Source: Roseobacter sp. SK209-2-6
GTDB lineage: Bacteria > Pseudomonadota > Alphaproteobacteria > Rhodobacterales > Rhodobacteraceae
Length of the DNA: 64,000 bases
NCBI RefSeq assembly: GCF_000169455.1
Contig: NZ_AAYC01000009.1
Span: 72,501-136,500, forward strand
Direction: 5' to 3'
The translations under genes were made by a program, and so were the position numbers. This document shows positions 1-64,000 of the stretch, piece after piece (positions within the stretch are counted from its first letter, which is position 1; the number at the start of each line of letters is the position of its first letter). The notes beneath the pieces are model-generated. The model was given only the letters and a program-made list of their open reading frames with translations. It did not search any database and had not been told where the DNA came from.

Positions 1-64
1 TTCGCGCTCAAGTAGCCGAATAGGCGGTAGCGCCACTATCATGGCTGTCTCTTTCTGGATCAGA
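1..64 (+). other. 3' end of 16S-23S internal transcribed spacer
   Basis: Spacer sequence immediately before the 23S gene. Positions 58-70 (GATCAGATCAAGC) are exactly complementary to 2888-2900 (GCTTGATCTGATC), which forms the long-range processing stem that brackets pre-23S rRNA. The 16S gene and the spacer tRNAs are outside the window. Confidence 0.75.
7..30 (+). repeat. Direct repeat copy 1, before 23S
   Basis: A 24-nt segment beginning CTCAAGTAGCCGAATAGG that recurs at 3336-3359 with a single T/C difference. The two copies bracket the 23S-5S unit. It may be a processing or antitermination motif of the rRNA transcript; no function is assigned. Confidence 0.75.
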
Positions 65-2894
<2,830 letters not shown>

Positions 2895-3061
2895 CTGATC
2901 CAGTAAAAGACAGCCAAACAGAAAGCACCAAGCAAGACTTGGACAACACTTGATTGTATTCCTGCGCTCTTGGAAGTGTCACGAAACACCATCGTGACAT
3001 AACTCGGGTGCGGCTTCTCGCGCAGTTGCCACGCAACTACGCTGCCAGCCGCCAACCGAGA

Positions 3062-3090
3062 AAATCCAAGAACCGCAGGTTCTTGGATTT
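3062..3090 (+). other. 13-bp perfect hairpin in the 23S-5S spacer
   Basis: AAATCCAAGAACC (3062-3074), loop GCA, GGTTCTTGGATTT (3078-3090). The distal arm overlaps sequence that can instead pair with the segment just after 5S rRNA (AGTAAAATCC, 3215-3224), so two mutually exclusive structures are possible. It could be an RNase processing hairpin for pre-5S. Confidence 0.7.
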
Positions 3091-3095
3091 TACTC

Positions 3096-3213
3096 GGTTT
3101 GGTGGTCATAGCGAGAGCAAAACACCCGGTCCCATCCCGAACCCGGAAGTTAAGTGCCTTTGCGCCGATGGTACTTGGGCTTAAGCCCTGGGAGAGTAGG
3201 TCACCGCCAAACC
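3096..3213 (+). rRNA. 5S ribosomal RNA
   Basis: Contains the conserved 5S core CCCATCCCGAACCCGGAAGT, followed by GCGCCGATGGTACT and GGGAGAGTAGGTC. The closing helix is GGTTTGGTGG with CCGCCAAACC. Ends are estimated from that helix. Standard position between 23S rRNA and the initiator tRNA. Confidence 0.95.
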
Positions 3214-3335
3214 TAGTAAAATCCAACAATCCTCTCTAAACGATCAATCAAAAATACCTCGCCTGACAAATCTATACGTTAAGTGAGGAAAAACGGGCCC
3301 AAAAAGCGATACGCTCAGAAGCCCGTAACCCTGTC

Positions 3336-3359
3336 CTCAAGCAGCCGAATAGGCGGTAG
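3336..3359 (+). repeat. Direct repeat copy 2, between 5S and tRNA-fMet
   Basis: Second copy of the 24-nt motif found at 7-30, differing at one base (CTCAAGC versus CTCAAGT). It lies 14 bases before the initiator tRNA. Confidence 0.75.
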
Positions 3360-3373
3360 GACTAACACAGCGT

Positions 3374-3450
<77 letters not shown>

Positions 3451-3699
3451 AAAACACAACAGAAATAGCAGAATGATAGCGCACAAAGGCGCGCTTTACC
3501 CGTTTGGGCCCAAAACTTCGTGGAAGCACCGTGGAAGCAAATTGAGCAAAGTGCTGTTGCAGCGGAGTTACAGTGCGTTGTTCCGAGCAGGCGTCCAGAA
3601 ACGGCGGCCAGCCGAGCTTGGGAGCGGACTTTTGCGGCTTGAGCTACGATTGCCAAATTCTAATGGATGCAGATCTTTTTACTCATTTCGAATGTGGAT

Positions 3700-4335
3700 T
3701 CAATCCGAGTCAGCTTCCTTATTCTTATTGAGCAGCTCTTCCAGAGCTTCGATGTCATCTTCATTTAACGCGGGGAAAAGCGACACCGACATTGCATTCT
3801 CTACCTTTGCTCGTGCGGCGTCCCAGTCGTCCAAAGGGTCATGCTCGATGTATTTTGCGATGGCTTCATACTGTTTGTGCACCTCAATGCGAGCCGACGT
3901 GGATAGTTCTCGGCTAAGAGCAAGGTGATAAGGGGTTGGATAGCCGAAACGTACGAGTTGAGGGAGGAAACCCGGCATCGGCCAATGGTAAATAGCGGTT
4001 GCAACCTCAACATCGGAGACTAACTGGGCGAAAGAACTCATAATGAAGCTAATCTCCGATGCAAACCGGTTCGAAAAACGTCTAGTGAATTTTGCCATTT
4101 CATCGGGTTTGATGGCTCTTTTTTCATCGCCTTCGTTATTAGCAATGAAGATAGAAATGGTTGAATCTATTTCGAGAAGTGTTTTTTGCTCAACCCAATC
4201 TACTAGGATTTCGCCAATACCCGTGAGAGCGACAGACCTCTTTGACACTAAGCCCTTTTGATTCTTGTATGCTCTGCCTAGAATTTTTTCCAAACTCTCG
4301 GGCCTGAAGAAGGCATCCAAATGATCCTCCCCCAC
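3700..4335 (-). pseudogene. Hypothetical protein, 5' end removed by an insertion sequence
   Basis: An open frame of about 211 codons of unrecognised function. The product is soluble and mostly helical, with an acidic C-terminus (LNEDDIEALEELLNKNKEADSD region). The only upstream start is a GTG at 4333-4335 that touches the insertion-sequence border at 4335/4336, and there is no ribosome-binding site of its own. I therefore read it as the 3' part of a longer gene interrupted by the element, although a translated fragment cannot be excluded. The 250 bases between tRNA-fMet and this gene hold nothing I recognise; there is no integrase next to the tRNA. Confidence 0.55.
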
Positions 4336-4377
4336 TGAAGTGATCCGCCCGTATAGTTAGGAAACGGAGGATCAGAT

Positions 4378-4656
4378 ATGGGAATCAAGCGACACAAGCC
4401 CGAAGAGATTGTCACGAAGTTACGGCAGGTTGAGGTGCTTTGCGGCCAAGGGATGCCGCGCGTAGACGCCATTCGACAGGTGCAGATTACAGAACAAACC
4501 TTCTATCGCTGGCGCAAGCAATATGGCGGTATGGGAACCGACCAACTGAAGGAACTAAAGCGACTTCAGAAGGAGAATGACCGGCTGCGTCGGGCAGTTT
4601 CTGATCTGACATTGGACAAGCTCATTCTGTCGGAAGCTGCACGGGGAAACTTCTGA
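4378..4656 (+). CDS. IS3-family transposase OrfA
   Basis: A 92-residue OrfA that supplies the DNA-binding half of the transposase. An N-terminal helix-turn-helix (EEIVTKLRQVEVLCGQG, then ITEQTFYRWRKQYGG) is followed by a leucine-zipper-like helix (LKELKRLQKENDRLRRAV). It ends GNF-stop, the usual end of IS407-group OrfA. The last codons contain G GGA AAC, a canonical -1 slippery heptamer, so part of the translation should continue into orfB as an OrfAB fusion. Its start is 42 bases inside the left inverted repeat. Confidence 0.9.
   Translation: MGIKRHKPEEIVTKLRQVEVLCGQGMPRVDAIRQVQITEQTFYRWRKQYGGMGTDQLKELKRLQKENDRLRRAVSDLTLDKLILSEAARGNF
4644..4650 (+). promoter_or_regulatory. Programmed -1 frameshift site G_GGA_AAC
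   Basis: In the orfA frame the codons read CGG GGA AAC TTC TGA. The heptamer GGGAAAC fits X XXY YYZ. A -1 slip enters the orfB frame, which is open from here without a stop. Confidence 0.75.
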
Positions 4657-4688
4657 GCCCCTCGCGCCGCCGTAACTGCATTGATCAT

Positions 4689-5504
4689 GTGCGACGCCAG
4701 TTCCACGTCTCAGAGCGTCGCGCCTGCCGTGTTCTGGGACAGCACCGTTCCACACAGAGGCGGGTGCCTGTTGGACGTGCTGACGAAGACCGGTTGGTGT
4801 CTGACATGATCGAACTGACACGCCAATATGGTCGATACGGTTACCGTCGGATAGCGGCTCTTCTGAGAGACGCCGGCTGGCAAATCAACGACAAACGTGT
4901 TGAGCGCCTATGGCGGCGTGAGGGGCTGAAAGTTCCAATGAAACAACCGAAGAAAGGACGGCTCTGGCTGAACGACGGGTCGTGTGTTCGACTCCGGCCC
5001 GAATATCGTGACCATGTCTGGTCCTATGACTTCGTGCACCATCGAACGGATGACGGGAAAGCGTTCCGGACACTGAACATTCTGGATGAACACAGCCGGG
5101 AATGCCTGGCGATCCGGGTGAAGAGGCGCTTGAACTCGGCAGAAGTTATTGACGCGCTGACAGATCTTTTCATCCTGCGTGGCGTTCCTGCTTTCATCAG
5201 ATCAGATAATGGCCCAGAGTTCATTGCTCAGGCCGTTCGAGATTGGATCGCAGCGGTCGGTGCCCAAACGGCCTACATTGAACCAGGATCACCTTGGGAG
5301 AACGGATACTGTGAAAGCTTCAACGCGCGCTTCAGAGACGAGCTGCTGAATGGAGAGGTATTTTACAGCCTGCGTGAAGCCCAGATCCTGATTGAACAAT
5401 GGAGAAATCACTACAACACAAAACGGCCGCATAGTGCTCTGGGCTATCGCCCACCGGCTCCGGAAGCCATCGTTCCGGTGGAAACCAGGCCGATCATGCA
5501 CTAA
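4689..5504 (+). CDS. IS3-family transposase OrfB (DDE integrase domain)
   Basis: Catalytic half of the IS transposase, about 271 residues from a GTG at 4689; the frame is open back to about 4651, so it is probably made mainly as an OrfAB frameshift fusion. An HTH_21 region (YGRYGYRRIAALLRDAGW) is followed by the rve integrase core. The DDE residues are visible in WSYDFV, IRSDNGPEF and NGYCESFN. The C-terminus has the family end NTKRPHSALGYRPPAP. No stop or frameshift breaks it, so the element may still be mobile. Confidence 0.9.
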   Translation: MRRQFHVSERRACRVLGQHRSTQRRVPVGRADEDRLVSDMIELTRQYGRYGYRRIAALLRDAGWQINDKRVERLWRREGLKVPMKQPKKGRLWLNDGSCVRLRPEYRDHVWSYDFVHHRTDDGKAFRTLNILDEHSRECLAIRVKRRLNSAEVIDALTDLFILRGVPAFIRSDNGPEFIAQAVRDWIAAVGAQTAYIEPGSPWENGYCESFNARFRDELLNGEVFYSLREAQILIEQWRNHYNTKRPHSALGYRPPAPEAIVPVETRPIMH

Positions 5505-5685
5505 CACTCACACTGGACCACTTCGATGGGGCTGATCAGGCTTCCGTTTGATCCTTTCTCGTTGTTTCAGAATGGTCTGGCCGCGCCCGAAGTAGACATC
5601 AGCCGGGGCGAGATTTTGCAGGCTCTCGTGATAGCGCCGGTGGTTGTACTGATCGACAAAGGCATCGATCTGTTGCCTGAGATCA

Positions 5686-5727
5686 CCCGCTGCCCGGCAG
5701 CACATGCAAAGCATGTGTGAGAGGGGG
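5686..5727 (+). repeat. Small hairpin repeat element, copy A
   Basis: 42 bp: CCCGCTGCCCGGCAG, then a 7-bp perfect hairpin (CACATGC, loop AAA, GCATGTG), then TGAGAGGGGG. It matches copy B at 6398-6441 in both arms but not in the hairpin bases. It interrupts orfB of the decayed IS between the codons for YYLP and GDLRQQ. Confidence 0.75.
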
Positions 5728-6397
5728 CAGGTAGTAGTTTTCCAGCAAGATGCGGCTCTTCAAGGTCTGGTGCCATCGCTCGACCTTCCCCTGAGTTTGC
5801 GGGTGATACGGAGCACCTCGAACATGTTCCATCTGCTGGTCCTCCAGCCAATCGGCCAACTCGCTGGAGAGGTAGCTGGACCCGTTGTCGCTGAGTAGCC
5901 GTGGCTTGTGAACGACTGTCACCCGATCACAACCCGAAGCCTTTAACGCGAGATCCAGCGTGTCGGTCACATCACCCGACTTCATCGTCGTGCAGAGCTT
6001 CCAGGCGATGATGTAGCGGCTGTAGTCATCGAGGATGGTCGACAGATAGAACCAGCCCCAACCGATGACCTTCAGGTAAGTGAAGTCGGTCTGCCAGAGC
6101 TGGTTCGGCCGCGTGGTTTTGTCGTGGAACTCGTCAGCGGCGGACAGAACCACATAGGCTGGGCTGGTAATCAGGTCATAAGACTTGAGGATGCGATAGG
6201 TTGAAGCCTCTGACACAAAATACTTTTCCGTGTCGGTGAAGCGCACAGCCAACTCGTGCGGCGACACATCGCTTTCCTTCAGAGCCAAGTCCTTGATCTT
6301 CTCCCGAACCGGCTCGGGAATGCGGTTCCAGACCCGTGAGGGCTTGGGACTGCGATCCTCAAGCGCCTCGGGGCCGCCCGACAGATACCGGTCATAG

Positions 6398-6441
6398 CCC
6401 GTTGACCGGCAGTCGATTGCTAAGCGATCGATGAGAGGGGG
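6398..6441 (+). repeat. Small hairpin repeat element, copy B
   Basis: 44 bp: CCCGTTGACCGGCAG, then an 8-bp hairpin with one mismatch (TCGATTGC, loop TAA, GCGATCGA), then TGAGAGGGGG. The arms match copy A at 13 of 15 and 10 of 10 positions, while the central stem differs in sequence but keeps pairing. It interrupts orfB between the codons for ATFYR and YDRYL. Confidence 0.75.
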
Positions 6442-6548
6442 CGATAGAAAGTGGCCCTGGGGACACCGAGCTTGTCCAGCGTGCGCTTTGTCGGCAGATG
6501 CCCCCTCCACCAGCCGAATGATTTCGAGTTTCTCGGATGCAGGGTATC

Positions 6549-6929
6549 TCATTCGTCGTCGCCCCCATCTGCGATCATGCTTTCTTTGAGCAACCGCAGT
6601 TCAAGGGCCTGTTCGGCAACCACTTCCTTCAGATCGCGTGCCTCACGGCGCAGATCTTTGACCTCGGTCGATGTCGCTGCACGCGCCGTGTCGCCCGCCA
6701 GACGTTTCTTCCCAGCTTCGAGGAACTCCTTGGACCAGCTGTAGTAGAGGCTCTCAGCGATGCCCTCACGCCGACACAGCTCGGCAATGCTGTCCTCGCC
6801 CTTCAGGCCGTCCAGCACGATCCTGATCTTCTCTTCCGCAAAATACTGCTTGCGGGTGGCTCGGCGGATGTCTTTGACGACCTTCCCGCCGTGGCTCCGC
6901 TTAGTTCCGGGTTTCTGTCTCATCTCCAC
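6549..6929 (-). CDS. IS3-family transposase OrfA (of the decayed element)
   Basis: About 126 residues and uninterrupted. A basic start (KRSHGGKVVKDIRRATRKQ) leads into the HTH_Tnp_1 fold (YFAEEKIRIVLDGLKGEDSI, ELCRREGIAESLYYSWSKEF) and a C-terminal coiled coil. It overlaps the orfB start by 4 bases (ATGA). Since orfB is dead, this DNA-binding protein has no functional partner in the element, though it could still bind related IS ends. Confidence 0.85.
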   Translation of the reverse strand: MEMRQKPGTKRSHGGKVVKDIRRATRKQYFAEEKIRIVLDGLKGEDSIAELCRREGIAESLYYSWSKEFLEAGKKRLAGDTARAATSTEVKDLRREARDLKEVVAEQALELRLLKESMIADGGDDE

Positions 6930-7117
6930 TCTTTGGTGGTTACGATGTGCCAGAAAACCTCTCTTATCAAATCACCCTAAACTGTCCCATTGGCGCTGAC
7001 GTCAGACAGTTGGAACGGGGCTTTCAAGAGATGTCGCGAGGAGATCAAGGCTCTGAGGCGAGCTTGGGGCAAAGATACCGTGTTGTGATGTTTTCGGATG
7101 TTGGGTAAGTTCTATGG

Positions 7118-7492
7118 GTGCATGTTTTTGGGCGAATAACTACTGGGCTGTTGGCCATTGCGCTGGCCTTGGTAACAGGGCTGGGAGCACATGCACATGC
7201 TCCGACTAGTCTTTCTCCGGCTGGTCTTTGCGAGAACCTGCGCTGTGATGCGCATGTGTTGGCCTCTTCCCAACAAACACACTTCGGTCATTCCGTAGCT
7301 CATGAAAAATGTGACGAGCATTCCAGAGAGCAAAACAGCGAGTGCTGTGAATTCCTCTGTAGTGGCTCTGTGTTTTTTGGACTAAGGGCAATTGAAGTAA
7401 AGCATCAGCTTTTGATCCTTGCCACTTGGCCCGTTCTGTCTCTCTCAGCTTTTGAAGCGCCAGATATGCTGGAAAGACCACCTAAGCTGTAA
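7118..7492 (+). CDS. His/Cys-rich exported protein of a copper cluster
   Basis: About 124 residues from a GTG start. An N-terminal hydrophobic segment (GLLAIALALVTGLGAHAHA) looks like a signal peptide or anchor. The rest is rich in possible metal ligands: HAHAP, CENLRCDAH, HSVAHEKCDEH and ECCEFLC. A second weak hydrophobic stretch lies near the C-terminus. It resembles the small DUF2946-type proteins found beside copper-resistance genes. It lies directly upstream of a cytochrome c gene, copC and copD, all on the same strand, which supports a role in periplasmic copper handling. The family assignment is tentative. The start could also be elsewhere. Confidence 0.55.
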   Translation: MHVFGRITTGLLAIALALVTGLGAHAHAPTSLSPAGLCENLRCDAHVLASSQQTHFGHSVAHEKCDEHSREQNSECCEFLCSGSVFFGLRAIEVKHQLLILATWPVLSLSAFEAPDMLERPPKL

Positions 7493-7585
7493 AGCAGTTT
7501 CGCCTCCGATTTTAGGGCTACGCCGCCATTGGCCGTGTTCTGAAACGGAATGCCTCAAGCTGTTTTTCAAGGTTAGGACCAATCA

Positions 7586-8017
7586 ATGAACCGAAGTCTC
7601 AATCTGGCAGGCGCTTGCGCTGCCTTGGCCGTTGCTGGCTATATACTTTTACCTTCAAACATCTCGAATGAGGAGGAGAGCTCCTCAAAGCTTCCAACCG
7701 TCGGCCTGGTTTCCATCCAGGTGCCTCCACTTGAGGGAAATGCTGCTGTTGGGGCGCGAATTTTCGAAAACGCCTGCGCGACTTGTCATGGTTCCAACGC
7801 GAGCGGAATAGAGGGTGCGGGACCTCCGTTAGTCCACAAAATATATAAACCGAGCCATCATTCAGATGAATCCTTTCAAAGAGCGGTTGCAAGAGGAGTC
7901 AAAAGTCATCACTGGCGATTTGGCGACATGCCGAGGATTACTGGCCTGACCCGTGGTGATGTTACCATGGTCATAGCCTATATTCGCCAGGTTCAACGCG
8001 CCAATGGTATCAATTGA
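7586..8017 (+). CDS. c-type cytochrome, membrane anchored
   Basis: 143 residues. An N-terminal hydrophobic segment (residues 5-22) serves as signal anchor, followed by a monohaem cytochrome c domain. The haem motif CATCH spans residues 64-68 and the likely axial Met is M115 in GDMPRI. The mature domain acts in the periplasm. It ends 10 bases before copC, whose ribosome-binding site GAGGA overlaps its stop region, so the two are co-transcribed. The role is probably electron transfer linked to copper metabolism, but the partner is unknown. Confidence 0.85.
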   Translation: MNRSLNLAGACAALAVAGYILLPSNISNEEESSSKLPTVGLVSIQVPPLEGNAAVGARIFENACATCHGSNASGIEGAGPPLVHKIYKPSHHSDESFQRAVARGVKSHHWRFGDMPRITGLTRGDVTMVIAYIRQVQRANGIN

Positions 8018-8027
8018 GGACACCAGA

Positions 8028-8369
8028 ATGAAAATGCTTTTTCCTTTCCTCCTGCTCTCAGCGCTGGCCAGCGGTGTATTCGCGCATTCTCGTGTAGACA
8101 GGACCGTGCCCGAAGATGGTGCAACCATAGCTGCGGCGCCAGATGTGCTTAGTCTCAGCTTCGCCGCTGATATCCGTTTGACTCGGGTAGAATTGACCCA
8201 TCAGGATCAGCACTCCGTCCGGCTGGACCTTGGGGAGCAGAGGAGTTTTGCTCAGGAGTTTTCCATACCTTTCCAGGACATGGGGCAGGGTAGATACCGC
8301 ATTGAATGGCGAGGGCTCGGAGTTGATGGCCATTCGATGCAGGGCGCGTTCTCCTTTACGGTGGATTAA
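8028..8369 (+). CDS. copC: CopC-family periplasmic copper-binding protein
   Basis: 113 residues from the ATG at 8028, chosen for GAGGA seven bases upstream and a clean signal peptide (MKMLFPFLLLSALASGVFA). Cleavage leaves His as the first mature residue (HSRVD). CopC proteins bind Cu(II) by a brace of the N-terminal amino group and His1 with a later Asp-x-His; here that pair is DGH in VDGHSMQG. The fold is the CopC beta-barrel. The stop is followed after two bases by copD, so the pair is translated together and probably passes copper to the CopD membrane protein. Confidence 0.88.
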   Translation: MKMLFPFLLLSALASGVFAHSRVDRTVPEDGATIAAAPDVLSLSFAADIRLTRVELTHQDQHSVRLDLGEQRSFAQEFSIPFQDMGQGRYRIEWRGLGVDGHSMQGAFSFTVD

Positions 8370-8371
8370 AC

Positions 8372-9238
8372 ATGCCTGATATCTGGGCGGTCACCGCGAT
8401 ACTGGTAAAGCTGTTGCTCTATATCTGTATCTTATGGGGAAGTGGGCTTGCGATCATGCGGGTCATTTTCTCTGACTTGGTCTCACCCCTTGCTTCTCTG
8501 ATGACCTGGCACATGCTTTTTTGGGCTGGGGGTATCTTACTGACTTCAGGCCTTGGATTTATGCTGCGAGGTGCCGCCCTTACGGGTAGCGCCGATGGTA
8601 TGATAGACCCTGAAATGCTCGGCCTGTTGTGGCAGACCTCAGCGGGGGATGCTTTGCTCTACCGTTGCATTGGGGCTGTCGTGCTTATTATTGGAACTAT
8701 GCTCCCTCTTGGTGGGGCCTGGGTCTCGCTCTTTGGAGGGCTACTGACGATTTGGTCCTTTGGGCTGATCGGCCATGTGCCGGAACTCGGAGGGGGAGCT
8801 GCGCGAGTGCTCTTGTTTCTACATCTTCTGGGTATTGCTTTTTGGGTTGGTATTCTGGGGCCGTTGCGCAGGCTCGCGCAGCAATCCTTGCACCATCAGA
8901 GATCTGCTAGGCTGGGGCATCGCTTTGGCCAAGTCGCCGCGGTCATTGTCCCTGCGCTGATCTTGGCGGGGCTTCTGATGGCTTGGATTGTTTTGGGGGA
9001 AATCTCGGCATTGTTCACAACCGGCTATGGGCAAACTCTGGTTGCAAAAATGCTACTTGTGGCGGCGCTGCTCACCCTGGCAGCGGTAAACAAGCTACGG
9101 TTCGTTCCTGCGATGTTGGCGGGGGACAAACAGGCTGTGGGTCATTTGACCCGCTCCATCGAAATCGAAACCTGGATTATCCTCACCGTGCTTGCGGCAA
9201 CCGCAATGCTTACCAGTGTTCTGGCGCTTCCAAACTGA
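8372..9238 (+). CDS. copD: CopD-family copper transport membrane protein
   Basis: 288 residues with about eight hydrophobic helices, length normal for CopD. The first (residues 10-32) follows a short N-terminus; the C-terminal half carries the CopD domain with conserved histidines in HLLGIAFWVG and in HVPELGG. It sits in the inner membrane and is thought to import copper delivered by CopC. It starts two bases after the copC stop. The cluster of four genes ends here; the next gene is about 190 bases away with no obvious terminator. Confidence 0.85.
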   Translation: MPDIWAVTAILVKLLLYICILWGSGLAIMRVIFSDLVSPLASLMTWHMLFWAGGILLTSGLGFMLRGAALTGSADGMIDPEMLGLLWQTSAGDALLYRCIGAVVLIIGTMLPLGGAWVSLFGGLLTIWSFGLIGHVPELGGGAARVLLFLHLLGIAFWVGILGPLRRLAQQSLHHQRSARLGHRFGQVAAVIVPALILAGLLMAWIVLGEISALFTTGYGQTLVAKMLLVAALLTLAAVNKLRFVPAMLAGDKQAVGHLTRSIEIETWIILTVLAATAMLTSVLALPN

Positions 9239-9432
9239 GCTGTTTTTTATGCTTCTCGACCTGTGTCCACTCCTGGGCTAAGCTTGCTCCGGAGTGGATT
9301 TGGAAATCTGTGTTCGCTGACGGAAAATGATTAAAGGTTTAGGATCCAATTGAAGTGGATCGCTCTCAGGCACATATTCCAGAATGCTCTAATTGATTTT
9401 TGTTACTAAGTACTTTTCTGGAGATTTCGGCG

Positions 9433-10761
9433 ATGTGGATAATCTACACGACAAAACCCGGTGACACCTTGGAAACCATAGTTGCGAAACATCGCATCAA
9501 GGATCCGGCCACCATTCTGACCCACAAACAGAACAAGAAGATTGCCAAAGACCTCAAAGCTGGCAAGGAACTGCCAAAGGGAACTAAAGTCACAATACCA
9601 GACCCTAAGGGTAAGGTTTACGTTGTGAAGACGAAATCCGGCACCCAGTACCTGGATGAGGCCGGCTACAAAGACTACTTGAAAGTCGTGCATAAGAAGA
9701 TGGATGAAGCCATCTTTAAGTTAAAGCAGCGTATCAACTATGCGACGGGGCGGCATGATGCGCAAAACAAAATCAATGACGACCAGTGGTTCGTTGCGGC
9801 CTGCATTAGCGTCGTCAATTCTGTTCCAGAGCCCAAATCGCGCAAGAAAGCGGAGTCTGCCTTTAGCAAGGCAGAGAAAGCCGGAAAGGCGCGCGATTAC
9901 AAAGCTTTTGAAAAGAATATTGAACCGGCCAATATCGCTATTGCCACCTACAGCAATGAGGTCCTCTCCTGGATTGACGGCATTATCAATGCTGGCGAGG
10001 GTACTGTTAAGGTTCTCGAGGGGGTAAAGACCGTCGGAATGGTCTGTGGTGCGGTTGCGGCAACGACGGTGATTGCACCGGCTGGACTGGCCGCCGGTGT
10101 CTTGACCGGGGCTGGTGTCGGTGGGGGAACCACGATGGCCTACGACGGTTTTGACCAAATTGGCCGGGTTGTCGCCGGAACCAAGCCGCGTCCTACGGAT
10201 GAGATCCTGAAACGCGCCGCCGGTGGGGCACTGGCCGGAGCTGCAGGTGCTGCGGTTGTCGGCATCATTATGAAGGGAGCCGGTCCCTATATTTCCAAAT
10301 TGGCAAGTTCGAACAAGTTTCTGGAAGGCCAGGTGCAACGCATCCTGACCGGCTCCCACCTGAACCTGGATAAAGTCTACGCGGCTGAAGTCAGTGCCAT
10401 GGTGCAGAAACTTGGCATCGAAAGCACTGAAGCTTTGCTCAAGGCCCGTGCCTCCATCATGGGTGTCGCTCTGTCCAAGCTTCTATTGCGTATTTCTATG
10501 GGCGCTTTGAACAAACAGGTTGGTAGCGGAAAATGGATCACGGATCAGATCACCAGCTGGATTTCTGGAGATGAAAAACGCGTTGGTGGAAAGAGCGCTG
10601 ATGCGACCTCCAAGGCCTTCGCAGAAGATCTGGTGAAGTCCAAGGCTCTGGATCCCGTGTTTGATGATATGGTGCATAAGAACGAAAAGAACCTTCGGAA
10701 ACTTCTTCAACAGGAAATCAAAACTGCTGCTCTGGCGGAGTTGAAGAAACAGAAGGCCTAA
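9433..10761 (+). CDS. LysM-like protein with glycine-rich hydrophobic core, effector-like
   Basis: 442 residues from the ATG at 9433 (CTGGAG nine bases upstream). Residues 1-50 read as a LysM-like module (YTTKPGDTLETIVAKHRI, ending PKGTKVTIP). There is no signal peptide. Residues 65-180 are charged and helical. Residues 195-300 form a Gly/Ala-rich hydrophobic stretch (VCGAVAATTVIAPAGLAAGV; GGALAGAAGAAVVGIIMKGA), followed by a lysine-rich helical tail. The order resembles injected effectors or pore-forming toxins, but I recognise no enzymatic domain. A protein with a similar plan is encoded at 32321-33970. No immunity-like or secretion gene is adjacent. Confidence 0.6.
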   Translation: MWIIYTTKPGDTLETIVAKHRIKDPATILTHKQNKKIAKDLKAGKELPKGTKVTIPDPKGKVYVVKTKSGTQYLDEAGYKDYLKVVHKKMDEAIFKLKQRINYATGRHDAQNKINDDQWFVAACISVVNSVPEPKSRKKAESAFSKAEKAGKARDYKAFEKNIEPANIAIATYSNEVLSWIDGIINAGEGTVKVLEGVKTVGMVCGAVAATTVIAPAGLAAGVLTGAGVGGGTTMAYDGFDQIGRVVAGTKPRPTDEILKRAAGGALAGAAGAAVVGIIMKGAGPYISKLASSNKFLEGQVQRILTGSHLNLDKVYAAEVSAMVQKLGIESTEALLKARASIMGVALSKLLLRISMGALNKQVGSGKWITDQITSWISGDEKRVGGKSADATSKAFAEDLVKSKALDPVFDDMVHKNEKNLRKLLQQEIKTAALAELKKQKA

Positions 10762-10787
10762 ACAAGGGCTTCTGGAAGAGAACCAAA

Positions 10788-10815
10788 GGCGGTGGGGCAG
10801 CTCTGCCCCTGCCGC
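10788..10815 (+). terminator. GC-rich hairpin after the LysM-like gene
   Basis: GGCGGTGGGGCA, loop GCTC, TGCCCCTGCCGC: a near-perfect stem 27 bases after the stop codon. There is no real T tract (GCTTTCC follows), so it may be a weak terminator or an mRNA 3'-end stabiliser. Confidence 0.4.
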
Positions 10816-11139
10816 GCTTTCCGTGGTAACCGAAGATGCCAGGTGAAACCCCGCTATTCGGGGGCAAATCCAAGTTCCTGGCCACTTCTGCGCGAAGAAG
10901 CAAGAGCCGTTGGTGGTGCGGTTTTTGATACCAACGAAGGGTTTTCCAAGATTTTACCGGATTAGTTCGAATGCTGTGAATTTTCAGCTTCCGAGCGGTT
11001 CGAATTACGCTCTGACTTCTGCATTTGATTAACTTCCCGCTCCTAGACTCGCCTCAGCTTGACGCAAGTTCGGTGGGGCTGGGATGGGACCCTGTGACCT
11101 CTCCTGCTGGCTCGCGTATCGCCATTGGAAAGGATCAAA
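10816..11139. other. Intergenic region, no gene seen
   Basis: About 320 bases without a convincing open frame. It should contain the promoter of the downstream binding-protein gene, but I cannot pick a clear -35/-10 pair. Confidence 0.5.
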
Positions 11140-12096
11140 ATGCTGAAATCAACTTTTGCCGCAATCGGCACCGCCGCAGTTCTGGCCACGGGGGCAAGTG
11201 CAGCCGAGCTGGGTGATGTCAATAAGCCAATTCGACTGGGCTTGAACAACTGGACTGGCCATCAAGTCAGCACCTATGTTGCAGGTGAAATCCTCAAAGC
11301 TGCAGGCTATCAGGTCGAATATGTGAATGTGACCAACCAAGATTTCTGGTCCTCTTTGGCCGCTGGTGACATCCATGCAAACGTGGAAGTCTGGTCAACC
11401 AGCCAAACTGCGGAAGTTGCCGAGTCTTTGGCAAGCGGTGCCACAATGGACCTGGGAGATTTGGAACTCTATGCGCAGGAAGGCCTGGTCTATCCGGCGC
11501 ATGTCGAGGAGCTGTGCCCAGGGCTGCCGAACTGGGAAGCGCTGCGTGATTGTGCATCCGTCTTTGCAACCTCGGAAACCGGTGATCAAGGGCGCCTCAT
11601 CGGCTATCCTGCGGATTGGAGCAGCCCGGGGGCCGATCGGGTCGCAGGCTTGGGCCTCCCCTTCACGAATACTCCCGCTGCGGATGAAAACGGATTGACC
11701 GAGGCTCTGCGCGAGTCAGTTGAAAACAATACCGCAGTGCTGGCGACCTTCTGGCAGCCGCATTGGGCCATGCTGGAATATAACCTCAAGTTCGTGCAGC
11801 TGCCTCCGGCAGAGCCTGCCTGCTTTAGCGACCCTTCTTGGGGGCCAAACCCAAATGCCGTCAACGACTGCGGATTTGAAAGCGCACGTGTGATGAAAGC
11901 GGGCTGGGGTCAGCTTGCTGAAACATGGCCGGCTGCTTTTGAAATCCTCTTCACCTTCACTCTGAATATTGAAGATCAACAGCCTATGATGGGCTCTGTT
12001 GATGTTGAAGGGCGCCCGGTGGAGGAAGTTGTAAAAGAATGGATGAGCATGAATGAATTCGTCTGGCGTCCACTCCTGGATGACGCGACCTCCTAA
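11140..12096 (+). CDS. Glycine betaine/proline-type ABC substrate-binding protein (OpuAC family)
   Basis: 318 residues from the ATG at 11140, preceded by AAAGGATC. The signal peptide is MLKSTFAAIGTAAVLATGASA. The mature part fits the OpuAC fold: IRLGLNNWTGHQVSTYVAGE at the start, NQDFWSSLAAGDIHANVEVW, and FWQPHWAML, whose tryptophans recall the aromatic cage that holds quaternary amines. Its ligand is therefore likely a betaine-like osmolyte or choline derivative. It stands alone: no permease or ATPase gene is adjacent, and a strong terminator follows, so it probably works with a transporter encoded elsewhere. Confidence 0.82.
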   Translation: MLKSTFAAIGTAAVLATGASAAELGDVNKPIRLGLNNWTGHQVSTYVAGEILKAAGYQVEYVNVTNQDFWSSLAAGDIHANVEVWSTSQTAEVAESLASGATMDLGDLELYAQEGLVYPAHVEELCPGLPNWEALRDCASVFATSETGDQGRLIGYPADWSSPGADRVAGLGLPFTNTPAADENGLTEALRESVENNTAVLATFWQPHWAMLEYNLKFVQLPPAEPACFSDPSWGPNPNAVNDCGFESARVMKAGWGQLAETWPAAFEILFTFTLNIEDQQPMMGSVDVEGRPVEEVVKEWMSMNEFVWRPLLDDATS

Positions 12097-12124
12097 ACAG
12101 GTCCATTCCTAGGCATTAAACAAA

Positions 12125-12160
12125 GAAAGGCCCGGAAAACACCGGGCCTTTCTTCTTTTA
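12125..12160 (+). terminator. Rho-independent terminator
   Basis: GAAAGGCCCGG, loop AAAACA, CCGGGCCTTTC, then TTCTTTTA. The 11-bp perfect stem lies 28 bases after the binding-protein stop, and the U tract fits plus-strand transcription; it also faces the hemN 3' end. Confidence 0.9.
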
Positions 12161-12183
12161 TCCATCGTCTTGTTCTGTCCTGG

Positions 12184-13539
12184 TCAGGAGGCGCGGCTAA
12201 AGCGAGCCTCGGCAGGCATATGGGCATCCAGAACACTGGCAATCAGACGAGTGAGCGGGCGCCCATCTGGGTGGATTTCCAAGACCTCATTGTTCAGGGT
12301 AACCAGGTCGCCAAAGCGCGCAGCGGCCTTCAGCAAATCTGGTTCCAGCACCTCGCTGAGATTGCCAAATGTCAAAGACAGTTCTTTGCGATCTACGCGG
12401 AAATCACACATGATCATCTCAATGGCGCGGGCGCGAAGCAGGTCTTCCTGGGTCATCTCATGTCCGCGCGCGCCCGCCAGTCGCCCTTCCTCCACGCGTT
12501 TCACATAGGCTGGTGTTGCGGGTGCATTCTGCACATAGCCGCCGGGAAACCGGGAAATGGATGAGGCTCCAAAGCCGATCAGGGCCGGGCAGGTATCTAC
12601 CGTATACCCCTGAAAATTCCGGCGTAGATGGGCGCTGTGCGCAGCAATGGCCAGACTGTCATCCGGGCGCGCAAAGTGATCAATGCCAATCGCGGAGAAA
12701 CCCGCCGCCTCAAAAGCCTCTGCTGCCTGTCCAGCCAAGGCATGGCGATCCCGATCCCCTGGCAAGGTAGCCTCATCGATCAATTGCTGACGTTTGGCCA
12801 TCCACGGCACATGTGCATAGCCAAAGAGGGCGATGCGGTCAGGGGAGAGAGAGAGGACTTTCTCCAGAGTGTCCTGCATGCGGGCCTGGGTTTGATGGGG
12901 TAAACCATAGACTAGATCCGCATTAAGTGAGGTAATGCCCGCAGCCCGCAGGTCTTCGACACAGGTCTTGGTCACGTCATAGGGCTGGGAGCGGCCGATT
13001 GCGTCCTGCACCAGCGGATCAAAGTCCTGAATGCCGATGCTTGCGCGACTCATCCCCTCAGCCGCAAGGGCCGAGATCTTGTCACGGTCCACCAGTGTTG
13101 GGTCGATCTCGACCGAGAATTCCCAATCGTCGGTCGGGGTGAAGACTGTTTTGATCGCCTTGGCGAGCCGGTGAATCAAGTCAGGTGGCAAGATGGTCGG
13201 GGTGCCGCCCCCCCAATGCAGGCGCCCCATCCTGAGGCCCTGTGGAATGATGCGGCTAACATGCGCCAGCTCTTGTTCTAGGGTGCCGATATAGGCTTCA
13301 ACCGGTGACAGGGATTGGGTGCCTTGGGTGCGGCAGGCGCAGAACCAGCACAGGCGCTCGCAAAACGGGATGTGAATGTAGACAGAGACCGGAACCGATG
13401 GGTCAAGATCCGCCAGTTGGCGCTGTTGCAGTGCTTCACCTGTCTCTGGCTTGAACACCGGAGCGGTAGGGTAAGATGTATAGCGGGGCACGCGGCTGTC
13501 AAAAAGACCCAGCGCGGCGAGTCGATCAATCTGTTTCAT
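12184..13539 (-). CDS. hemN: Oxygen-independent coproporphyrinogen III oxidase
   Basis: 451 residues from the ATG at 13539, preceded by GGGAG. A radical-SAM enzyme that oxidatively decarboxylates coproporphyrinogen III to protoporphyrinogen IX in haem and bacteriochlorophyll synthesis without oxygen. The 4Fe-4S/SAM motif is CERLCWFCAC (Cys 60, 64, 67 and 69), preceded by YIHIPF; the GGGTPT motif follows near residue 120. Length and the C-terminal HemN domain are normal. An imperfect FNR-like box lies about 35 bases upstream, consistent with oxygen-regulated expression. Transcribed away from tRNA-Leu. Confidence 0.93.
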   Translation of the reverse strand: MKQIDRLAALGLFDSRVPRYTSYPTAPVFKPETGEALQQRQLADLDPSVPVSVYIHIPFCERLCWFCACRTQGTQSLSPVEAYIGTLEQELAHVSRIIPQGLRMGRLHWGGGTPTILPPDLIHRLAKAIKTVFTPTDDWEFSVEIDPTLVDRDKISALAAEGMSRASIGIQDFDPLVQDAIGRSQPYDVTKTCVEDLRAAGITSLNADLVYGLPHQTQARMQDTLEKVLSLSPDRIALFGYAHVPWMAKRQQLIDEATLPGDRDRHALAGQAAEAFEAAGFSAIGIDHFARPDDSLAIAAHSAHLRRNFQGYTVDTCPALIGFGASSISRFPGGYVQNAPATPAYVKRVEEGRLAGARGHEMTQEDLLRARAIEMIMCDFRVDRKELSLTFGNLSEVLEPDLLKAAARFGDLVTLNNEVLEIHPDGRPLTRLIASVLDAHMPAEARFSRAS

Positions 13540-13573
13540 GACTCCCGTTTGTCTCTTTGTTGGCTCGCCCGCT

Positions 13574-13587
13574 TTGCGCAGGATCAA
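13574..13587 (-). promoter_or_regulatory. Possible FnrL box upstream of hemN
   Basis: Read on the minus strand it is TTGATCCTGCGCAA against the FNR consensus TTGAT-N4-ATCAA: the left half-site is perfect and three of five bases match on the right. It begins 35 bases before the hemN start codon. hemN genes of Rhodobacteraceae are classic FnrL targets, which raises the prior. Confidence 0.4.
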
Positions 13588-13706
13588 ATTCTGGCCCAAA
13601 TGGTGAAACACAATTCTCCAATCATGCTAAAGTAATTTTCGCTTAAATGTTTGAAAAAGAAGTGGTTTTCTCTGTCTTGAGCCAATTTCCCAAGGAGGTT
13701 TAAAAA

Positions 13707-13736
13707 ATGGCATGGGCCATCTATTTTTCCATTTGA
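13707..13736 (+). CDS. Possible 9-residue leader peptide before tRNA-Leu
   Basis: ATG followed by eight codons and TGA, encoding MAWAIYFSI. It has an unusually strong Shine-Dalgarno sequence, AAGGAGG at 13692-13698, eight bases upstream of the ATG. It lies 40 bases before tRNA-Leu on the same strand. The start of the frame is also partly palindromic (ATGGC...GCCAT). Nothing shows that it is translated; the match of ribosome-binding site and frame is the only evidence. Confidence 0.3.
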   Translation: MAWAIYFSI

Positions 13737-13776
13737 CGATGCCGGGAACTCAGCTTATACGCCCATCACGACACCT

Positions 13777-13863
13777 GCCCAGGTGGCGGAATTGGTAGAC
13801 GCGCTAGCTTCAGGTGCTAGTGTCCGTATGGACGTGGAGGTTCGAGTCCTCTCCTGGGCACCA
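13777..13863 (+). tRNA. tRNA-Leu (CAG)
   Basis: 87 nt with encoded CCA. The acceptor stem is GCCCAGG with CCTGGGC, the D-loop contains GGTAGAC, and the anticodon loop TTCAGGT lies in the stem CTAGC/GCTAG. The long variable arm (TGTCCGTATGGACGT) is the class II feature of leucine tRNAs, and the T arm is GGTTCGAGTCC. Confidence 0.96.
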
Positions 13864-14082
13864 CTTTTCCCGCATCTTCAAAATTTGCAGCGCACAGCGC
13901 GTTTATGTTGACCCATACTTGCCGCATCGGCGGGGGGTAGGTGTTTTCAACATTCGAAAGGCAATGCTTCTTCGAGGTGTTCCAGGATCTTTGACCTCTG
14001 ATTGAGAGGCAGTCTTGAACAAAAGTTCTAGGGCAGTTTCTGGTTAGGCTATCTTTCCTGGATTGGGGCGTTGCGGACGTGA

Positions 14083-14110
14083 AAAAGGCCCCTCAAGAGA
14101 GGGGCCTTTT
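14083..14110 (-). terminator. Bidirectional terminator after the transporter operon
   Basis: AAAAGGCCCCTC, loop AAGA, GAGGGGCCTTTT: a 12-bp perfect stem with A and T runs on both sides, 21 bases beyond the stop of the minus-strand permease gene. It can act in either direction. The ~220 bases between it and tRNA-Leu hold no gene I can support. Confidence 0.88.
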
Positions 14111-14130
14111 CGTCAAACAGACTATGTTGC

Positions 14131-15396
14131 TTAGCTGCGGCCTTTCCAGGGGACCAGCCAGTTTTCGGCCTTGCGCATCAGAATGTCGATGCCATAGCCA
14201 ATGATCCCGATCAGCACGATGCCCATGATGACGATATCCGTCAGCTGGAACTTGGAAGCGGCGATGATCATCATGCCAGCACCTTTTTGTGCGGCAACCA
14301 GTTCGGCGGCCACAACAGTGCCCCAGCAAACGCCCATAGCGACCCGGGCACCGGTAAAGATCTCTGGCAGCGAGTTCGGTACAATCACATGCCGCATGAT
14401 TTGTGCTTTGGAGGCGCCGAGAGAGTAGGCGGCGTGGATCTTGGAGATATTCACCCCGGATACCCCGGCACGTGCCGCAATTGTCATGATCCAGAGGGCG
14501 GCTAGGAACAAGAGGAAGATCTTGCCGGTTTCCCAGATGCCGAACCAGATTATGACCAGTGGGATCAGCGCCAGGGGTGGCACCGGACGCATGAATTCCA
14601 CAATTGGGTCAAACCAGCCGCGGAACCAGCCGCTCAGCCCCATGGCGTAGCCCAGCGGGATACCAACTATCGAGCCAAGGACAAAGCCAACAACAACACG
14701 GATCAGCGACCAGCCGAGATGCTCCCACAGGGTGAAGTTCTGGTAACCTTCGTCCGCAATCTCAAAGAAACGCTCAACGACCTTTTCCGGCGCAGGCAGC
14801 CAGATCGGGTTCATCTGCATCCCCAGTGACGGTGTGAACAGGATTGCGCCCTTACCGCTGAGCGAAACAGAGCCATCCCCGGTATCCACAGAACCATCAG
14901 CGCTGATCTCTTGGCCATTGATGGCCACGACACGTGCACCGGATTTGCGTTTCAGTTCATCGTTCTTGTCAAAGAGGATGGTGGCAGAGCGAGAAGCGGT
15001 CATCGCTACCGCGTCGTTCGAGGCGAGTCCTTCGCCGGGCTCGACTTCGAACTTCTCAGCTTTTTCCCCAAAGGGCGCAACACGCACAAAGATTGTCGCG
15101 TCATCCCGTTGGCCGTCTTCAGCTTCCACCGTGTAGGTGAATTGGGTTTCACCGGTAAACGGGGCAGGGACATGGATGGGGATCAGCTTTGAACCGGTGA
15201 AGGCACCCCAGATCACAAAGATCACCACCACTGATATGATCGAGGCGGCACGATCAGGGCGTACCGCACTTTCATCGCCAAAGGTCACGGTCTTGAGGCT
15301 GGTAAAATCCTTTTGCGAGGTCATGCCGCCGCGGATCACCTTGACCAGCACAAAGGCGCCAATAAAGAGCGCGAGATAAAACAGAAGAACGGTCAT
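14131..15396 (-). CDS. TauC-like ABC transporter permease with extended N-terminus
   Basis: 421 residues, well above the ~270 usual for TauC/SsuC permeases. The C-terminal half (about 230-415) is a normal binding-protein-dependent permease domain, with the EAA-type loop near AAYSLGASKAQIMRHVIVPN. The extra N-terminal part has two hydrophobic helices (about 3-22 and 52-70) and a ~140-residue extracytoplasmic segment rich in short beta-strand-like stretches (TFTY and DDATIFVRV patterns), which recalls an Ig- or cadherin-like fold. The gene overlaps the ATPase gene by four bases (ATGA). It is the last gene of a binding protein-ATPase-permease operon; the substrate is probably a sulfonate, from the neighbouring hpsN-like gene and cuyA. 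Confidence 0.8.
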   Translation of the reverse strand: MTVLLFYLALFIGAFVLVKVIRGGMTSQKDFTSLKTVTFGDESAVRPDRAASIISVVVIFVIWGAFTGSKLIPIHVPAPFTGETQFTYTVEAEDGQRDDATIFVRVAPFGEKAEKFEVEPGEGLASNDAVAMTASRSATILFDKNDELKRKSGARVVAINGQEISADGSVDTGDGSVSLSGKGAILFTPSLGMQMNPIWLPAPEKVVERFFEIADEGYQNFTLWEHLGWSLIRVVVGFVLGSIVGIPLGYAMGLSGWFRGWFDPIVEFMRPVPPLALIPLVIIWFGIWETGKIFLLFLAALWIMTIAARAGVSGVNISKIHAAYSLGASKAQIMRHVIVPNSLPEIFTGARVAMGVCWGTVVAAELVAAQKGAGMMIIAASKFQLTDIVIMGIVLIGIIGYGIDILMRKAENWLVPWKGRS

Positions 15397-16196
15397 GCTA
15401 CTTCCTCCGTGCGGCCCATGATTTCCTCTTCCATCTCCCAGATCATCGAGAGGATTTCATCGCGGGTTTCAGCAAAACCTTCGGATTTCTTGACGTCGCG
15501 CAGATCGGCATTCACACCACGCTCAGCAAAGGGCAGGCGATATTCCTTGTGGATGCGGCCAGGGCGCGGCGCCATGACCAGCAGCCGCTCACCCAAAAGC
15601 AGGGCTTCTTCCACAGAGTGAGTGATCAGGATGATAGTCTTGCCGGTTTCTTTCCAAAGCTTCAGAACCAGCCCCTGCATCTTTTCGCGGGTCAAGGCGT
15701 CCAGGGCGCCAAGGGGTTCATCCATCAGGATGATGTCGGGTTCATTGGCGAGGCAACGGGCGAGAGCCACACGCTGCTGCATGCCGCCTGATAGTTCGTA
15801 GACCGCCTTTTCCTTAAAGTCCTGCAGGCCAACGACCTCCAGCAGGTGATCAGCGATCTTGTCGCGCTCGGCCTTGGGCATGCCCTTCATCCTGGGGCCG
15901 AAATCGACGTTTTCACGCACGCTCATCCACTCGAAGAGCGCCCCCTTTTGGAAGACCATTCCGCGTTCGGCATCCGGGCCGGTGACGAGATGGCCGTTCA
16001 ATTCGATCTTGCCCTCGGTTGGGGCAAGAAAGCCTGCCACGATGTTCAGCAAGGTGGTTTTGCCGCAGCCTGATGGCCCCAGCACCGACATCAATTCACC
16101 GGGTTTCAATGAGATCGAGACGTCTTTGAGCGCTTGAACCGAGCTGCCGTTGGGCAGATCAAAGCGCATGGAAAGACCGTTGATGTCCAATCCAGA
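15393..16196 (-). CDS. TauB-like ABC transporter ATPase
   Basis: 267 residues from the ATG at 16196, which has AGGGG six bases upstream; a second ATG lies three codons earlier. Walker A GPSGCGKT, Q-loop at VFQKG, signature LSGGMQQR, Walker B IILMDEPLGALD and the switch His in THSVEE are all present. It follows the nitrate/sulfonate/taurine importer ATPase type. It is translationally coupled to the permease gene and separated from the binding-protein gene by a short gap holding a strong hairpin. Confidence 0.85.
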   Translation of the reverse strand, partial: SGLDINGLSMRFDLPNGSSVQALKDVSISLKPGELMSVLGPSGCGKTTLLNIVAGFLAPTEGKIELNGHLVTGPDAERGMVFQKGALFEWMSVRENVDFGPRMKGMPKAERDKIADHLLEVVGLQDFKEKAVYELSGGMQQRVALARCLANEPDIILMDEPLGALDALTREKMQGLVLKLWKETGKTIILITHSVEEALLLGERLLVMAPRPGRIHKEYRLPFAERGVNADLRDVKKSEGFAETRDEILSMIWEMEEEIMGRTEEVA

Positions 16197-16231
16197 CATG
16201 GGCATCCCCTAGTGTTTATGTAGATAAGGAA

Positions 16232-16255
16232 ATGGCCCGGATTTTACCGGGCCAT
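16232..16255 (-). other. Intercistronic hairpin between binding protein and ATPase genes
   Basis: ATGGCCCGG, loop ATTTTA, CCGGGCCAT: a perfect 9-bp stem in the gap after the binding-protein gene. There is no U tract. Similar hairpins after binding-protein genes are known to give partial termination or mRNA protection, so that more binding protein is made than membrane components. Confidence 0.65.
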
Positions 16256-16274
16256 AGAGCAAGTGTGCTGTGGT

Positions 16275-17282
16275 TTAGTTGCCTGAAGCAGAGTCCAGCG
16301 GACCAGTATCCACCGCACCTTCGTAGGTGTCCAAAGCGCTTTCGATGCTGCCGGCGGAAACAAAGACATTGGCAACACCGCCCATGAAGATCTGCGCCGC
16401 GCCGCCCAGCCATTTGTCCGAAAGCTGCTCTTCAACTGAGGGGAAGGTGAATGTGGCGATTGTTGCTTCCGCTTCTGCTACATCCATGCCGGCGTCTTTG
16501 GCGATCACTGGAAGCATCACGTCCTTTTTGTCGCCAGCGTTCCACATGGCATTCATATCGGCGGTCACCTGCAGGAATTTTGCAACCAGTTCCGGCTGTT
16601 CTGCAACAAAGTCAGAAGGCGCAGAGGTGACGTCAAAAACCAGGATGCCCAGTTCTTCTTTCTCTGCACCGGTCAGGAGAACATTGCCGTGCTCTTTCAT
16701 GCGTCGCAGCGCACCGCCCCAGCCGCAAACCATATCCAGGTTGCCCTGAGCAAAGGCTGCCGCGCCATCCGCAGGTGCCATATCGACGATTTCCATGGAG
16801 TTCACATCGACGTTGAAATGCTTCATCTGCGACAGGAAGCCGTAGTGCGCGGCGGTCCCGATAGGCACACCGACCTTTTTGCCTGCCAGCTCAGACGCAC
16901 TGGTTTTGTCGATTTCCAGTGTTTCGGCGACAACACAGTTGTCGTTCTCGGAATAGCTCACAGCAACATCGAGGGTCTGCAGGTCCTGACCTGCGGAGGT
17001 GGCGACCACGAAGGGGGGCACGCCCTGGCTGACTGAGATCTGAACGTCACCAGAGGCCATTGCAGCGGACATTGCTGTGCCCGCGTCAAAGGAAACCCAG
17101 TTGATCTTAACGCCCAGCTCTTTCTCATAGATACCTTCAGCCTTGCCATATTGGAAAGGCATCGGCCATTCTAGGAAGTAGGCCACAGTCAATTCATCCA
17201 GAGCTGCCGCCTGGGAGGCGGTCAGCATTGCTGCCGCAGCTGCAGAAGAGGCCAGTGCTGCTTTGATTTTGGCTAGTTTCAT
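16275..17282 (-). CDS. TauA-like periplasmic substrate-binding protein
   Basis: 335 residues. The signal peptide ends near LTASQAAA. The mature part is the NMT1/TauA type: LTVAYFLEWPMPFQYGKAEG, NWVSFDAGTAMSAAMASGDV and SQGVPPFVVATSAG match the pattern of taurine/sulfonate-binding proteins. It leads an operon with the ATPase and permease genes and is divergent from a LysR regulator gene across a 187-base gap, which probably holds the control region. The exact ligand (taurine, cysteate, DHPS or another small acid) cannot be told from sequence. Confidence 0.82.
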   Translation of the reverse strand: MKLAKIKAALASSAAAAAMLTASQAAALDELTVAYFLEWPMPFQYGKAEGIYEKELGVKINWVSFDAGTAMSAAMASGDVQISVSQGVPPFVVATSAGQDLQTLDVAVSYSENDNCVVAETLEIDKTSASELAGKKVGVPIGTAAHYGFLSQMKHFNVDVNSMEIVDMAPADGAAAFAQGNLDMVCGWGGALRRMKEHGNVLLTGAEKEELGILVFDVTSAPSDFVAEQPELVAKFLQVTADMNAMWNAGDKKDVMLPVIAKDAGMDVAEAEATIATFTFPSVEEQLSDKWLGGAAQIFMGGVANVFVSAGSIESALDTYEGAVDTGPLDSASGN

Positions 17283-17469
17283 TTTTTCACCCTGTTTTGG
17301 TTGTCATCTAAGCGGCAGTTCTCTCTGCCTTGGTATCGTTGTGTTCAAAGAGCCTAGCGAAGAAATTTCCGGAGTCGGGTCACAAAAAGGTGGTTCCAGT
17401 AAAGTCGAAATATAGTATCGGAAAAACCGTAACTGCCAAAAGGCATGAACCCAAGGGAGATCGCGACCG

Positions 17470-18453
17470 ATGGATCGTTCCAAACTCAGCATGCGCTGGC
17501 TCGAAATTTTCCTGCTGGCGGCACGAACTGGTTCTATCCAGAAAACCGCTCAGGAAAGTGGGCTTTCCGCGAGCACGGTCTCGCAACATCTTCATAACTT
17601 GCAGAAAAGCCTGGGGGTAGATCTATTGGATCACTCCAAGCGACCTATGCAACTCACCTCGGCCGGGGTGATTTTTGCACGTTATGTAGAAGATGGTATT
17701 CGCTTGATCCGGCGAGGAGAGACGGAGCTAACGACTGGGAACTGGGCGGAATCACGGGATCTGCGCTTTGGAATTGTGGATGATTTTGACAGCGAGGTCG
17801 CACCCGAACTGGCGCAGTTCTTGGCGACCGCGCTACCTAAGTGCCGTTTCATGCACTATACCCGGCCTAGCCATGCCATTCTTCAATTGCTTGTTGAGCA
17901 GAAGCTGGATGCCGCAGTCTCAACCCGTCCGCTGAACGACATGCCGGGATTGGTGGAGTACCGTTTGCTGCGGGATCCCTTTGTTGTCGCAGTTCCATCC
18001 AGCTCAACCATGAGTGCTGAAGATTTTCTGGCGGGAAAATCAAACTTGCCATTTTTGCGCTACTCAGGGGCGCAGATCATCGGAAACCTGATCGAGATCC
18101 ACCTGCGGCGCCTAAAAGTTTCGCTCCCAAACCGGTTTGAAATGGAGAGCAATCATTCGCTCATCGGGCTTGTTGCGGAGGGGAGCGGCTGGGCAGTTAC
18201 CACAGCCGCAAGTTATCACCGTGCCAAGCGCTTTCAGGACAGGGTGACGCTATTGCCCTTTCCGGCCAAGGGTTTTGCCCGAAACCTCTCACTTTTCAGC
18301 ACAGAGGTTTTTCCACCCGGTATGGCAGAGGTGGTCGCCAGCGCGCTGCGCCGTCTCATCGCTCGGAACTTTACCGAACCGGTGGTCTCAAAGGTTCCAT
18401 GGCTCGCCCACGAGTTCATGGTGTTGGGGGAAGATCCCGAAGCCAAAATCTAA
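17470..18453 (+). CDS. LysR-family transcriptional regulator
   Basis: 327 residues. The N-terminal winged HTH is clear (MRWLEIFLLAARTGSIQKTA, SASTVSQHLHNLQKSLGVDL), followed by a LysR effector-binding domain (about 95-300). It is divergent from the TauA-like gene and points toward the hpsN-like gene 165 bases downstream, so it probably controls both in response to the imported compound or a product. The effector is unknown. Confidence 0.88.
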   Translation: MDRSKLSMRWLEIFLLAARTGSIQKTAQESGLSASTVSQHLHNLQKSLGVDLLDHSKRPMQLTSAGVIFARYVEDGIRLIRRGETELTTGNWAESRDLRFGIVDDFDSEVAPELAQFLATALPKCRFMHYTRPSHAILQLLVEQKLDAAVSTRPLNDMPGLVEYRLLRDPFVVAVPSSSTMSAEDFLAGKSNLPFLRYSGAQIIGNLIEIHLRRLKVSLPNRFEMESNHSLIGLVAEGSGWAVTTAASYHRAKRFQDRVTLLPFPAKGFARNLSLFSTEVFPPGMAEVVASALRRLIARNFTEPVVSKVPWLAHEFMVLGEDPEAKI

Positions 18454-18618
18454 GAGAGGCTTTCAGATAAGTGAATGTAGGTTCAAATATTTGAAATCTA
18501 GCAGCAAGTCGCATCTGAGCTTCGGTTTTCTAGAAATCGCTGTGGATTTATTGACGTCGATGTTTTTCTGTATGAATTCTGCAGTCGTGTCTTTTGAAAC
18601 GCGCCTGGGAGAGCATGG

Positions 18619-19914
18619 ATGACCATCACGTATTTGAAAAAGTCGAAACCGCGACCCTCGATGGAAAACGCGGATTTGCGGGATACGGTGTCGATCATGC
18701 TCGCCAATATTTCCAAAGATGGTGAGGAGGCCGCGCGGCGCTACGCAGAGACGCTGGATGGTTGGACGGGGGCGATTGTTGTTTCGGAGGAGCAGTGCTT
18801 AGCAGCAGCGGAGCGAGTGTCGCAAGAACTGAAGGATGATATCCGCTTTGCCTATGACAATATTCGTAAGTTCGCTGAGGCGCAGAAGGCGACCATGGGC
18901 GAATGCGAGGTGGAGCTGTTTCCAGGTCATATCGCCGGTCAAAAGCAGATCCCGGTTTCCAGTGCCGGGTGTTATGTTCCCGGCGGACGCTATAGCCATA
19001 TCGCCAGCGCCTTGATGACGATCACAACAGCCAAGGTCGCGGGGGTGGAGCATATCACAGCGGTTTCGCCGCCAAAGCCGGGCCAAGGTATCCCGGACGC
19101 GATACTCTACGCCATGGATCTCTGTGGAGCTGATTTGATCCTTAACCTTGGTGGTGTTCAGGGCATTGCGGCGATGGCGCAGGGGCTGTTTGGTGCAAAA
19201 CCGGCAGATATTCTTGTGGGGCCTGGCAATAGCTATGTGGCCGAAGCCAAGCGTATGCTGTTTGGAGAGGTGGGCATTGATATGTTTGCCGGCCCTACCG
19301 ACACTCTGGTGATCGCGGATGCGACAGCCGACCCCGAAACCGTGGCCTGGGATCTGATCGGGCAAGCGGAACACGGTGTCGACAGTCCGGTTTGGTTGGT
19401 CACCACAGATAAGCAGCTGGCGGATAAGGTGATGGAGCTGGCCCCCAAACTTGCCAAAACACTGCCAGACCCCAATGGACAGGTTGCAGCCATCGCCTGG
19501 GAAGAGCGCGCCGAGGTGGTGTTGTGTTCAACGCGGGAGGAAGCCGCGCAGGTCTCGGACCGCCATGCGCCGGAGCATCTGCACGTGCAGGCTGCTGATC
19601 TGGATTGGTGGTTGTCGCGGCTCAGCGCCTATGGCTCCCTTTTCCTGGGAGAGGAAACCACGGTGCCATTTGGAGATAAGAGCTCCGGTCCAAACCATGT
19701 GCTGCCCACCAGTGGTGCTGCGCGGTATACTGGTGGCCTCTCGGTGCACAAGTTCACCAAGACTGTGACCTGGCAACGTTGTAGCCGTGATGCAGCCCAG
19801 GAGCTTGCTCTTCGAACAGCTCGCATCAGCCGTATGGAGGGTATGGAAGGTCACGCCCGGTCTGCCGAGCAGCGTCTAAAGCTGCGACCAGTTGAATTGC
19901 TGAAATCCGGCTAA
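18619..19914 (+). CDS. hpsN: HisD-family dehydrogenase, probable sulfopropanediol 3-dehydrogenase (HpsN)
   Basis: 431 residues, full-length histidinol dehydrogenase fold. Zinc ligands by alignment with HisD are Q249, H252, D353 and H412; the acid/base pair is E319-H320 (APEHLH); GPGN at 201-204 is in the NAD region. No his genes surround it. Its neighbours are a sulfonate-type transporter, LysR regulators and cuyA, so I read it as the HpsN branch, which oxidises (R)-2,3-dihydroxypropane-1-sulfonate to (R)-sulfolactate with two NAD+. The alternative is a true histidinol dehydrogenase or another paralogue; residues that separate them were not checked by alignment. The start has GGGAG upstream. 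Confidence 0.65.
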   Translation: MTITYLKKSKPRPSMENADLRDTVSIMLANISKDGEEAARRYAETLDGWTGAIVVSEEQCLAAAERVSQELKDDIRFAYDNIRKFAEAQKATMGECEVELFPGHIAGQKQIPVSSAGCYVPGGRYSHIASALMTITTAKVAGVEHITAVSPPKPGQGIPDAILYAMDLCGADLILNLGGVQGIAAMAQGLFGAKPADILVGPGNSYVAEAKRMLFGEVGIDMFAGPTDTLVIADATADPETVAWDLIGQAEHGVDSPVWLVTTDKQLADKVMELAPKLAKTLPDPNGQVAAIAWEERAEVVLCSTREEAAQVSDRHAPEHLHVQAADLDWWLSRLSAYGSLFLGEETTVPFGDKSSGPNHVLPTSGAARYTGGLSVHKFTKTVTWQRCSRDAAQELALRTARISRMEGMEGHARSAEQRLKLRPVELLKSG

Positions 19915-19948
19915 TTCCACTGGGGAGCGGTCGCAGGGTTTTATGGGG

Positions 19949-20851
19949 CTAGGCTGAAAGCCTCAGCTTGGAAGTGAGATAATCCCAGACCTTGGCGTTC
20001 TCTGATTTTTGCATCTTTGCCATGCGTACCAAGACCAGTTGCAAGGGGATGTCGGGCAAAGGGTCTGGCAGAACCCGCAAGAGCCCCTGATCTAGCTGGT
20101 CAGAGATGAGCGATTGCGGCAGCCAGCCTATCCCGGTTCCCTGCAAGACCAGTTGCAAAACCGCATGAGACAGTGGGGTGCTTGCAACCACATCCATCGG
20201 GCGATCCTCCATCAGCAGTGGAGCCATTTTTTGGCTGACCAGACGGCCAAAAAAAACGTCCTTGGGGTATGTGATCAGGGGGTAAGGCGCGCGCGGCTGC
20301 GATTGGAGCCGCTGCCAGAGGGGCGGTGCGGCAACAGGAAGGAGAAGATCCTGACCCATTGGCGCTACATCCACATCCAAACGCCCTAGCACTTCATTGC
20401 TTTGGGCCGATTGAAAAAAAAGAGCAAAATCAGCCTCTCCAGACAGGAGGGAGAGAATTGCCTGATCGCGGTCGGCGGATTGAACCGAAACGCTGAGGCC
20501 GAACTCGGCATGAATTTCTTCGACCAACCTGGGCGCTTGTGTCGTCGCAAGGGAGTGCGACCCCGCGATTGTCAGGGTCTTGCGACGGCTCTTGGATCCG
20601 GCGCTCAAAGATTGCTCCAGACTCTGTAGTCGCATGACAAGCTCGCGCATCTCTGCTTCTTGGGCCAAGACATTGGGAAGAGGGCGCAGGGGCTTTGCCT
20701 TCCGATCAAACAATTCTGTTCCCAAATAGGCCTCAAGCGCGGCAATGCGGCGGCTAAAGGCGGACTGCGTACGGTGGCGCGCTTCTGCGGCCTGTGCCAG
20801 CGACCCTGTTTTTAGGACTGCCAAGATGTCTTCTATCCACTCTAGACGCAT
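19949..20851 (-). CDS. LysR-family regulator, probable cuyA regulator
   Basis: 300 residues from the ATG at 20851 (GAGGAG five bases upstream). The N-terminal HTH is MRLEWIEDILAVLKTGSLAQ and TQSAFSRRIAALEAYLGTEL; the effector domain follows from about residue 90. It is divergently transcribed from cuyA across about 110 bases, the usual layout for a LysR protein and its target. The shared intergenic region contains two ACGCAT repeats and the pair AGAATTA/TAATTCT, candidate operator elements that I cannot confirm. Confidence 0.85.
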   Translation of the reverse strand: MRLEWIEDILAVLKTGSLAQAAEARHRTQSAFSRRIAALEAYLGTELFDRKAKPLRPLPNVLAQEAEMRELVMRLQSLEQSLSAGSKSRRKTLTIAGSHSLATTQAPRLVEEIHAEFGLSVSVQSADRDQAILSLLSGEADFALFFQSAQSNEVLGRLDVDVAPMGQDLLLPVAAPPLWQRLQSQPRAPYPLITYPKDVFFGRLVSQKMAPLLMEDRPMDVVASTPLSHAVLQLVLQGTGIGWLPQSLISDQLDQGLLRVLPDPLPDIPLQLVLVRMAKMQKSENAKVWDYLTSKLRLSA

Positions 20852-20962
20852 ATCACTCCTCAAAGATGTATTCTTTGCAAGTTAACACGAGAATTACGCA
20901 TTTGATATGGAGCTATTGCCAGATCATAATTCTTAAAACGCATCTTACCTGGAGTTTGTCTC

Positions 20963-21982
20963 ATGCATCTTGCGCGCTATCCACGCCGATTTATCGCTCA
21001 TTTGCCTACCCCTCTTGAGCGCCTGGACCGCCTTAGCAAAGAGCTTGGCGGGCCCGAGATCTGGATCAAGCGGGATGATTGCACCGGGCTTTCCACTGGC
21101 GGGAACAAGACGCGTAAGCTGGAGTTCCTGATGGCCGAGGCGGAACTGCAGGACGCGGATGTGGTGATCACCCAGGGGGCGACGCAATCGAACCATGCCC
21201 GTCAAACCGCTGCATTTGCAGCCAAACTGGGAATTCAGTGTCATATCCTGCTGGAAGACCGCACTGGCTCAAACGATGCCAACTATAAGAACAATGGCAA
21301 TGTTCTGTTGGATCACCTGCATGGTGCCACCACCGAGACACGCCCCGGTGGGTTGGACATGAATGCAGAGATGGAAGCGGTTGCAGAGCGTATGCGCGCC
21401 GAAGGCAAGAAGGTCTACACCATTCCTGGTGGAGGCTCGAATGCCACTGGGGCGCTGGGCTATGTCAATTGTGCTTTCGAGCTTTTGGGGCAGGCGAATG
21501 ATCGCGGATTGCGGATCGATCGTTTGGTCCATGCAACTGGATCAGCAGGAACCCAGGCGGGTCTTATCACTGGACTGAAGGCAACCAACGCCAATATCCC
21601 ACTCTTGGGGATTGGCGTACGCGCGCCCAAGGCAAAGCAAGAAGAGAACGTCTATAATCTGGCAGTGAAAACCGCCGAGAAGCTAGGTTGCCCCGGGGTT
21701 GTTGCACGTGAGGATGTGGTGGCTAATACTGACTATGTGGGTGATGGCTATGGCATTCCGACCGAAGGCGGCATGGAAGCCATTCGCATGTTTGCCGAAT
21801 TGGAGAGCATTCTTCTGGACCCTGTCTACTCGGCCAAAGGGGCAGCAGGACTGATCGATCTGATCCGTAAGGGTCATTTCGACAAGGAAGAGCGAGTGGT
21901 TTTCTTGCATACCGGCGGGGCAGCAGCGCTTTTTGGCTATGATGCTGCTTTTGATTTTTCCGGTCGCTGGGTTGCCAGCTAG
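20963..21982 (+). CDS. cuyA: L-cysteate sulfo-lyase
   Basis: 339 residues. A PLP enzyme of the D-cysteine desulfhydrase/ACC deaminase fold. The PLP lysine lies in [11 protein letters not shown] (about residue 52), with TQGATQSNH nearby. The sequence agrees closely, as I recall it, with CuyA of Ruegeria pomeroyi, which converts L-cysteate to pyruvate, ammonia and sulfite. GGAG is eight bases before the ATG. The neighbouring racemase gene and hpsN-like gene fit a sulfonate pathway. The related D-cysteine desulfhydrase activity is the main alternative. Confidence 0.85.
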
Positions 21983-22065
21983 TAACAGGCAACTGAACAT
22001 GATTCTAGGCCGGGGCAGGGTTGCTTTTAGCTGCGCTGGTCCTGGCAATCAGGGAAATGTGTAAG

Positions 22066-22758
22066 ATGGCAAAGCGTAAGATTGGGATCCTGGGTGGTAT
22101 GGGGCCAGAAGCCACAGTGTTGATGATGCAGCGCATCATTGCAGGCACCGATGCGTCAGATGATTGCGATCATGTCCCTCTTATTGTCGATAACAATACT
22201 CAGGTCCCCTCCCGCATAGATGCGCTGGTTCATGAAGCCGGTGAAGACCCGGGGGTGGTCCTGGCAGAAATGGCGCGCGGCTTGTCCGCTGCAGGGGCCG
22301 AGGCGTTGATTATGCCTTGCAACACCGCGCATCACTATGCGCCCCAGATCATTGAGGCGAGTGATGTCCCCTTTCTGAACATGGTCGAACTCACAGCGCG
22401 AAAAATTGCTAGCGAGGTCGCTTCGGGGGCATTGGTCGGGATACTTGCTTCACCTGCGGTTCGCAAAACGGGGTTGTTTGAACGCACTCTGGCGGAGGTC
22501 GGTTTGCAGGCGGTCTATCTTTCAGAGGATGCGACCCTCTTGCGGATCATTCAGGATGTGAAGGCGCATGGCCCTTCGGCTGCTTCGCGGGCGAGCCTTA
22601 CTTTTGCGGCAGAGGAGCTTGTGGAAATGGGCGCCGCTGCTTTGCTGGTGGCCTGCACCGAGTTTTCGCTGCAAAGCCGGGAAATAGAGGCTGCTGTGCC
22701 CATCACTGACAGTTTGGATGTTGTGGTGCAGGCAGCTCTGCAATTTGCGCAAAGCTGA
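22066..22758 (+). CDS. Aspartate/glutamate racemase-family protein (possible cysteate racemase)
   Basis: 230 residues from the ATG at 22066. The N-terminus KIGILGGMGPEA and the two catalytic cysteines, in MPCNTAH and VACTEFSL, are typical of the Asp/Glu racemase superfamily and indicate a two-base, cofactor-free racemase. It follows cuyA by 83 bases on the same strand and is probably co-transcribed. Cysteate is the sulfonate analogue of aspartate, so interconversion of D- and L-cysteate for CuyA is a reasonable inference; an ordinary aspartate racemase is equally possible from sequence. Confidence 0.75.
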   Translation: MAKRKIGILGGMGPEATVLMMQRIIAGTDASDDCDHVPLIVDNNTQVPSRIDALVHEAGEDPGVVLAEMARGLSAAGAEALIMPCNTAHHYAPQIIEASDVPFLNMVELTARKIASEVASGALVGILASPAVRKTGLFERTLAEVGLQAVYLSEDATLLRIIQDVKAHGPSAASRASLTFAAEELVEMGAAALLVACTEFSLQSREIEAAVPITDSLDVVVQAALQFAQS

Positions 22759-23021
22759 GGTCCAGCTCCAATTCACCCTCCTTAGAAGGGATTTCACGCA
22801 GGGCCTGCGCAGAGACCGCTGTGTAAAGAGTCTCTGAGCGTCCTGTTTCGCATGCGCAGTCAATTGGTAAACTGACCAGTTTTCCCAAACTTGAAGGGGA
22901 GGCTGAAAAACGTCCGTTGGCATTGTCGGCCTTCCTCGGCTATTTGAGGGGCGGGGCCAAGACTTGATTGGGTGTATCCATAGGGAGTGCAGCACAGGCC
23001 TTTGTGGGAAAAGGGATGGCA

Positions 23022-23681
23022 ATGACCAAGGATCGCCGTAAGTTCACGCGTGAAAGTCCGGAGCAACGTAAGCTGGCTCTGATTGAGGCAACTCTGGAGC
23101 TGGTTGCGGAAAACGGGGTGCGTGGTGCGACCGTCAGGGGGATTGCAGAGCGCGCCGAGGTCACTCAGGGTCTGATCCGGCACTACTTCTCGACCAAAGA
23201 GGATCTAGTGCAGGCGGCCTACGACTTTCACATGACCCGGATGACGGATGAAACCTTTGCTGGCTCTGAGGGGGTGCAGGGCAGTGCTATCCACCATCTT
23301 GCGGCATTTGTGCGCTCCTCTCTAACACCACCTGTTGTGGATTCGCGTTCGCTCGCACTTTGGGCAGCCTTTCTGAATAAGGTGCAGCATGATGTCGGTA
23401 TGCGAGAGACCCACGCAAAGACCTATCTTGATTTCCGCTGCAGGCTTCAGTCCTTGATTGAGGCAGCTTTGGAAGAAGCCGGGCAAGAGGTTTCGCAGGC
23501 CCAGCTGCTTCAATATGCAATCGCAAGCAACGCTCTTATCGATGGTCTCTGGATGGAGGGCGGCGCGCTGCCTGAGGCATTTGAACCTGGCGAGCTTGTC
23601 GAAATCGGGCTCTCTTCTATCGGTGCGATCCTGGGTCTGGATCTGAAGCAGGCAGCGGGTGCTGTACCACCACCCACCTGA
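23022..23681 (+). CDS. TetR-family regulator, BetI-like
   Basis: 219 residues from the ATG at 23022, six bases after AAGGG. The HTH is GVRGATVRGIAERAEVTQGLIRHYFSTKEDLVQAA, and the C-terminal ligand domain resembles TetR_C_6 of BetI proteins. BetI itself represses choline-to-betaine genes, but no bet genes are visible here. Its target may be the racemase/cuyA unit upstream or the convergent monooxygenase operon downstream; the sequence does not decide. Confidence 0.8.
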   Translation: MTKDRRKFTRESPEQRKLALIEATLELVAENGVRGATVRGIAERAEVTQGLIRHYFSTKEDLVQAAYDFHMTRMTDETFAGSEGVQGSAIHHLAAFVRSSLTPPVVDSRSLALWAAFLNKVQHDVGMRETHAKTYLDFRCRLQSLIEAALEEAGQEVSQAQLLQYAIASNALIDGLWMEGGALPEAFEPGELVEIGLSSIGAILGLDLKQAAGAVPPPT

Positions 23682-23719
23682 GGCCTGCGGAACCTTAGGT
23701 CCGCAGAATAGGCCAGTAG

Positions 23720-23754
23720 AAAAAGAGCGCGGCGCTGGGAGCAGACACCGCGCT
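23720..23754 (-). terminator. Rho-independent terminator of the monooxygenase operon
   Basis: Read on the minus strand: AGCGCGG, a 15-base loop region, CCGCGCT, then CTTTTTCT. It lies 30 bases after the monooxygenase stop and faces the convergent tetR gene. Confidence 0.7.
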
Positions 23755-23783
23755 GTCCAGTTTTCAGGTTTACCCACGCTAGG

Positions 23784-25271
23784 CTACTGCGCCTGATATT
23801 GCGGAGCTGAGGCTATGAATTCACCATAGGCGGGAGCGCTAGGATAAGAGAATTGCTCCGCCAAGGGGTTGTCTCGTTTGCGTTTCTTCGCGCCCATATC
23901 AGCAAGCAATTCGTCGAAATGCTTGAAATGGAACGGAGCTGAGCAAAGCCCACCATAGACCTGAGCCGCCGGGCGCTCGCGCCGCCGCCAATCAAGCATC
24001 ATTTCGATGTTTGCGTTCATCTCTGACCGACTTGGCTGCTGCGCAAGTTGCCCGTCTGCGTAGCGCACCAGCCAGTTTGCGATCATCTCTGCGGACAGGA
24101 TGGTGCAGAAGCTGGAGTTAAAGCCAACAAATCCCATCTCTGGCAGATCCGGATTGACGCTGAGGCGGAAGGTCCGGTACTGGCCATCGCTTTCGATCAG
24201 CTTGTCACGGTATTCCTGCGCCAAATAGGGTATCCCCAATTTCCAGCCCACTGCCAGGACGATGAGGTCAGCTTCCACCCGGTCACCTGTGGTCAGGATC
24301 ACCTCATTGCCCTCATAGTGGTCAAAGGTGCCCTGTATCGGTTTCACCTTGCCGGATTTGAAGCTTTCGAACAGGCCTGGTGTCACGATCGGCAAAGAGC
24401 AGGACGCCTCTTTCTCGATGGGGGTATCCGGCACCATTTTCCATTTCTTCAGGCCCAGCTGCAGTTTTAGGAGCGTCTCCAACCCCCGAAAATTCGCCCA
24501 GACCAGAGGTTTCAGGGCTGCTGCGATGACCCGTTGAAAGGGGTTCTTGCCCCATTGGTTGAACTGTTGCTCCTGCGCGCGCATGTAGAGCAGCTTCTTA
24601 AAGTTGATGCCGCCGACAAAATAGGGCACCCGCCAGACGTTCTCGCGGTAGACCATGGTGACCTGCTTGGCGCCATTCTTGGCGGCGTTGACGGCAATAT
24701 CGGTAGCGGATTTGGAGCCGCCCAGAACCACCACTCGCTTGCCCTTCATCATCGAAGGGTCAGTGTAGTCCGAGGAGTGGATCACTTCGCCACCCTGGGC
24801 GATGAATTGCTCCTGACCCGGGTGGGTGATGATGTTCTTGTCGGAAAACTGCCCAGTGCAGATTGCGACAAAGTCAAAGTTCTCCTGCCGCTGGCGCCCG
24901 GCTTCCTCAATGGTCAGGCACCAGCCTGGCGCGCCATCCGTGCGGCGATCCATCGACAGAATATTGGTGTTGAGACGAAAGAGACGGCTCAGCCTGTGTT
25001 TGTCTGCATAGGAGTGCAGATAGGCATGCACCTGGGGTCCCTTGGGCCACTCCGGATAGTGCTCCGGCATGGGGTGATCAGTGTAGCAATAGAGATCCTT
25101 GGGGGATTGGGTCTGCACATCCGGATAGGAGCGAGAGAGCTCCCAAACCCCGCCAAAATCATGGCTGCGCTCAAAGCCGCTAACGCGATGTCCGCGTTCA
25201 TCAAAGGCCTTGGCCGCGGCCAATCCACTTACTCCGCCGCCGATCACGGCGACGCTCTTGCGTTTTACCAT
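23784..25271 (-). CDS. Flavin-containing monooxygenase
   Basis: 495 residues. The FAD site is VIGGGVSGLAAAKAF at residues 9-23; the second Rossmann motif (NADPH) is VVLGGSKSATDIAVNAA near 180. The FMO fingerprint is degenerate here (EVIHSSDY), but YP.VQTQSPKDLY and the C-terminal FxGF pattern fit flavin-dependent N- or S-oxygenases and Baeyer-Villiger-like enzymes. The substrate is unknown. It follows a small cupin gene by 14 bases in an operon that diverges from an AraC-type regulator, which suggests an inducible catabolic or detoxifying role. Confidence 0.82.
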   Translation of the reverse strand: MVKRKSVAVIGGGVSGLAAAKAFDERGHRVSGFERSHDFGGVWELSRSYPDVQTQSPKDLYCYTDHPMPEHYPEWPKGPQVHAYLHSYADKHRLSRLFRLNTNILSMDRRTDGAPGWCLTIEEAGRQRQENFDFVAICTGQFSDKNIITHPGQEQFIAQGGEVIHSSDYTDPSMMKGKRVVVLGGSKSATDIAVNAAKNGAKQVTMVYRENVWRVPYFVGGINFKKLLYMRAQEQQFNQWGKNPFQRVIAAALKPLVWANFRGLETLLKLQLGLKKWKMVPDTPIEKEASCSLPIVTPGLFESFKSGKVKPIQGTFDHYEGNEVILTTGDRVEADLIVLAVGWKLGIPYLAQEYRDKLIESDGQYRTFRLSVNPDLPEMGFVGFNSSFCTILSAEMIANWLVRYADGQLAQQPSRSEMNANIEMMLDWRRRERPAAQVYGGLCSAPFHFKHFDELLADMGAKKRKRDNPLAEQFSYPSAPAYGEFIASAPQYQAQ

Positions 25272-25285
25272 TTCCTGCGCCTCCC

Positions 25286-25744
25286 TTATTCGGCCGGGGG
25301 CGGCAGAAAGTCGACTTCATGAAGCGCAGAGAGCCGAACAAGTTCTTCCGGATCAGTCACTCCATCCAGCGCTACAAAGAGGTCATAAAGCTTGCGCGCC
25401 GGTGCAACTCCAAAGACTGTTTTGGCCGTCTTGCCGCTTCGATTGAAGATTCCATGGGCAACACCCATTGGCATACGGATGGTGTCACCAGCGCTTGCTT
25501 TGTGGACGCTTGGTGCGCCTTTGTCGTGGTCGAACTCCACCTCCAGATCCCCTTCGAGAACGTAGATCCATTCATCCTGCGTGGGGTGAATATGCGGTGG
25601 AACAAATGTCTCTGCTGGAATGTCTGCATGCCAGATAAAGGCATTATCGCTATGCAGCTTGGGTGTGTAGGTATGGCCAACGACATTCCATGCAACACCA
25701 TTCAGCCCCTGTGGCGCGTCGGTAATCCCTGCGGTTTCTTTCAT
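25286..25744 (-). CDS. Cupin-domain protein
   Basis: 152 residues, a single small beta-barrel. The metal-binding cupin motifs are visible: PHIHPTQDEWIYVLEGDLEV (motif 1, with His, His, Glu) and RMPMGVAHGIFN (motif 2, with His). It may bind or modify the substrate of the downstream monooxygenase, or act as a dioxygenase or isomerase; nothing narrows this. It is first in the operon and starts about 120 bases from the divergent AraC-family gene. Confidence 0.85.
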   Translation of the reverse strand: MKETAGITDAPQGLNGVAWNVVGHTYTPKLHSDNAFIWHADIPAETFVPPHIHPTQDEWIYVLEGDLEVEFDHDKGAPSVHKASAGDTIRMPMGVAHGIFNRSGKTAKTVFGVAPARKLYDLFVALDGVTDPEELVRLSALHEVDFLPPPAE

Positions 25745-25866
25745 ATTCTCCTCCCCGAGTTGAAAGATTGTTTGACGAGCCTAGGAGCGCATTTGCGTTT
25801 TCTTTGTCCAAAAAACGCAGAGAAATGAGGGGAGGCGGAAAAAGCTTTGTTTTAGGTGTGAAATTT

Positions 25867-26901
25867 ATGCAGAGTGATGAAATGCAAGGTTCATCGGCGT
25901 ATAAAAAGCATGGCAGCGGGAAAGAACCGCTGAACGCCTTTCCTCTGTTTCAGACGAGGGATATTGACCGCGCGCGCCATGCGGTCGCCAGTAAGTTCTG
26001 CACCCATAGCCTCTCCCCTGCTAAATCTGCTGAGGGTTTTGACGCCTGCCACAACCACCTAGCTTGGTCCGACGTCTCGTTGAACTATCTCAGCTATGGT
26101 TGTGAAGTGAAAATAGAGCCGGGAGAGCTGGAGCGCTTTTACCTGATCCAGGTGCCGTTGCAGGGGCGGGCGATTGTAAAGAACGGCCGGGTGGAAGTGC
26201 GGGCGGATCGGAGCTGCGCTACTGTGCTCAACCCCACGCGTGATACCCAGATGGTTTGGGGCGAAGGGTGCTGCAAGTTGCTTCTTCAAATCAATCGCGA
26301 AGCCTTGCATTTGCAAGCGGAAGAGCTGTTGCAGAGAAAACTGAGCGAGGCAGTCCTGTTCGCGCCAGCGGTCGACATGCGAAACCCTGGCTTGCTGCAT
26401 TGGGTGAATGACCTTTTTTCGGTTGTAGGGTTGGCGGAAGAAGGAGAGGCGTTTTCGGGGCGTGCGGCCCTGCGCCAACCACGTATGGAAGAGTCCCTGA
26501 TACTTGGTTTTTTAACCCAACAGCCCAGTTCTATTTCACATGAGCTGCGCGAAGAGCGCCCAGATGCCTTGCCCCACCAGCTGCGCCGCGCGCAGGAGTT
26601 CATCAATAGCAATCTCACTGAACCGCTGACGCTGGCAGAAATTTCCAAAGCGGCAGGCTGTAGCTTGCGGTCTCTTCAGGTTGGGTTTCGCAAGCACTTT
26701 GGCGTGACCCCGATGGGCTATCTCAATTGCCAAAGGCTGAACCATGCCCACTACCTGTTGCAAAGCAGAACGGGTGCGCGGCGGGTAAGTACCGTTGCTT
26801 TTGATGCGGGGTTTAGCCACTTGGGACGTTTTTCAATTGCGTATCGCAAGGCTTTCGGCTGTTCGCCCAAAGAAACGCTGCAATACGGCGGGCCCACCTG
26901 A
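25867..26901 (+). CDS. AraC-family transcriptional regulator
   Basis: 344 residues from the ATG at 25867; in-frame starts upstream would add up to 33 residues, and the best Shine-Dalgarno (GGGGAGGCGG) lies before this ATG but at long distance, so the start is uncertain. The N-terminal part (about 40-180) is the AraC_binding_2 type ligand domain. The C-terminal double HTH is LRRAQEFINSNLTEPLTLAE and GFSHLGRFSIAYRKAFGCSP. It diverges from the cupin-monooxygenase operon, its likely target. Confidence 0.83.
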   Translation: MQSDEMQGSSAYKKHGSGKEPLNAFPLFQTRDIDRARHAVASKFCTHSLSPAKSAEGFDACHNHLAWSDVSLNYLSYGCEVKIEPGELERFYLIQVPLQGRAIVKNGRVEVRADRSCATVLNPTRDTQMVWGEGCCKLLLQINREALHLQAEELLQRKLSEAVLFAPAVDMRNPGLLHWVNDLFSVVGLAEEGEAFSGRAALRQPRMEESLILGFLTQQPSSISHELREERPDALPHQLRRAQEFINSNLTEPLTLAEISKAAGCSLRSLQVGFRKHFGVTPMGYLNCQRLNHAHYLLQSRTGARRVSTVAFDAGFSHLGRFSIAYRKAFGCSPKETLQYGGPT

Positions 26902-27097
26902 AAAGGGGCGCGGACTTTGGTGAGTGGTCGGGTACAAGATAGAACCGGTTTTGTCCCCATGTGGTTGAGCACCTTCCCGCGCCCGCACGCGTAGGGGCTT
27001 GATTGATGTTGATGGGGCAGCAATAGACCTTTATTTTATGGTGCTGCCTTGTTAGCTTTGAGCTGCAGAAAAGAAAAAAGAGCAGGCGAGCAAGTAA

Positions 27098-28171
27098 ATG
27101 AAAACGGGCTTTGGGGGCACGTTTGTCATTTCCTGGACGCAGACCGAAATTGACGGATTTCAAGCCGCGCCGTTGGAGACCTTGAAGGTTGGCGCAACTT
27201 GGTCCTGGCGCGGGGAAGCTTTGCGGGTTGATGGCCCGGCGGAGCTGTTGCGACTGGAGATGCCGGACGGCAAATCTGATCTGAGGCAACGCGCCGCGCG
27301 ATCTGTTCGTCGGCTGGTTGGAGATGCGCTTGGAGAGGCGAAGGTCCCGGCACAGCCAATGCCGCACGCATCTCTGCCAGATACGAGTTTTGTCATCACC
27401 GATGGGGTGCAAAGTTACACTGTGACTTTGATTGAAACCGGACCAGAGCAAACCTCTTTGCTGATGTTTGTAGATGAGTTCCCGCCGAGCAGGCGCGAGA
27501 TGTGGGTTGTCCATCATTCACTTGGCGAAGGTCTTCGCCATCGCGATGATCTGCACAATCCGGCAGAAAAAGGTGTCATTTGTTTCAACTCCGGTACCGC
27601 GATCGCGACCCCGGGTGGCGCGCAGTTGATCGAAGATCTGCGGGTGGGCGATGAGGTGCTGACCCGTGATTGCGGTGCTCAGCCGATTGCCTGGATCGGG
27701 ACCAAGAGGATCAGTGGAGCACGGCTTTATGTGACACCCAGTCTGCGGCCCATTCGCATAAAAACTGGGGCTTTGGGGGGCGCTCCTGGAGAGCAGGACC
27801 TGCTGGTTTCGCCGCAGCACAAGATGCTTTTGACCGGAACCGATGCTCAGCTACTCTTCAATACAGATGAGGTGCTGGTCGCGGCGGAAGATCTGGTAAA
27901 TGGCACTACGGTCTTTCGCGATACCTTTGTTAGGGAGGTGACATACTACCACCTGCTTTTGGATCGGCATCAATTGATCTGGGCCAATGGGATGCAAAGC
28001 GAGAGTTTTCACCCGGCCAGTGCTTCGTTGCCCGCTTTGGAGGTCCAAGACCGGATCCGTCTGGAGCAATTGTTGCCTGGTCTGGAGCGTGATCCGTTGC
28101 GCTATGGTGCCTATGCGCGGCGCAATCTCAACCCTTCCGAGGCCGCAATTTTACAGCATGAGGCAGCCTGA
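27098..28171 (+). CDS. Hint-domain (Hedgehog/intein-type) protein
   Basis: 357 residues. A Hint_2-type domain starts near residue 162 with CFNSGTAIATPGGAQLIEDL followed by RVGDEVLTRD and QPIAWIG, and runs to about residue 310. The leading Cys is the nucleophile for an N-S acyl shift in such domains; the block with SPQHKMLL supplies the expected histidine. The N-terminal ~155 residues match nothing I know. There is no C-terminal repeat or secretion signal of the RTX kind, though many Rhodobacterales Hint proteins have them. Whether self-cleavage occurs is unknown. Confidence 0.78.
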   Translation: MKTGFGGTFVISWTQTEIDGFQAAPLETLKVGATWSWRGEALRVDGPAELLRLEMPDGKSDLRQRAARSVRRLVGDALGEAKVPAQPMPHASLPDTSFVITDGVQSYTVTLIETGPEQTSLLMFVDEFPPSRREMWVVHHSLGEGLRHRDDLHNPAEKGVICFNSGTAIATPGGAQLIEDLRVGDEVLTRDCGAQPIAWIGTKRISGARLYVTPSLRPIRIKTGALGGAPGEQDLLVSPQHKMLLTGTDAQLLFNTDEVLVAAEDLVNGTTVFRDTFVREVTYYHLLLDRHQLIWANGMQSESFHPASASLPALEVQDRIRLEQLLPGLERDPLRYGAYARRNLNPSEAAILQHEAA

Positions 28172-28204
28172 GGGAAAAAGCGGAGCAAAAGCGCAGCGGC
28201 AGTG

Positions 28205-28232
28205 TTGACTCTCACTGCTTTGCGAATATAAG
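28205..28232 (+). promoter_or_regulatory. Likely sigma-70 promoter of rpsD
   Basis: TTGACT (28205-28210), a 16-base spacer, TATAAG (28227-28232). It lies about 130 bases before the rpsD start and is the best -35/-10 match in the gap. Confidence 0.55.
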
Positions 28233-28290
28233 CGCGACTTCATTGGTGTTGGTGGCCTCCGCGAGGAGATGCCTGTCATAGGGAAAGCCT

Positions 28291-28333
28291 AATGGCCAGA
28301 CCTAAGAGGACAACGCCCTTCATAGTGGCCATT
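28291..28333 (+). promoter_or_regulatory. Inverted repeat in the rpsD leader
   Basis: AATGGCCA (28291-28298) and TGGCCATT (28326-28333) form an 8-bp stem around a 27-base loop, in the transcribed leader between promoter and start codon. Ribosomal protein S4 represses its own mRNA in E. coli, so a leader structure here may be an S4 control site. Confidence 0.35.
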
Positions 28334-28363
28334 GTGGCCTCGACCTGACGAAGGAGATCAGCC

Positions 28364-28984
28364 GTGACCAAACGCACGTCTGCCAAGTACAAAATTGACC
28401 GCCGTATGGGCGAAAACATCTGGGGCCGTCCGAAGTCCCCGGTCAACCGTCGTGAATATGGCCCCGGCCAGCACGGTCAGCGCCGTAAGGGCAAACTGTC
28501 CGACTTCGGCATTCAGCTGCGCGCCAAGCAGAAGCTGAAGGGCTACTACGGCGACATGACCGAGAAGCAATTCCGTCGCATCTATGCAGAAGCTGTTCGT
28601 GTGAACGGCGATACTGGTGAAAACCTCATCGGTCTGCTGGAGCGCCGTCTGGACGCGGTTGTTTACCGTGCCAAATTCGTTCCTACCGTTTTCGCTGCAC
28701 GTCAGTTCGTCAACCACGGCCACGTCACCGTCAACGGCAAGCGCGTCAACATTCCTTCTTACCGCGTGAAAGAAGGCGACGTGATCGCAGTACGTGACAA
28801 GTCCAAGCAACTGGCTGTTCTGATCGAAGCGACCCAGCTGGCAGAGCGCGATGTTCCTGACTACATCGAAGCCGACCACTCCAAGATGACCGCGACCTTC
28901 GTGCGCACCCCGGGTCTGGGTGATGTGCCATATCCGGTTGTCATGGAACCAAACCTGGTCGTCGAATTCTACGCCAAAAACTAA
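28364..28984 (+). CDS. rpsD: 30S ribosomal protein S4
   Basis: 206 residues from a GTG start with AAGGAG upstream. It binds 16S rRNA early in 30S assembly. The N-terminal S4 domain and the S4 RNA-binding fold ([37 protein letters not shown]) are standard, length normal. It is a single-gene unit between a recognisable promoter and a terminator, as in other Rhodobacteraceae where rpsD lies apart from the main ribosomal operons. Codon use is highly biased, as expected for high expression. Confidence 0.98.
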
Positions 28985-29015
28985 TTCCCTTCCCTCTTTT
29001 GCGAGGATCGGAACG

Positions 29016-29042
29016 AAGGGCTGCCAATTGGCAGCCCTTTTT
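29016..29042 (+). terminator. Rho-independent terminator of rpsD
   Basis: AAGGGCTGCC, loop AATT, GGCAGCCCTT, then TTTG; a 10-bp perfect stem 32 bases past the stop. Confidence 0.9.
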
Positions 29043-29212
29043 GCATTCTCCACAACTTTTGGGCGGTCGCATTGTGGGGTTGAGCTCACTCTGTGGGTGT
29101 ATTCCTAAAAAGTGATTTCTGAACACAGAAATGCGATTGCCGGTTCTAAAGGGTTGCCGTTAGTCTGACTGTACATGCCAACCGCTAGAGTAGGCAGAAA
29201 AGGGAGAACTCA

Positions 29213-29785
29213 ATGAGCAAAATTTGGAAAGCTGTAGTCGCAGCCGCTGTGCTGTTTGGCGGTTTCGCTGCAGAGGCGGCGCCACTGAAATTGCAACCGG
29301 CGAACCCACAACCCGCTTCGGTAAAACCGGGGCTTTCGGTTCGTTATGCCTATCCCCATGATGTCAAATTCCTGAGCGCGGCAAGGACTGCACTGAAGCA
29401 AGGCTCTGAAGCTGGACGCCCGCTTAGCGGTCTGGACTATCGGGATACAAGTGAAGGGGAAGCCGCCTTGACCTCTAAGCGTGCGGAGAATGTTGCAGCG
29501 GCCATCAAGGGCTATGTGCATTTTGATAAGCCAGGGGTCTATAACATCGATTTTCTGACAAATGATGGTCTGCAAGCCCGGATCGGAGGTAAAGTTGTTG
29601 GTGAGTTCGATGGTCGACAGGCCTGCGAGAGCACCATAATGACGGAAGTTGAAGTGCCTAGCTCTGGTTGGTATCCGGTTGACATCACCTATTTTCAACG
29701 CAAAGGGACCTCATGCTTGCACATGCGTATGGGGCCAGCCGGAAAGCGCGTGAAATGGATGCCAAACAAAGCCTTTGGCCATTGA
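29213..29785 (+). CDS. Exported PA14-domain-like protein
   Basis: 190 residues. A signal peptide (ending GGFAAEAA) directs it out of the cytoplasm. Residues 95-180 look like a PA14-type carbohydrate-binding beta-barrel: GVYNIDFLTNDGLQARIGGK and WYPVDITYFQRKG follow the usual pattern of a strand ending in NDG, then IGGK, then an aromatic and a Y.R region. Two cysteines (ACES, SCLH) could form a disulfide. It stands alone after the rpsD terminator with its own GGGAG ribosome-binding site. A role in binding an extracellular glycan is inference. Confidence 0.6.
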   Translation: MSKIWKAVVAAAVLFGGFAAEAAPLKLQPANPQPASVKPGLSVRYAYPHDVKFLSAARTALKQGSEAGRPLSGLDYRDTSEGEAALTSKRAENVAAAIKGYVHFDKPGVYNIDFLTNDGLQARIGGKVVGEFDGRQACESTIMTEVEVPSSGWYPVDITYFQRKGTSCLHMRMGPAGKRVKWMPNKAFGH

Positions 29786-29887
29786 GAAACCGAAAACGCA
29801 AAATTTTCACTGCGCCAAGTGCAAAAACGCCGGAGAAAGTGCCGGTTCCTGTCATCAGTTCGGCCATGTGCAGGGCTGATGAAAGGC

Positions 29888-30106
29888 TCACCCTCCGACA
29901 AATACACCCTCTTTGGGATAGTAAAAGACCTTTTGGTTATGGAGCCGGCCCAAGAGTTCATGGATCCGGTTGACCATATCATCGGCATCGCTGTCTGGTG
30001 CCGTCAATTGCTCTTGCGACAGCTCCTCTTTGGTGCGCCGTAGTGCCGTTTCAATGAGTTCCATATCCTCAACGGTCAGTTCAAACATGTCATTGTAGTC
30101 GGGCAT
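29888..30106 (-). CDS. Small conserved acidic protein, function unknown
   Basis: 72 residues from an ATG at 30106 with AAGGAG upstream. Acidic and helical (FELTVEDMELIETALRRTKE), ending YYPKEGVFVGG. No membrane segment, metal motif or known domain. The strong ribosome-binding site and its codon use support a real gene. I have the impression of similar short proteins in Roseobacter genomes but cannot name a family. Confidence 0.65.
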   Translation of the reverse strand: MPDYNDMFELTVEDMELIETALRRTKEELSQEQLTAPDSDADDMVNRIHELLGRLHNQKVFYYPKEGVFVGG

Positions 30107-30217
30107 CAATCGCTCCTTTGCAGTTTGCGAAGAAAAGGGAGGCCAGTTTCAAAGCTGGCCTATTGTGATGGGCTTTTCCAGATGTTTGTTTGCTTTGCTG
30201 CGAATTGACAGTCATCG

Positions 30218-30679
30218 TCACAAAGGCAATGGTCGGTTTTCTGCAATTGCTTCCATCGCGAAGTAAGAGGTGACGCTATCCAGCTCGACGCCTGCGATTA
30301 AGCGTTGATAGACTTTGTCATAGCTTCCCATATCCTCTGTCACGACTTTCAGCTGATAGTCATAATCGCCGCCGATCCTATGAAAATCCACCACTTCGGG
30401 AATGGTCAGGACATGACGGCGGAATTGGTCCAGCCATTCCGTCGAATGATGTCTGGTGCGCAGCATGACAAAGACCACAAGATCCAGACCAAGTTTCTCT
30501 CGCGCGATACGGGCTGAGGAACCCTGAAGGATTCCCTTCTCATTCAGTGCTTTGAGCCTGCGCCAGCAGGAATTTTGCGACAGACCGACAAGATCGGCCA
30601 ACTCTCTTTGGGACAGATTGGCATTCTGCTGCAGCTCTCGCAAAAGGCGCAAATCAATATGATCGAAAATTTCCCTCAT
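30218..30679 (-). CDS. Lrp/AsnC-family regulator
   Basis: 153 residues from the ATG at 30679. The AsnC HTH is IDLRLLRELQQNANLSQREL and GLSQNSCWRRLKALNEKG, followed by the RAM (AsnC_trans_reg) ligand domain with GGDYDYQLKVV. It diverges from a class V aminotransferase gene across about 107 bases, so it most likely senses an amino acid and controls that gene, and probably its own. It is close in type to Lrp-like activators of amino-acid catabolism. Confidence 0.88.
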   Translation of the reverse strand: MREIFDHIDLRLLRELQQNANLSQRELADLVGLSQNSCWRRLKALNEKGILQGSSARIAREKLGLDLVVFVMLRTRHHSTEWLDQFRRHVLTIPEVVDFHRIGGDYDYQLKVVTEDMGSYDKVYQRLIAGVELDSVTSYFAMEAIAENRPLPL

Positions 30680-30786
30680 AGTTAGATCGTATGATAGAAC
30701 AATTATGAAAACCACTGTGTAGTTGGTGATGAAATCACTGGGTTCCTCTGTGATGTTAATTGCAACAGAGAACTTGGAGACGCGCC

Positions 30787-32211
30787 ATGACCCTTGAGAC
30801 TTTCAAAACAACACTCAAAGCGGCAGCCCAGGATGGTAGCCTGGCGGGGGGTGTCATCGGCGAAGGGGTCATGATCCCTGGTGCAAATGGAGAGGTGCCG
30901 CTGGTCTATGCAGACTATGTGGCCTCTGGGCGGGCGATGCGCCAAGTAGAAGACTATGTCACCGAACATGTCCTGCCATTCTACGCCAACTCCCATACCG
31001 AAGCGTCTTATTGCGGTTCCTATATTACCCGTTTGCGGCGCGCTGCCCGTGCCGAAATTTCCAGAGTGACAAAGGCCAGTGACGAGGATGCGGTGATCTT
31101 TGCGGGATCTGGCGCGACTGCGGGGCTAAACCGGCTTGTCAGCCTGCTGGAAGTTAACAATGCAGAGGCCCCTGTTGTCCTTATCGGCCCTTATGAACAT
31201 CATTCCAACATTCTGCCCTGGCGGGAAAGCAAGGCAAAGGTTGTTGAAATCCCAGAGGCGCCAGAGGGCGGTGTGGATCTGGAAGCGCTTCGCCTGGCGC
31301 TGACTGAACATGCCTCCAGCGATTTGTTGATTGGCAGCTTCTCTGCCGCCTCCAATGTGACAGGCATTGTCACCGACACAGATGCGGTCAGTCGGATCCT
31401 CCATGCAGCGGGCGGGCTGGCGGTTTGGGATTATGCAGGTGGGGGGCCCTACCTGCCGATCGCGATGCAGGGAGAAGATGGGGCACATAAGGACGCAATT
31501 GTTGTGTCGCCCCATAAATTCCCTGGTGGCCCGGGATCCTCTGGCGTTCTGATCGTGAACGAAAACGTAGTAAAGCGACGCTGCCCCTCTTGGCCCGGCG
31601 GCGGAACCGTGAGCTTTGTCTCACCCTGGACCCATGAGTATAGCGATGACATCGCCACGCGCGAGGAGGCAGGCACGCCTAATGTAGTTGGTGACATTCG
31701 GGCGGCATTGGCCTTCCTGGTGAAGGAAGCCGTGGGAGAGACAGAGATTGCCCGAAAAGAGGCCCGTTTTGCTGAGATGGCCCGTGTTGGCTGGGGCGAC
31801 AATCCGAAGATCAATATCCTTGGTCATTCAACAGCGCACCGCCTGCCGATCTTTTCCTTCACGGTAAAGGGGGCCTCTGGCGCCCCTGTGCACCAACAGC
31901 TTTTCACGCGGATGTTAAGTGACTTTTACGGTATCCAGGCGCGTGGTGGCTGCGCTTGCGCGGGACCCTATGCACATAGATTGCTGGGGATCGAACGGGC
32001 GGAATCCGATGCGCTCTTTGAGGATCTGAAGGCTGGCAAAGAGATGCTCAAGCCGGGTTGGGTGCGTCTGAACTTCTCTTATCTGATGTCAGAGGAAACA
32101 GTTCAGTTCATCATTGATAGTGTGAATGAGCTGAGCGAACAGGCGGAGAGCTTGGCCGAGAAGTATCAGGCGGATCCGCTCACCGCTCGGTTCCAGGCCT
32201 TCGCAGCATAG
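30787..32211 (+). CDS. Class V aminotransferase-fold PLP enzyme
   Basis: 474 residues from the ATG at 30787 (GGAG upstream). The fold is that of cysteine desulfurase/selenocysteine lyase. The PLP lysine is in VVSPHKFPGGPGSSG; a Cys-rich motif GGCACAGPYAHRLLG sits where NifS/SufS enzymes keep their persulfide Cys. It lacks any suf or isc neighbour and is divergent from an Lrp-type regulator, so a catabolic role on an amino acid is more likely than Fe-S assembly. The substrate is not predictable from sequence. Confidence 0.8.
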   Translation: MTLETFKTTLKAAAQDGSLAGGVIGEGVMIPGANGEVPLVYADYVASGRAMRQVEDYVTEHVLPFYANSHTEASYCGSYITRLRRAARAEISRVTKASDEDAVIFAGSGATAGLNRLVSLLEVNNAEAPVVLIGPYEHHSNILPWRESKAKVVEIPEAPEGGVDLEALRLALTEHASSDLLIGSFSAASNVTGIVTDTDAVSRILHAAGGLAVWDYAGGGPYLPIAMQGEDGAHKDAIVVSPHKFPGGPGSSGVLIVNENVVKRRCPSWPGGGTVSFVSPWTHEYSDDIATREEAGTPNVVGDIRAALAFLVKEAVGETEIARKEARFAEMARVGWGDNPKINILGHSTAHRLPIFSFTVKGASGAPVHQQLFTRMLSDFYGIQARGGCACAGPYAHRLLGIERAESDALFEDLKAGKEMLKPGWVRLNFSYLMSEETVQFIIDSVNELSEQAESLAEKYQADPLTARFQAFAA

Positions 32212-32320
32212 ATGGGTGGTTGACCAAGGGGAAAACTGACAGCGAAACCCCCTGACAAGGCTGAGTCTTTGTGGCAGCATTTGACTATTGTTAAATCTGT
32301 TGCATGGTCGGAGTCACGTT

Positions 32321-33970
32321 ATGGCGCTAAAGCTGTCTGCCCCCGTCGGGGATACAAATAGGATCACCAAGCCGGATCCGAAGGCCGGCGAAACCAAGTT
32401 CAAGCCGGTCAAAAACGCAGCTGCTGATGTTGAGCTGGTCCGCTTGATGCTCAAGGCGAATGGCTTCTCCAGTATCGAGATTTCCAAGAAATGCGATGCT
32501 TCGCTGATCAAGGACATCCGAAGCTTTCAAAAGAAGGCTCTGGGCTTCAAAAAACCGGATGGGATTGTGGATCCGGGTATGCGGACCTGGAAGGCAGGCC
32601 TGCCCAAGCTGCAAGCGATGATTGCGGCTGACCAGAAGGTTGAGGTCTACGAAATCAAGGAAGGCGGCCAGACCAAGCAGGTTAAAGTCGCGGAATTCGA
32701 AGAGGGTGAGAAGGCTCTCAAACACGAAATCCTCTCCAAGGCCCGGATGATGTATGGGCAGGCGGAATGCTGGGTGAGTTTCTGCAATGACGTGGAAAAA
32801 ACCCGTCAGGCCGAAGAGGGCATGATGATGGCGATTGCCGAGTTCACCATGTCGACCTTGAATAGCGATACGGATCCGCCCTGGACCCAGATTCTCAATG
32901 CACAGTCTGAGGCCGCGGTGCTGAAGTCTCTTGTCAATCGCGCAAAACCGGACTGGAAAAAGGTTCAAAAGCAGGACGCCAAGGCCACCAAGACCTATAA
33001 TACGGGCCAGAAAGCCTTTGATAAGTTTATCAAGGCTCGGATCGGTACAGCGGGCAAGGCGGTTTTCACTCTGGAAATTGTTCGCGAAACCTCTTTCACC
33101 ATCATCGAAGTCTATGCCACTGCCCGGCTAATGGCGACTAAGGGGATGAGCCCCGCTAAAGCCCATGCCGTTGCCGCTGCGGGAACCGAAGCGATGAAAT
33201 CCGGGGCCGGTCAATTCGGAGAATACCTGGCTGGCAACAAGGTGACCTGGGAAGGGGCTGCAAAGAAGGTTGCGGGAGATGCTTTCTTTGCCGGGCTGGC
33301 GGGCGCGCTGGGCGGGAAGCTCACCGGGTCCTTCCTGAATGGCATTGCAACCAAGGTGGTGTCGCAATTGCCTTCGAAAGCATTCCAGAATTTCTCTCAG
33401 AAGGCCCTGACCAAGTTCATGGAGAAGATGTTCACCACGACGGTTGGGCAGGAGATGCTGAAGAATGCCGCCAAGGAAACTGTTATGCTGTTCAAGCCGG
33501 TGGTCTTGCTGGGGCGTCCACCAAGTCAGAAAGAAGTGATGGACGCCGTGGTCAAAATCGTTTCGGGCGGCATCATGTCGTCGGGGCCGATGAAAGGTGT
33601 TTCCGAGTTTGGATCAAAGTATCTCGCGAATTCGCAATCCTTCCTGGCGGCAAAACTCGCCCCCAATGCCATGGATGCCATTGTGAAACAGGATCTGATT
33701 GCCAAATACGGCGCTGATGTGGTGGAGGAATTCGCCAAGAAGCACGGGCCGGGGATCTACGCAGATGTGGCGGCGGCTATTCAGGATAAAGTCTTTGTTG
33801 CCTATGCGAATGACATCCTCGGGGGATCGGATGGTGGCCAATCCGCCAAGGTTCTGCAAAAGCAGATGGAAGAGAAAATGCGCAAGGATGCCAAGCTGCG
33901 CAAGGAAATCGCCGCCATGATCAAAAAACAGGCGGAGGCCAAGCTGGCAAAATTGGCCAAGGCACGCTGA
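32321..33970 (+). CDS. Peptidoglycan-binding-like protein with hydrophobic Gly/Ala core, effector-like
   Basis: 549 residues from the ATG at 32321 (GGAG seven bases upstream). Residues 30-100 resemble a PG_binding_1 module (ADVELVRLMLKANGF, IKDIRSFQKKALG, DGIVDPGMRTWKAG). No signal peptide. A long helical middle follows, then Gly/Ala-rich hydrophobic patches near 315-350 (FFAGLAGALGGKLTGSFLNG), and a lysine-rich helical end. The plan, and the segment AGNK...AAKKVAGDAFFAGLAGA, echo the protein at 9433-10761 (AGTKPRPTDEILKRAAGGAL). No enzymatic domain is recognisable, and neither gene has an evident immunity partner. Confidence 0.58.
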   Translation: MALKLSAPVGDTNRITKPDPKAGETKFKPVKNAAADVELVRLMLKANGFSSIEISKKCDASLIKDIRSFQKKALGFKKPDGIVDPGMRTWKAGLPKLQAMIAADQKVEVYEIKEGGQTKQVKVAEFEEGEKALKHEILSKARMMYGQAECWVSFCNDVEKTRQAEEGMMMAIAEFTMSTLNSDTDPPWTQILNAQSEAAVLKSLVNRAKPDWKKVQKQDAKATKTYNTGQKAFDKFIKARIGTAGKAVFTLEIVRETSFTIIEVYATARLMATKGMSPAKAHAVAAAGTEAMKSGAGQFGEYLAGNKVTWEGAAKKVAGDAFFAGLAGALGGKLTGSFLNGIATKVVSQLPSKAFQNFSQKALTKFMEKMFTTTVGQEMLKNAAKETVMLFKPVVLLGRPPSQKEVMDAVVKIVSGGIMSSGPMKGVSEFGSKYLANSQSFLAAKLAPNAMDAIVKQDLIAKYGADVVEEFAKKHGPGIYADVAAAIQDKVFVAYANDILGGSDGGQSAKVLQKQMEEKMRKDAKLRKEIAAMIKKQAEAKLAKLAKAR

Positions 33971-34068
33971 GTACTGTGCAGGTGAAACCAGCCAGAATCT
34001 GGCATCTTGCTGCTTTCCCATCTCTCATCAGGGCGTTATGAGGAAGGGGAAGCGAGGAGCCCGTGATT

Positions 34069-35151
34069 ATGACGCAGATTACGCCGCAGCCCGGTATTTT
34101 GGATATCGCTCTTTATCAGGGTGGCCAGAGTCAACTTGCCGGTCATGCAGAGCCGCTAAAGCTCAGCTCGAATGAAAACCCTTTTGGGCCAAGCCCAAGG
34201 GCAGTTGCTGCAGCGGCTGCAGAAATGGCGGCGATCCATCGCTATCCCAGCACGGACCATGCCGAGCTGCGCCAGGCAATTGGCAAGGTTCACAGCGTGA
34301 ACCCCGAGCAGGTGATCTGCGGCGTCGGTTCTGACGAGATCATCCATTTCCTGTGTCAGGCCTATGCCGGGCCGGGTGATGAGGTCATCCATACCGAACA
34401 TGGCTTTGCCATGTATCGCATCAGCACTTTGGCAGCCGGTGCAACCCCTGTCGAAGTGCCAGAGCGCGACCGTTTTGTCGATGTGGATGCCATCCTTGCA
34501 GCGGTGACCAGCGCCACGCGTCTGATCTTTATTGCAAACCCCGCCAACCCCACGGGAACGCTTTTGCCGATGGAAGAGGTGCAGCGCCTGGCCGATGGCA
34601 CGCCAGAGGGCTGCCTTCTGGTCCTTGATGGGGCCTATGTGGAGTTTGCGGCAGGCTATGACGGCGGCAGGACCCTGGTCGAAAGTCGCAGCAATGTGGT
34701 GATGACCCGAACCTTCTCCAAGCTCTACGGGCTTGGCGGGCTGCGTGTGGGCTGGGGCTATGCGCCGCAACATGTGATTGATGTTCTCAACCGTATTCGT
34801 GGTCCCTTCAACCTCAGCAATGCGGCTCTTGCGGGTGCAGAAGCAGCCCTGAAGGATGAGGGCTGGGTGACAGAATGCCTGCAGGTCAATGCAGAAGAGC
34901 GCGCGCGGCTGATAGGCGGGCTGCGTCAACTGGGGCTGGGTTGCGATGAGAGTGCAGCCAATTTTGTGCTGGCACGGTTCGCCGATGAGCAAACCGCCCT
35001 GGCTGCGGATGCCTATCTGAAAGGGCAGGGCATCATCGTCCGTCACCCCAAGAGCTACAAACTGCCCCATGCTCTGCGCATTACCGTTGGCCGCCCCGAG
35101 GACAACAGCCGTGTCTTGGCAGCATTGACGAATTTTAAGGAGCAGGCATGA
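34069..35151 (+). CDS. hisC: Histidinol-phosphate/aromatic aminotransferase
   Basis: 360 residues from the ATG at 34069 (GAGGAG nine bases upstream; a GTG lies two codons earlier). Fold type I PLP aminotransferase of the HisC branch: [12 protein letters not shown] at the N-terminus, NPANPTGT, and the PLP lysine in [16 protein letters not shown]. It overlaps tyrC by four bases (ATGA), so besides histidine synthesis it probably also transaminates arogenate-pathway or aromatic keto acids. Confidence 0.88.
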
Positions 35152-36065
35152 GCAGCGTTGTCTATAATCGTGTAGCCCTGATTGGCCTCGGCCTTATCGC
35201 CTCTTCGATGTATTGGGCGATGAAGCGTGGCGGGCTGGTTGGCGAAGTGACCGGCTATGCCCGAAGCGATGAAACCCGCGAAACCGCGCGCCGTATCGGG
35301 CTATGTGACCGGGTCTGTGATACTGCGCTCGAAGCCGTTGAAGACGCGGACCTTGTGGTGCTGTGTGTGCCGGTTGGTGCCATGGGCAAAGTCATGGAGG
35401 AGATCGGCCCGGCGCTGAAACCTGGTGCAACGGTTTCCGATGTCGGCTCGGTCAAACGTCATGTGATCGAGGCGGTCTCTCCGCACATCGCCGAGGGTGT
35501 CCATTTTGTTCCTGCGCACCCGCTGGCCGGGACAGAGCATTCCGGGCCGGAATCCGGCTTTGCAGAACTTTTCGATAATCGCTGGAACCTCTTGGTGCCA
35601 GTGGAGGGCAGCGACCCAGCGGCCGTGGCCCGCCTTCGGCAGCTTTGGGAAGGCATGGGGGCCAATGTCGATGAGATGGAGGCGGATCATCATGATCTGG
35701 TTCTTGCGGTCACCAGCCATGCGCCACACCTGATTGCCTATACCATGGTAGGCGTTGCGGATGATCTGCGTCGTGTGACCGACAGTGAGGTGATCAAATA
35801 CTCGGCGGCAGGATTTCGCGACTTTACCAGGATTGCGGCCTCGGATCCGACGATGTGGCGCGATGTCTTTCTGACCAATAAGGATGCAACGCTGGAAATC
35901 CTGGGGCGTTTCACTGAAGAGCTCTTTGCCCTTCAGCGGGCCATCCGAACCGGCGATGGTGAACACCTGCATGATTATTTCACCCGCACCCGCGCAATCC
36001 GCCGGGGCATTATCGAAGCTGGGCAGGATACTGCGGCTCCGGACTTTGGCCGGGGACAGTCCTGA
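35148..36065 (+). CDS. tyrC: Prephenate/arogenate (cyclohexadienyl) dehydrogenase
   Basis: 305 residues. The NAD(P) Rossmann motif is [12 protein letters not shown] near the start; the catalytic region includes [14 protein letters not shown] and the following helical PDH domain. It oxidatively decarboxylates prephenate or arogenate in tyrosine synthesis. It is translationally coupled to hisC upstream and overlaps the next gene by one base (TGATG), so the three form one operon. Confidence 0.9.
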
Positions 36066-36937
36066 TGCGAGGTTCCGTTGCCATCATGGCTGGTTGGGTG
36101 CTGGCTTGCCTGCTTCCAGGCGTGACAATGGGCAATGCGCTGGCACCGGACAATTCCCTGCGGCCCAGTCTGCGCCCAACCACTGTTGCGGCTGTTCAGA
36201 GCGAACTGCCGCAGACGCTGGCGGGCTCACTCCCAGCGCTGACCGGTGAGGACATCGGGTTGAGACCGATCCTGCGTCCAAAATCGGAGCAGATCCTGGC
36301 GGCTGCCGCGCTACCATCTGGGCTTCCTGACTTGGGGCCCGGTACGTCTTTGCGGCCCAATCTGCGCCCAGACAGCGTGCTGGAACAAGCCTTGTTCAAA
36401 CGGCGTCAGCGTCGCAAAGGTGCAGTCTGTGGTGATCTGGAGATCCAGGGTTCTGAAGTCGGCGCTGTTTCTGGGAAACTGGCAGGCTGTGGGGCCAAGG
36501 ATGCCGTGCGCGTCAAATCCATTGCGGGCGTCACCCTCAGTCAGCACTCGGTCATGACCTGTGAAACGGCCAAGGCCCTGAAACGCTGGATTGAAAAGGA
36601 TGTGATCAAGGGTTTTGGTCGGCGCAATAAGGTTGTCAGCCTGCGGGTTGCGGCGCATTACTCTTGCCGGACACGGAACAATCGCCCTGGAGCGAGGATT
36701 TCGGAACATGGGCGAGCCAAGGCAATCGACATATCAGGGTTTCGCCTGGAAGACGGAACACTGGTCACAGTTCTGGAAGGCTGGAAAGATCGGCGGACCC
36801 GCAAGCGTCTAGCAAAAATCTGGAAAGGGGCCTGCGGACCCTTTGGCACGGTCTTGGGGCCAGAGGCGGATCGCTACCATCAGGATCATTTCCACCTGGA
36901 CGTAGCGCGCCATCGCAGTGGTGCCTACTGCCGCTGA
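36065..36937 (+). CDS. Extensin-like family protein (putative LAS-type peptidase)
   Basis: 290 residues with an N-terminal signal peptide. Residues 28-105 carry three copies of a short LRPxLRP motif (SLRPSLRP, GLRPILRP, SLRPNLRP). The C-terminal domain (about 120-285) is the extensin-like_C type, with SEHGRAKAIDISGF and HQDHFHLD giving the His, Asp and His zinc ligands of LAS peptidases. A role in peptidoglycan trimming is probable, not shown. Coupled to tyrC by a TGATG overlap. Confidence 0.82.
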   Translation: MRGSVAIMAGWVLACLLPGVTMGNALAPDNSLRPSLRPTTVAAVQSELPQTLAGSLPALTGEDIGLRPILRPKSEQILAAAALPSGLPDLGPGTSLRPNLRPDSVLEQALFKRRQRRKGAVCGDLEIQGSEVGAVSGKLAGCGAKDAVRVKSIAGVTLSQHSVMTCETAKALKRWIEKDVIKGFGRRNKVVSLRVAAHYSCRTRNNRPGARISEHGRAKAIDISGFRLEDGTLVTVLEGWKDRRTRKRLAKIWKGACGPFGTVLGPEADRYHQDHFHLDVARHRSGAYCR

Positions 36938-37096
36938 CAACCTAGCTACGCAGCAACCGCAAACAGCGACGCGATAGATTTCCGCCGCACCAAGGCTGGG
37001 GCGGTTGAGGTTGGGGTGGTTGAATATCATTCATCCCGCACCCTCTCGATACCGTGACACCTCTATACTGTGAGAGGTGCCGGTCTGCCCAGGATC

Positions 37097-38098
37097 CTAG
37101 CGCAGCTGTAACCTCGGAGCGGCTCCAATGGGAATGGGGCCTGCATAGGTTCTACCATCCTGAAAGCGTAACCGCGCGTCGAGTTTATCGGTGTTTCCAG
37201 AGAGTTTCGCCAGAAGGTCCAGCAATTGCTCCAGGCCCTCTCGGGCAGAGCCCTGCGGCAGCAGCCTTGCGCTTTCCAGCATATCCAGAAGAGAGCGCCA
37301 ATTCTCCAGTTGCAGGGCCAATTCCCCATTGACCCAGCCCTGCTCATCGATCTCCAGCTCGCCTGTTGCCCGCAAGAGGATCTCACCCCAATGGAGCTCC
37401 GCCAACATGAGATCAATCGTACGAGGCTGCGGACGGCGGAGCTCCAGGGCGCGTCGATCCCAGGCTGTATCAAAAGCCACATTGGCCTTCAGGCGCAGTG
37501 CATCGAATTGTTCCGGCTGATCGCGTCGCACTTGCAGGAGCCTGCGGACTTCCCCTTTGGGAGCAAAGCCCTTGCTTTCCATGCTGATCGCATAGCTGGG
37601 GTTCGGGGCATTCTGGACCATCAACAGATCAAAGCCGCCGGCAGCGAACAACTCCTCAGTGGCCTGGGAAATTCGCCAGTTGCCAGCGGTGAGGGCCAGG
37701 GTCTCCAACTCCAGCGCAGTGCCGGGGGCCAACTGAAGGTCGGCATGCATGTCTTGCGCTTCCAGAACGAAGGTTTGATCGAAATAGGAAAACCGCTGTG
37801 GTGTGCTGGCAAAACTAAGCCGCTGTTGGCCCGGCCAGACGGCGGGACTTTCGAGGCTCAGCCAATCAGCGCGCCAAGCGGTTCCCGTTCCCGGGTCGGC
37901 CAGAACAGGTGTCTGGATTAGGGTATTGTGCTGAAATGGGAAGCCGCGGGTCTCAAGGTCGTGGAACTCTGCCTGCCAGCCCTGGCGCTCTTGCTCTGCA
38001 AACCAGGAGGAGATCCCGCTCCGCAACCCCCAGGCGGCCACGCTCCAATAGATCATCCAGACCGCAGCAGCCAAAGATAGCCATTTCAACAGGCGCAT
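37097..38098 (-). CDS. DUF2125-family envelope protein
   Basis: 333 residues. An N-terminal signal anchor (LLKWLSLAAAVWMIYWSVAA) precedes a large periplasmic beta-rich region matching the DUF2125 pattern, found across alphaproteobacteria. Function unknown. Signature stretches are RGFPFQHNTLIQTPVL and PYAISMESKGFAP-like segments. It converges on the extensin-like gene and is divergent from chaC, so it forms its own unit. Confidence 0.75.
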   Translation of the reverse strand: MRLLKWLSLAAAVWMIYWSVAAWGLRSGISSWFAEQERQGWQAEFHDLETRGFPFQHNTLIQTPVLADPGTGTAWRADWLSLESPAVWPGQQRLSFASTPQRFSYFDQTFVLEAQDMHADLQLAPGTALELETLALTAGNWRISQATEELFAAGGFDLLMVQNAPNPSYAISMESKGFAPKGEVRRLLQVRRDQPEQFDALRLKANVAFDTAWDRRALELRRPQPRTIDLMLAELHWGEILLRATGELEIDEQGWVNGELALQLENWRSLLDMLESARLLPQGSAREGLEQLLDLLAKLSGNTDKLDARLRFQDGRTYAGPIPIGAAPRLQLR

Positions 38099-38168
38099 AT
38101 TCGAAAGACCTCTTTTGCTGGAGTTCGTTTTGCTGTTTATAGGCCGCGTTCAAAAAGGGCCATAGAAC

Positions 38169-38699
38169 ATGACAATGTGGGTATTCGGATATGGATCGCT
38201 ACTGTGGAACCCAGGGTTTCCGGTCGCAGAGCGAGAGGTCGCAACGTTGCAGGGATATGCGCGGTCCTTTTGTATGAGCTCAATCCACCACCGGGGGACC
38301 GAAGAAAAGCCGGGTTTGGTTTTAGCTCTGGATGAGGTTGTGGGCAGCCACTGCCAGGGTCTAGCCCTTTCGGTCCAAGCGGGCGAGGAAACGCGCACAC
38401 TTGACTATTTGCGTGAACGCGAGTTGGTCTCTTCCGCCTATCTGGAGCGTAACCTTGAGGTGGTTCTCGCAAATGGCAACCGCGTAGAGGCGGTGACCTA
38501 TGTGATTGACCCCCATCACGTTCAATATTGTGGCGGGATCTCACTGGAGGAACAGGCGCAGATTATTGCCCATGCGGTCGGCGGCCGTGGTCCCAATACC
38601 GAATATCTCTATAACACTGCGGAGCATCTTGCCGAAATCGGCCTGGGCGATTCAGAGCTTGAGTGGCTTATGCACCGCGTCCGGGAGATTTCAGCATAA
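38169..38699 (+). CDS. chaC: ChaC-like gamma-glutamylcyclotransferase
   Basis: 176 residues. WVFGYGSLLWNPGFP is the substrate-binding signature; the catalytic Glu is expected in the YLERNLEVV segment. It would release 5-oxoproline from gamma-glutamyl peptides, chiefly glutathione, in the cytoplasm. Length is right for bacterial ChaC. Single gene between a divergent DUF2125 gene and the stator-like operon. Confidence 0.88.
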   Translation: MTMWVFGYGSLLWNPGFPVAEREVATLQGYARSFCMSSIHHRGTEEKPGLVLALDEVVGSHCQGLALSVQAGEETRTLDYLRERELVSSAYLERNLEVVLANGNRVEAVTYVIDPHHVQYCGGISLEEQAQIIAHAVGGRGPNTEYLYNTAEHLAEIGLGDSELEWLMHRVREISA

Positions 38700-38787
38700 A
38701 CAGCCGCTCCGGTCTTGGCGCTTTCCATTCCCAACATATAGGCTAAAGTCGCAAAAACTGAAATAAACCTGTCAGGACACTCAGGAA

Positions 38788-40011
38788 ATGGCGACACCGG
38801 ACCGTAAGATCAGACCGCAGTTTTCGCAGCCTGTCCGGCAGGTTATCCTCATGCTGATCGCACTAGGGCTTGCGGGCTTTGGTGCCTTTGTTGCACTGCC
38901 GCGTGTTTTGCCTGTTTTTGAAGCAAACCCATGGCTCAATGGATTTATCGTCTTTGTCTTTGTGATTGGGGTTCTGGCCTGCTTCTGGCAGGTGGTGCAG
39001 CTGATCAGCTCTGTGCGTTGGATCGAACGCTTTGCCTCTGGTGACACCTCGGATGAGCGGCGTCCGCCTTCTATGTTGGCGCCATTGGCCTCGCTCCTGC
39101 GATCGCGTGCGGCGCGGATGCAGCTGGGGTCTTCCTCTACCCGCTCGATCCTCGATTCCGTTGCCTCTCGGATTGACGAAGACCGGGAAATCACCCGCTA
39201 TATCGTCAATCTGCTGATTTTCCTGGGTCTTTTGGGTACTTTTTATGGCTTGGCCACAACGGTACCGGCAGTGGTGGATACCATTCGCAGTCTGGCGCCG
39301 CAGGAGGGCGAAGAAGGCCTTGCCATCTTTAACCGCTTGATGACAGGGCTGGAGGCGCAGCTGGGCGGTATGGGCGTCGCCTTCGCGTCATCCCTCCTCG
39401 GGCTTGCGGGGTCATTGATTGTCGGGTTGCTGGAGCTTTTTGCAGGCCACGGACAGAACCGGTTCTACCGCGAACTAGAAGAATGGCTGTCCTCCTTTAC
39501 CCGTGTCAGCCTCTCATCCGGAGATGAAAGCGGTACGGACGGCGAGAGTGGCGCGGTCTCAGAAGTCTTGGACACAATGGCAGAGCAGATGGATGCGCTG
39601 CAAGCGATGTTTGTGCAGAACGCCGAAAGCCGTGCTGAGGTCGACCAGAAACTCTCGAGGCTGGTGGATGCGATTACCGATATGAATACTCGTCAGGATC
39701 AGAATGCCAGTCTCTCTGCCGCCTTGGAGCGCGTGGCTGTGGGGCAGGAGGCACTGACCGAGATCATGCGCGCGCATGGGGACGTCGGGATCGATGCCGA
39801 AAGCCGGATGCGCCTGCGCTCGATTGATGTGCAGATGCTGCGTATTCTCGAAGAGATTTCTGCCGGTCGACAAGAAAGCCTGGCTGAGCTGCGCAAGGAC
39901 ATTGATCTTATGGTTAAGGCCTTCGCGGTGCCGCGGGGCTATCGGAGGGAGCGTCAGCCCGCCGAGACATCAGGGTCGGACAGCGCCATTTTCCACCCGG
40001 GCGAGGAATAA
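38788..40011 (+). CDS. MotA/TolQ/ExbB-family membrane protein
   Basis: 407 residues. Four membrane helices at about 18-40, 50-72, 138-160 and 193-216; the last two (LIFLGLLGTFYGLATTV; GGMGVAFASSLLGLAGSLIVG) are the channel-lining helices of the MotA/TolQ/ExbB proton-channel family. A ~175-residue cytoplasmic tail (DTMAEQMDALQAMF...) is predicted helical, as in ZorA-type stators. The gene is three bases upstream of a MotB/OmpA-like partner and must work with it. No flagellar, tol or exb genes are near. Confidence 0.85.
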   Translation: MATPDRKIRPQFSQPVRQVILMLIALGLAGFGAFVALPRVLPVFEANPWLNGFIVFVFVIGVLACFWQVVQLISSVRWIERFASGDTSDERRPPSMLAPLASLLRSRAARMQLGSSSTRSILDSVASRIDEDREITRYIVNLLIFLGLLGTFYGLATTVPAVVDTIRSLAPQEGEEGLAIFNRLMTGLEAQLGGMGVAFASSLLGLAGSLIVGLLELFAGHGQNRFYRELEEWLSSFTRVSLSSGDESGTDGESGAVSEVLDTMAEQMDALQAMFVQNAESRAEVDQKLSRLVDAITDMNTRQDQNASLSAALERVAVGQEALTEIMRAHGDVGIDAESRMRLRSIDVQMLRILEEISAGRQESLAELRKDIDLMVKAFAVPRGYRRERQPAETSGSDSAIFHPGEE

Positions 40012-40014
40012 AAA

Positions 40015-42390
40015 ATGGCCCTGTCCCGGCGTACTGGTCAGAGATTCCAAAATTCGATTTGGCCTGGGTTTGTGGACGCAATGACCGGGCTCTTGCTGGT
40101 TTTGATGTTCGTTCTCACCATTTTCATGGTGGTCCAGTTTGTTTTGAGAGAGACGATCACGGGACAAGAGAGCGAGTTGGATGAACTCGCGACGGAGGTT
40201 CAGGCCTTGGCCGATGCGCTGGGCTTGGAAGAGCGCGAGAACAGTCGGTTGAATGCCCGGCTGGGCGCACTCAGCTCAACTCTCACCGACACCCAGGGGA
40301 ACCTGCAACAGGCTGAGGCAAACCTCGCACGTCAGCGTGATTTGATTGCGGGTCTTACAGCTGACCGGGACCGTCAGGTCGCGGCGCTGTCGGAAGCACA
40401 GGGGCAAATCACTGCTTTTGAGGCGCAGGTCGCGATTTTGCTTGCAAACCGGCAAGAGGCTGAGGCCGAAATTGCAAAACTAAGCGCAGATCGCACGCGC
40501 CTGGATGAAGAGCGCACGGCTCTTCTTGGTGAAAAAGACGCGCTTTTCCAGGCCCTGGCTGAAGCACAGGCAGAAGTGGATGCAGGCGAAGAAGCTGCCC
40601 GTCTTGCGGCTGCAAGGCGTGAGGCAATGGAAGCCCTGATCGCTGATCTGGAGGCCAAGGGCGAAGGTCGTGAAGCAGAGTTGCAGGACCTACAGACCCG
40701 GCTCAGCGAGGAGGAGCAAACCAGATTGGCGGAGGCCGCTGCTGCGGAGGCCCTGCGCGCCCGTCTGCAGGAATCGGATGCGGAACTCACCGCCATGACA
40801 TTGTCATTGGAGCGTCAGCGCAAAGAGGCGGAGGATACGCTCACGCTGTTGGCTGCTGCGGAACAGGCCCGCATTCAATTGCAGACCCAGCTAGAGGATG
40901 CTCTGTCAACTTTGGAAGCCGCAAAGGCGCAGTCCCAGGAACGTGACGAACTGGCAGAACGTCTCACCAGAATTCTGTCACAGATGCAGGTGACACAATC
41001 CAGCGCCCAGGCGCGGGTGACGGCCCTAGAGGCTGAGATGACTCGCCTACGGGATGAGCATACTGCCACCCGCGAACGACTGGCTGCCAACCTCGAGGCG
41101 GCGCGCCAGCAGGCCACGCAAAGCCAGGCTGCCTTGCAGGCAGAGCTGGCGCGACAGCGGGCTGCAAATGTTGAAACCCGGTCGCAGTACCAGGAAGAAC
41201 TGGCCAGGCTGCAAAACACCCATGCCGAAGCAGAACAGGCACTAAAACAACAGCTTCAGGCGGCAAAAGCTGAAGCGGAGACAGTGCGCAGAGAGTTGGA
41301 ACAGCGTTTGGCTGCAGCGACAGCGGATGCGGTTGACATTCAGGCCGGGTTGGAAACCAGATTGCAACAGGCTGAAGCCGATCTGGCAGCCGCGAGAACG
41401 GTGGCCAGCAGCAGCGAGGAAGATCGGGCTTCGGTTGAGATGCGCTTGCTTCAGGCCTTGGAACAGTTGGAGCAAGCGCAGGCTGCTGCTGATGATCAGG
41501 CGGTGCTGCAGCAACGTCTGCTGGCGGCTCTGGCGGATCGGGATCAGGCCAAAGACAGGGCGCAGGAACAGCAAAGCCTGGCCCAGAAACGTGAGGCCTT
41601 GTTGCTGCAGGCGCGTCAGGCTCTCTCAGAGCAGGATGCGAAGACAGTCAAAGCACAGCGCGAAACAGCACTCCTGAACCAGCAGGTCGCGGCCTTGCGG
41701 CAGCAGCTAGGTAGTCTGCAGGCGATACTAGATGACTATGAGGCCAGGGATGCGGCGCAACGTGTGCAATTGCAAAACCTTGGCCAGGATCTGAACGCGG
41801 CGCTGGCGCGCGCAGCCTCCGAGGAACGGCGTCGACGGCTCCTGGAAGAGAAAGAGCGCAAAAGGTTGGAGGCTGAGGCGGCCGCTTTGGCCAGCAAGGC
41901 GGAAGAGCTGGAAAACAAGGCCCAGGACCTGGAGCGCTATCGGTCCGAGTTTTTTGGGCGCCTGCGCGATGTCTTGGGCAAACAGGAAGGAGTGCGCATC
42001 GAAGGAGACCGTTTTGTCTTTGCCTCCGAAGTGCTCTTCCCACCGGGAAGCGCGGATCTGTCGGCTGCTGGACAGGCCGAAATTGGCAAGGTTGCGCAGA
42101 TCCTGCAATCCGTCGTGGTGGAAATCCCAGCAGAAATCAACTGGATCATCCGCGTAGATGGCCATACGGATAACACGACCATGCTCGGCCACCCAAAATA
42201 TAGTGACAACTGGGAGCTCAGTCAGGGTAGGGCGCTCTCTGTGGTTCGCTATATGATTGAAAACCTCGGCATCCCGCCAGGACGGCTTGCCGCGAATGGA
42301 TTTGGCGAGTTCCAACCGGTCAATTCAGCCGATACGCCAGAGGCACGGGCTCAGAACCGCAGGATTGAGTTGAAGTTCACCGAGCGCTAG
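40015..42390 (+). CDS. MotB-like OmpA-domain protein with giant periplasmic coiled coil
   Basis: 791 residues. A short cytoplasmic N-terminus, then one membrane helix (about 19-43) with a conserved-looking acidic residue at its mouth, D21 in FVDAMTGLLLVLM, the position of the proton-carrying Asp of MotB, TolR and ZorB. Residues ~45-640 are almost pure Ala/Glu/Gln/Leu/Arg coiled coil. The OmpA_C peptidoglycan-binding domain fills ~660-791 (DGHTDN, NWELSQGRALSVVRYM, NRRIELKF). It is cotranscribed with the MotA-like gene. A stator that spans from membrane to cell wall is likely; what it drives is unknown. Confidence 0.85.
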   Translation: MALSRRTGQRFQNSIWPGFVDAMTGLLLVLMFVLTIFMVVQFVLRETITGQESELDELATEVQALADALGLEERENSRLNARLGALSSTLTDTQGNLQQAEANLARQRDLIAGLTADRDRQVAALSEAQGQITAFEAQVAILLANRQEAEAEIAKLSADRTRLDEERTALLGEKDALFQALAEAQAEVDAGEEAARLAAARREAMEALIADLEAKGEGREAELQDLQTRLSEEEQTRLAEAAAAEALRARLQESDAELTAMTLSLERQRKEAEDTLTLLAAAEQARIQLQTQLEDALSTLEAAKAQSQERDELAERLTRILSQMQVTQSSAQARVTALEAEMTRLRDEHTATRERLAANLEAARQQATQSQAALQAELARQRAANVETRSQYQEELARLQNTHAEAEQALKQQLQAAKAEAETVRRELEQRLAAATADAVDIQAGLETRLQQAEADLAAARTVASSSEEDRASVEMRLLQALEQLEQAQAAADDQAVLQQRLLAALADRDQAKDRAQEQQSLAQKREALLLQARQALSEQDAKTVKAQRETALLNQQVAALRQQLGSLQAILDDYEARDAAQRVQLQNLGQDLNAALARAASEERRRRLLEEKERKRLEAEAAALASKAEELENKAQDLERYRSEFFGRLRDVLGKQEGVRIEGDRFVFASEVLFPPGSADLSAAGQAEIGKVAQILQSVVVEIPAEINWIIRVDGHTDNTTMLGHPKYSDNWELSQGRALSVVRYMIENLGIPPGRLAANGFGEFQPVNSADTPEARAQNRRIELKFTER

Positions 42391-42449
42391 GCGACGCTGC
42401 TGAAAAGGACTGGCATTCAGTGTCCAGTGTGAGACATCGCTTTCACGGG

Positions 42450-43421
42450 TTAGGGATATTGGATCGTGTGGCTGATCCTGTCTATTTCTCGGTCTCCGCG
42501 AAAGAGAATGGCCAATCCCTCATAAGCGCCTTTAGGTAGGCGACGTTGCTTTAGGGCTTTGCCAACAGCGCGGAAGAACTGAATTTGGTTTTTGTCCAAT
42601 ATGGTCTCGTGCACCCAGAAAATGCCCTCTGGTCCGCTGATGGAGAGGCGGATACGGTCGCGTTTCTGCCCGCCAAATGCATAGGCCCAAAAGACCATGG
42701 CTTCGGGCTCTGCACCCAGAGTGTCTATTGCTGCATCGCCTGACTTTACGTCCGGAAATTCAGGGATTGCGCTGTTAAAGCCTGAACTCATGAAGCCGCC
42801 TGCTTGATAGGCGGGGGGATCCGCCCAGAGACTGCGCCCTCCCCAGCGACGGTGGCAGCCCTGCGGTTCATCGGGCGCAAAGGGATCAACAATGCGCCCG
42901 TCACGGCGAATGGAAAGGTGCAGGTGTGGAAATTCTGTCCTGCCGGATAGACCAACCTGACCCAATACGGTTCCAACTGTGACGTTCTGACCAGGCTCAA
43001 CCTGAATAGAACCACGCTTCATGTGGCAATATTGGGTTTCCCAGCCGCCAGAGTGACGCACGACGACGCCGTTTCCACATTCCCTCCCACGTAGGCTTTC
43101 AGCAGTTTTTGCTGAGGCATAGCCGTCGGACATGCTATCACGTATTGCACGTACAACGCCCGGTGCTGCCGCGAGAACGGAGACTCCTTCGTGCATGGCT
43201 TGAAGGGAAGGGAGGGCTATATCTGTCCCTTGATGGTTGTCGTAGGTGAGGGAGCTGCAGCGATAGTCCTGTGCCTGATCTCCGGGCGCACGGTCCACAT
43301 AATGTTGAATGTGGCAGTCCTCGCCAAGGCGACAATCCAAGGGCCAGTGCAAAATGACATCGCTCGCCTTGGCTTCCACCGAGGCGAGCGAGAAGAGGGC
43401 AGCAATGAGCGCCCTCCGCAT
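42450..43421 (-). CDS. M23-family (LytM) metallopeptidase
   Basis: 323 residues from the ATG at 43421, one base after the clpA stop, so coupled to it. Signal peptide MRRALIAALFSLASVEAKA. The LytM zinc site is visible as HQGTDIALP (His and Asp) and FPHLHLSIRR (HLH), around residues 80 and 180. It would cut peptide cross-links of murein in the periplasm. The C-terminal ~120 residues have no clear domain. Ribosome loading from clpA probably sets its expression. Confidence 0.85.
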   Translation of the reverse strand: MRRALIAALFSLASVEAKASDVILHWPLDCRLGEDCHIQHYVDRAPGDQAQDYRCSSLTYDNHQGTDIALPSLQAMHEGVSVLAAAPGVVRAIRDSMSDGYASAKTAESLRGRECGNGVVVRHSGGWETQYCHMKRGSIQVEPGQNVTVGTVLGQVGLSGRTEFPHLHLSIRRDGRIVDPFAPDEPQGCHRRWGGRSLWADPPAYQAGGFMSSGFNSAIPEFPDVKSGDAAIDTLGAEPEAMVFWAYAFGGQKRDRIRLSISGPEGIFWVHETILDKNQIQFFRAVGKALKQRRLPKGAYEGLAILFRGDREIDRISHTIQYP

Positions 43422-43422
43422 A

Positions 43423-45750
<2,328 letters not shown>

Positions 45751-45953
45751 GATCGTCCTCCTCTGTTCTTGGGTTGGCCGGGGCAGAGGGTCTGTTTACC
45801 AACTTTCCCTAGTTCAACCATGGCCTCATATTATTAGAGTTTGGTTGATAGAGCGGCAGCTTCAAGGACTTTCTTTCAAATTTCAGTCACATTTCTTTTG
45901 AAAGCTGTCAGAAAGCTACCGTTCCATCACCGTGAAACCAGCGTGACTGAGGG

Positions 45954-46721
45954 CTAGAAATTGTCTTTCCGCTTGCGAACCTCCGCAAAAACAGAAGCGT
46001 TTTCAACACCCTGTAGCCCAATCGCCTCTTTGAGTGCTGGATCAGCGGCGCGAAGGAAAGGATTTGTTTCAATTTCAAGCTTTAACAAACTGGGAACCGT
46101 GGCCTCTCCTTTGGCGCGCTTGGCGTTAACCTCTGCAACGCGTGCTTGCAGTGCTGCATTGCCGGGTTCGATGGTTAGCGCAAAGGCTGCGTTCGATTGG
46201 GTATATTCATGACCAGAGTAGACCATCGTTTCCGCCGGTAAGGCTGCAAGGCGGGAGAGGCTGTGCCACATCTGCTCTGGTGTTCCCTCAAACAGGCGCC
46301 CGCAACCGAGTGCCATCAGGCTATCTGCAGTAAAGACCGCTTTGCTCTGTGGCATGTGGAACGCAATATGTCCCAACGTATGCCCAGAGACATCCAGAAC
46401 GGTTACCGCTTCTCCAAAAAGATCAAAACTCTCGCCATCTTTGAGCGCCACATCAAGTTCCGGTAGCCTATGTGCATCAACCATCGCTCCGTAAACTTTG
46501 GAGCCATAAGTGGCGCGCAGATCTGCGACCCCATCCACATGGTCCCAATGGTGATGAGTCAACAGGATCGCATCCAGCCCCCAGCCACGCTCTTGCAATG
46601 CGGTTTTGATAGCTGCGGATTCCGGCGCATCCACCAAGGCGGTTTTGCCTTCGGCGGCATTGTGGAGCAAAAAAGCATAGTTGTCGGAGAGGCAAGGAAG
46701 GGTAATGATTTCAAGGGGCAT
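45954..46721 (-). CDS. gloB: Hydroxyacylglutathione hydrolase (glyoxalase II)
   Basis: 255 residues from the ATG at 46721 (six codons shorter than the longest frame). Metallo-beta-lactamase fold with the binuclear metal motif [10 protein letters not shown] and downstream [10 protein letters not shown] and [14 protein letters not shown]. It hydrolyses S-lactoylglutathione to lactate and glutathione in methylglyoxal detoxification. It is divergent from a methyltransferase gene 61 bases away, a pairing common in alphaproteobacteria. Confidence 0.93.
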
Positions 46722-46782
46722 GGTCTTTCGCCTGAGCATTGTTAAACTGCCCCCAGATTGGCCGAAGCAGCAGGCGCCCGCA

Positions 46783-47529
46783 ATGCATCTTGATGTCCAG
46801 GATTTGAGGAACTTCTACTACCGCAGCACGCTTGGTCGTGCGGCCCAGGCCTCTGTGCGCAATAGGTTGTTGGAGTTTTGGCCAACCGCCGGGGGACAAA
46901 CGGTTGCAGGATTTGGTTTTGCGGCCCCCCTCTTGCGCCCCTACCTCAAGGATGCGCGACGCGTCATTGCTTTGATGCCGGGTCCGCAGGGCGTTATGCA
47001 ATGGCCCGCTGGGCAACCGAATGTTTCCGTCTTGTGCGAGGAAACACTATGGCCAATCGATACCGGTAGGATTGACCGGCTGGTTGTGATGCATGGGCTT
47101 GAGACCTCTGAACGGCCCACCCGTCTGCTCGAGGAGTGCTGGCGGTGTTTGGGTCCTGGGGGGCGTGCGATCTTTGTGGTGCCTAACAGGGCAGGGTTCT
47201 GGGCACGCTCGGACAAAACGCCCTTTGGCTATGGGCGCCCCTATACTCTGGTGCAGCTTGAAAACCAGCTCAGGCTACATGAGTTCGCAATTGAGCGGCA
47301 TGCGGCGGCGCTTTACCGGCTTCCCAGTTCCAGGAGATTTTGGCTGAAATCTGGGGCCCTGTTCGAGCGTTTTGGCCGCAGAATCCCTGCGATGTTGGCA
47401 GGTGGTGTCTTTATGGTTGAGGTCAGCAAACAGACCCATTCCCAGAAGGGGCATATGACGCGTATCAGGCCAGCAAACCCAATCCGAGTCCTGGAAGGGC
47501 TATCTAATCCGATGCCCGAACCCGCCTAA
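46783..47529 (+). CDS. SAM-dependent methyltransferase (class I, type 11-like)
   Basis: 248 residues from the ATG at 46783. The Rossmann glycine motif is loose ([15 protein letters not shown]); the post-II region [20 protein letters not shown] is typical of Methyltransf_11. The C-terminal third is basic. The usual substrate in this family is unknown. The gene is beside gloB and its end overlaps a doubtful minus-strand frame. Confidence 0.78.
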
Positions 47530-47787
47530 CCAAAACCAGCGAAACTTGGGGTGAAATAGGCTGATTGCCTCCAGGTCGCCCCCGGGAATTCTGATTCTGA
47601 TTTTGACCTTTTGAAATTCGCGAGCGGTAACCTGCGTGGTATTGGCAACAGTTTTCCAACCCCTTTGGTCGTTTTTTGCGGGCGAGGAATCGCAAATAGC
47701 TACAGTTCTGAGGAATATTTTTCCGCGAATTGCAGGGGCAAAGGGCCGCACTTTGTCTAAGTTGTTGAAAACATAGGGTTCAGCCAT
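47500..47787 (-). CDS. Doubtful small protein with strong ribosome-binding site
   Basis: 95 codons from an ATG at 47787. A near-ideal Shine-Dalgarno (GGGGGAGG, two to three bases before the spacer) and TATAAT just upstream on the same strand are the only support. The sequence has a mixed, basic composition, no recognisable domain, and its last 30 bases overlap the methyltransferase gene end-on. It may be a real short gene, or the purine run may be chance. Confidence 0.25.
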
Positions 47788-47810
47788 TTGCCTCCCCCCA
47801 TTATAGACAG

Positions 47811-47838
47811 TTGATAGGTTGCAAACGCTCTGCTACAT
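47811..47838 (+). promoter_or_regulatory. Possible promoter of the atp operon
   Basis: TTGATA (47811-47816), 16-base spacer, CTACAT (47833-47838). The -35 is good and the -10 poor. It would give a leader of about 100 bases before atpH. Confidence 0.35.
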
Positions 47839-47854
47839 CCACGCTGATTTTATC

Positions 47855-47875
47855 GCCCTGCCGCTACGGCGGGGC
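47855..47875 (+). other. Leader hairpin upstream of atpH
   Basis: GCCCTGCCG, loop CTA, CGGCGGGGC: nine pairs, one of them G-U, with a three-base loop, 73 bases before the atpH start. It may stabilise the leader or block an alternative structure. Confidence 0.5.
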
Positions 47876-47948
47876 TTACTCACGCCCCCGGACGCCGTCT
47901 GCGCGCCAGATATGCCAACCGGGGCCATAAAATGTCGGAAGGGTGGAC

Positions 47949-48509
47949 GTGTCCGAACCAGCTTCGATTTCAGCAGGCATTGCCGCGCGCTATGCCACTG
48001 CGGTCTTTGAGATCGCAGAAGAGAGCAAGGCGCTCGATAGCCTTGAATCCAGCATCAATGACCTGGCAGCTGCTCTGGCTGACAGTGAAGATTTCCAAAA
48101 CCTGATCAGCTCACCTTTGGTGTCGCGTGAAGATCAAGAGGCTGCGATTGCGGCTGTTGCCAAGAAGATGGGTCTTGAACCCGTGCTTGCCAACACCCTG
48201 TCGCTGATGGCGCAGAAACGCCGCCTCTTTGTCGTGCCCGCGCTGGTCGAAGCGCTGCGCGCCCGTCTGGCGGAAGCCCGTGGCGAAGTCACCGCAGAGG
48301 TGATCTCCGCTAAGGCGCTGACCAAGACCCAAAGCGAAAAGCTGGCCAAGACCCTGGCCGAGCGCGTGGGCAAAACAGTTACTATCAATGCTACCGTCGA
48401 TGCATCCATCATCGGCGGTCTCGTCGTTAAAGTGGGCTCGAAGATGATCGATAGCTCGATCCGCTCCAAGCTCAACTCCCTACAGAACGCAATGAAAGAG
48501 GTCGGATAA
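47949..48509 (+). CDS. atpH: ATP synthase F1 subunit delta
   Basis: 186 residues from the GTG at 47949; GGAAGG is about six bases upstream, whereas a GTG two codons earlier has poor spacing. OSCP/delta family: SISAGIAARYATAVFEIAEE at the N-terminus and VKVGSKMIDSSIRSKLNSLQ at the C-terminus. It joins the peripheral stalk to the F1 head. First gene of the F1 operon; the Fo genes are elsewhere, as usual in Rhodobacteraceae. Its stop touches the atpA start. Confidence 0.94.
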   Translation: MSEPASISAGIAARYATAVFEIAEESKALDSLESSINDLAAALADSEDFQNLISSPLVSREDQEAAIAAVAKKMGLEPVLANTLSLMAQKRRLFVVPALVEALRARLAEARGEVTAEVISAKALTKTQSEKLAKTLAERVGKTVTINATVDASIIGGLVVKVGSKMIDSSIRSKLNSLQNAMKEVG

Positions 48510-50048
<1,539 letters not shown>

Positions 50049-50062
50049 GGGGGGACGAGGCA

Positions 50063-50938
50063 ATGCCGAGTCTTAAGGACCTTAAAAACAGGATCGAGTC
50101 GGTCAAATCGACCCGCAAGATCACCAAAGCCATGCAAATGGTGGCCGCGGCGAAACTTCGCCGCGCCCAGGAAGCTGCCGAGGAATCCCGGCCCTATACC
50201 AAACGGTTCAATGCCGTGATGGCAGGGCTGGCGGCCTCGGTCGGCGGTAGCGACTCCGCGCCCAAGCTGCTTCGCGGCACCGGGAGCGATCAGGTCCAGC
50301 TGCTGGTTGTACTGACTGCAGAACGCGGTCTGTGTGGCGGCTTCAACTCCAATATTGCCAAACTGGCGCGCCAGAAAGCGAATGAGCTGAAGGCCGCAGG
50401 CAAGACTGTCAAAGTCCTGACCGTTGGCAAAAAGGGCCGGGATGCCCTGAAACGTGACTTCGAAGAAGACTTCGTTGGCCACGTGGACCTGAGCGAGGTC
50501 AAGCGGATTGGTTACACCAATGCGCAAGACATCGCCAAGGACATCCTGACCCGGTTCGACGCTAGTGAATTCGACGTCGCGACGATCTTCTTTGCGGAGT
50601 TCGTCAATGTTGTGACCCAGATCCCGACCGCTCAGCAGATCATCCCGGCCTCTTACGAGGGCGCGGAAGCTGCCGATAGCTCTGCTGTCTACGACTACGA
50701 GCCCAGCGAAGAGGCGATCCTCGCCGACCTGCTGCCGCGTGGTGTATCGACACAGATCTTCTCGGCACTGCTGGAAAACGGTGCATCCGAACAGGGTGCC
50801 CGGATGAGCGCGATGGACAACGCAACCCGCAACGCGGGCGACATGATCGACAAGCTGACCATCGAATTCAACCGTTCGCGTCAGGCCGTGATCACCAACG
50901 AGCTGATTGAAATTATTTCGGGCGCTGAGGCGCTCTAA
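50063..50938 (+). CDS. atpG: ATP synthase F1 subunit gamma
   Basis: 291 residues, the rotor shaft of F1. Hallmarks: the N-terminal helix [20 protein letters not shown] with [28 protein letters not shown] in the middle, and the C-terminal helix [20 protein letters not shown]. Length and position between atpA and atpD are standard. Confidence 0.98.
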
Positions 50939-52384
<1,446 letters not shown>

Positions 52385-52441
52385 ACATGGAACTCCCCTG
52401 CGCCCAATGGCGGAGCAGGGGAACCCTGAAAGGAGGCCCCA

Positions 52442-52855
52442 ATGGCACAAACGATGCAATTTGATCTCGTGAGCCCCGAGCGGAGCCTTGCTTCGCTGCA
52501 GGCCAGCGCGGTTCAAATCCCCGGCGCCGAAGGCGATATGACGGCCATGCCAAGCCATGCGCCCACCATCACCACCCTGCGCCCCGGTGTCCTGAAGGTC
52601 GAAAGCCCCGAAGGCAACGCGGACTATCTGGTGACCGGCGGATTTGCGGAAATCAGCGGCGAAGCTCTCTCGGTTCTGGCCGAGCGTGCGATCCCGATGA
52701 CCGAAATGACCCGTGCGCATCTCGACGAGCTGATCGAAGAGGCACGCAACACCTATAAGACCGCCAAGGAAGAAGAGCAGCCCCACGACATCGTCGAGGA
52801 AGCCGCGAAACTCCTGGCAGACATGGAAGCCCTGGGCACCCATATGAGCCTCTAA
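52442..52855 (+). CDS. atpC: ATP synthase F1 subunit epsilon
   Basis: 137 residues. The N-terminal beta-sandwich ([40 protein letters not shown]) is clear; the C-terminal helical part is present and acidic, making a normal-length epsilon. AAAGGAGG lies eight bases before the ATG. Last gene of the operon, followed by a terminator. Confidence 0.96.
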
Positions 52856-52893
52856 GGCTTGGGCGCTATTCCAGGATATTCCTGAAAGCTTAG

Positions 52894-52930
52894 AACCGGC
52901 CCGGATCTTCCGGACCGGTTTTCTTTTTTT
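52894..52930 (+). terminator. Rho-independent terminator of the atp operon
   Basis: AACCGG-C-CCGG, loop ATCTT, CCGG-A-CCGGTT, then TTCTTTTTTT. Ten pairs with one internal mismatch and a strong U tract, 38 bases after atpC. Confidence 0.92.
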
Positions 52931-53010
52931 AAATCACGACTATTGTAGGTTGAAAATCCGATGCACCAGAAAAGTGGTGCGGGACCAAGAGCATAACGAG
53001 TTGCCAACAC

Positions 53011-53364
53011 ATGCAAAGACTAAGAAACCCACGCACAGGAATCGATCAAGGGGAGGTCGCTCTCTTTTCTGAATTTGAGAGCGGCGGCAGCATGTGGACC
53101 GGTGAGGGCCCCCGAGAACGGCGAAAGACTGTCATCTATAGGGAGCCCTTCAGAAGGCCACCAGCGGTGCATGTTTCCATCTCCCTCTGGGATATGAACA
53201 CCGATGCTGCCATTCGGGCGGAATTGGTAGCTGAGCACGTCACCGAGATCGGCTTTGATATCGTTTTCAGAACATGGGGCGACAGCCGTATAGCGCGCCT
53301 GCGTGCAGCCTGGCTCGCAATTGGCGAGCTGCCCTTTGACGACGATTGGGATGATGTGGATTGA
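53011..53364 (+). CDS. H-type lectin domain protein
   Basis: 117 residues without signal peptide. It fits the H_lectin pattern of discoidins and snail agglutinins: a SGGSMWTG start, then REPFRRPPAVHVSISLWDMN, EIGFDIVFRTWGDSRI, and AAWLAIGELP. It would bind sugars, perhaps GalNAc-like, as a trimer. The start codon has only a weak ribosome-binding site. A second gene follows after 22 bases, and the two look like an inserted accessory pair between atpC and prs. Confidence 0.75.
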   Translation: MQRLRNPRTGIDQGEVALFSEFESGGSMWTGEGPRERRKTVIYREPFRRPPAVHVSISLWDMNTDAAIRAELVAEHVTEIGFDIVFRTWGDSRIARLRAAWLAIGELPFDDDWDDVD

Positions 53365-53386
53365 TTAGGCAAAGGTTGGAGTTGGA

Positions 53387-54019
53387 TTGAAAGAGTTTTC
53401 CAAATACATTCTGGATGAATTTGGGCGTTTGATAGTCGCAAAAGGGTTTATGCGGAAACGGCGAGGCTTGTTTTTTCGCCGCCTAAATGACGAGATGACT
53501 GCTGCCCTTAGTCTCCAAACCCGCTCTTACGGAGGATCTTATGTCGATATCACTCCGTACTACCAAGTATATTGGGAGCCTGTTGAGCAGATATTTTGTT
53601 TGGGCACCGGGAGGCAATACAGGTATTTGGACCAACCCACGCTTTCCCAAATTAGAATCGTGGTTTCGGAGAATGGGCTCGGGGCTTCTCTGTTTTGGAA
53701 AGAAGTAGCCGAGCCTGCAAAATTGGAAGGATTGGTGGAAAAATTCTGTTCCGATTTTGAAAGAGAGACAGCAGCATTGGCTGATCCTGCGAAGATATTG
53801 GAATTCTTTTGTTCAGAGTTGAAGTATGGAGGCGGTCGGCTAGAGCAATATCTTTCTGTACTAGTCTGGAAGAAACGCAGCTTGAGTTTGGATAATGAAC
53901 TGGTAGAGGTTGATAAAGAACTTAAAACGCGACCTAACGTGATAGCGTTTCCAGGGTTCCTGCAAAAACTGCGGGAGAGCTCGGAACTGACCAGTCTTTT
54001 AAAACGGGCCTACGACTGA
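53387..54019 (+). CDS. DUF4304-like protein
   Basis: 210 residues from a TTG start (GTTGGAGTTGGA upstream); other starts are possible. The N-terminal part (YILDEFGRLIVAKGFMRKRR, GLFFRRLNDEMTAALSLQTR) resembles DUF4304 proteins, often met near toxin-immunity and accessory loci. It is clearly poorer in G+C than its neighbours, which suggests recent transfer. It follows the H-type lectin gene in the same direction. Function unknown. Confidence 0.55.
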   Translation: MKEFSKYILDEFGRLIVAKGFMRKRRGLFFRRLNDEMTAALSLQTRSYGGSYVDITPYYQVYWEPVEQIFCLGTGRQYRYLDQPTLSQIRIVVSENGLGASLFWKEVAEPAKLEGLVEKFCSDFERETAALADPAKILEFFCSELKYGGGRLEQYLSVLVWKKRSLSLDNELVEVDKELKTRPNVIAFPGFLQKLRESSELTSLLKRAYD

Positions 54020-54026
54020 ACAAAGA

Positions 54027-54049
54027 CCCCGGCAGAGCTCTGCGCGGGG
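54027..54049. terminator. Bidirectional terminator between the DUF4304-like gene and prs
   Basis: CCCCG, palindrome GCAGAGCTCTGC, then CGGGG, followed by CCTTTGTTTT on the plus strand; on the minus strand TCTTTGTT follows. It sits between two convergent genes. Confidence 0.7.
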
Positions 54050-54074
54050 CCTTTGTTTTGGTATCGAGAGGGGC

Positions 54075-55097
54075 TCAGACGCCGTTGGAATAGAGGCTCT
54101 CGTAAATCGGGATCAGTGTCTTGTCCTCAAAGAGGGAAGAAACGGATGTTCCGTGCCAGATATTCAGGATTGCCTGGGTGAACAGCGGGGCTGTGGGCAG
54201 GATCCGGATATTGGGGGTGTTGAGGATCTCTTCGGTCGGCTGAATGGAGTCAGTCAGTACCAGAGACTTCATCACCGAGTTGGAGACACGCTCTACCGCA
54301 GGTCCGCTCATCACACCGTGGGTGATATAGGCGTGAACCTCTTTGGCGCCATTGTCCAAGAGAACCTGAGCGGCCTTGCAGAGGGTGCCGGCGGTGTCAC
54401 ACATGTCATCGACAATCAGGCAGATCTTGTCGGTGACATCACCAATGACCGTCATCTCCGCCACTTCACCTGGCTTTTCGCGGCGCTTGTCGACGATGGA
54501 GAGCGGTGCGTTGATGCGCTTGGCCAGCTCACGCGCGCGGGCCACACCGCCCACGTCAGGAGAGACAACCATAAGATCGCTCATCTGATCCTTGAACTGT
54601 GCCTTCACGTCGAGCGCAAAGATCGGAGAGGCATAGAGGTTGTCCACGGGAATGTCGAAGAAACCCTGGATCTGGGCTGCGTGCAGATCCATTGTCAGCA
54701 CCCGTTCCACGCCGGCGCCGGTCAGCATATTGGCAACCAACTTGGAGGAGATTGGCGTGCGGGCCTTGGTGCGGCGATCCTGGCGGGCATAGCCGAAATA
54801 GGGGATCACCGCGGTGATCCGCTGGGCCGAAGAGCGGCGCAGGGCATCGGCAATGATCAAAAGCTCCATCAGGTTGTCATTGGCCGGATTGGAGGTCGGC
54901 TGGATGATGAACATATCCTCGCCGCGCACATTCTCATAGACCTCGACAAAGATCTCACCATCGTTGAAACGCTCAACGCGGGCATCAACGAGGCCTTGAT
55001 CAACACCCCGGTGCATGCTCATGCGGCGGGCAATAGAATTGGCGAGCGGAAGGTTTGCGTTCCCAGAGATGAGCTTGGGTTCGTTCAAAGTCGGCAT
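54075..55097 (-). CDS. prs: Ribose-phosphate pyrophosphokinase
   Basis: 340 residues from the ATG at 55097. It makes PRPP from ribose 5-phosphate and ATP. Typical motifs: [46 protein letters not shown], the catalytic [11 protein letters not shown] and the PRPP loop [12 protein letters not shown]. Single gene in its unit; the start is set by GGGGA upstream and the family start. Confidence 0.96.
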
Positions 55098-55202
55098 TGG
55101 CTGATATCCCCGGCAGCAATGGCTATGTGACAGATTCGCGATATTGTGCACCGCTTAGCACGGGCTTAGCTTTCAGCCTAGTTCTAAGCGGGAGAAAGAC
55201 AA

Positions 55203-55796
55203 ATGGCTGGCATCGATTTCTACTTTTCAACCCTATCGCCCTTTACCTATCTGGCGGGAACGCGACTGGAGGAGGTGGCAAAGCGCCAGGGCGCAACCAT
55301 AACCTACAAGCCGCTGGACATCATGTCCCTCTTTGCGCGCACCGGGGGGACAGTGCCCAAGGAACGTCACGTCTCGCGGCAAGAGTACCGCTTGATCGAA
55401 TTGGAGCGGCAAGCCAGAAAGCTGGATATGAAAATCAATTTGCAACCGGCCTTTTGGCCGACCAACCCGGCGCCATCTTCCTATGCGATCATCGCGGCGC
55501 AATCAGTGGGCGGCGGGGATCTGGGCGCATTGGTGCATGGTTTTCTCCGGGCGGTCTGGGCGGATGAGAGCAATATTGCAGAGGATGAGGTCGTCAGGAA
55601 TTGTTTGCAGAGCGCCGGTTTCGACCCTGCGCTGGCGGATAGCGGCCTCCTGACCGGCGCGGAGACCTATGCGCAAAACCTCGAGGATGCAGTCAGTGTA
55701 GGGGTGTTCGGAGCACCTTTTTATGTGACAGAAGACGGTGGGCGTTTCTTTGGTCAAGACCGGATCGAAGAGCTGGAGCGCCACCTGGCCGGATAG
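55203..55796 (+). CDS. 2-hydroxychromene-2-carboxylate isomerase-like (DsbA/kappa-GST fold)
   Basis: 197 residues. IDFYFSTLSPFTYLAG at the start and GVFGAPFYV near the end are the fold signature; the catalytic Ser is expected at STLSP. It is glutathione-dependent in the well-studied naphthalene pathway enzyme; no aromatic-degradation gene is adjacent here, so the substrate is open. It is followed by an alpha/beta hydrolase gene on the same strand. Confidence 0.8.
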   Translation: MAGIDFYFSTLSPFTYLAGTRLEEVAKRQGATITYKPLDIMSLFARTGGTVPKERHVSRQEYRLIELERQARKLDMKINLQPAFWPTNPAPSSYAIIAAQSVGGGDLGALVHGFLRAVWADESNIAEDEVVRNCLQSAGFDPALADSGLLTGAETYAQNLEDAVSVGVFGAPFYVTEDGGRFFGQDRIEELERHLAG

Positions 55797-55812
55797 GAGT
55801 GCGAGACAAAGC

Positions 55813-56625
55813 ATGAAGGGTGAAGCCGTGAATGAGATCTATTCCCGTAGTTTTGGAACCGGACCGCGTCCGGTCCTAGCGGTACATTGTTCACTGGCGC
55901 ACTCCGGTGCCTGGCGCGCTCTAGGGGCGGAGATGGAGCAGGAGGCCCGGCTTCTGGCCTATGATATGCTGTCTCATGGGCGCAGTCCGGATTGGGATGG
56001 GCAAGGCAATTTCCAAACGCTGAATGTTGAGGCTGGCCTCGCTCTGCTTGAAAGGCGAGAGAAGCCTGTGGATCTCCTGGGGCATTCCTTTGGGGCGACT
56101 GTGGCTCTGCGCATTGCCAAAGCGCGACCAGATCTGGTGCGCAGCCTGGTTCTGATCGAGCCGGTTCTTTTTGCGGTCACTCGTCAGGAGGCGCCAGAAG
56201 AACAAGCGGCTCTGGATGGGCTGGAAGCCCCTTTCGGGGAGTATTACGCCGCTGGAGATCTGGAGAATGCCACCCGCTTCTTCAATCGTATTTGGGGACC
56301 GGGAAAGCCCAAGTGGCCGGATCTGCCTGACCATACCCGTGCAGCCATGCTACGCGCGATGCGGGTGATCCCGGAGAGCTATGCGACGCTCTACCTCGAT
56401 GAGATCGGGATCTTGCAACCCGGCGCCTTGGATGCCGTCGATATGCCCTGCCTGCTTGTGAGCGGAGGCGATAGCCAGCCGGTAATGCCCCTGATCAATG
56501 AAGGGTTGGCCCGGCGGCTACCGGATGCGAAATGCCTTACCGTAGAGGGCGCCGGGCATATGCTGCCGATCACCCATCCGGTGGAAACCGCAGAGATATT
56601 GCGTGGGTTCTGGCGCGACTTCTGA
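55813..56625 (+). CDS. Alpha/beta hydrolase
   Basis: 270 residues from the ATG at 55813; a GTG at 55828 with AAGGG upstream is an equally good start. The nucleophile elbow is LLGHSFGATVAL (Ser in GHSFG); the other catalytic residues are expected near SGGDS and GAGHMLP (Asp, His). A cap domain lies between. The oxyanion loop is HCSLAHSGAW. Substrate unknown. Probably co-transcribed with the isomerase-like gene, 17 bases upstream. Confidence 0.82.
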   Translation: MKGEAVNEIYSRSFGTGPRPVLAVHCSLAHSGAWRALGAEMEQEARLLAYDMLSHGRSPDWDGQGNFQTLNVEAGLALLERREKPVDLLGHSFGATVALRIAKARPDLVRSLVLIEPVLFAVTRQEAPEEQAALDGLEAPFGEYYAAGDLENATRFFNRIWGPGKPKWPDLPDHTRAAMLRAMRVIPESYATLYLDEIGILQPGALDAVDMPCLLVSGGDSQPVMPLINEGLARRLPDAKCLTVEGAGHMLPITHPVETAEILRGFWRDF

Positions 56626-56802
56626 AGCCTGCACACTGCCAACGCAGAAACGGCCTGAACATCTGAGCATAGCCGCCTAGGCCGCCTTGGGCCAAGCATC
56701 TGGCATCATGGGTGCTTAGCTTCTTTCGAGTGAAATTGGTGCCCAAATCCGATGGACCTTGGATACCAACCACTAAGCAGAGAACGGCCAGGGAAGGAAG
56801 CG

Positions 56803-57837
56803 CTAGAGAAGGGAGAGAAACTTCTGGATCTCTTCTTCGGGAATAGACCAGTCGCAGACAAAACGCGCGGTGATTAGCTCCTCAGCTGGTCCTTCCAATA
56901 CCCCATCCCAGAGATGATAGGCAGCACCGGCCTCAAAGAGCGCTTGGTGCTTGGCTCTTGGTAGGGCCGCAAAGATCATGTTGGCCTGAGGGGGATGGCT
57001 GAACTTTGCCCCTACTGCGCGCAGCCCCTCTGCCAGGATGGCCGTTTTGGCGTTGGCGCGGTTTGCGTTTTCCAGCCAGAGATCATCCGTCAGATAGGCC
57101 AGCATCTGGGCCGACAGATAGCGGTGCTTGGAAAAGAGCTGAGCGCCCCGCTTGCGACGGTACTCAAATTCCTGCGCATGTTTGGGATCAAAGAAAATGA
57201 CAGCTTCGACCCCCATGCAGCCATTCTTGGTTCCCCCAAAAGAGAGCGCGTTGATACCTGCTTTCCAGGTCATGTCAGCGGGCGTGCAGCCGAGTGAGAC
57301 CAGAGCATTGGTAAAACGTGCGCCATCCATGTGAACGGGCAGGTCATATTCCTGCGCAACAGCACAGAGCGCGCGCAGTTCTTCTAGGCTATAAACTGTG
57401 CCAAATTCGGTGACCTGGGTGAGTGAAACGGGGCCGCGCTGGGGGCCATGCACGCCGCGGGTTTCCTCACCCTCGATTGCGGCACGCAGATCCTGCGGAG
57501 TCATCTTGTCTGCCTTGGTAGCCAGGGTCAGCTTGGCTCCGCCCATAAAGAACTCTGGTGCGTTGCATTCATCCATATTGATATGGGCTGGGCCCGCACA
57601 AAAGACGGTTTGCCAGGGCTGGGTGAGGGTCGAGAGTGCCAGCACATTGGCAGCAGTGCCAGTTGCAACCAGGTAGACGGCGGCCTCTGGGGCTTCAAAG
57701 ATCTCGCGGATCTTTGCCGTGACCGCTTCCATCTCGGCATCAGAGCCATAGGCCATCGCATAGCCTTGGTTGGCTTTGGTCAGGGCGTCAAGGACTTGCT
57801 GCGGCACAGGGCCAGAGTTGTCAGAAGCAAAATGCAT
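56803..57837 (-). CDS. ltaE: Low-specificity threonine aldolase
   Basis: 344 residues. A fold-type I PLP enzyme that splits threonine or allo-threonine to glycine and acetaldehyde. FASDNSGPVPQQVL, the HMDGARFTNAL region and the PLP lysine in LSFGGTKNG are present. The start is shared with the stop of the ycgN-like gene (one-base overlap), so ribF-ycgN-ltaE form a tight operon. Confidence 0.9.
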   Translation of the reverse strand: MHFASDNSGPVPQQVLDALTKANQGYAMAYGSDAEMEAVTAKIREIFEAPEAAVYLVATGTAANVLALSTLTQPWQTVFCAGPAHINMDECNAPEFFMGGAKLTLATKADKMTPQDLRAAIEGEETRGVHGPQRGPVSLTQVTEFGTVYSLEELRALCAVAQEYDLPVHMDGARFTNALVSLGCTPADMTWKAGINALSFGGTKNGCMGVEAVIFFDPKHAQEFEYRRKRGAQLFSKHRYLSAQMLAYLTDDLWLENANRANAKTAILAEGLRAVGAKFSHPPQANMIFAALPRAKHQALFEAGAAYHLWDGVLEGPAEELITARFVCDWSIPEEEIQKFLSLL

Positions 57838-58307
57838 CAGATGGGCTCCTCGATGATGTGGTCTTCCCAGTCTTCTTCTGGGGTATCGAATTCTGAGACG
57901 GTCCAGCCGCGCACTGATACCCCCGCCTGATGCACGCTTTCCGGATCCCCGGTTTCAAGCGGGTGCCAGGCGGGCAGGGGTTTGCCCTGCCAAAGCAGGC
58001 GATAGGCACAGGTCTGCGGCATCCAATAGGCATGCGTGTCCAGGTTCTCTGGCTTCAGCACAATACACTCCGGGATGAACTGATGGCGGATTTCATAATG
58101 GGCGCAGCCGCAGGTCGCATCGTCAAGCAAGCGGCAGGCCACCCGCGTCAGGGCAACTTCGCCACTGTCCTCATCCTCTAGCTTGTTCAGGCAGCATTTG
58201 CCGCAGCCATCACAAAGTGCTTCCCATTCTTGCGTGGAAAGTTTTTCCAGCGGCTTCTTCTCCCAAAACCGATAGGAGAGGCCTTTTCTGTCGATACCTT
58301 CACTCAT
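57837..58307 (-). CDS. YcgN-family cysteine cluster protein (UPF0260)
   Basis: 156 residues. The CDGCGKCCLNK motif and further Cys residues (ACRLLDDATCGCAHY, ECIVL) fit the zinc- or iron-binding CxxCxxCC family. Function unknown. It overlaps ribF by four bases (ATGA) and ltaE by one. Confidence 0.9.
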   Translation of the reverse strand: MSEGIDRKGLSYRFWEKKPLEKLSTQEWEALCDGCGKCCLNKLEDEDSGEVALTRVACRLLDDATCGCAHYEIRHQFIPECIVLKPENLDTHAYWMPQTCAYRLLWQGKPLPAWHPLETGDPESVHQAGVSVRGWTVSEFDTPEEDWEDHIIEEPI

Positions 58308-59251
58308 GCGCTGGGTCGTGCCTCTGCGGCTAGAATGTCGCGTGCGCTGTCACAATCCGCAGTCATCTGCGCAATCAAGGCCTCCAAGCCGTCAAACTTC
58401 ATTTCCGGCCGCAGGTATTCCACCAGGGCAACCGAGAGCGTGGCGCCATAGAGGTTGCCGGTAAAGTCAAAGAGGAAGGTTTCGATATTTGGGTGTTCGC
58501 CGTCAAACATGGGGCGCACCCCAACCGAGGCAGCACCTTGATAGCTGCCTTTATGTGGACCGTCGAGTACATCGACCAGGACTGCATAGACCCCAAAGGC
58601 CGGGGGGTGCAGCCCATCAATCGACATATTGGCGGTGGGAAAGCCCAGCTCACGCCCGCGCTGCTCCCCGCCGATCACCTCGCCTTCTAAACGGTGCCAA
58701 TGGCTGAGCATGGCCGCCGCTTCGCGTGGGCGCCCTTCGCTCAGTGCAGTGCGTATAGCCGTAGAAGAAACGGTGTTTTCCGAATGGGCCATCAGAGGGG
58801 CTATGGTCACGCCGAAACCCATCTCGGCACCAAAACGCTGCAGGTCTTCGGCGGAGCCGCTGCGGCCCTTGCCAAAGCAGAAATCCGCCCCAACCACCAC
58901 ATGGCGCAGGCCCAGACCTTCCGAGATGACCTTGCGGGCGAAATCCTCGGGCGGTAGGCCGGAGAGCGCGGAATTGAAGTTGAGTTGGTAAAGGCGATCA
59001 ACCCCCAGCTTCTCCAACCGAGAAGCGCGTGCTTCGGGTGACATGAGGCGAAAGGGAGGGGCGTCAGGGGCAAAGAACTCCCTTGGGTGGGGTTCGAAGG
59101 TCATGACCCCCAAAGGCGCCTGTGGGGCAGCGGCACGCGCCAGATCGATCACCGATTGGTGGCCGCGGTGAACTCCATCGAAATTACCGATCGCAACGCT
59201 GGCGCCGCGATCTTGCTCTTCCACGAATTGATAGTCTCTGACGATACGCAT
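58304..59251 (-). CDS. ribF: Bifunctional riboflavin kinase / FAD synthetase
   Basis: 315 residues. The N-terminal FAD synthetase domain starts with VAIGNFDGVHRGHQSVIDLA (nucleotidyltransferase HxGH-type motif); ADFCFGKGRSG follows. The C-terminal kinase domain has GRELGFPTANMSID and SVGVRPMF. It makes FMN then FAD in the cytoplasm. First gene of the ribF-ycgN-ltaE operon. I see no FMN riboswitch upstream. Confidence 0.96.
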   Translation of the reverse strand: MRIVRDYQFVEEQDRGASVAIGNFDGVHRGHQSVIDLARAAAPQAPLGVMTFEPHPREFFAPDAPPFRLMSPEARASRLEKLGVDRLYQLNFNSALSGLPPEDFARKVISEGLGLRHVVVGADFCFGKGRSGSAEDLQRFGAEMGFGVTIAPLMAHSENTVSSTAIRTALSEGRPREAAAMLSHWHRLEGEVIGGEQRGRELGFPTANMSIDGLHPPAFGVYAVLVDVLDGPHKGSYQGAASVGVRPMFDGEHPNIETFLFDFTGNLYGATLSVALVEYLRPEMKFDGLEALIAQMTADCDSARDILAAEARPSA

Positions 59252-59347
59252 AGGGCCTGCCTATCGCCCCTCTGTAGGGCTTGCAAGCGCCGGATAGGCC
59301 AGAGGTGCAACGGAACTCAGCGGTGCCACTGGCAGAGATGCGGACCG

Positions 59348-59791
59348 TCAGTCGAATTTGCGCGACGGTGCCATTACCATGGCCTCGCCAACCAGAACCT
59401 TTTTACCGTCAACCATGCAACGGCAGTCGAGCTTTACGCGACGCTTGTCGATGACAATATCTGTGACTTCGACTTCTGCCAGAACCATGTCACCGGGTCG
59501 TACTGGCGCCAAGAATTTGAGGGACTGGCTCATATAGATGGTTCCATGCCCAGGCAGTTGTTCCCCGATGACAGCAGAGATCAGCCCCGCGGTCAGCATG
59601 CCATGAGCGATGCGGCCCTGAAACATGGTGTCCTGGGCATATTCTTCATCCAGGTGAACCGGGTTTCGATCGGTGGAGACCTGGGCGAACATCTCAATAT
59701 CTTCGTCTGTCACGATCTTCCGCACATAGCGGGTCATGCCCATTTCAATATCTTCGATACAGATGGTTCCGCGTGGCATGTTATCCAACAT
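59348..59791 (-). CDS. MaoC-family (R)-specific enoyl-CoA hydratase-like
   Basis: 147 residues from the ATG at 59791 (GGAGG five bases upstream). Hot-dog fold; the catalytic Asp-His pair is in FAQVSTDRNPVHLDEEYA, and GRIAHGMLTAGLISAVIG follows. PhaJ-like proteins supply (R)-3-hydroxyacyl-CoA from beta-oxidation. No pha gene is next to it. It reads away from a HAD phosphatase gene in its own unit. Confidence 0.88.
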   Translation of the reverse strand: MLDNMPRGTICIEDIEMGMTRYVRKIVTDEDIEMFAQVSTDRNPVHLDEEYAQDTMFQGRIAHGMLTAGLISAVIGEQLPGHGTIYMSQSLKFLAPVRPGDMVLAEVEVTDIVIDKRRVKLDCRCMVDGKKVLVGEAMVMAPSRKFD

Positions 59792-59925
59792 TCGATCCTC
59801 CATTAGATCGGTCTGGTAATTTTTGGACGCTTTTATTATTGCGTTTGCAACTTTATTACTTTGCAGGTGCAGAAAATCAAGGGATTTCTTCCGATGATTT
59901 TTGCGCTGCTTTGCTGCACTGGCAC

Positions 59926-59960
59926 AAAAGAAAAGGGCGGAAGCTCTGCTTCCACCCTTT
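59926..59960 (-). terminator. Rho-independent terminator after the HAD phosphatase gene
   Basis: Minus strand: AAAGGGTGGAAGC, loop AGA, GCTTCCGCCCTTT, then TCTTTTG. The stem has one mismatch. It lies about 50 bases after the HAD gene stop. The remaining gap to the MaoC gene holds its promoter but no gene. Confidence 0.85.
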
Positions 59961-60007
59961 CTCGGTTGGTTTTTATAATAGTTTGAAAATAAACTATTTT
60001 AGAGGAT

Positions 60008-60883
60008 TTAGCGCAGAAACCCTATGCTGAAAGTGGGAGCCGATTGTTCCTGTTCCAGGTAACTCTGCAAGGCTTCCGGGTCAGGCTGGACCGATGTTTT
60101 TGTCTCACTGGCTGCAAGACCGCCGGTGATGAAGAGGGAATCGATACCCTCTCCCATTCCGCCTGCGATATCGGTATGCGGCCCATCGCCAATGGCAAGA
60201 ATATCGGCATCCGCGATATCCTCTCCCAGTTCGGTCAGGCGACGGCGTGCCAGATCATAGATGGGAGGATGGGGTTTGCCGAAGTAGAGGCTCTCCCCGC
60301 CCATTTCAGTGTAAAGGCGCGCCAGCGCGCCGGCACACCATTCACGGGTCTCGCCCCGATCGACTATGATATCGGGATTTGCGCAGAGGAGTTTCATATC
60401 CTTCTGCTTGGCGAAAAGGAAATCGGCGCGGTTCACCTCTGGGTCCGCCAGTGGATCAAATGGACCGCAGCAGACAATACCCTCAGCCTCTGCCAGGGGA
60501 ACGCGGGTGATCTCGATCGGGTTATCAAGCAGCTTCAAGGGTTCAAAGAAACCCGCGTCGCGCTCCCATTCACCCATGAAATAGACCTTGGTCCCCACGG
60601 CGCCCTGCAACATTGCACTGCGCGCAGAATCCCCGGATGTTGCAATGGTGTCATAGGCATCCTCGGGCACATTGAACTGGGCCAATTGGCCTGCAACCCC
60701 TGCGCGGGGTTTTGGTGAATTGGTCACCAAGACAACTTTACCTCCACGGGCGCGATAGGCTTGGAGTGCGGCAACCGCATCGGGAAAGGCAGTGATGCCG
60801 TTATGGACGCAGCCCCATAGATCAACAAAGAGCGCCTTGTAGCGGTCGGATACTTCGGCGAGAGAAGAAATGATCTGAGTCAT
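60008..60883 (-). CDS. HAD-family (IIA) hydrolase, TIGR01459-like
   Basis: 291 residues from the ATG at 60883 (AGGATC upstream). Motif I is FVDLWGCVHNG, where the second Asp of the usual DxD is replaced, motif II VLVTNSPK and motif III GKPHPPIY with DGPHTDIAGG. The C2-type cap fits NagD-like subfamily IIA. Motif I reads DLWG rather than DxDG, so it belongs to the TIGR01459 branch. The substrate is unknown. Confidence 0.82.
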   Translation of the reverse strand: MTQIISSLAEVSDRYKALFVDLWGCVHNGITAFPDAVAALQAYRARGGKVVLVTNSPKPRAGVAGQLAQFNVPEDAYDTIATSGDSARSAMLQGAVGTKVYFMGEWERDAGFFEPLKLLDNPIEITRVPLAEAEGIVCCGPFDPLADPEVNRADFLFAKQKDMKLLCANPDIIVDRGETREWCAGALARLYTEMGGESLYFGKPHPPIYDLARRRLTELGEDIADADILAIGDGPHTDIAGGMGEGIDSLFITGGLAASETKTSVQPDPEALQSYLEQEQSAPTFSIGFLR

Positions 60884-61000
60884 GAGGATCCTTAGTGAAA
60901 CGCGAAACGGGCTGGCGCAGATATGGCAGAGTTGCGCGTTCTTTGCCAGCCCGCGGGGAGAGAGCTGTCGCTCCGCGATTTTCAAGAGGGAGAGAGGCGC

Positions 61001-61738
61001 CTAAAGGGAAATGAGACCAAGCGACATGGCAAGAGCCAAAGCATGTTCGCGGGTATTTGCACCCAGGGCTTTGCGCGCCTTGGCAAAATGCTGCGACACA
61101 GCCACTTCGCTGATGCCCAGGGTCTCTGCAATGCGTGCGGTCATCATGCCCTCAGCAAGGAGGCTCAGAACCTCTCGTTGCCTTGTCGAAAGAATATCTT
61201 TTTGAAGCGTGCGATATTGCTTGGCCTTGGGAGCGCTTTCTGAGGAAATGGTTGTAGAGAGGAGCGCAGCCAATAGGTCCTTGCCGGTCATATCCAGTTG
61301 TGGTTTATCCGTGGCAGTTTCCTCAAAGCCGAGCGTCACGAATTTGCCAAAATCACCGTCTTTGCCAAAACGTGTGCAGTAGAGCGTTCCAAAACCTGTG
61401 TTTTTTAGTTGATGACTCAAGGTCCAAGCTTTGCGCGTTTTTGCCTCATCGCGCCTAACCTGGCCGCAATGAAACAACATGCTGCCCGGTCCACCGGCAA
61501 GCCCCTCAACGAAAGGGTCGTCCTTTACGTATTCTTCCGCAATGTATTCTTCCATCCAATGTCCAGGCATGTTTGTGGAAAGCCAGGAAATCGCTTTCAT
61601 GGAACTATGGGCTTCTGCGACAAGGATACTTTTAACGCCTAGTTGCTCTGCTATGTCTTCGGCAGCCATCCAGCGATCCTGTCCTGGGCCCTGCGCAAGA
61701 AGTTTGTCCAATGAATCGATGAGCTGGTTCTTCTTCAT
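61001..61738 (-). CDS. LuxR-family regulator with autoinducer-binding domain
   Basis: 245 residues from the ATG at 61738; a GTG nine codons upstream is possible. The N-terminal domain (about 25-165) has the HWMEEYIAEEYVKDDPFV pattern, matching the W, Y, D and P residues that hold acyl-homoserine lactones. The C-terminal GerE HTH is LSTRQREVLSLLAEGMMTAR and SEVAVSQHFAKARKALGA. No luxI is in the window, so it may be a solo receptor. A perfect 12-base palindrome lies about 30 bases before the ATG. Confidence 0.88.
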   Translation of the reverse strand: MKKNQLIDSLDKLLAQGPGQDRWMAAEDIAEQLGVKSILVAEAHSSMKAISWLSTNMPGHWMEEYIAEEYVKDDPFVEGLAGGPGSMLFHCGQVRRDEAKTRKAWTLSHQLKNTGFGTLYCTRFGKDGDFGKFVTLGFEETATDKPQLDMTGKDLLAALLSTTISSESAPKAKQYRTLQKDILSTRQREVLSLLAEGMMTARIAETLGISEVAVSQHFAKARKALGANTREHALALAMSLGLISL

Positions 61739-61768
61739 AGATTTAGTCAACTTACACTCAGGCACACT

Positions 61769-61780
61769 GCCCTGCAGGGC
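61769..61780. promoter_or_regulatory. 12-bp palindrome upstream of the luxR gene
   Basis: GCCCTGCAGGGC, a perfect palindrome 31 bases before the ATG at 61738. It does not fit the spacing of the usual CTG-N10-CAG lux box, but its position suits autoregulation. Confidence 0.35.
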
Positions 61781-62292
61781 TAATACGAAACGTAGCCTTG
61801 ACGTTAGGTGGCGTCAGGGGTTCTTGCAAGAGGTATAAGCAAGCTATCGATATTGATAGGTTGTCGGACTTGGGGAATAAAACCGATAAGAGGTTGTGCT
61901 GTTCACTATTGTGTGGGCCTGCACGCGGGCCGTCGGTGGAAAGACGATTTTAAAAGTTTCATTTTCCTGCGCAGTGCGATGCAATTTGGCCTGTATCAAG
62001 CTGCAGGGCGGCGGAAAACCGTCGCTTGGGTTTTTAAAGGGACGTTTCCGGTGTCCCAGAAGTATTAGTCCTGCCGACGGTCCGGCTTATATCCGTGAAT
62101 GCCAGCGTAACTTCTGAGCTTAGCGAATTGCGCGGAAAGCTGGATGGAGCGCGTATACTCTGGCCCGTGGGCGAGTGTGATGTCGCACCTACCATATGCT
62201 AGTTGACCCTGAAGGCCATCAAGAACCCGGCCGAACCCTGGCCAATTCCTGCAGCCGATTTTCACCTCCCTGTGTTGCAACGGCAGTCATAG
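61781..62292. other. Intergenic region, no gene seen
   Basis: About 500 bases between the luxR gene and the pyrophosphatase terminator. Short open frames are present but have no ribosome-binding site or protein-like composition. The promoter of the luxR gene must lie at its left end. Nothing else is recognisable. Confidence 0.5.
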
Positions 62293-62321
62293 AAAAAGGG
62301 CACCCTGAGGCGCCCTTTTTA
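62293..62321 (-). terminator. Rho-independent terminator of ppaC
   Basis: Minus strand: AAAAAGGGCGCC, loop TCAG, GGTGCCCTTTTT. Nearly perfect stem (one G-T pair) with a T run, 22 bases after the ppaC stop. Confidence 0.9.
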
Positions 62322-62342
62322 CGATCTCCAATTTCAGAAGGA

Positions 62343-63263
62343 TCACACTTTCAGATTTGGGATGATCTGCTTTTTGCGCGACATGATGCCTGGCAGGACA
62401 ACGCTGTCTCCCTCAACGCTGGCGCCAAAGCTTTTTTCGGCGACGCCTTTAACCAGGTCGTTTGGAACCAGCAGGGTGGCTTCTTCTTTCAGAATGTCCA
62501 CGACAAAGAGAAGCACCTCATCGACGCCATCTTCACTGGCAACGGTCTTGAAGGTCTCCATCAGGCTGTCTTTGCGGTTCAGCGGGATCTCTGGCGCGGT
62601 GGTTTCCAGAACAGAGACGCGGAACTTGGTGCCCTCTACCTCATACTCTTTTGAATCCATCCGGATCAGTTCCGCGTCGGAAAAGGCAGAGACGTCAGAT
62701 TTTGCGGCAAACATTTTGGCAGCAAAGTCGGTCACGTCCACGCCCAGGTCAGCGGCAAGCGCAGCAACAACTTCGCGGTCATGATCCGTGGTGGTGGGGG
62801 AGCGGAACTCCAGCGTGTCGGACAGAATACAGGTCAGCGCCGCGCCTTTGATGGCTTCTGGCATCTTTGCCGCATCCTCACCCATCAGATCGTACATGAT
62901 GGTGGCGGTGCAGGCCAGCGGACGGATGGTGATGTCGATGGGGCCTTTGGTCTCCAACCCGCCAACCAGCTTGTGGTGGTCGATGATCGCTTGGACGTCG
63001 GCGCCATTGATATTGGCGGGCAGTTCGGCGGGGTTGTTGGTGTCGACGATGACAACAGGCTGGTCATCCGCAACATCTGCGATGATCGCAGGCTTCTCCA
63101 GGCCCCAGTGCTGCAGCATGAAAGCCGCTTCGGTGTTCGGCTCACCCAGCAGTTTGGGCTCAGCGGCAACGCCTTTCACCTCATTCAGATACCAGGCCCA
63201 CACAATCGGAGAGCCGGTGGAGTCGGTGTCGGGGGATTTATGGCCAAAAACTTGGACAGTCAT
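62343..63263 (-). CDS. ppaC: Manganese-dependent inorganic pyrophosphatase
   Basis: 306 residues, family II pyrophosphatase (DHH/DHHA2). Metal-binding motifs: GHKSPDTDS at the start, VDTNNP, IIDHHK (the DHH motif), and the C-terminal SRKKQIIP stretch that holds substrate. It hydrolyses PPi in the cytoplasm. Length is normal. It has its own terminator and stands alone. Confidence 0.95.
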   Translation of the reverse strand: MTVQVFGHKSPDTDSTGSPIVWAWYLNEVKGVAAEPKLLGEPNTEAAFMLQHWGLEKPAIIADVADDQPVVIVDTNNPAELPANINGADVQAIIDHHKLVGGLETKGPIDITIRPLACTATIMYDLMGEDAAKMPEAIKGAALTCILSDTLEFRSPTTTDHDREVVAALAADLGVDVTDFAAKMFAAKSDVSAFSDAELIRMDSKEYEVEGTKFRVSVLETTAPEIPLNRKDSLMETFKTVASEDGVDEVLLFVVDILKEEATLLVPNDLVKGVAEKSFGASVEGDSVVLPGIMSRKKQIIPNLKV

Positions 63264-63375
63264 GATGCGATCCTATGAACAATGGGGAGTTTGCGGGCCT
63301 TATAGCAGGGAGTGAAGAATTGTCACCCCGTCTGTGCTGCGATGCGGCACAAAGCCATATGCGGCCCAGGAATGC

Positions 63376-64000
63376 TCAGTCAAATAGATCCGGGGTGTTT
63401 TGATCTCTCTCCACTCTCCCGGTCTGCTCTAGCACCGGACTTGCAAACATGCGGATCTGCTTTGCGAAATCAGGGTGGCTTCTATCCAGGTGAGCTGCAA
63501 GTTTCATGAGCATCTCCAGATCGGAAACTTCCATCTCTGGAAGCGCTTCATCAAGTTCTTCATCGTCACACTCATCTGCCAGCATTTGCAGAAACCCATT
63601 TGCCCAGGAGCAGCCCTTTATGGCGCAGAACCCTTCACTGAGATAGGCCACTTCATGTTGCGTGTTGCCCGCTTGAATACTTCTATAGGCACTCATGGCC
63701 ATATCTTCGGCGTGCAATTCAAACCAGTTCTGCAAGTTTGACAGCGCTAGCATATCGCCCTTGGTCAGCCAGGTTTCTTTGGGGCGATAACTGTGGTGGT
63801 GCGCCTCTTCATGCAGTGGCAATCCGTTCCATTTTCTCGGAAAGGGAGGGGCCCCGGCGTATCCCTCGTCGCTTGCGTATGCGGCTGCGACGATGGTTGA
63901 AAAGAAGTATAAATTATCCAACGTGCGTGGAGCGGTTTCCCAGAGCCATGGCAAGGCAGCATAGGTCAGTGGATAAAGACTTCCTTGGTGATACAGGTCC
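63376..64000 (-). CDS. Partial hypothetical protein, 5' end beyond the window
   Basis: The frame stays open to the window edge, giving at least 207 residues with no start visible; the codons before the TTG at 63954 read LYHQGSLYPLTYAALPW. This opening resembles HEAT-repeat-like and immunity-type proteins that start with YHQGxxYPxxYAAxP. The rest is acidic and helical (ADECDDEELDEALPEMEVS). Function unknown. Confidence 0.6.
   Translation of the reverse strand, partial: DLYHQGSLYPLTYAALPWLWETAPRTLDNLYFFSTIVAAAYASDEGYAGAPPFPRKWNGLPLHEEAHHHSYRPKETWLTKGDMLALSNLQNWFELHAEDMAMSAYRSIQAGNTQHEVAYLSEGFCAIKGCSWANGFLQMLADECDDEELDEALPEMEVSDLEMLMKLAAHLDRSHPDFAKQIRMFASPVLEQTGRVERDQNTPDLFD

What the first reader, a model, noticed from the sequence alone, without database searches (positions are those of the whole stretch)
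5686..6441. Tiny structured repeat inserted twice in one transposase gene
Two ~43-bp insertions (5686-5727 and 6398-6441) break the same IS3-family orfB. Their outer arms are nearly identical (CCCGYTGMCCGGCAG on the left, TGAGAGGGGG on the right) and in the same orientation, but the central hairpins differ in sequence while keeping base pairing: a 7-bp stem in one, an 8-bp stem with one mismatch in the other. Sequence conservation outside and structural conservation inside point to a real mobile or structured repeat family, not random decay. Neither insertion length is a multiple of three.
Basis: seen in the sequence. Interest (0 to 1): 0.72.

Follow-up and report, generated by a model that had tools for sequence, protein, structure and literature searches.

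The report
Hairpin repeats living inside insertion sequences
Two tiny DNA hairpins found in one broken jumping gene belong to an apparently undescribed family of 37-45 bp mobile hairpins, found mostly in Rhodobacterales bacteria, that sits mainly inside other jumping genes, so it looks like a parasite of parasites.

Summary
Two hairpin insertions, 38 bp (5688-5725) and 40 bp (6400-6439), both reading on the minus strand, interrupt one IS3-family orfB. They belong to a family, CCCTCTC - hairpin - CTGCCGGKCARYG. The pattern matched 78 of 394 genomes of the window's family, the reversed control 18. The stem changes by compensatory pairs: 95.6% of cells paired, 59 double-changed cells, 0 of 500 shuffles. 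Relatives without the insert show entry into coding DNA with no target duplication. The surprise is where copies sit: of 147, 103 directly abut transposase coding sequence and 18 more lie within 600 bp. Pfam on flanking ORFs returned almost only transposase families, positions about 4 kb away ordinary genes. Copies lie in both orientations, which argues strongly against bypass or splicing. The element's last bases co-vary with the target, suggesting element-encoded target choice. Most likely: a non-autonomous DNA hairpin moved in trans and kept in insertion sequences. The enzyme is unknown; HUH-type genes are only weakly commoner in carriers. My searches found no description in print.

The parts
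6400..6439 (-). copy B, 40-bp element (CCCTCTC - stem - CTGCCGGTCAACG on the minus strand)
   Evidence: same site as an insert in L032; borders from the family alignment and empty sites of other copies
6413..6431 (-). stem-loop of copy B: 8 positions with one mismatch, 3-nt loop
   Evidence: sequence; fold
5688..5725 (-). copy A, 38-bp element (CCCTCTC - stem - CTGCCGGGCAGCG on the minus strand)
   Evidence: empty site in L021 at 96.6% identity
5701..5717 (-). stem-loop of copy A: 7 bp, 3-nt loop
   Evidence: sequence; fold
5540..6552 (-). host of the inserts: IS3-family orfB, cut by both elements; low end approximate
   Evidence: rve and HTH_32 by Pfam; 80 relatives kept
6549..6929 (-). orfA of the same IS, open, no element in it
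   Evidence: HTH_Tnp_1

Best explanation
The two segments are copies of a non-autonomous mobile DNA element of 37-45 bp: constant CCCTCTC, a hairpin of roughly 6-11 bp whose sequence varies but whose pairing is kept, and constant CTGCCGGKCARYG. Shown: it is a dispersed family, mostly in the window's family (Rhodobacterales by the named records); it enters coding DNA without target duplication and mostly without net loss of target bases; it sits in both orientations, often repeatedly in one IS, and mainly inside transposase genes of unrelated IS families. Inferred: it moves as a DNA hairpin (palindromes are kept with few G-T intermediates) through an enzyme supplied in trans, with target choice read from its own end, in the style of single-strand HUH transposition (IS200/IS605, REP/RAYT), though that enzyme has not been found. 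Inferred: IS copies are enriched partly because transposing IS DNA is an accessible target and partly because an element inside an IS is carried on to new replicons and hosts.
For: Family and spread. Compensatory stems: 33 of 33 distinct 41-mers; 95.6% of 297 cells paired, 59 double-changed, 3 one-side-changed, 5 G-U cells; 93.3% of 104 cells. No duplication: 62 of the 86 copies with an alignable empty site (143 queried) show net 0 length change at the junction; direct repeats at the borders no commoner than in shuffles, almost no terminal inverted repeat. IS location: 52 of 147 abut a transposase match on both sides, 51 on one, 18 within 600 bp; Pfam tallies against control; in viral contigs 6 of 15 palindromic matches abut a transposase against 0 of 37 non-palindromic ones. 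Repeated hits: 34 neighbouring pairs under 800 bp, 17 tandem and 17 inverted, some of them copies of one IS. End-target covariation: e-6 with +4 p=5e-5, e-2 with +2 p=0.001. Y2 (IS91-type HUH) genes are commoner in carriers: p=0.017, or 0.0045 after removing 16 chance carriers. That IS608 targets follow its guide bases is from passages of PMC8266576.
Against: No mobilising enzyme identified: Y1 transposase (PF01797) is in 11 of 78 pattern carriers and 27 of 316 others, p=0.10, or 10 of 62, p=0.055, after removing chance carriers; it is absent from G067, G101 and G377, all with several copies. Y1 and Y2 excesses may only reflect IS-rich genomes. The covarying bases do not form one simple paired guide; 72 position pairs were scanned, the 2x2 tests were chosen afterwards, and after correction only e-6/+4 stays clear (about 0.004); shared descent of IS copies could inflate both. 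Few same-stem copies at different sites inside one genome, so little direct sign of recent jumping. 24 of 86 empty-site comparisons show 1-2 bases gained or lost, some against distant relatives. For class I stems two of five covariation measures are no better than shuffles (179 and 257 of 500). The palindrome argument for DNA rather than RNA is indirect.
Confidence: 0.5

Rival explanations
1. Same mobile hairpin, but no target preference for IS at all: it lands anywhere, most landings are purged, and copies inside IS survive and are multiplied and exported by the IS (pure sieve plus hitchhiking).
For: IS copies with the same insert recur within and between genomes (L198/L206 type, L165, L243); non-IS copies exist (intergenic in G377, G208, G000 and G108, two in RHS-type genes, one in a RelE-type gene, all by eye; a methylase gene in viral contig L359); most carrier genomes listed have one or two matches.
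Against: By eye only about 15 of 147 copies are clearly outside IS, although intergenic DNA should also tolerate them; REPs under the same sieve are mostly intergenic (PMC8266576 passage). One IS can carry several different inserts within a kilobase.
Confidence: 0.33
2. A small structured RNA copied into DNA by target-primed reverse transcription, like a bacterial SINE.
For: No target duplication, a right border with target preference GATG and a variable left border with extra C.
Against: Stems change mostly by full compensatory swaps (3 one-side changes against 59 double changes), unlike a typical RNA helix. No reverse transcriptase was sought.
Confidence: 0.1
3. A host-beneficial device: hairpins are placed in transposase genes to silence insertion sequences.
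For: Targets are transposases of at least eight IS types by Pfam; 123 of 147 lengths shift the frame.
Against: One IS often carries 2 or more inserts, useless once it is dead; IS with inserts still occur in several copies (G075, G000); the frame bias follows from the preferred lengths 38 and 41.
Confidence: 0.06
4. A translationally bypassed or spliced segment that leaves the transposase functional.
For: Borders are clean; one copy (L407) lies in frame at the orfA/orfB junction of an annotated transposase.
Against: 35 of 82 oriented copies are antisense to the gene, and some IS carry copies in opposite orientations (L103).
Confidence: 0.01

Closest known systems
REP elements (GTAG and CGTC types) with or without RAYT/TnpAREP
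   Same: 20-50 nt palindromes with a conserved flank, non-autonomous; stem irregularities, here a bulged A in one class.
   Different: GTAG or CGTC only in 7 and 2 of 147 copies; location mainly in transposase genes instead of intergenic; tens of matches at most in the eight genomes counted; no Y1 gene in most carriers.
IS200/IS605-type single-strand transposons
   Same: Hairpins, no target duplication, target specificity on one side, target linked to bases inside the element.
   Different: No transposase gene, a single 37-45 bp unit; the covarying bases are not at the known guide position 5' of the palindrome (PMC8266576 passage).
Hairpin elements of organelle genomes (double-hairpin elements, yeast GC clusters, sponge RHE)
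   Same: Tiny dispersed hairpins, also inside genes, diverse in sequence.
   Different: Bacterial, and concentrated in insertion sequences; organelle ones are mostly intergenic (PMC2800124 passages).
MITEs of bacteria (features recalled)
   Same: Non-autonomous, dispersed.
   Different: Almost no terminal inverted repeat and no target duplication.

Membership tests
REP | conserved GTAG or CGTC tag beside the palindrome | tested here: not met
   GTAG in 7, CGTC in 2 of 147 copies, either strand
REP | mostly extragenic location | tested here: not met
   103 of 147 abut transposase coding sequence, 18 more within 600 bp
REP | short palindrome | tested here: met
REP/RAYT | cognate Y1 transposase in the genome | tested here: not met
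   67 of 78 pattern carriers have no PF01797 match; none in G067, G101, G377
IS200/IS605-like | no target duplication | tested here: met
IS200/IS605-like | target chosen by guide bases in the element | tested here: inconclusive
   covariation of element end and target, pairing geometry unresolved
IS200/IS605-like | single-strand intermediate and HUH enzyme | not testable with these tools
   needs biochemistry; Y1 p=0.055-0.10 and Y2 p=0.0045-0.017 for excess in carriers are not proof
MITE | terminal inverted repeats and target duplication | tested here: not met
   terminal match of 0-1 base in 140 of 147; direct repeats as in shuffles
integron attC | GTTRRRY core (recalled) | tested here: not met
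   0 of 147
Rfam families | match at the curated score | tested here: not met
   nothing reached a gathering score in 5400-6700
translational bypass element / intron | always in sense orientation | tested here: not met
   35 of 82 antisense

The most novel reading that the evidence does not exclude
A dedicated hyperparasite of insertion sequences: an element of about 40 bp whose insertion machinery homes in on transposing IS DNA of any family, probably the single strand exposed while an IS is copied, guided by the bases at its own end, and which spreads between bacteria by riding on the IS that it breaks.
Probability: 0.3. Interest if true: 0.87.

Novelty: new variant of a known kind. Interest (0 to 1): 0.7.

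Why it matters
Small bacterial palindromes are known mainly from intergenic DNA. A family found mainly inside transposase genes of many unrelated IS types would mean either that a short mobile hairpin can recognise DNA undergoing transposition, or that riding on IS is by itself enough to shape where a repeat lives. Both can be tested, because copies occur in cultured strains such as Dinoroseobacter shibae DFL 12 and Ruegeria pomeroyi DSS-3. It also accounts for a class of broken transposases in these bacteria and leaves clean scars of IS history.

Tried and rejected
Chance or decay: rejected. Coding sequence of the IS: rejected by empty sites. Bypass or splicing: rejected by antisense copies. 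Stem templated from the flanking IS: inner 7-mers occur in own flanks at 0.198 against 0.194 in shuffled flanks, no signal. A composite element with paired ends: no clear orientation bias of neighbouring pairs, 17 tandem against 12 and 5. A longer autonomous relative with the same right end: half-site searches in eight genomes, with part of the hits inspected, gave degraded copies, a palindromic recombinant (L336, L337) and unrelated sequence, no gene-bearing element. Resident RAYT: not needed. Y2 (IS91-type) genes are commoner in carriers; I read this as IS-richness, but the test does not control for it and it could also be a lead. The joined-ORF test was not used, because orfA/orfB frames confuse it.

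Limits of the counts. One search required five C at the left end, which biases the left flank; its reversed control matched 18 genomes (20 hits, my count of the listing), and at least 16 of the 78 carrier genomes show only non-palindromic matches in the capped listing. Copies then came from chosen genomes, not a random sample. Of 154 detected copies I dropped 7 as non-palindromic by eye; window copy B fell below the pairing filter and is not among the 147. Copies in related IS are not fully independent. For class I one of 14 38-mers was dropped (4 pairs). IS labels rest on seeds partly named by eye. Of its 26 unlabelled copies, one search supports transposase for L264, L233 and L297, weakly (HTH) for L274, and not for L113; the rest were judged by eye. 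In viral contigs 9 of 15 palindromic matches had no seed hit; ten ORFs beside some of them gave one Pfam match, a methylase. One search used stricter filters that lose weak matches.

Full report
What is there. On the minus strand of the window an IS3-family element (orfA 6549-6929, orfB up to 6552; Pfam HTH_Tnp_1 and rve) carries two short inserts: copy B at 6400-6439 and copy A at 5688-5725. Read on the minus strand both are CCCTCTC, a hairpin, and CTGCCGG followed by six bases. The window holds exactly these two by the two-arm pattern, with 0.00 expected. The same stretch of IS occurs in full length once in this genome.

It is a family. The pattern CCCCCTCTCN{8,30}CTGCCGG matched 78 of 394 genomes of the family; the reversed pattern matched 18 genomes by my count of that listing (the difference has p=3e-11). 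At least 16 of the 78 show only non-palindromic, probably chance, matches. In eight carrier genomes a looser pattern gave 8 to 57 matches each, against 0 to 18 for the reversed control. A covariance model from 33 copies found matches in 8 of 385 genomes sampled from the class, 4 of them in the window's own family and 4 in other families, with 17 in the window's genome. BLAST of two copies against plasmids gave 68 and 92 records, many of them near-identical plasmids of one species; the genera named in the tallies are Rhodobacterales (partly from record taxonomy, partly my own knowledge), among them D. shibae pDSHI04 and the R. pomeroyi DSS-3 megaplasmid.

The hairpin is kept by compensation. 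Class II (33 distinct 41-mers, bulged A in nearly all): 284 of 297 cells paired (95.6%), 59 double-changed cells, 3 one-side-changed, 0 of 500 shuffles as high for either percentage paired or double changes. Class I (13 distinct 38-mers without bulge; one of 14 dropped): 93.3% of 104 cells paired and 33 double-changed, 0 of 500, while the numbers of changed pairs and of pair types were no better than shuffles. Relatedness is not controlled by the shuffles; sliding the partner by 1-3 columns drops pairing to 29-47% in class II. The rarity of one-side changes points to a palindrome selected or corrected as DNA. There are 117 distinct stems among 147 copies.

Borders. I joined 60 bases from each side of 143 copies and looked among the held loci for relatives without the insert; 86 gave one. 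The relative differed in length at the junction by 0 in 62, +1 in 14, -1 in 6, +2 in 3, -2 in 1. Examples at high identity with no change: L031 against L022 (93.0%), L284 against L182 (97.6% and 95.5%). There is no excess of direct repeats at the borders and almost no terminal inverted repeat. The empty target weakly prefers GATG on the right. The base left of the element is C more often than in the relatives (39 of 49 against 24 of 49), partly because the first search demanded it.

Location. For 147 copies the two longest ORFs touching the element were scanned with Pfam. In the first set (145 ORFs) all 23 matched families are transposase families or HTH domains found in transposases. In the second (141 ORFs, 29 families, 25 shown) the exceptions among those shown are two biotin-ligase domains, one RelE, and AAA_25, PhoH and GerE, which I take for parts of IstB and of a transposase HTH. 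The same procedure at 62 positions about 4 kb away in 31 loci (123 ORFs) matched 78 families, and the 25 shown include no transposase (53 not shown). By tblastn with transposase seeds 52 copies abut a match on both sides, 51 on one, 18 lie within 600 bp and 26 have none. Of the 26, about 15 are by eye outside IS (two RHS-type, one RelE-type, the rest intergenic or unclear) and the others look like transposase pieces (partly confirmed). IS types by Pfam include IS3, IS4/5, IS21, IS66, IS91, IS110, IS481 and IS6; IS256 and IS1182 were named by eye. Orientation to the transposase is 47 sense, 35 antisense of 82. 34 pairs of copies lie within 800 bp of each other, 17 tandem, 12 and 5 in the two inverted arrangements, some being copies of one IS. 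In viral contigs 6 of 15 pattern matches with a palindromic centre abut a transposase, against 0 of 37 without one; one of the 15 sits in a C-5 cytosine methylase gene (L359), so IS are preferred, not obligatory.

Target reading. Among 135 copies the sixth base from the right end (G or T) goes with target base +4: G with G 71 and C 19, T with G 0 and C 7, p=5e-5. The second base from the end goes with +2: T with A 51 and G 8, C with A 18 and G 15, p=0.001. 72 position pairs were scanned first, and same-site copies in related IS were only partly removed. I read this as suggestive of target choice by the element, as known for IS608 (PMC8266576, passages).

Mechanism. No enzyme is found. Y1 transposases are in 11 of 78 carriers (p=0.10; 0.055 without chance carriers) and Y2 in 15 of 78 (p=0.017; 0.0045), which may only mean that carriers are rich in IS. 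Insertion without duplication, a one-sided target, DNA-like palindromes and end-target covariation together fit single-strand HUH-type movement best; the enzyme may be rare or encoded elsewhere. The IS bias may come from single-stranded IS DNA during copy-out transposition (inference from general knowledge), from hitchhiking, or both.

Literature. I looked at search listings and, by word search, at passages of PMC3733652, PMC3646047, PMC8266576 and PMC2800124 and for words in PMC12306157, where none of my words occurred. None of what I saw describes these elements; subscription papers and supplements were not seen.

Noticed in passing
window 4378-5504: A second, intact-looking IS3-type element (orfA and orfB on the plus strand) abuts the broken one; 31-36 bases just beyond it (about 5508-5543), probably its right end, recur at 14 other places of the genome.
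   Followed up: partly
L336 about 1885-1935, L337: A symmetric palindrome with the CTGCC arm at both ends, apparently a recombinant of two inverted copies of the element that removed the DNA between them.
   Followed up: no
G075 C1:2248446-2249311, 2463764-, 2617563-, C3:52960-53694 (L234, L253, L280): An IS carrying up to five different elements, present in four places, so an IS loaded with inserts has still multiplied.
   Followed up: partly
L407 1214-2342: Sulfitobacter pontiacus IS3 with an element at the orfA/orfB junction, still annotated as a transposase and open in the orfB frame.
   Followed up: partly
L109, L161, L162, L163 (G377): Four copies with nearly one stem in intergenic DNA and similar GC-rich flanks, possibly part of a longer repeat.
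   Followed up: no
window 7586-9238: Cytochrome c, CopC-like and CopD-like genes next to the IS cluster (named by eye, no search).
   Followed up: no
L359 about 8880: A copy beside or inside a C-5 cytosine methylase gene in a viral contig.
   Followed up: partly
78 of 394 genomes: IS91-type Y2 transposase genes are commoner in carrier genomes than in others; unexplained beyond general IS load.
   Followed up: partly
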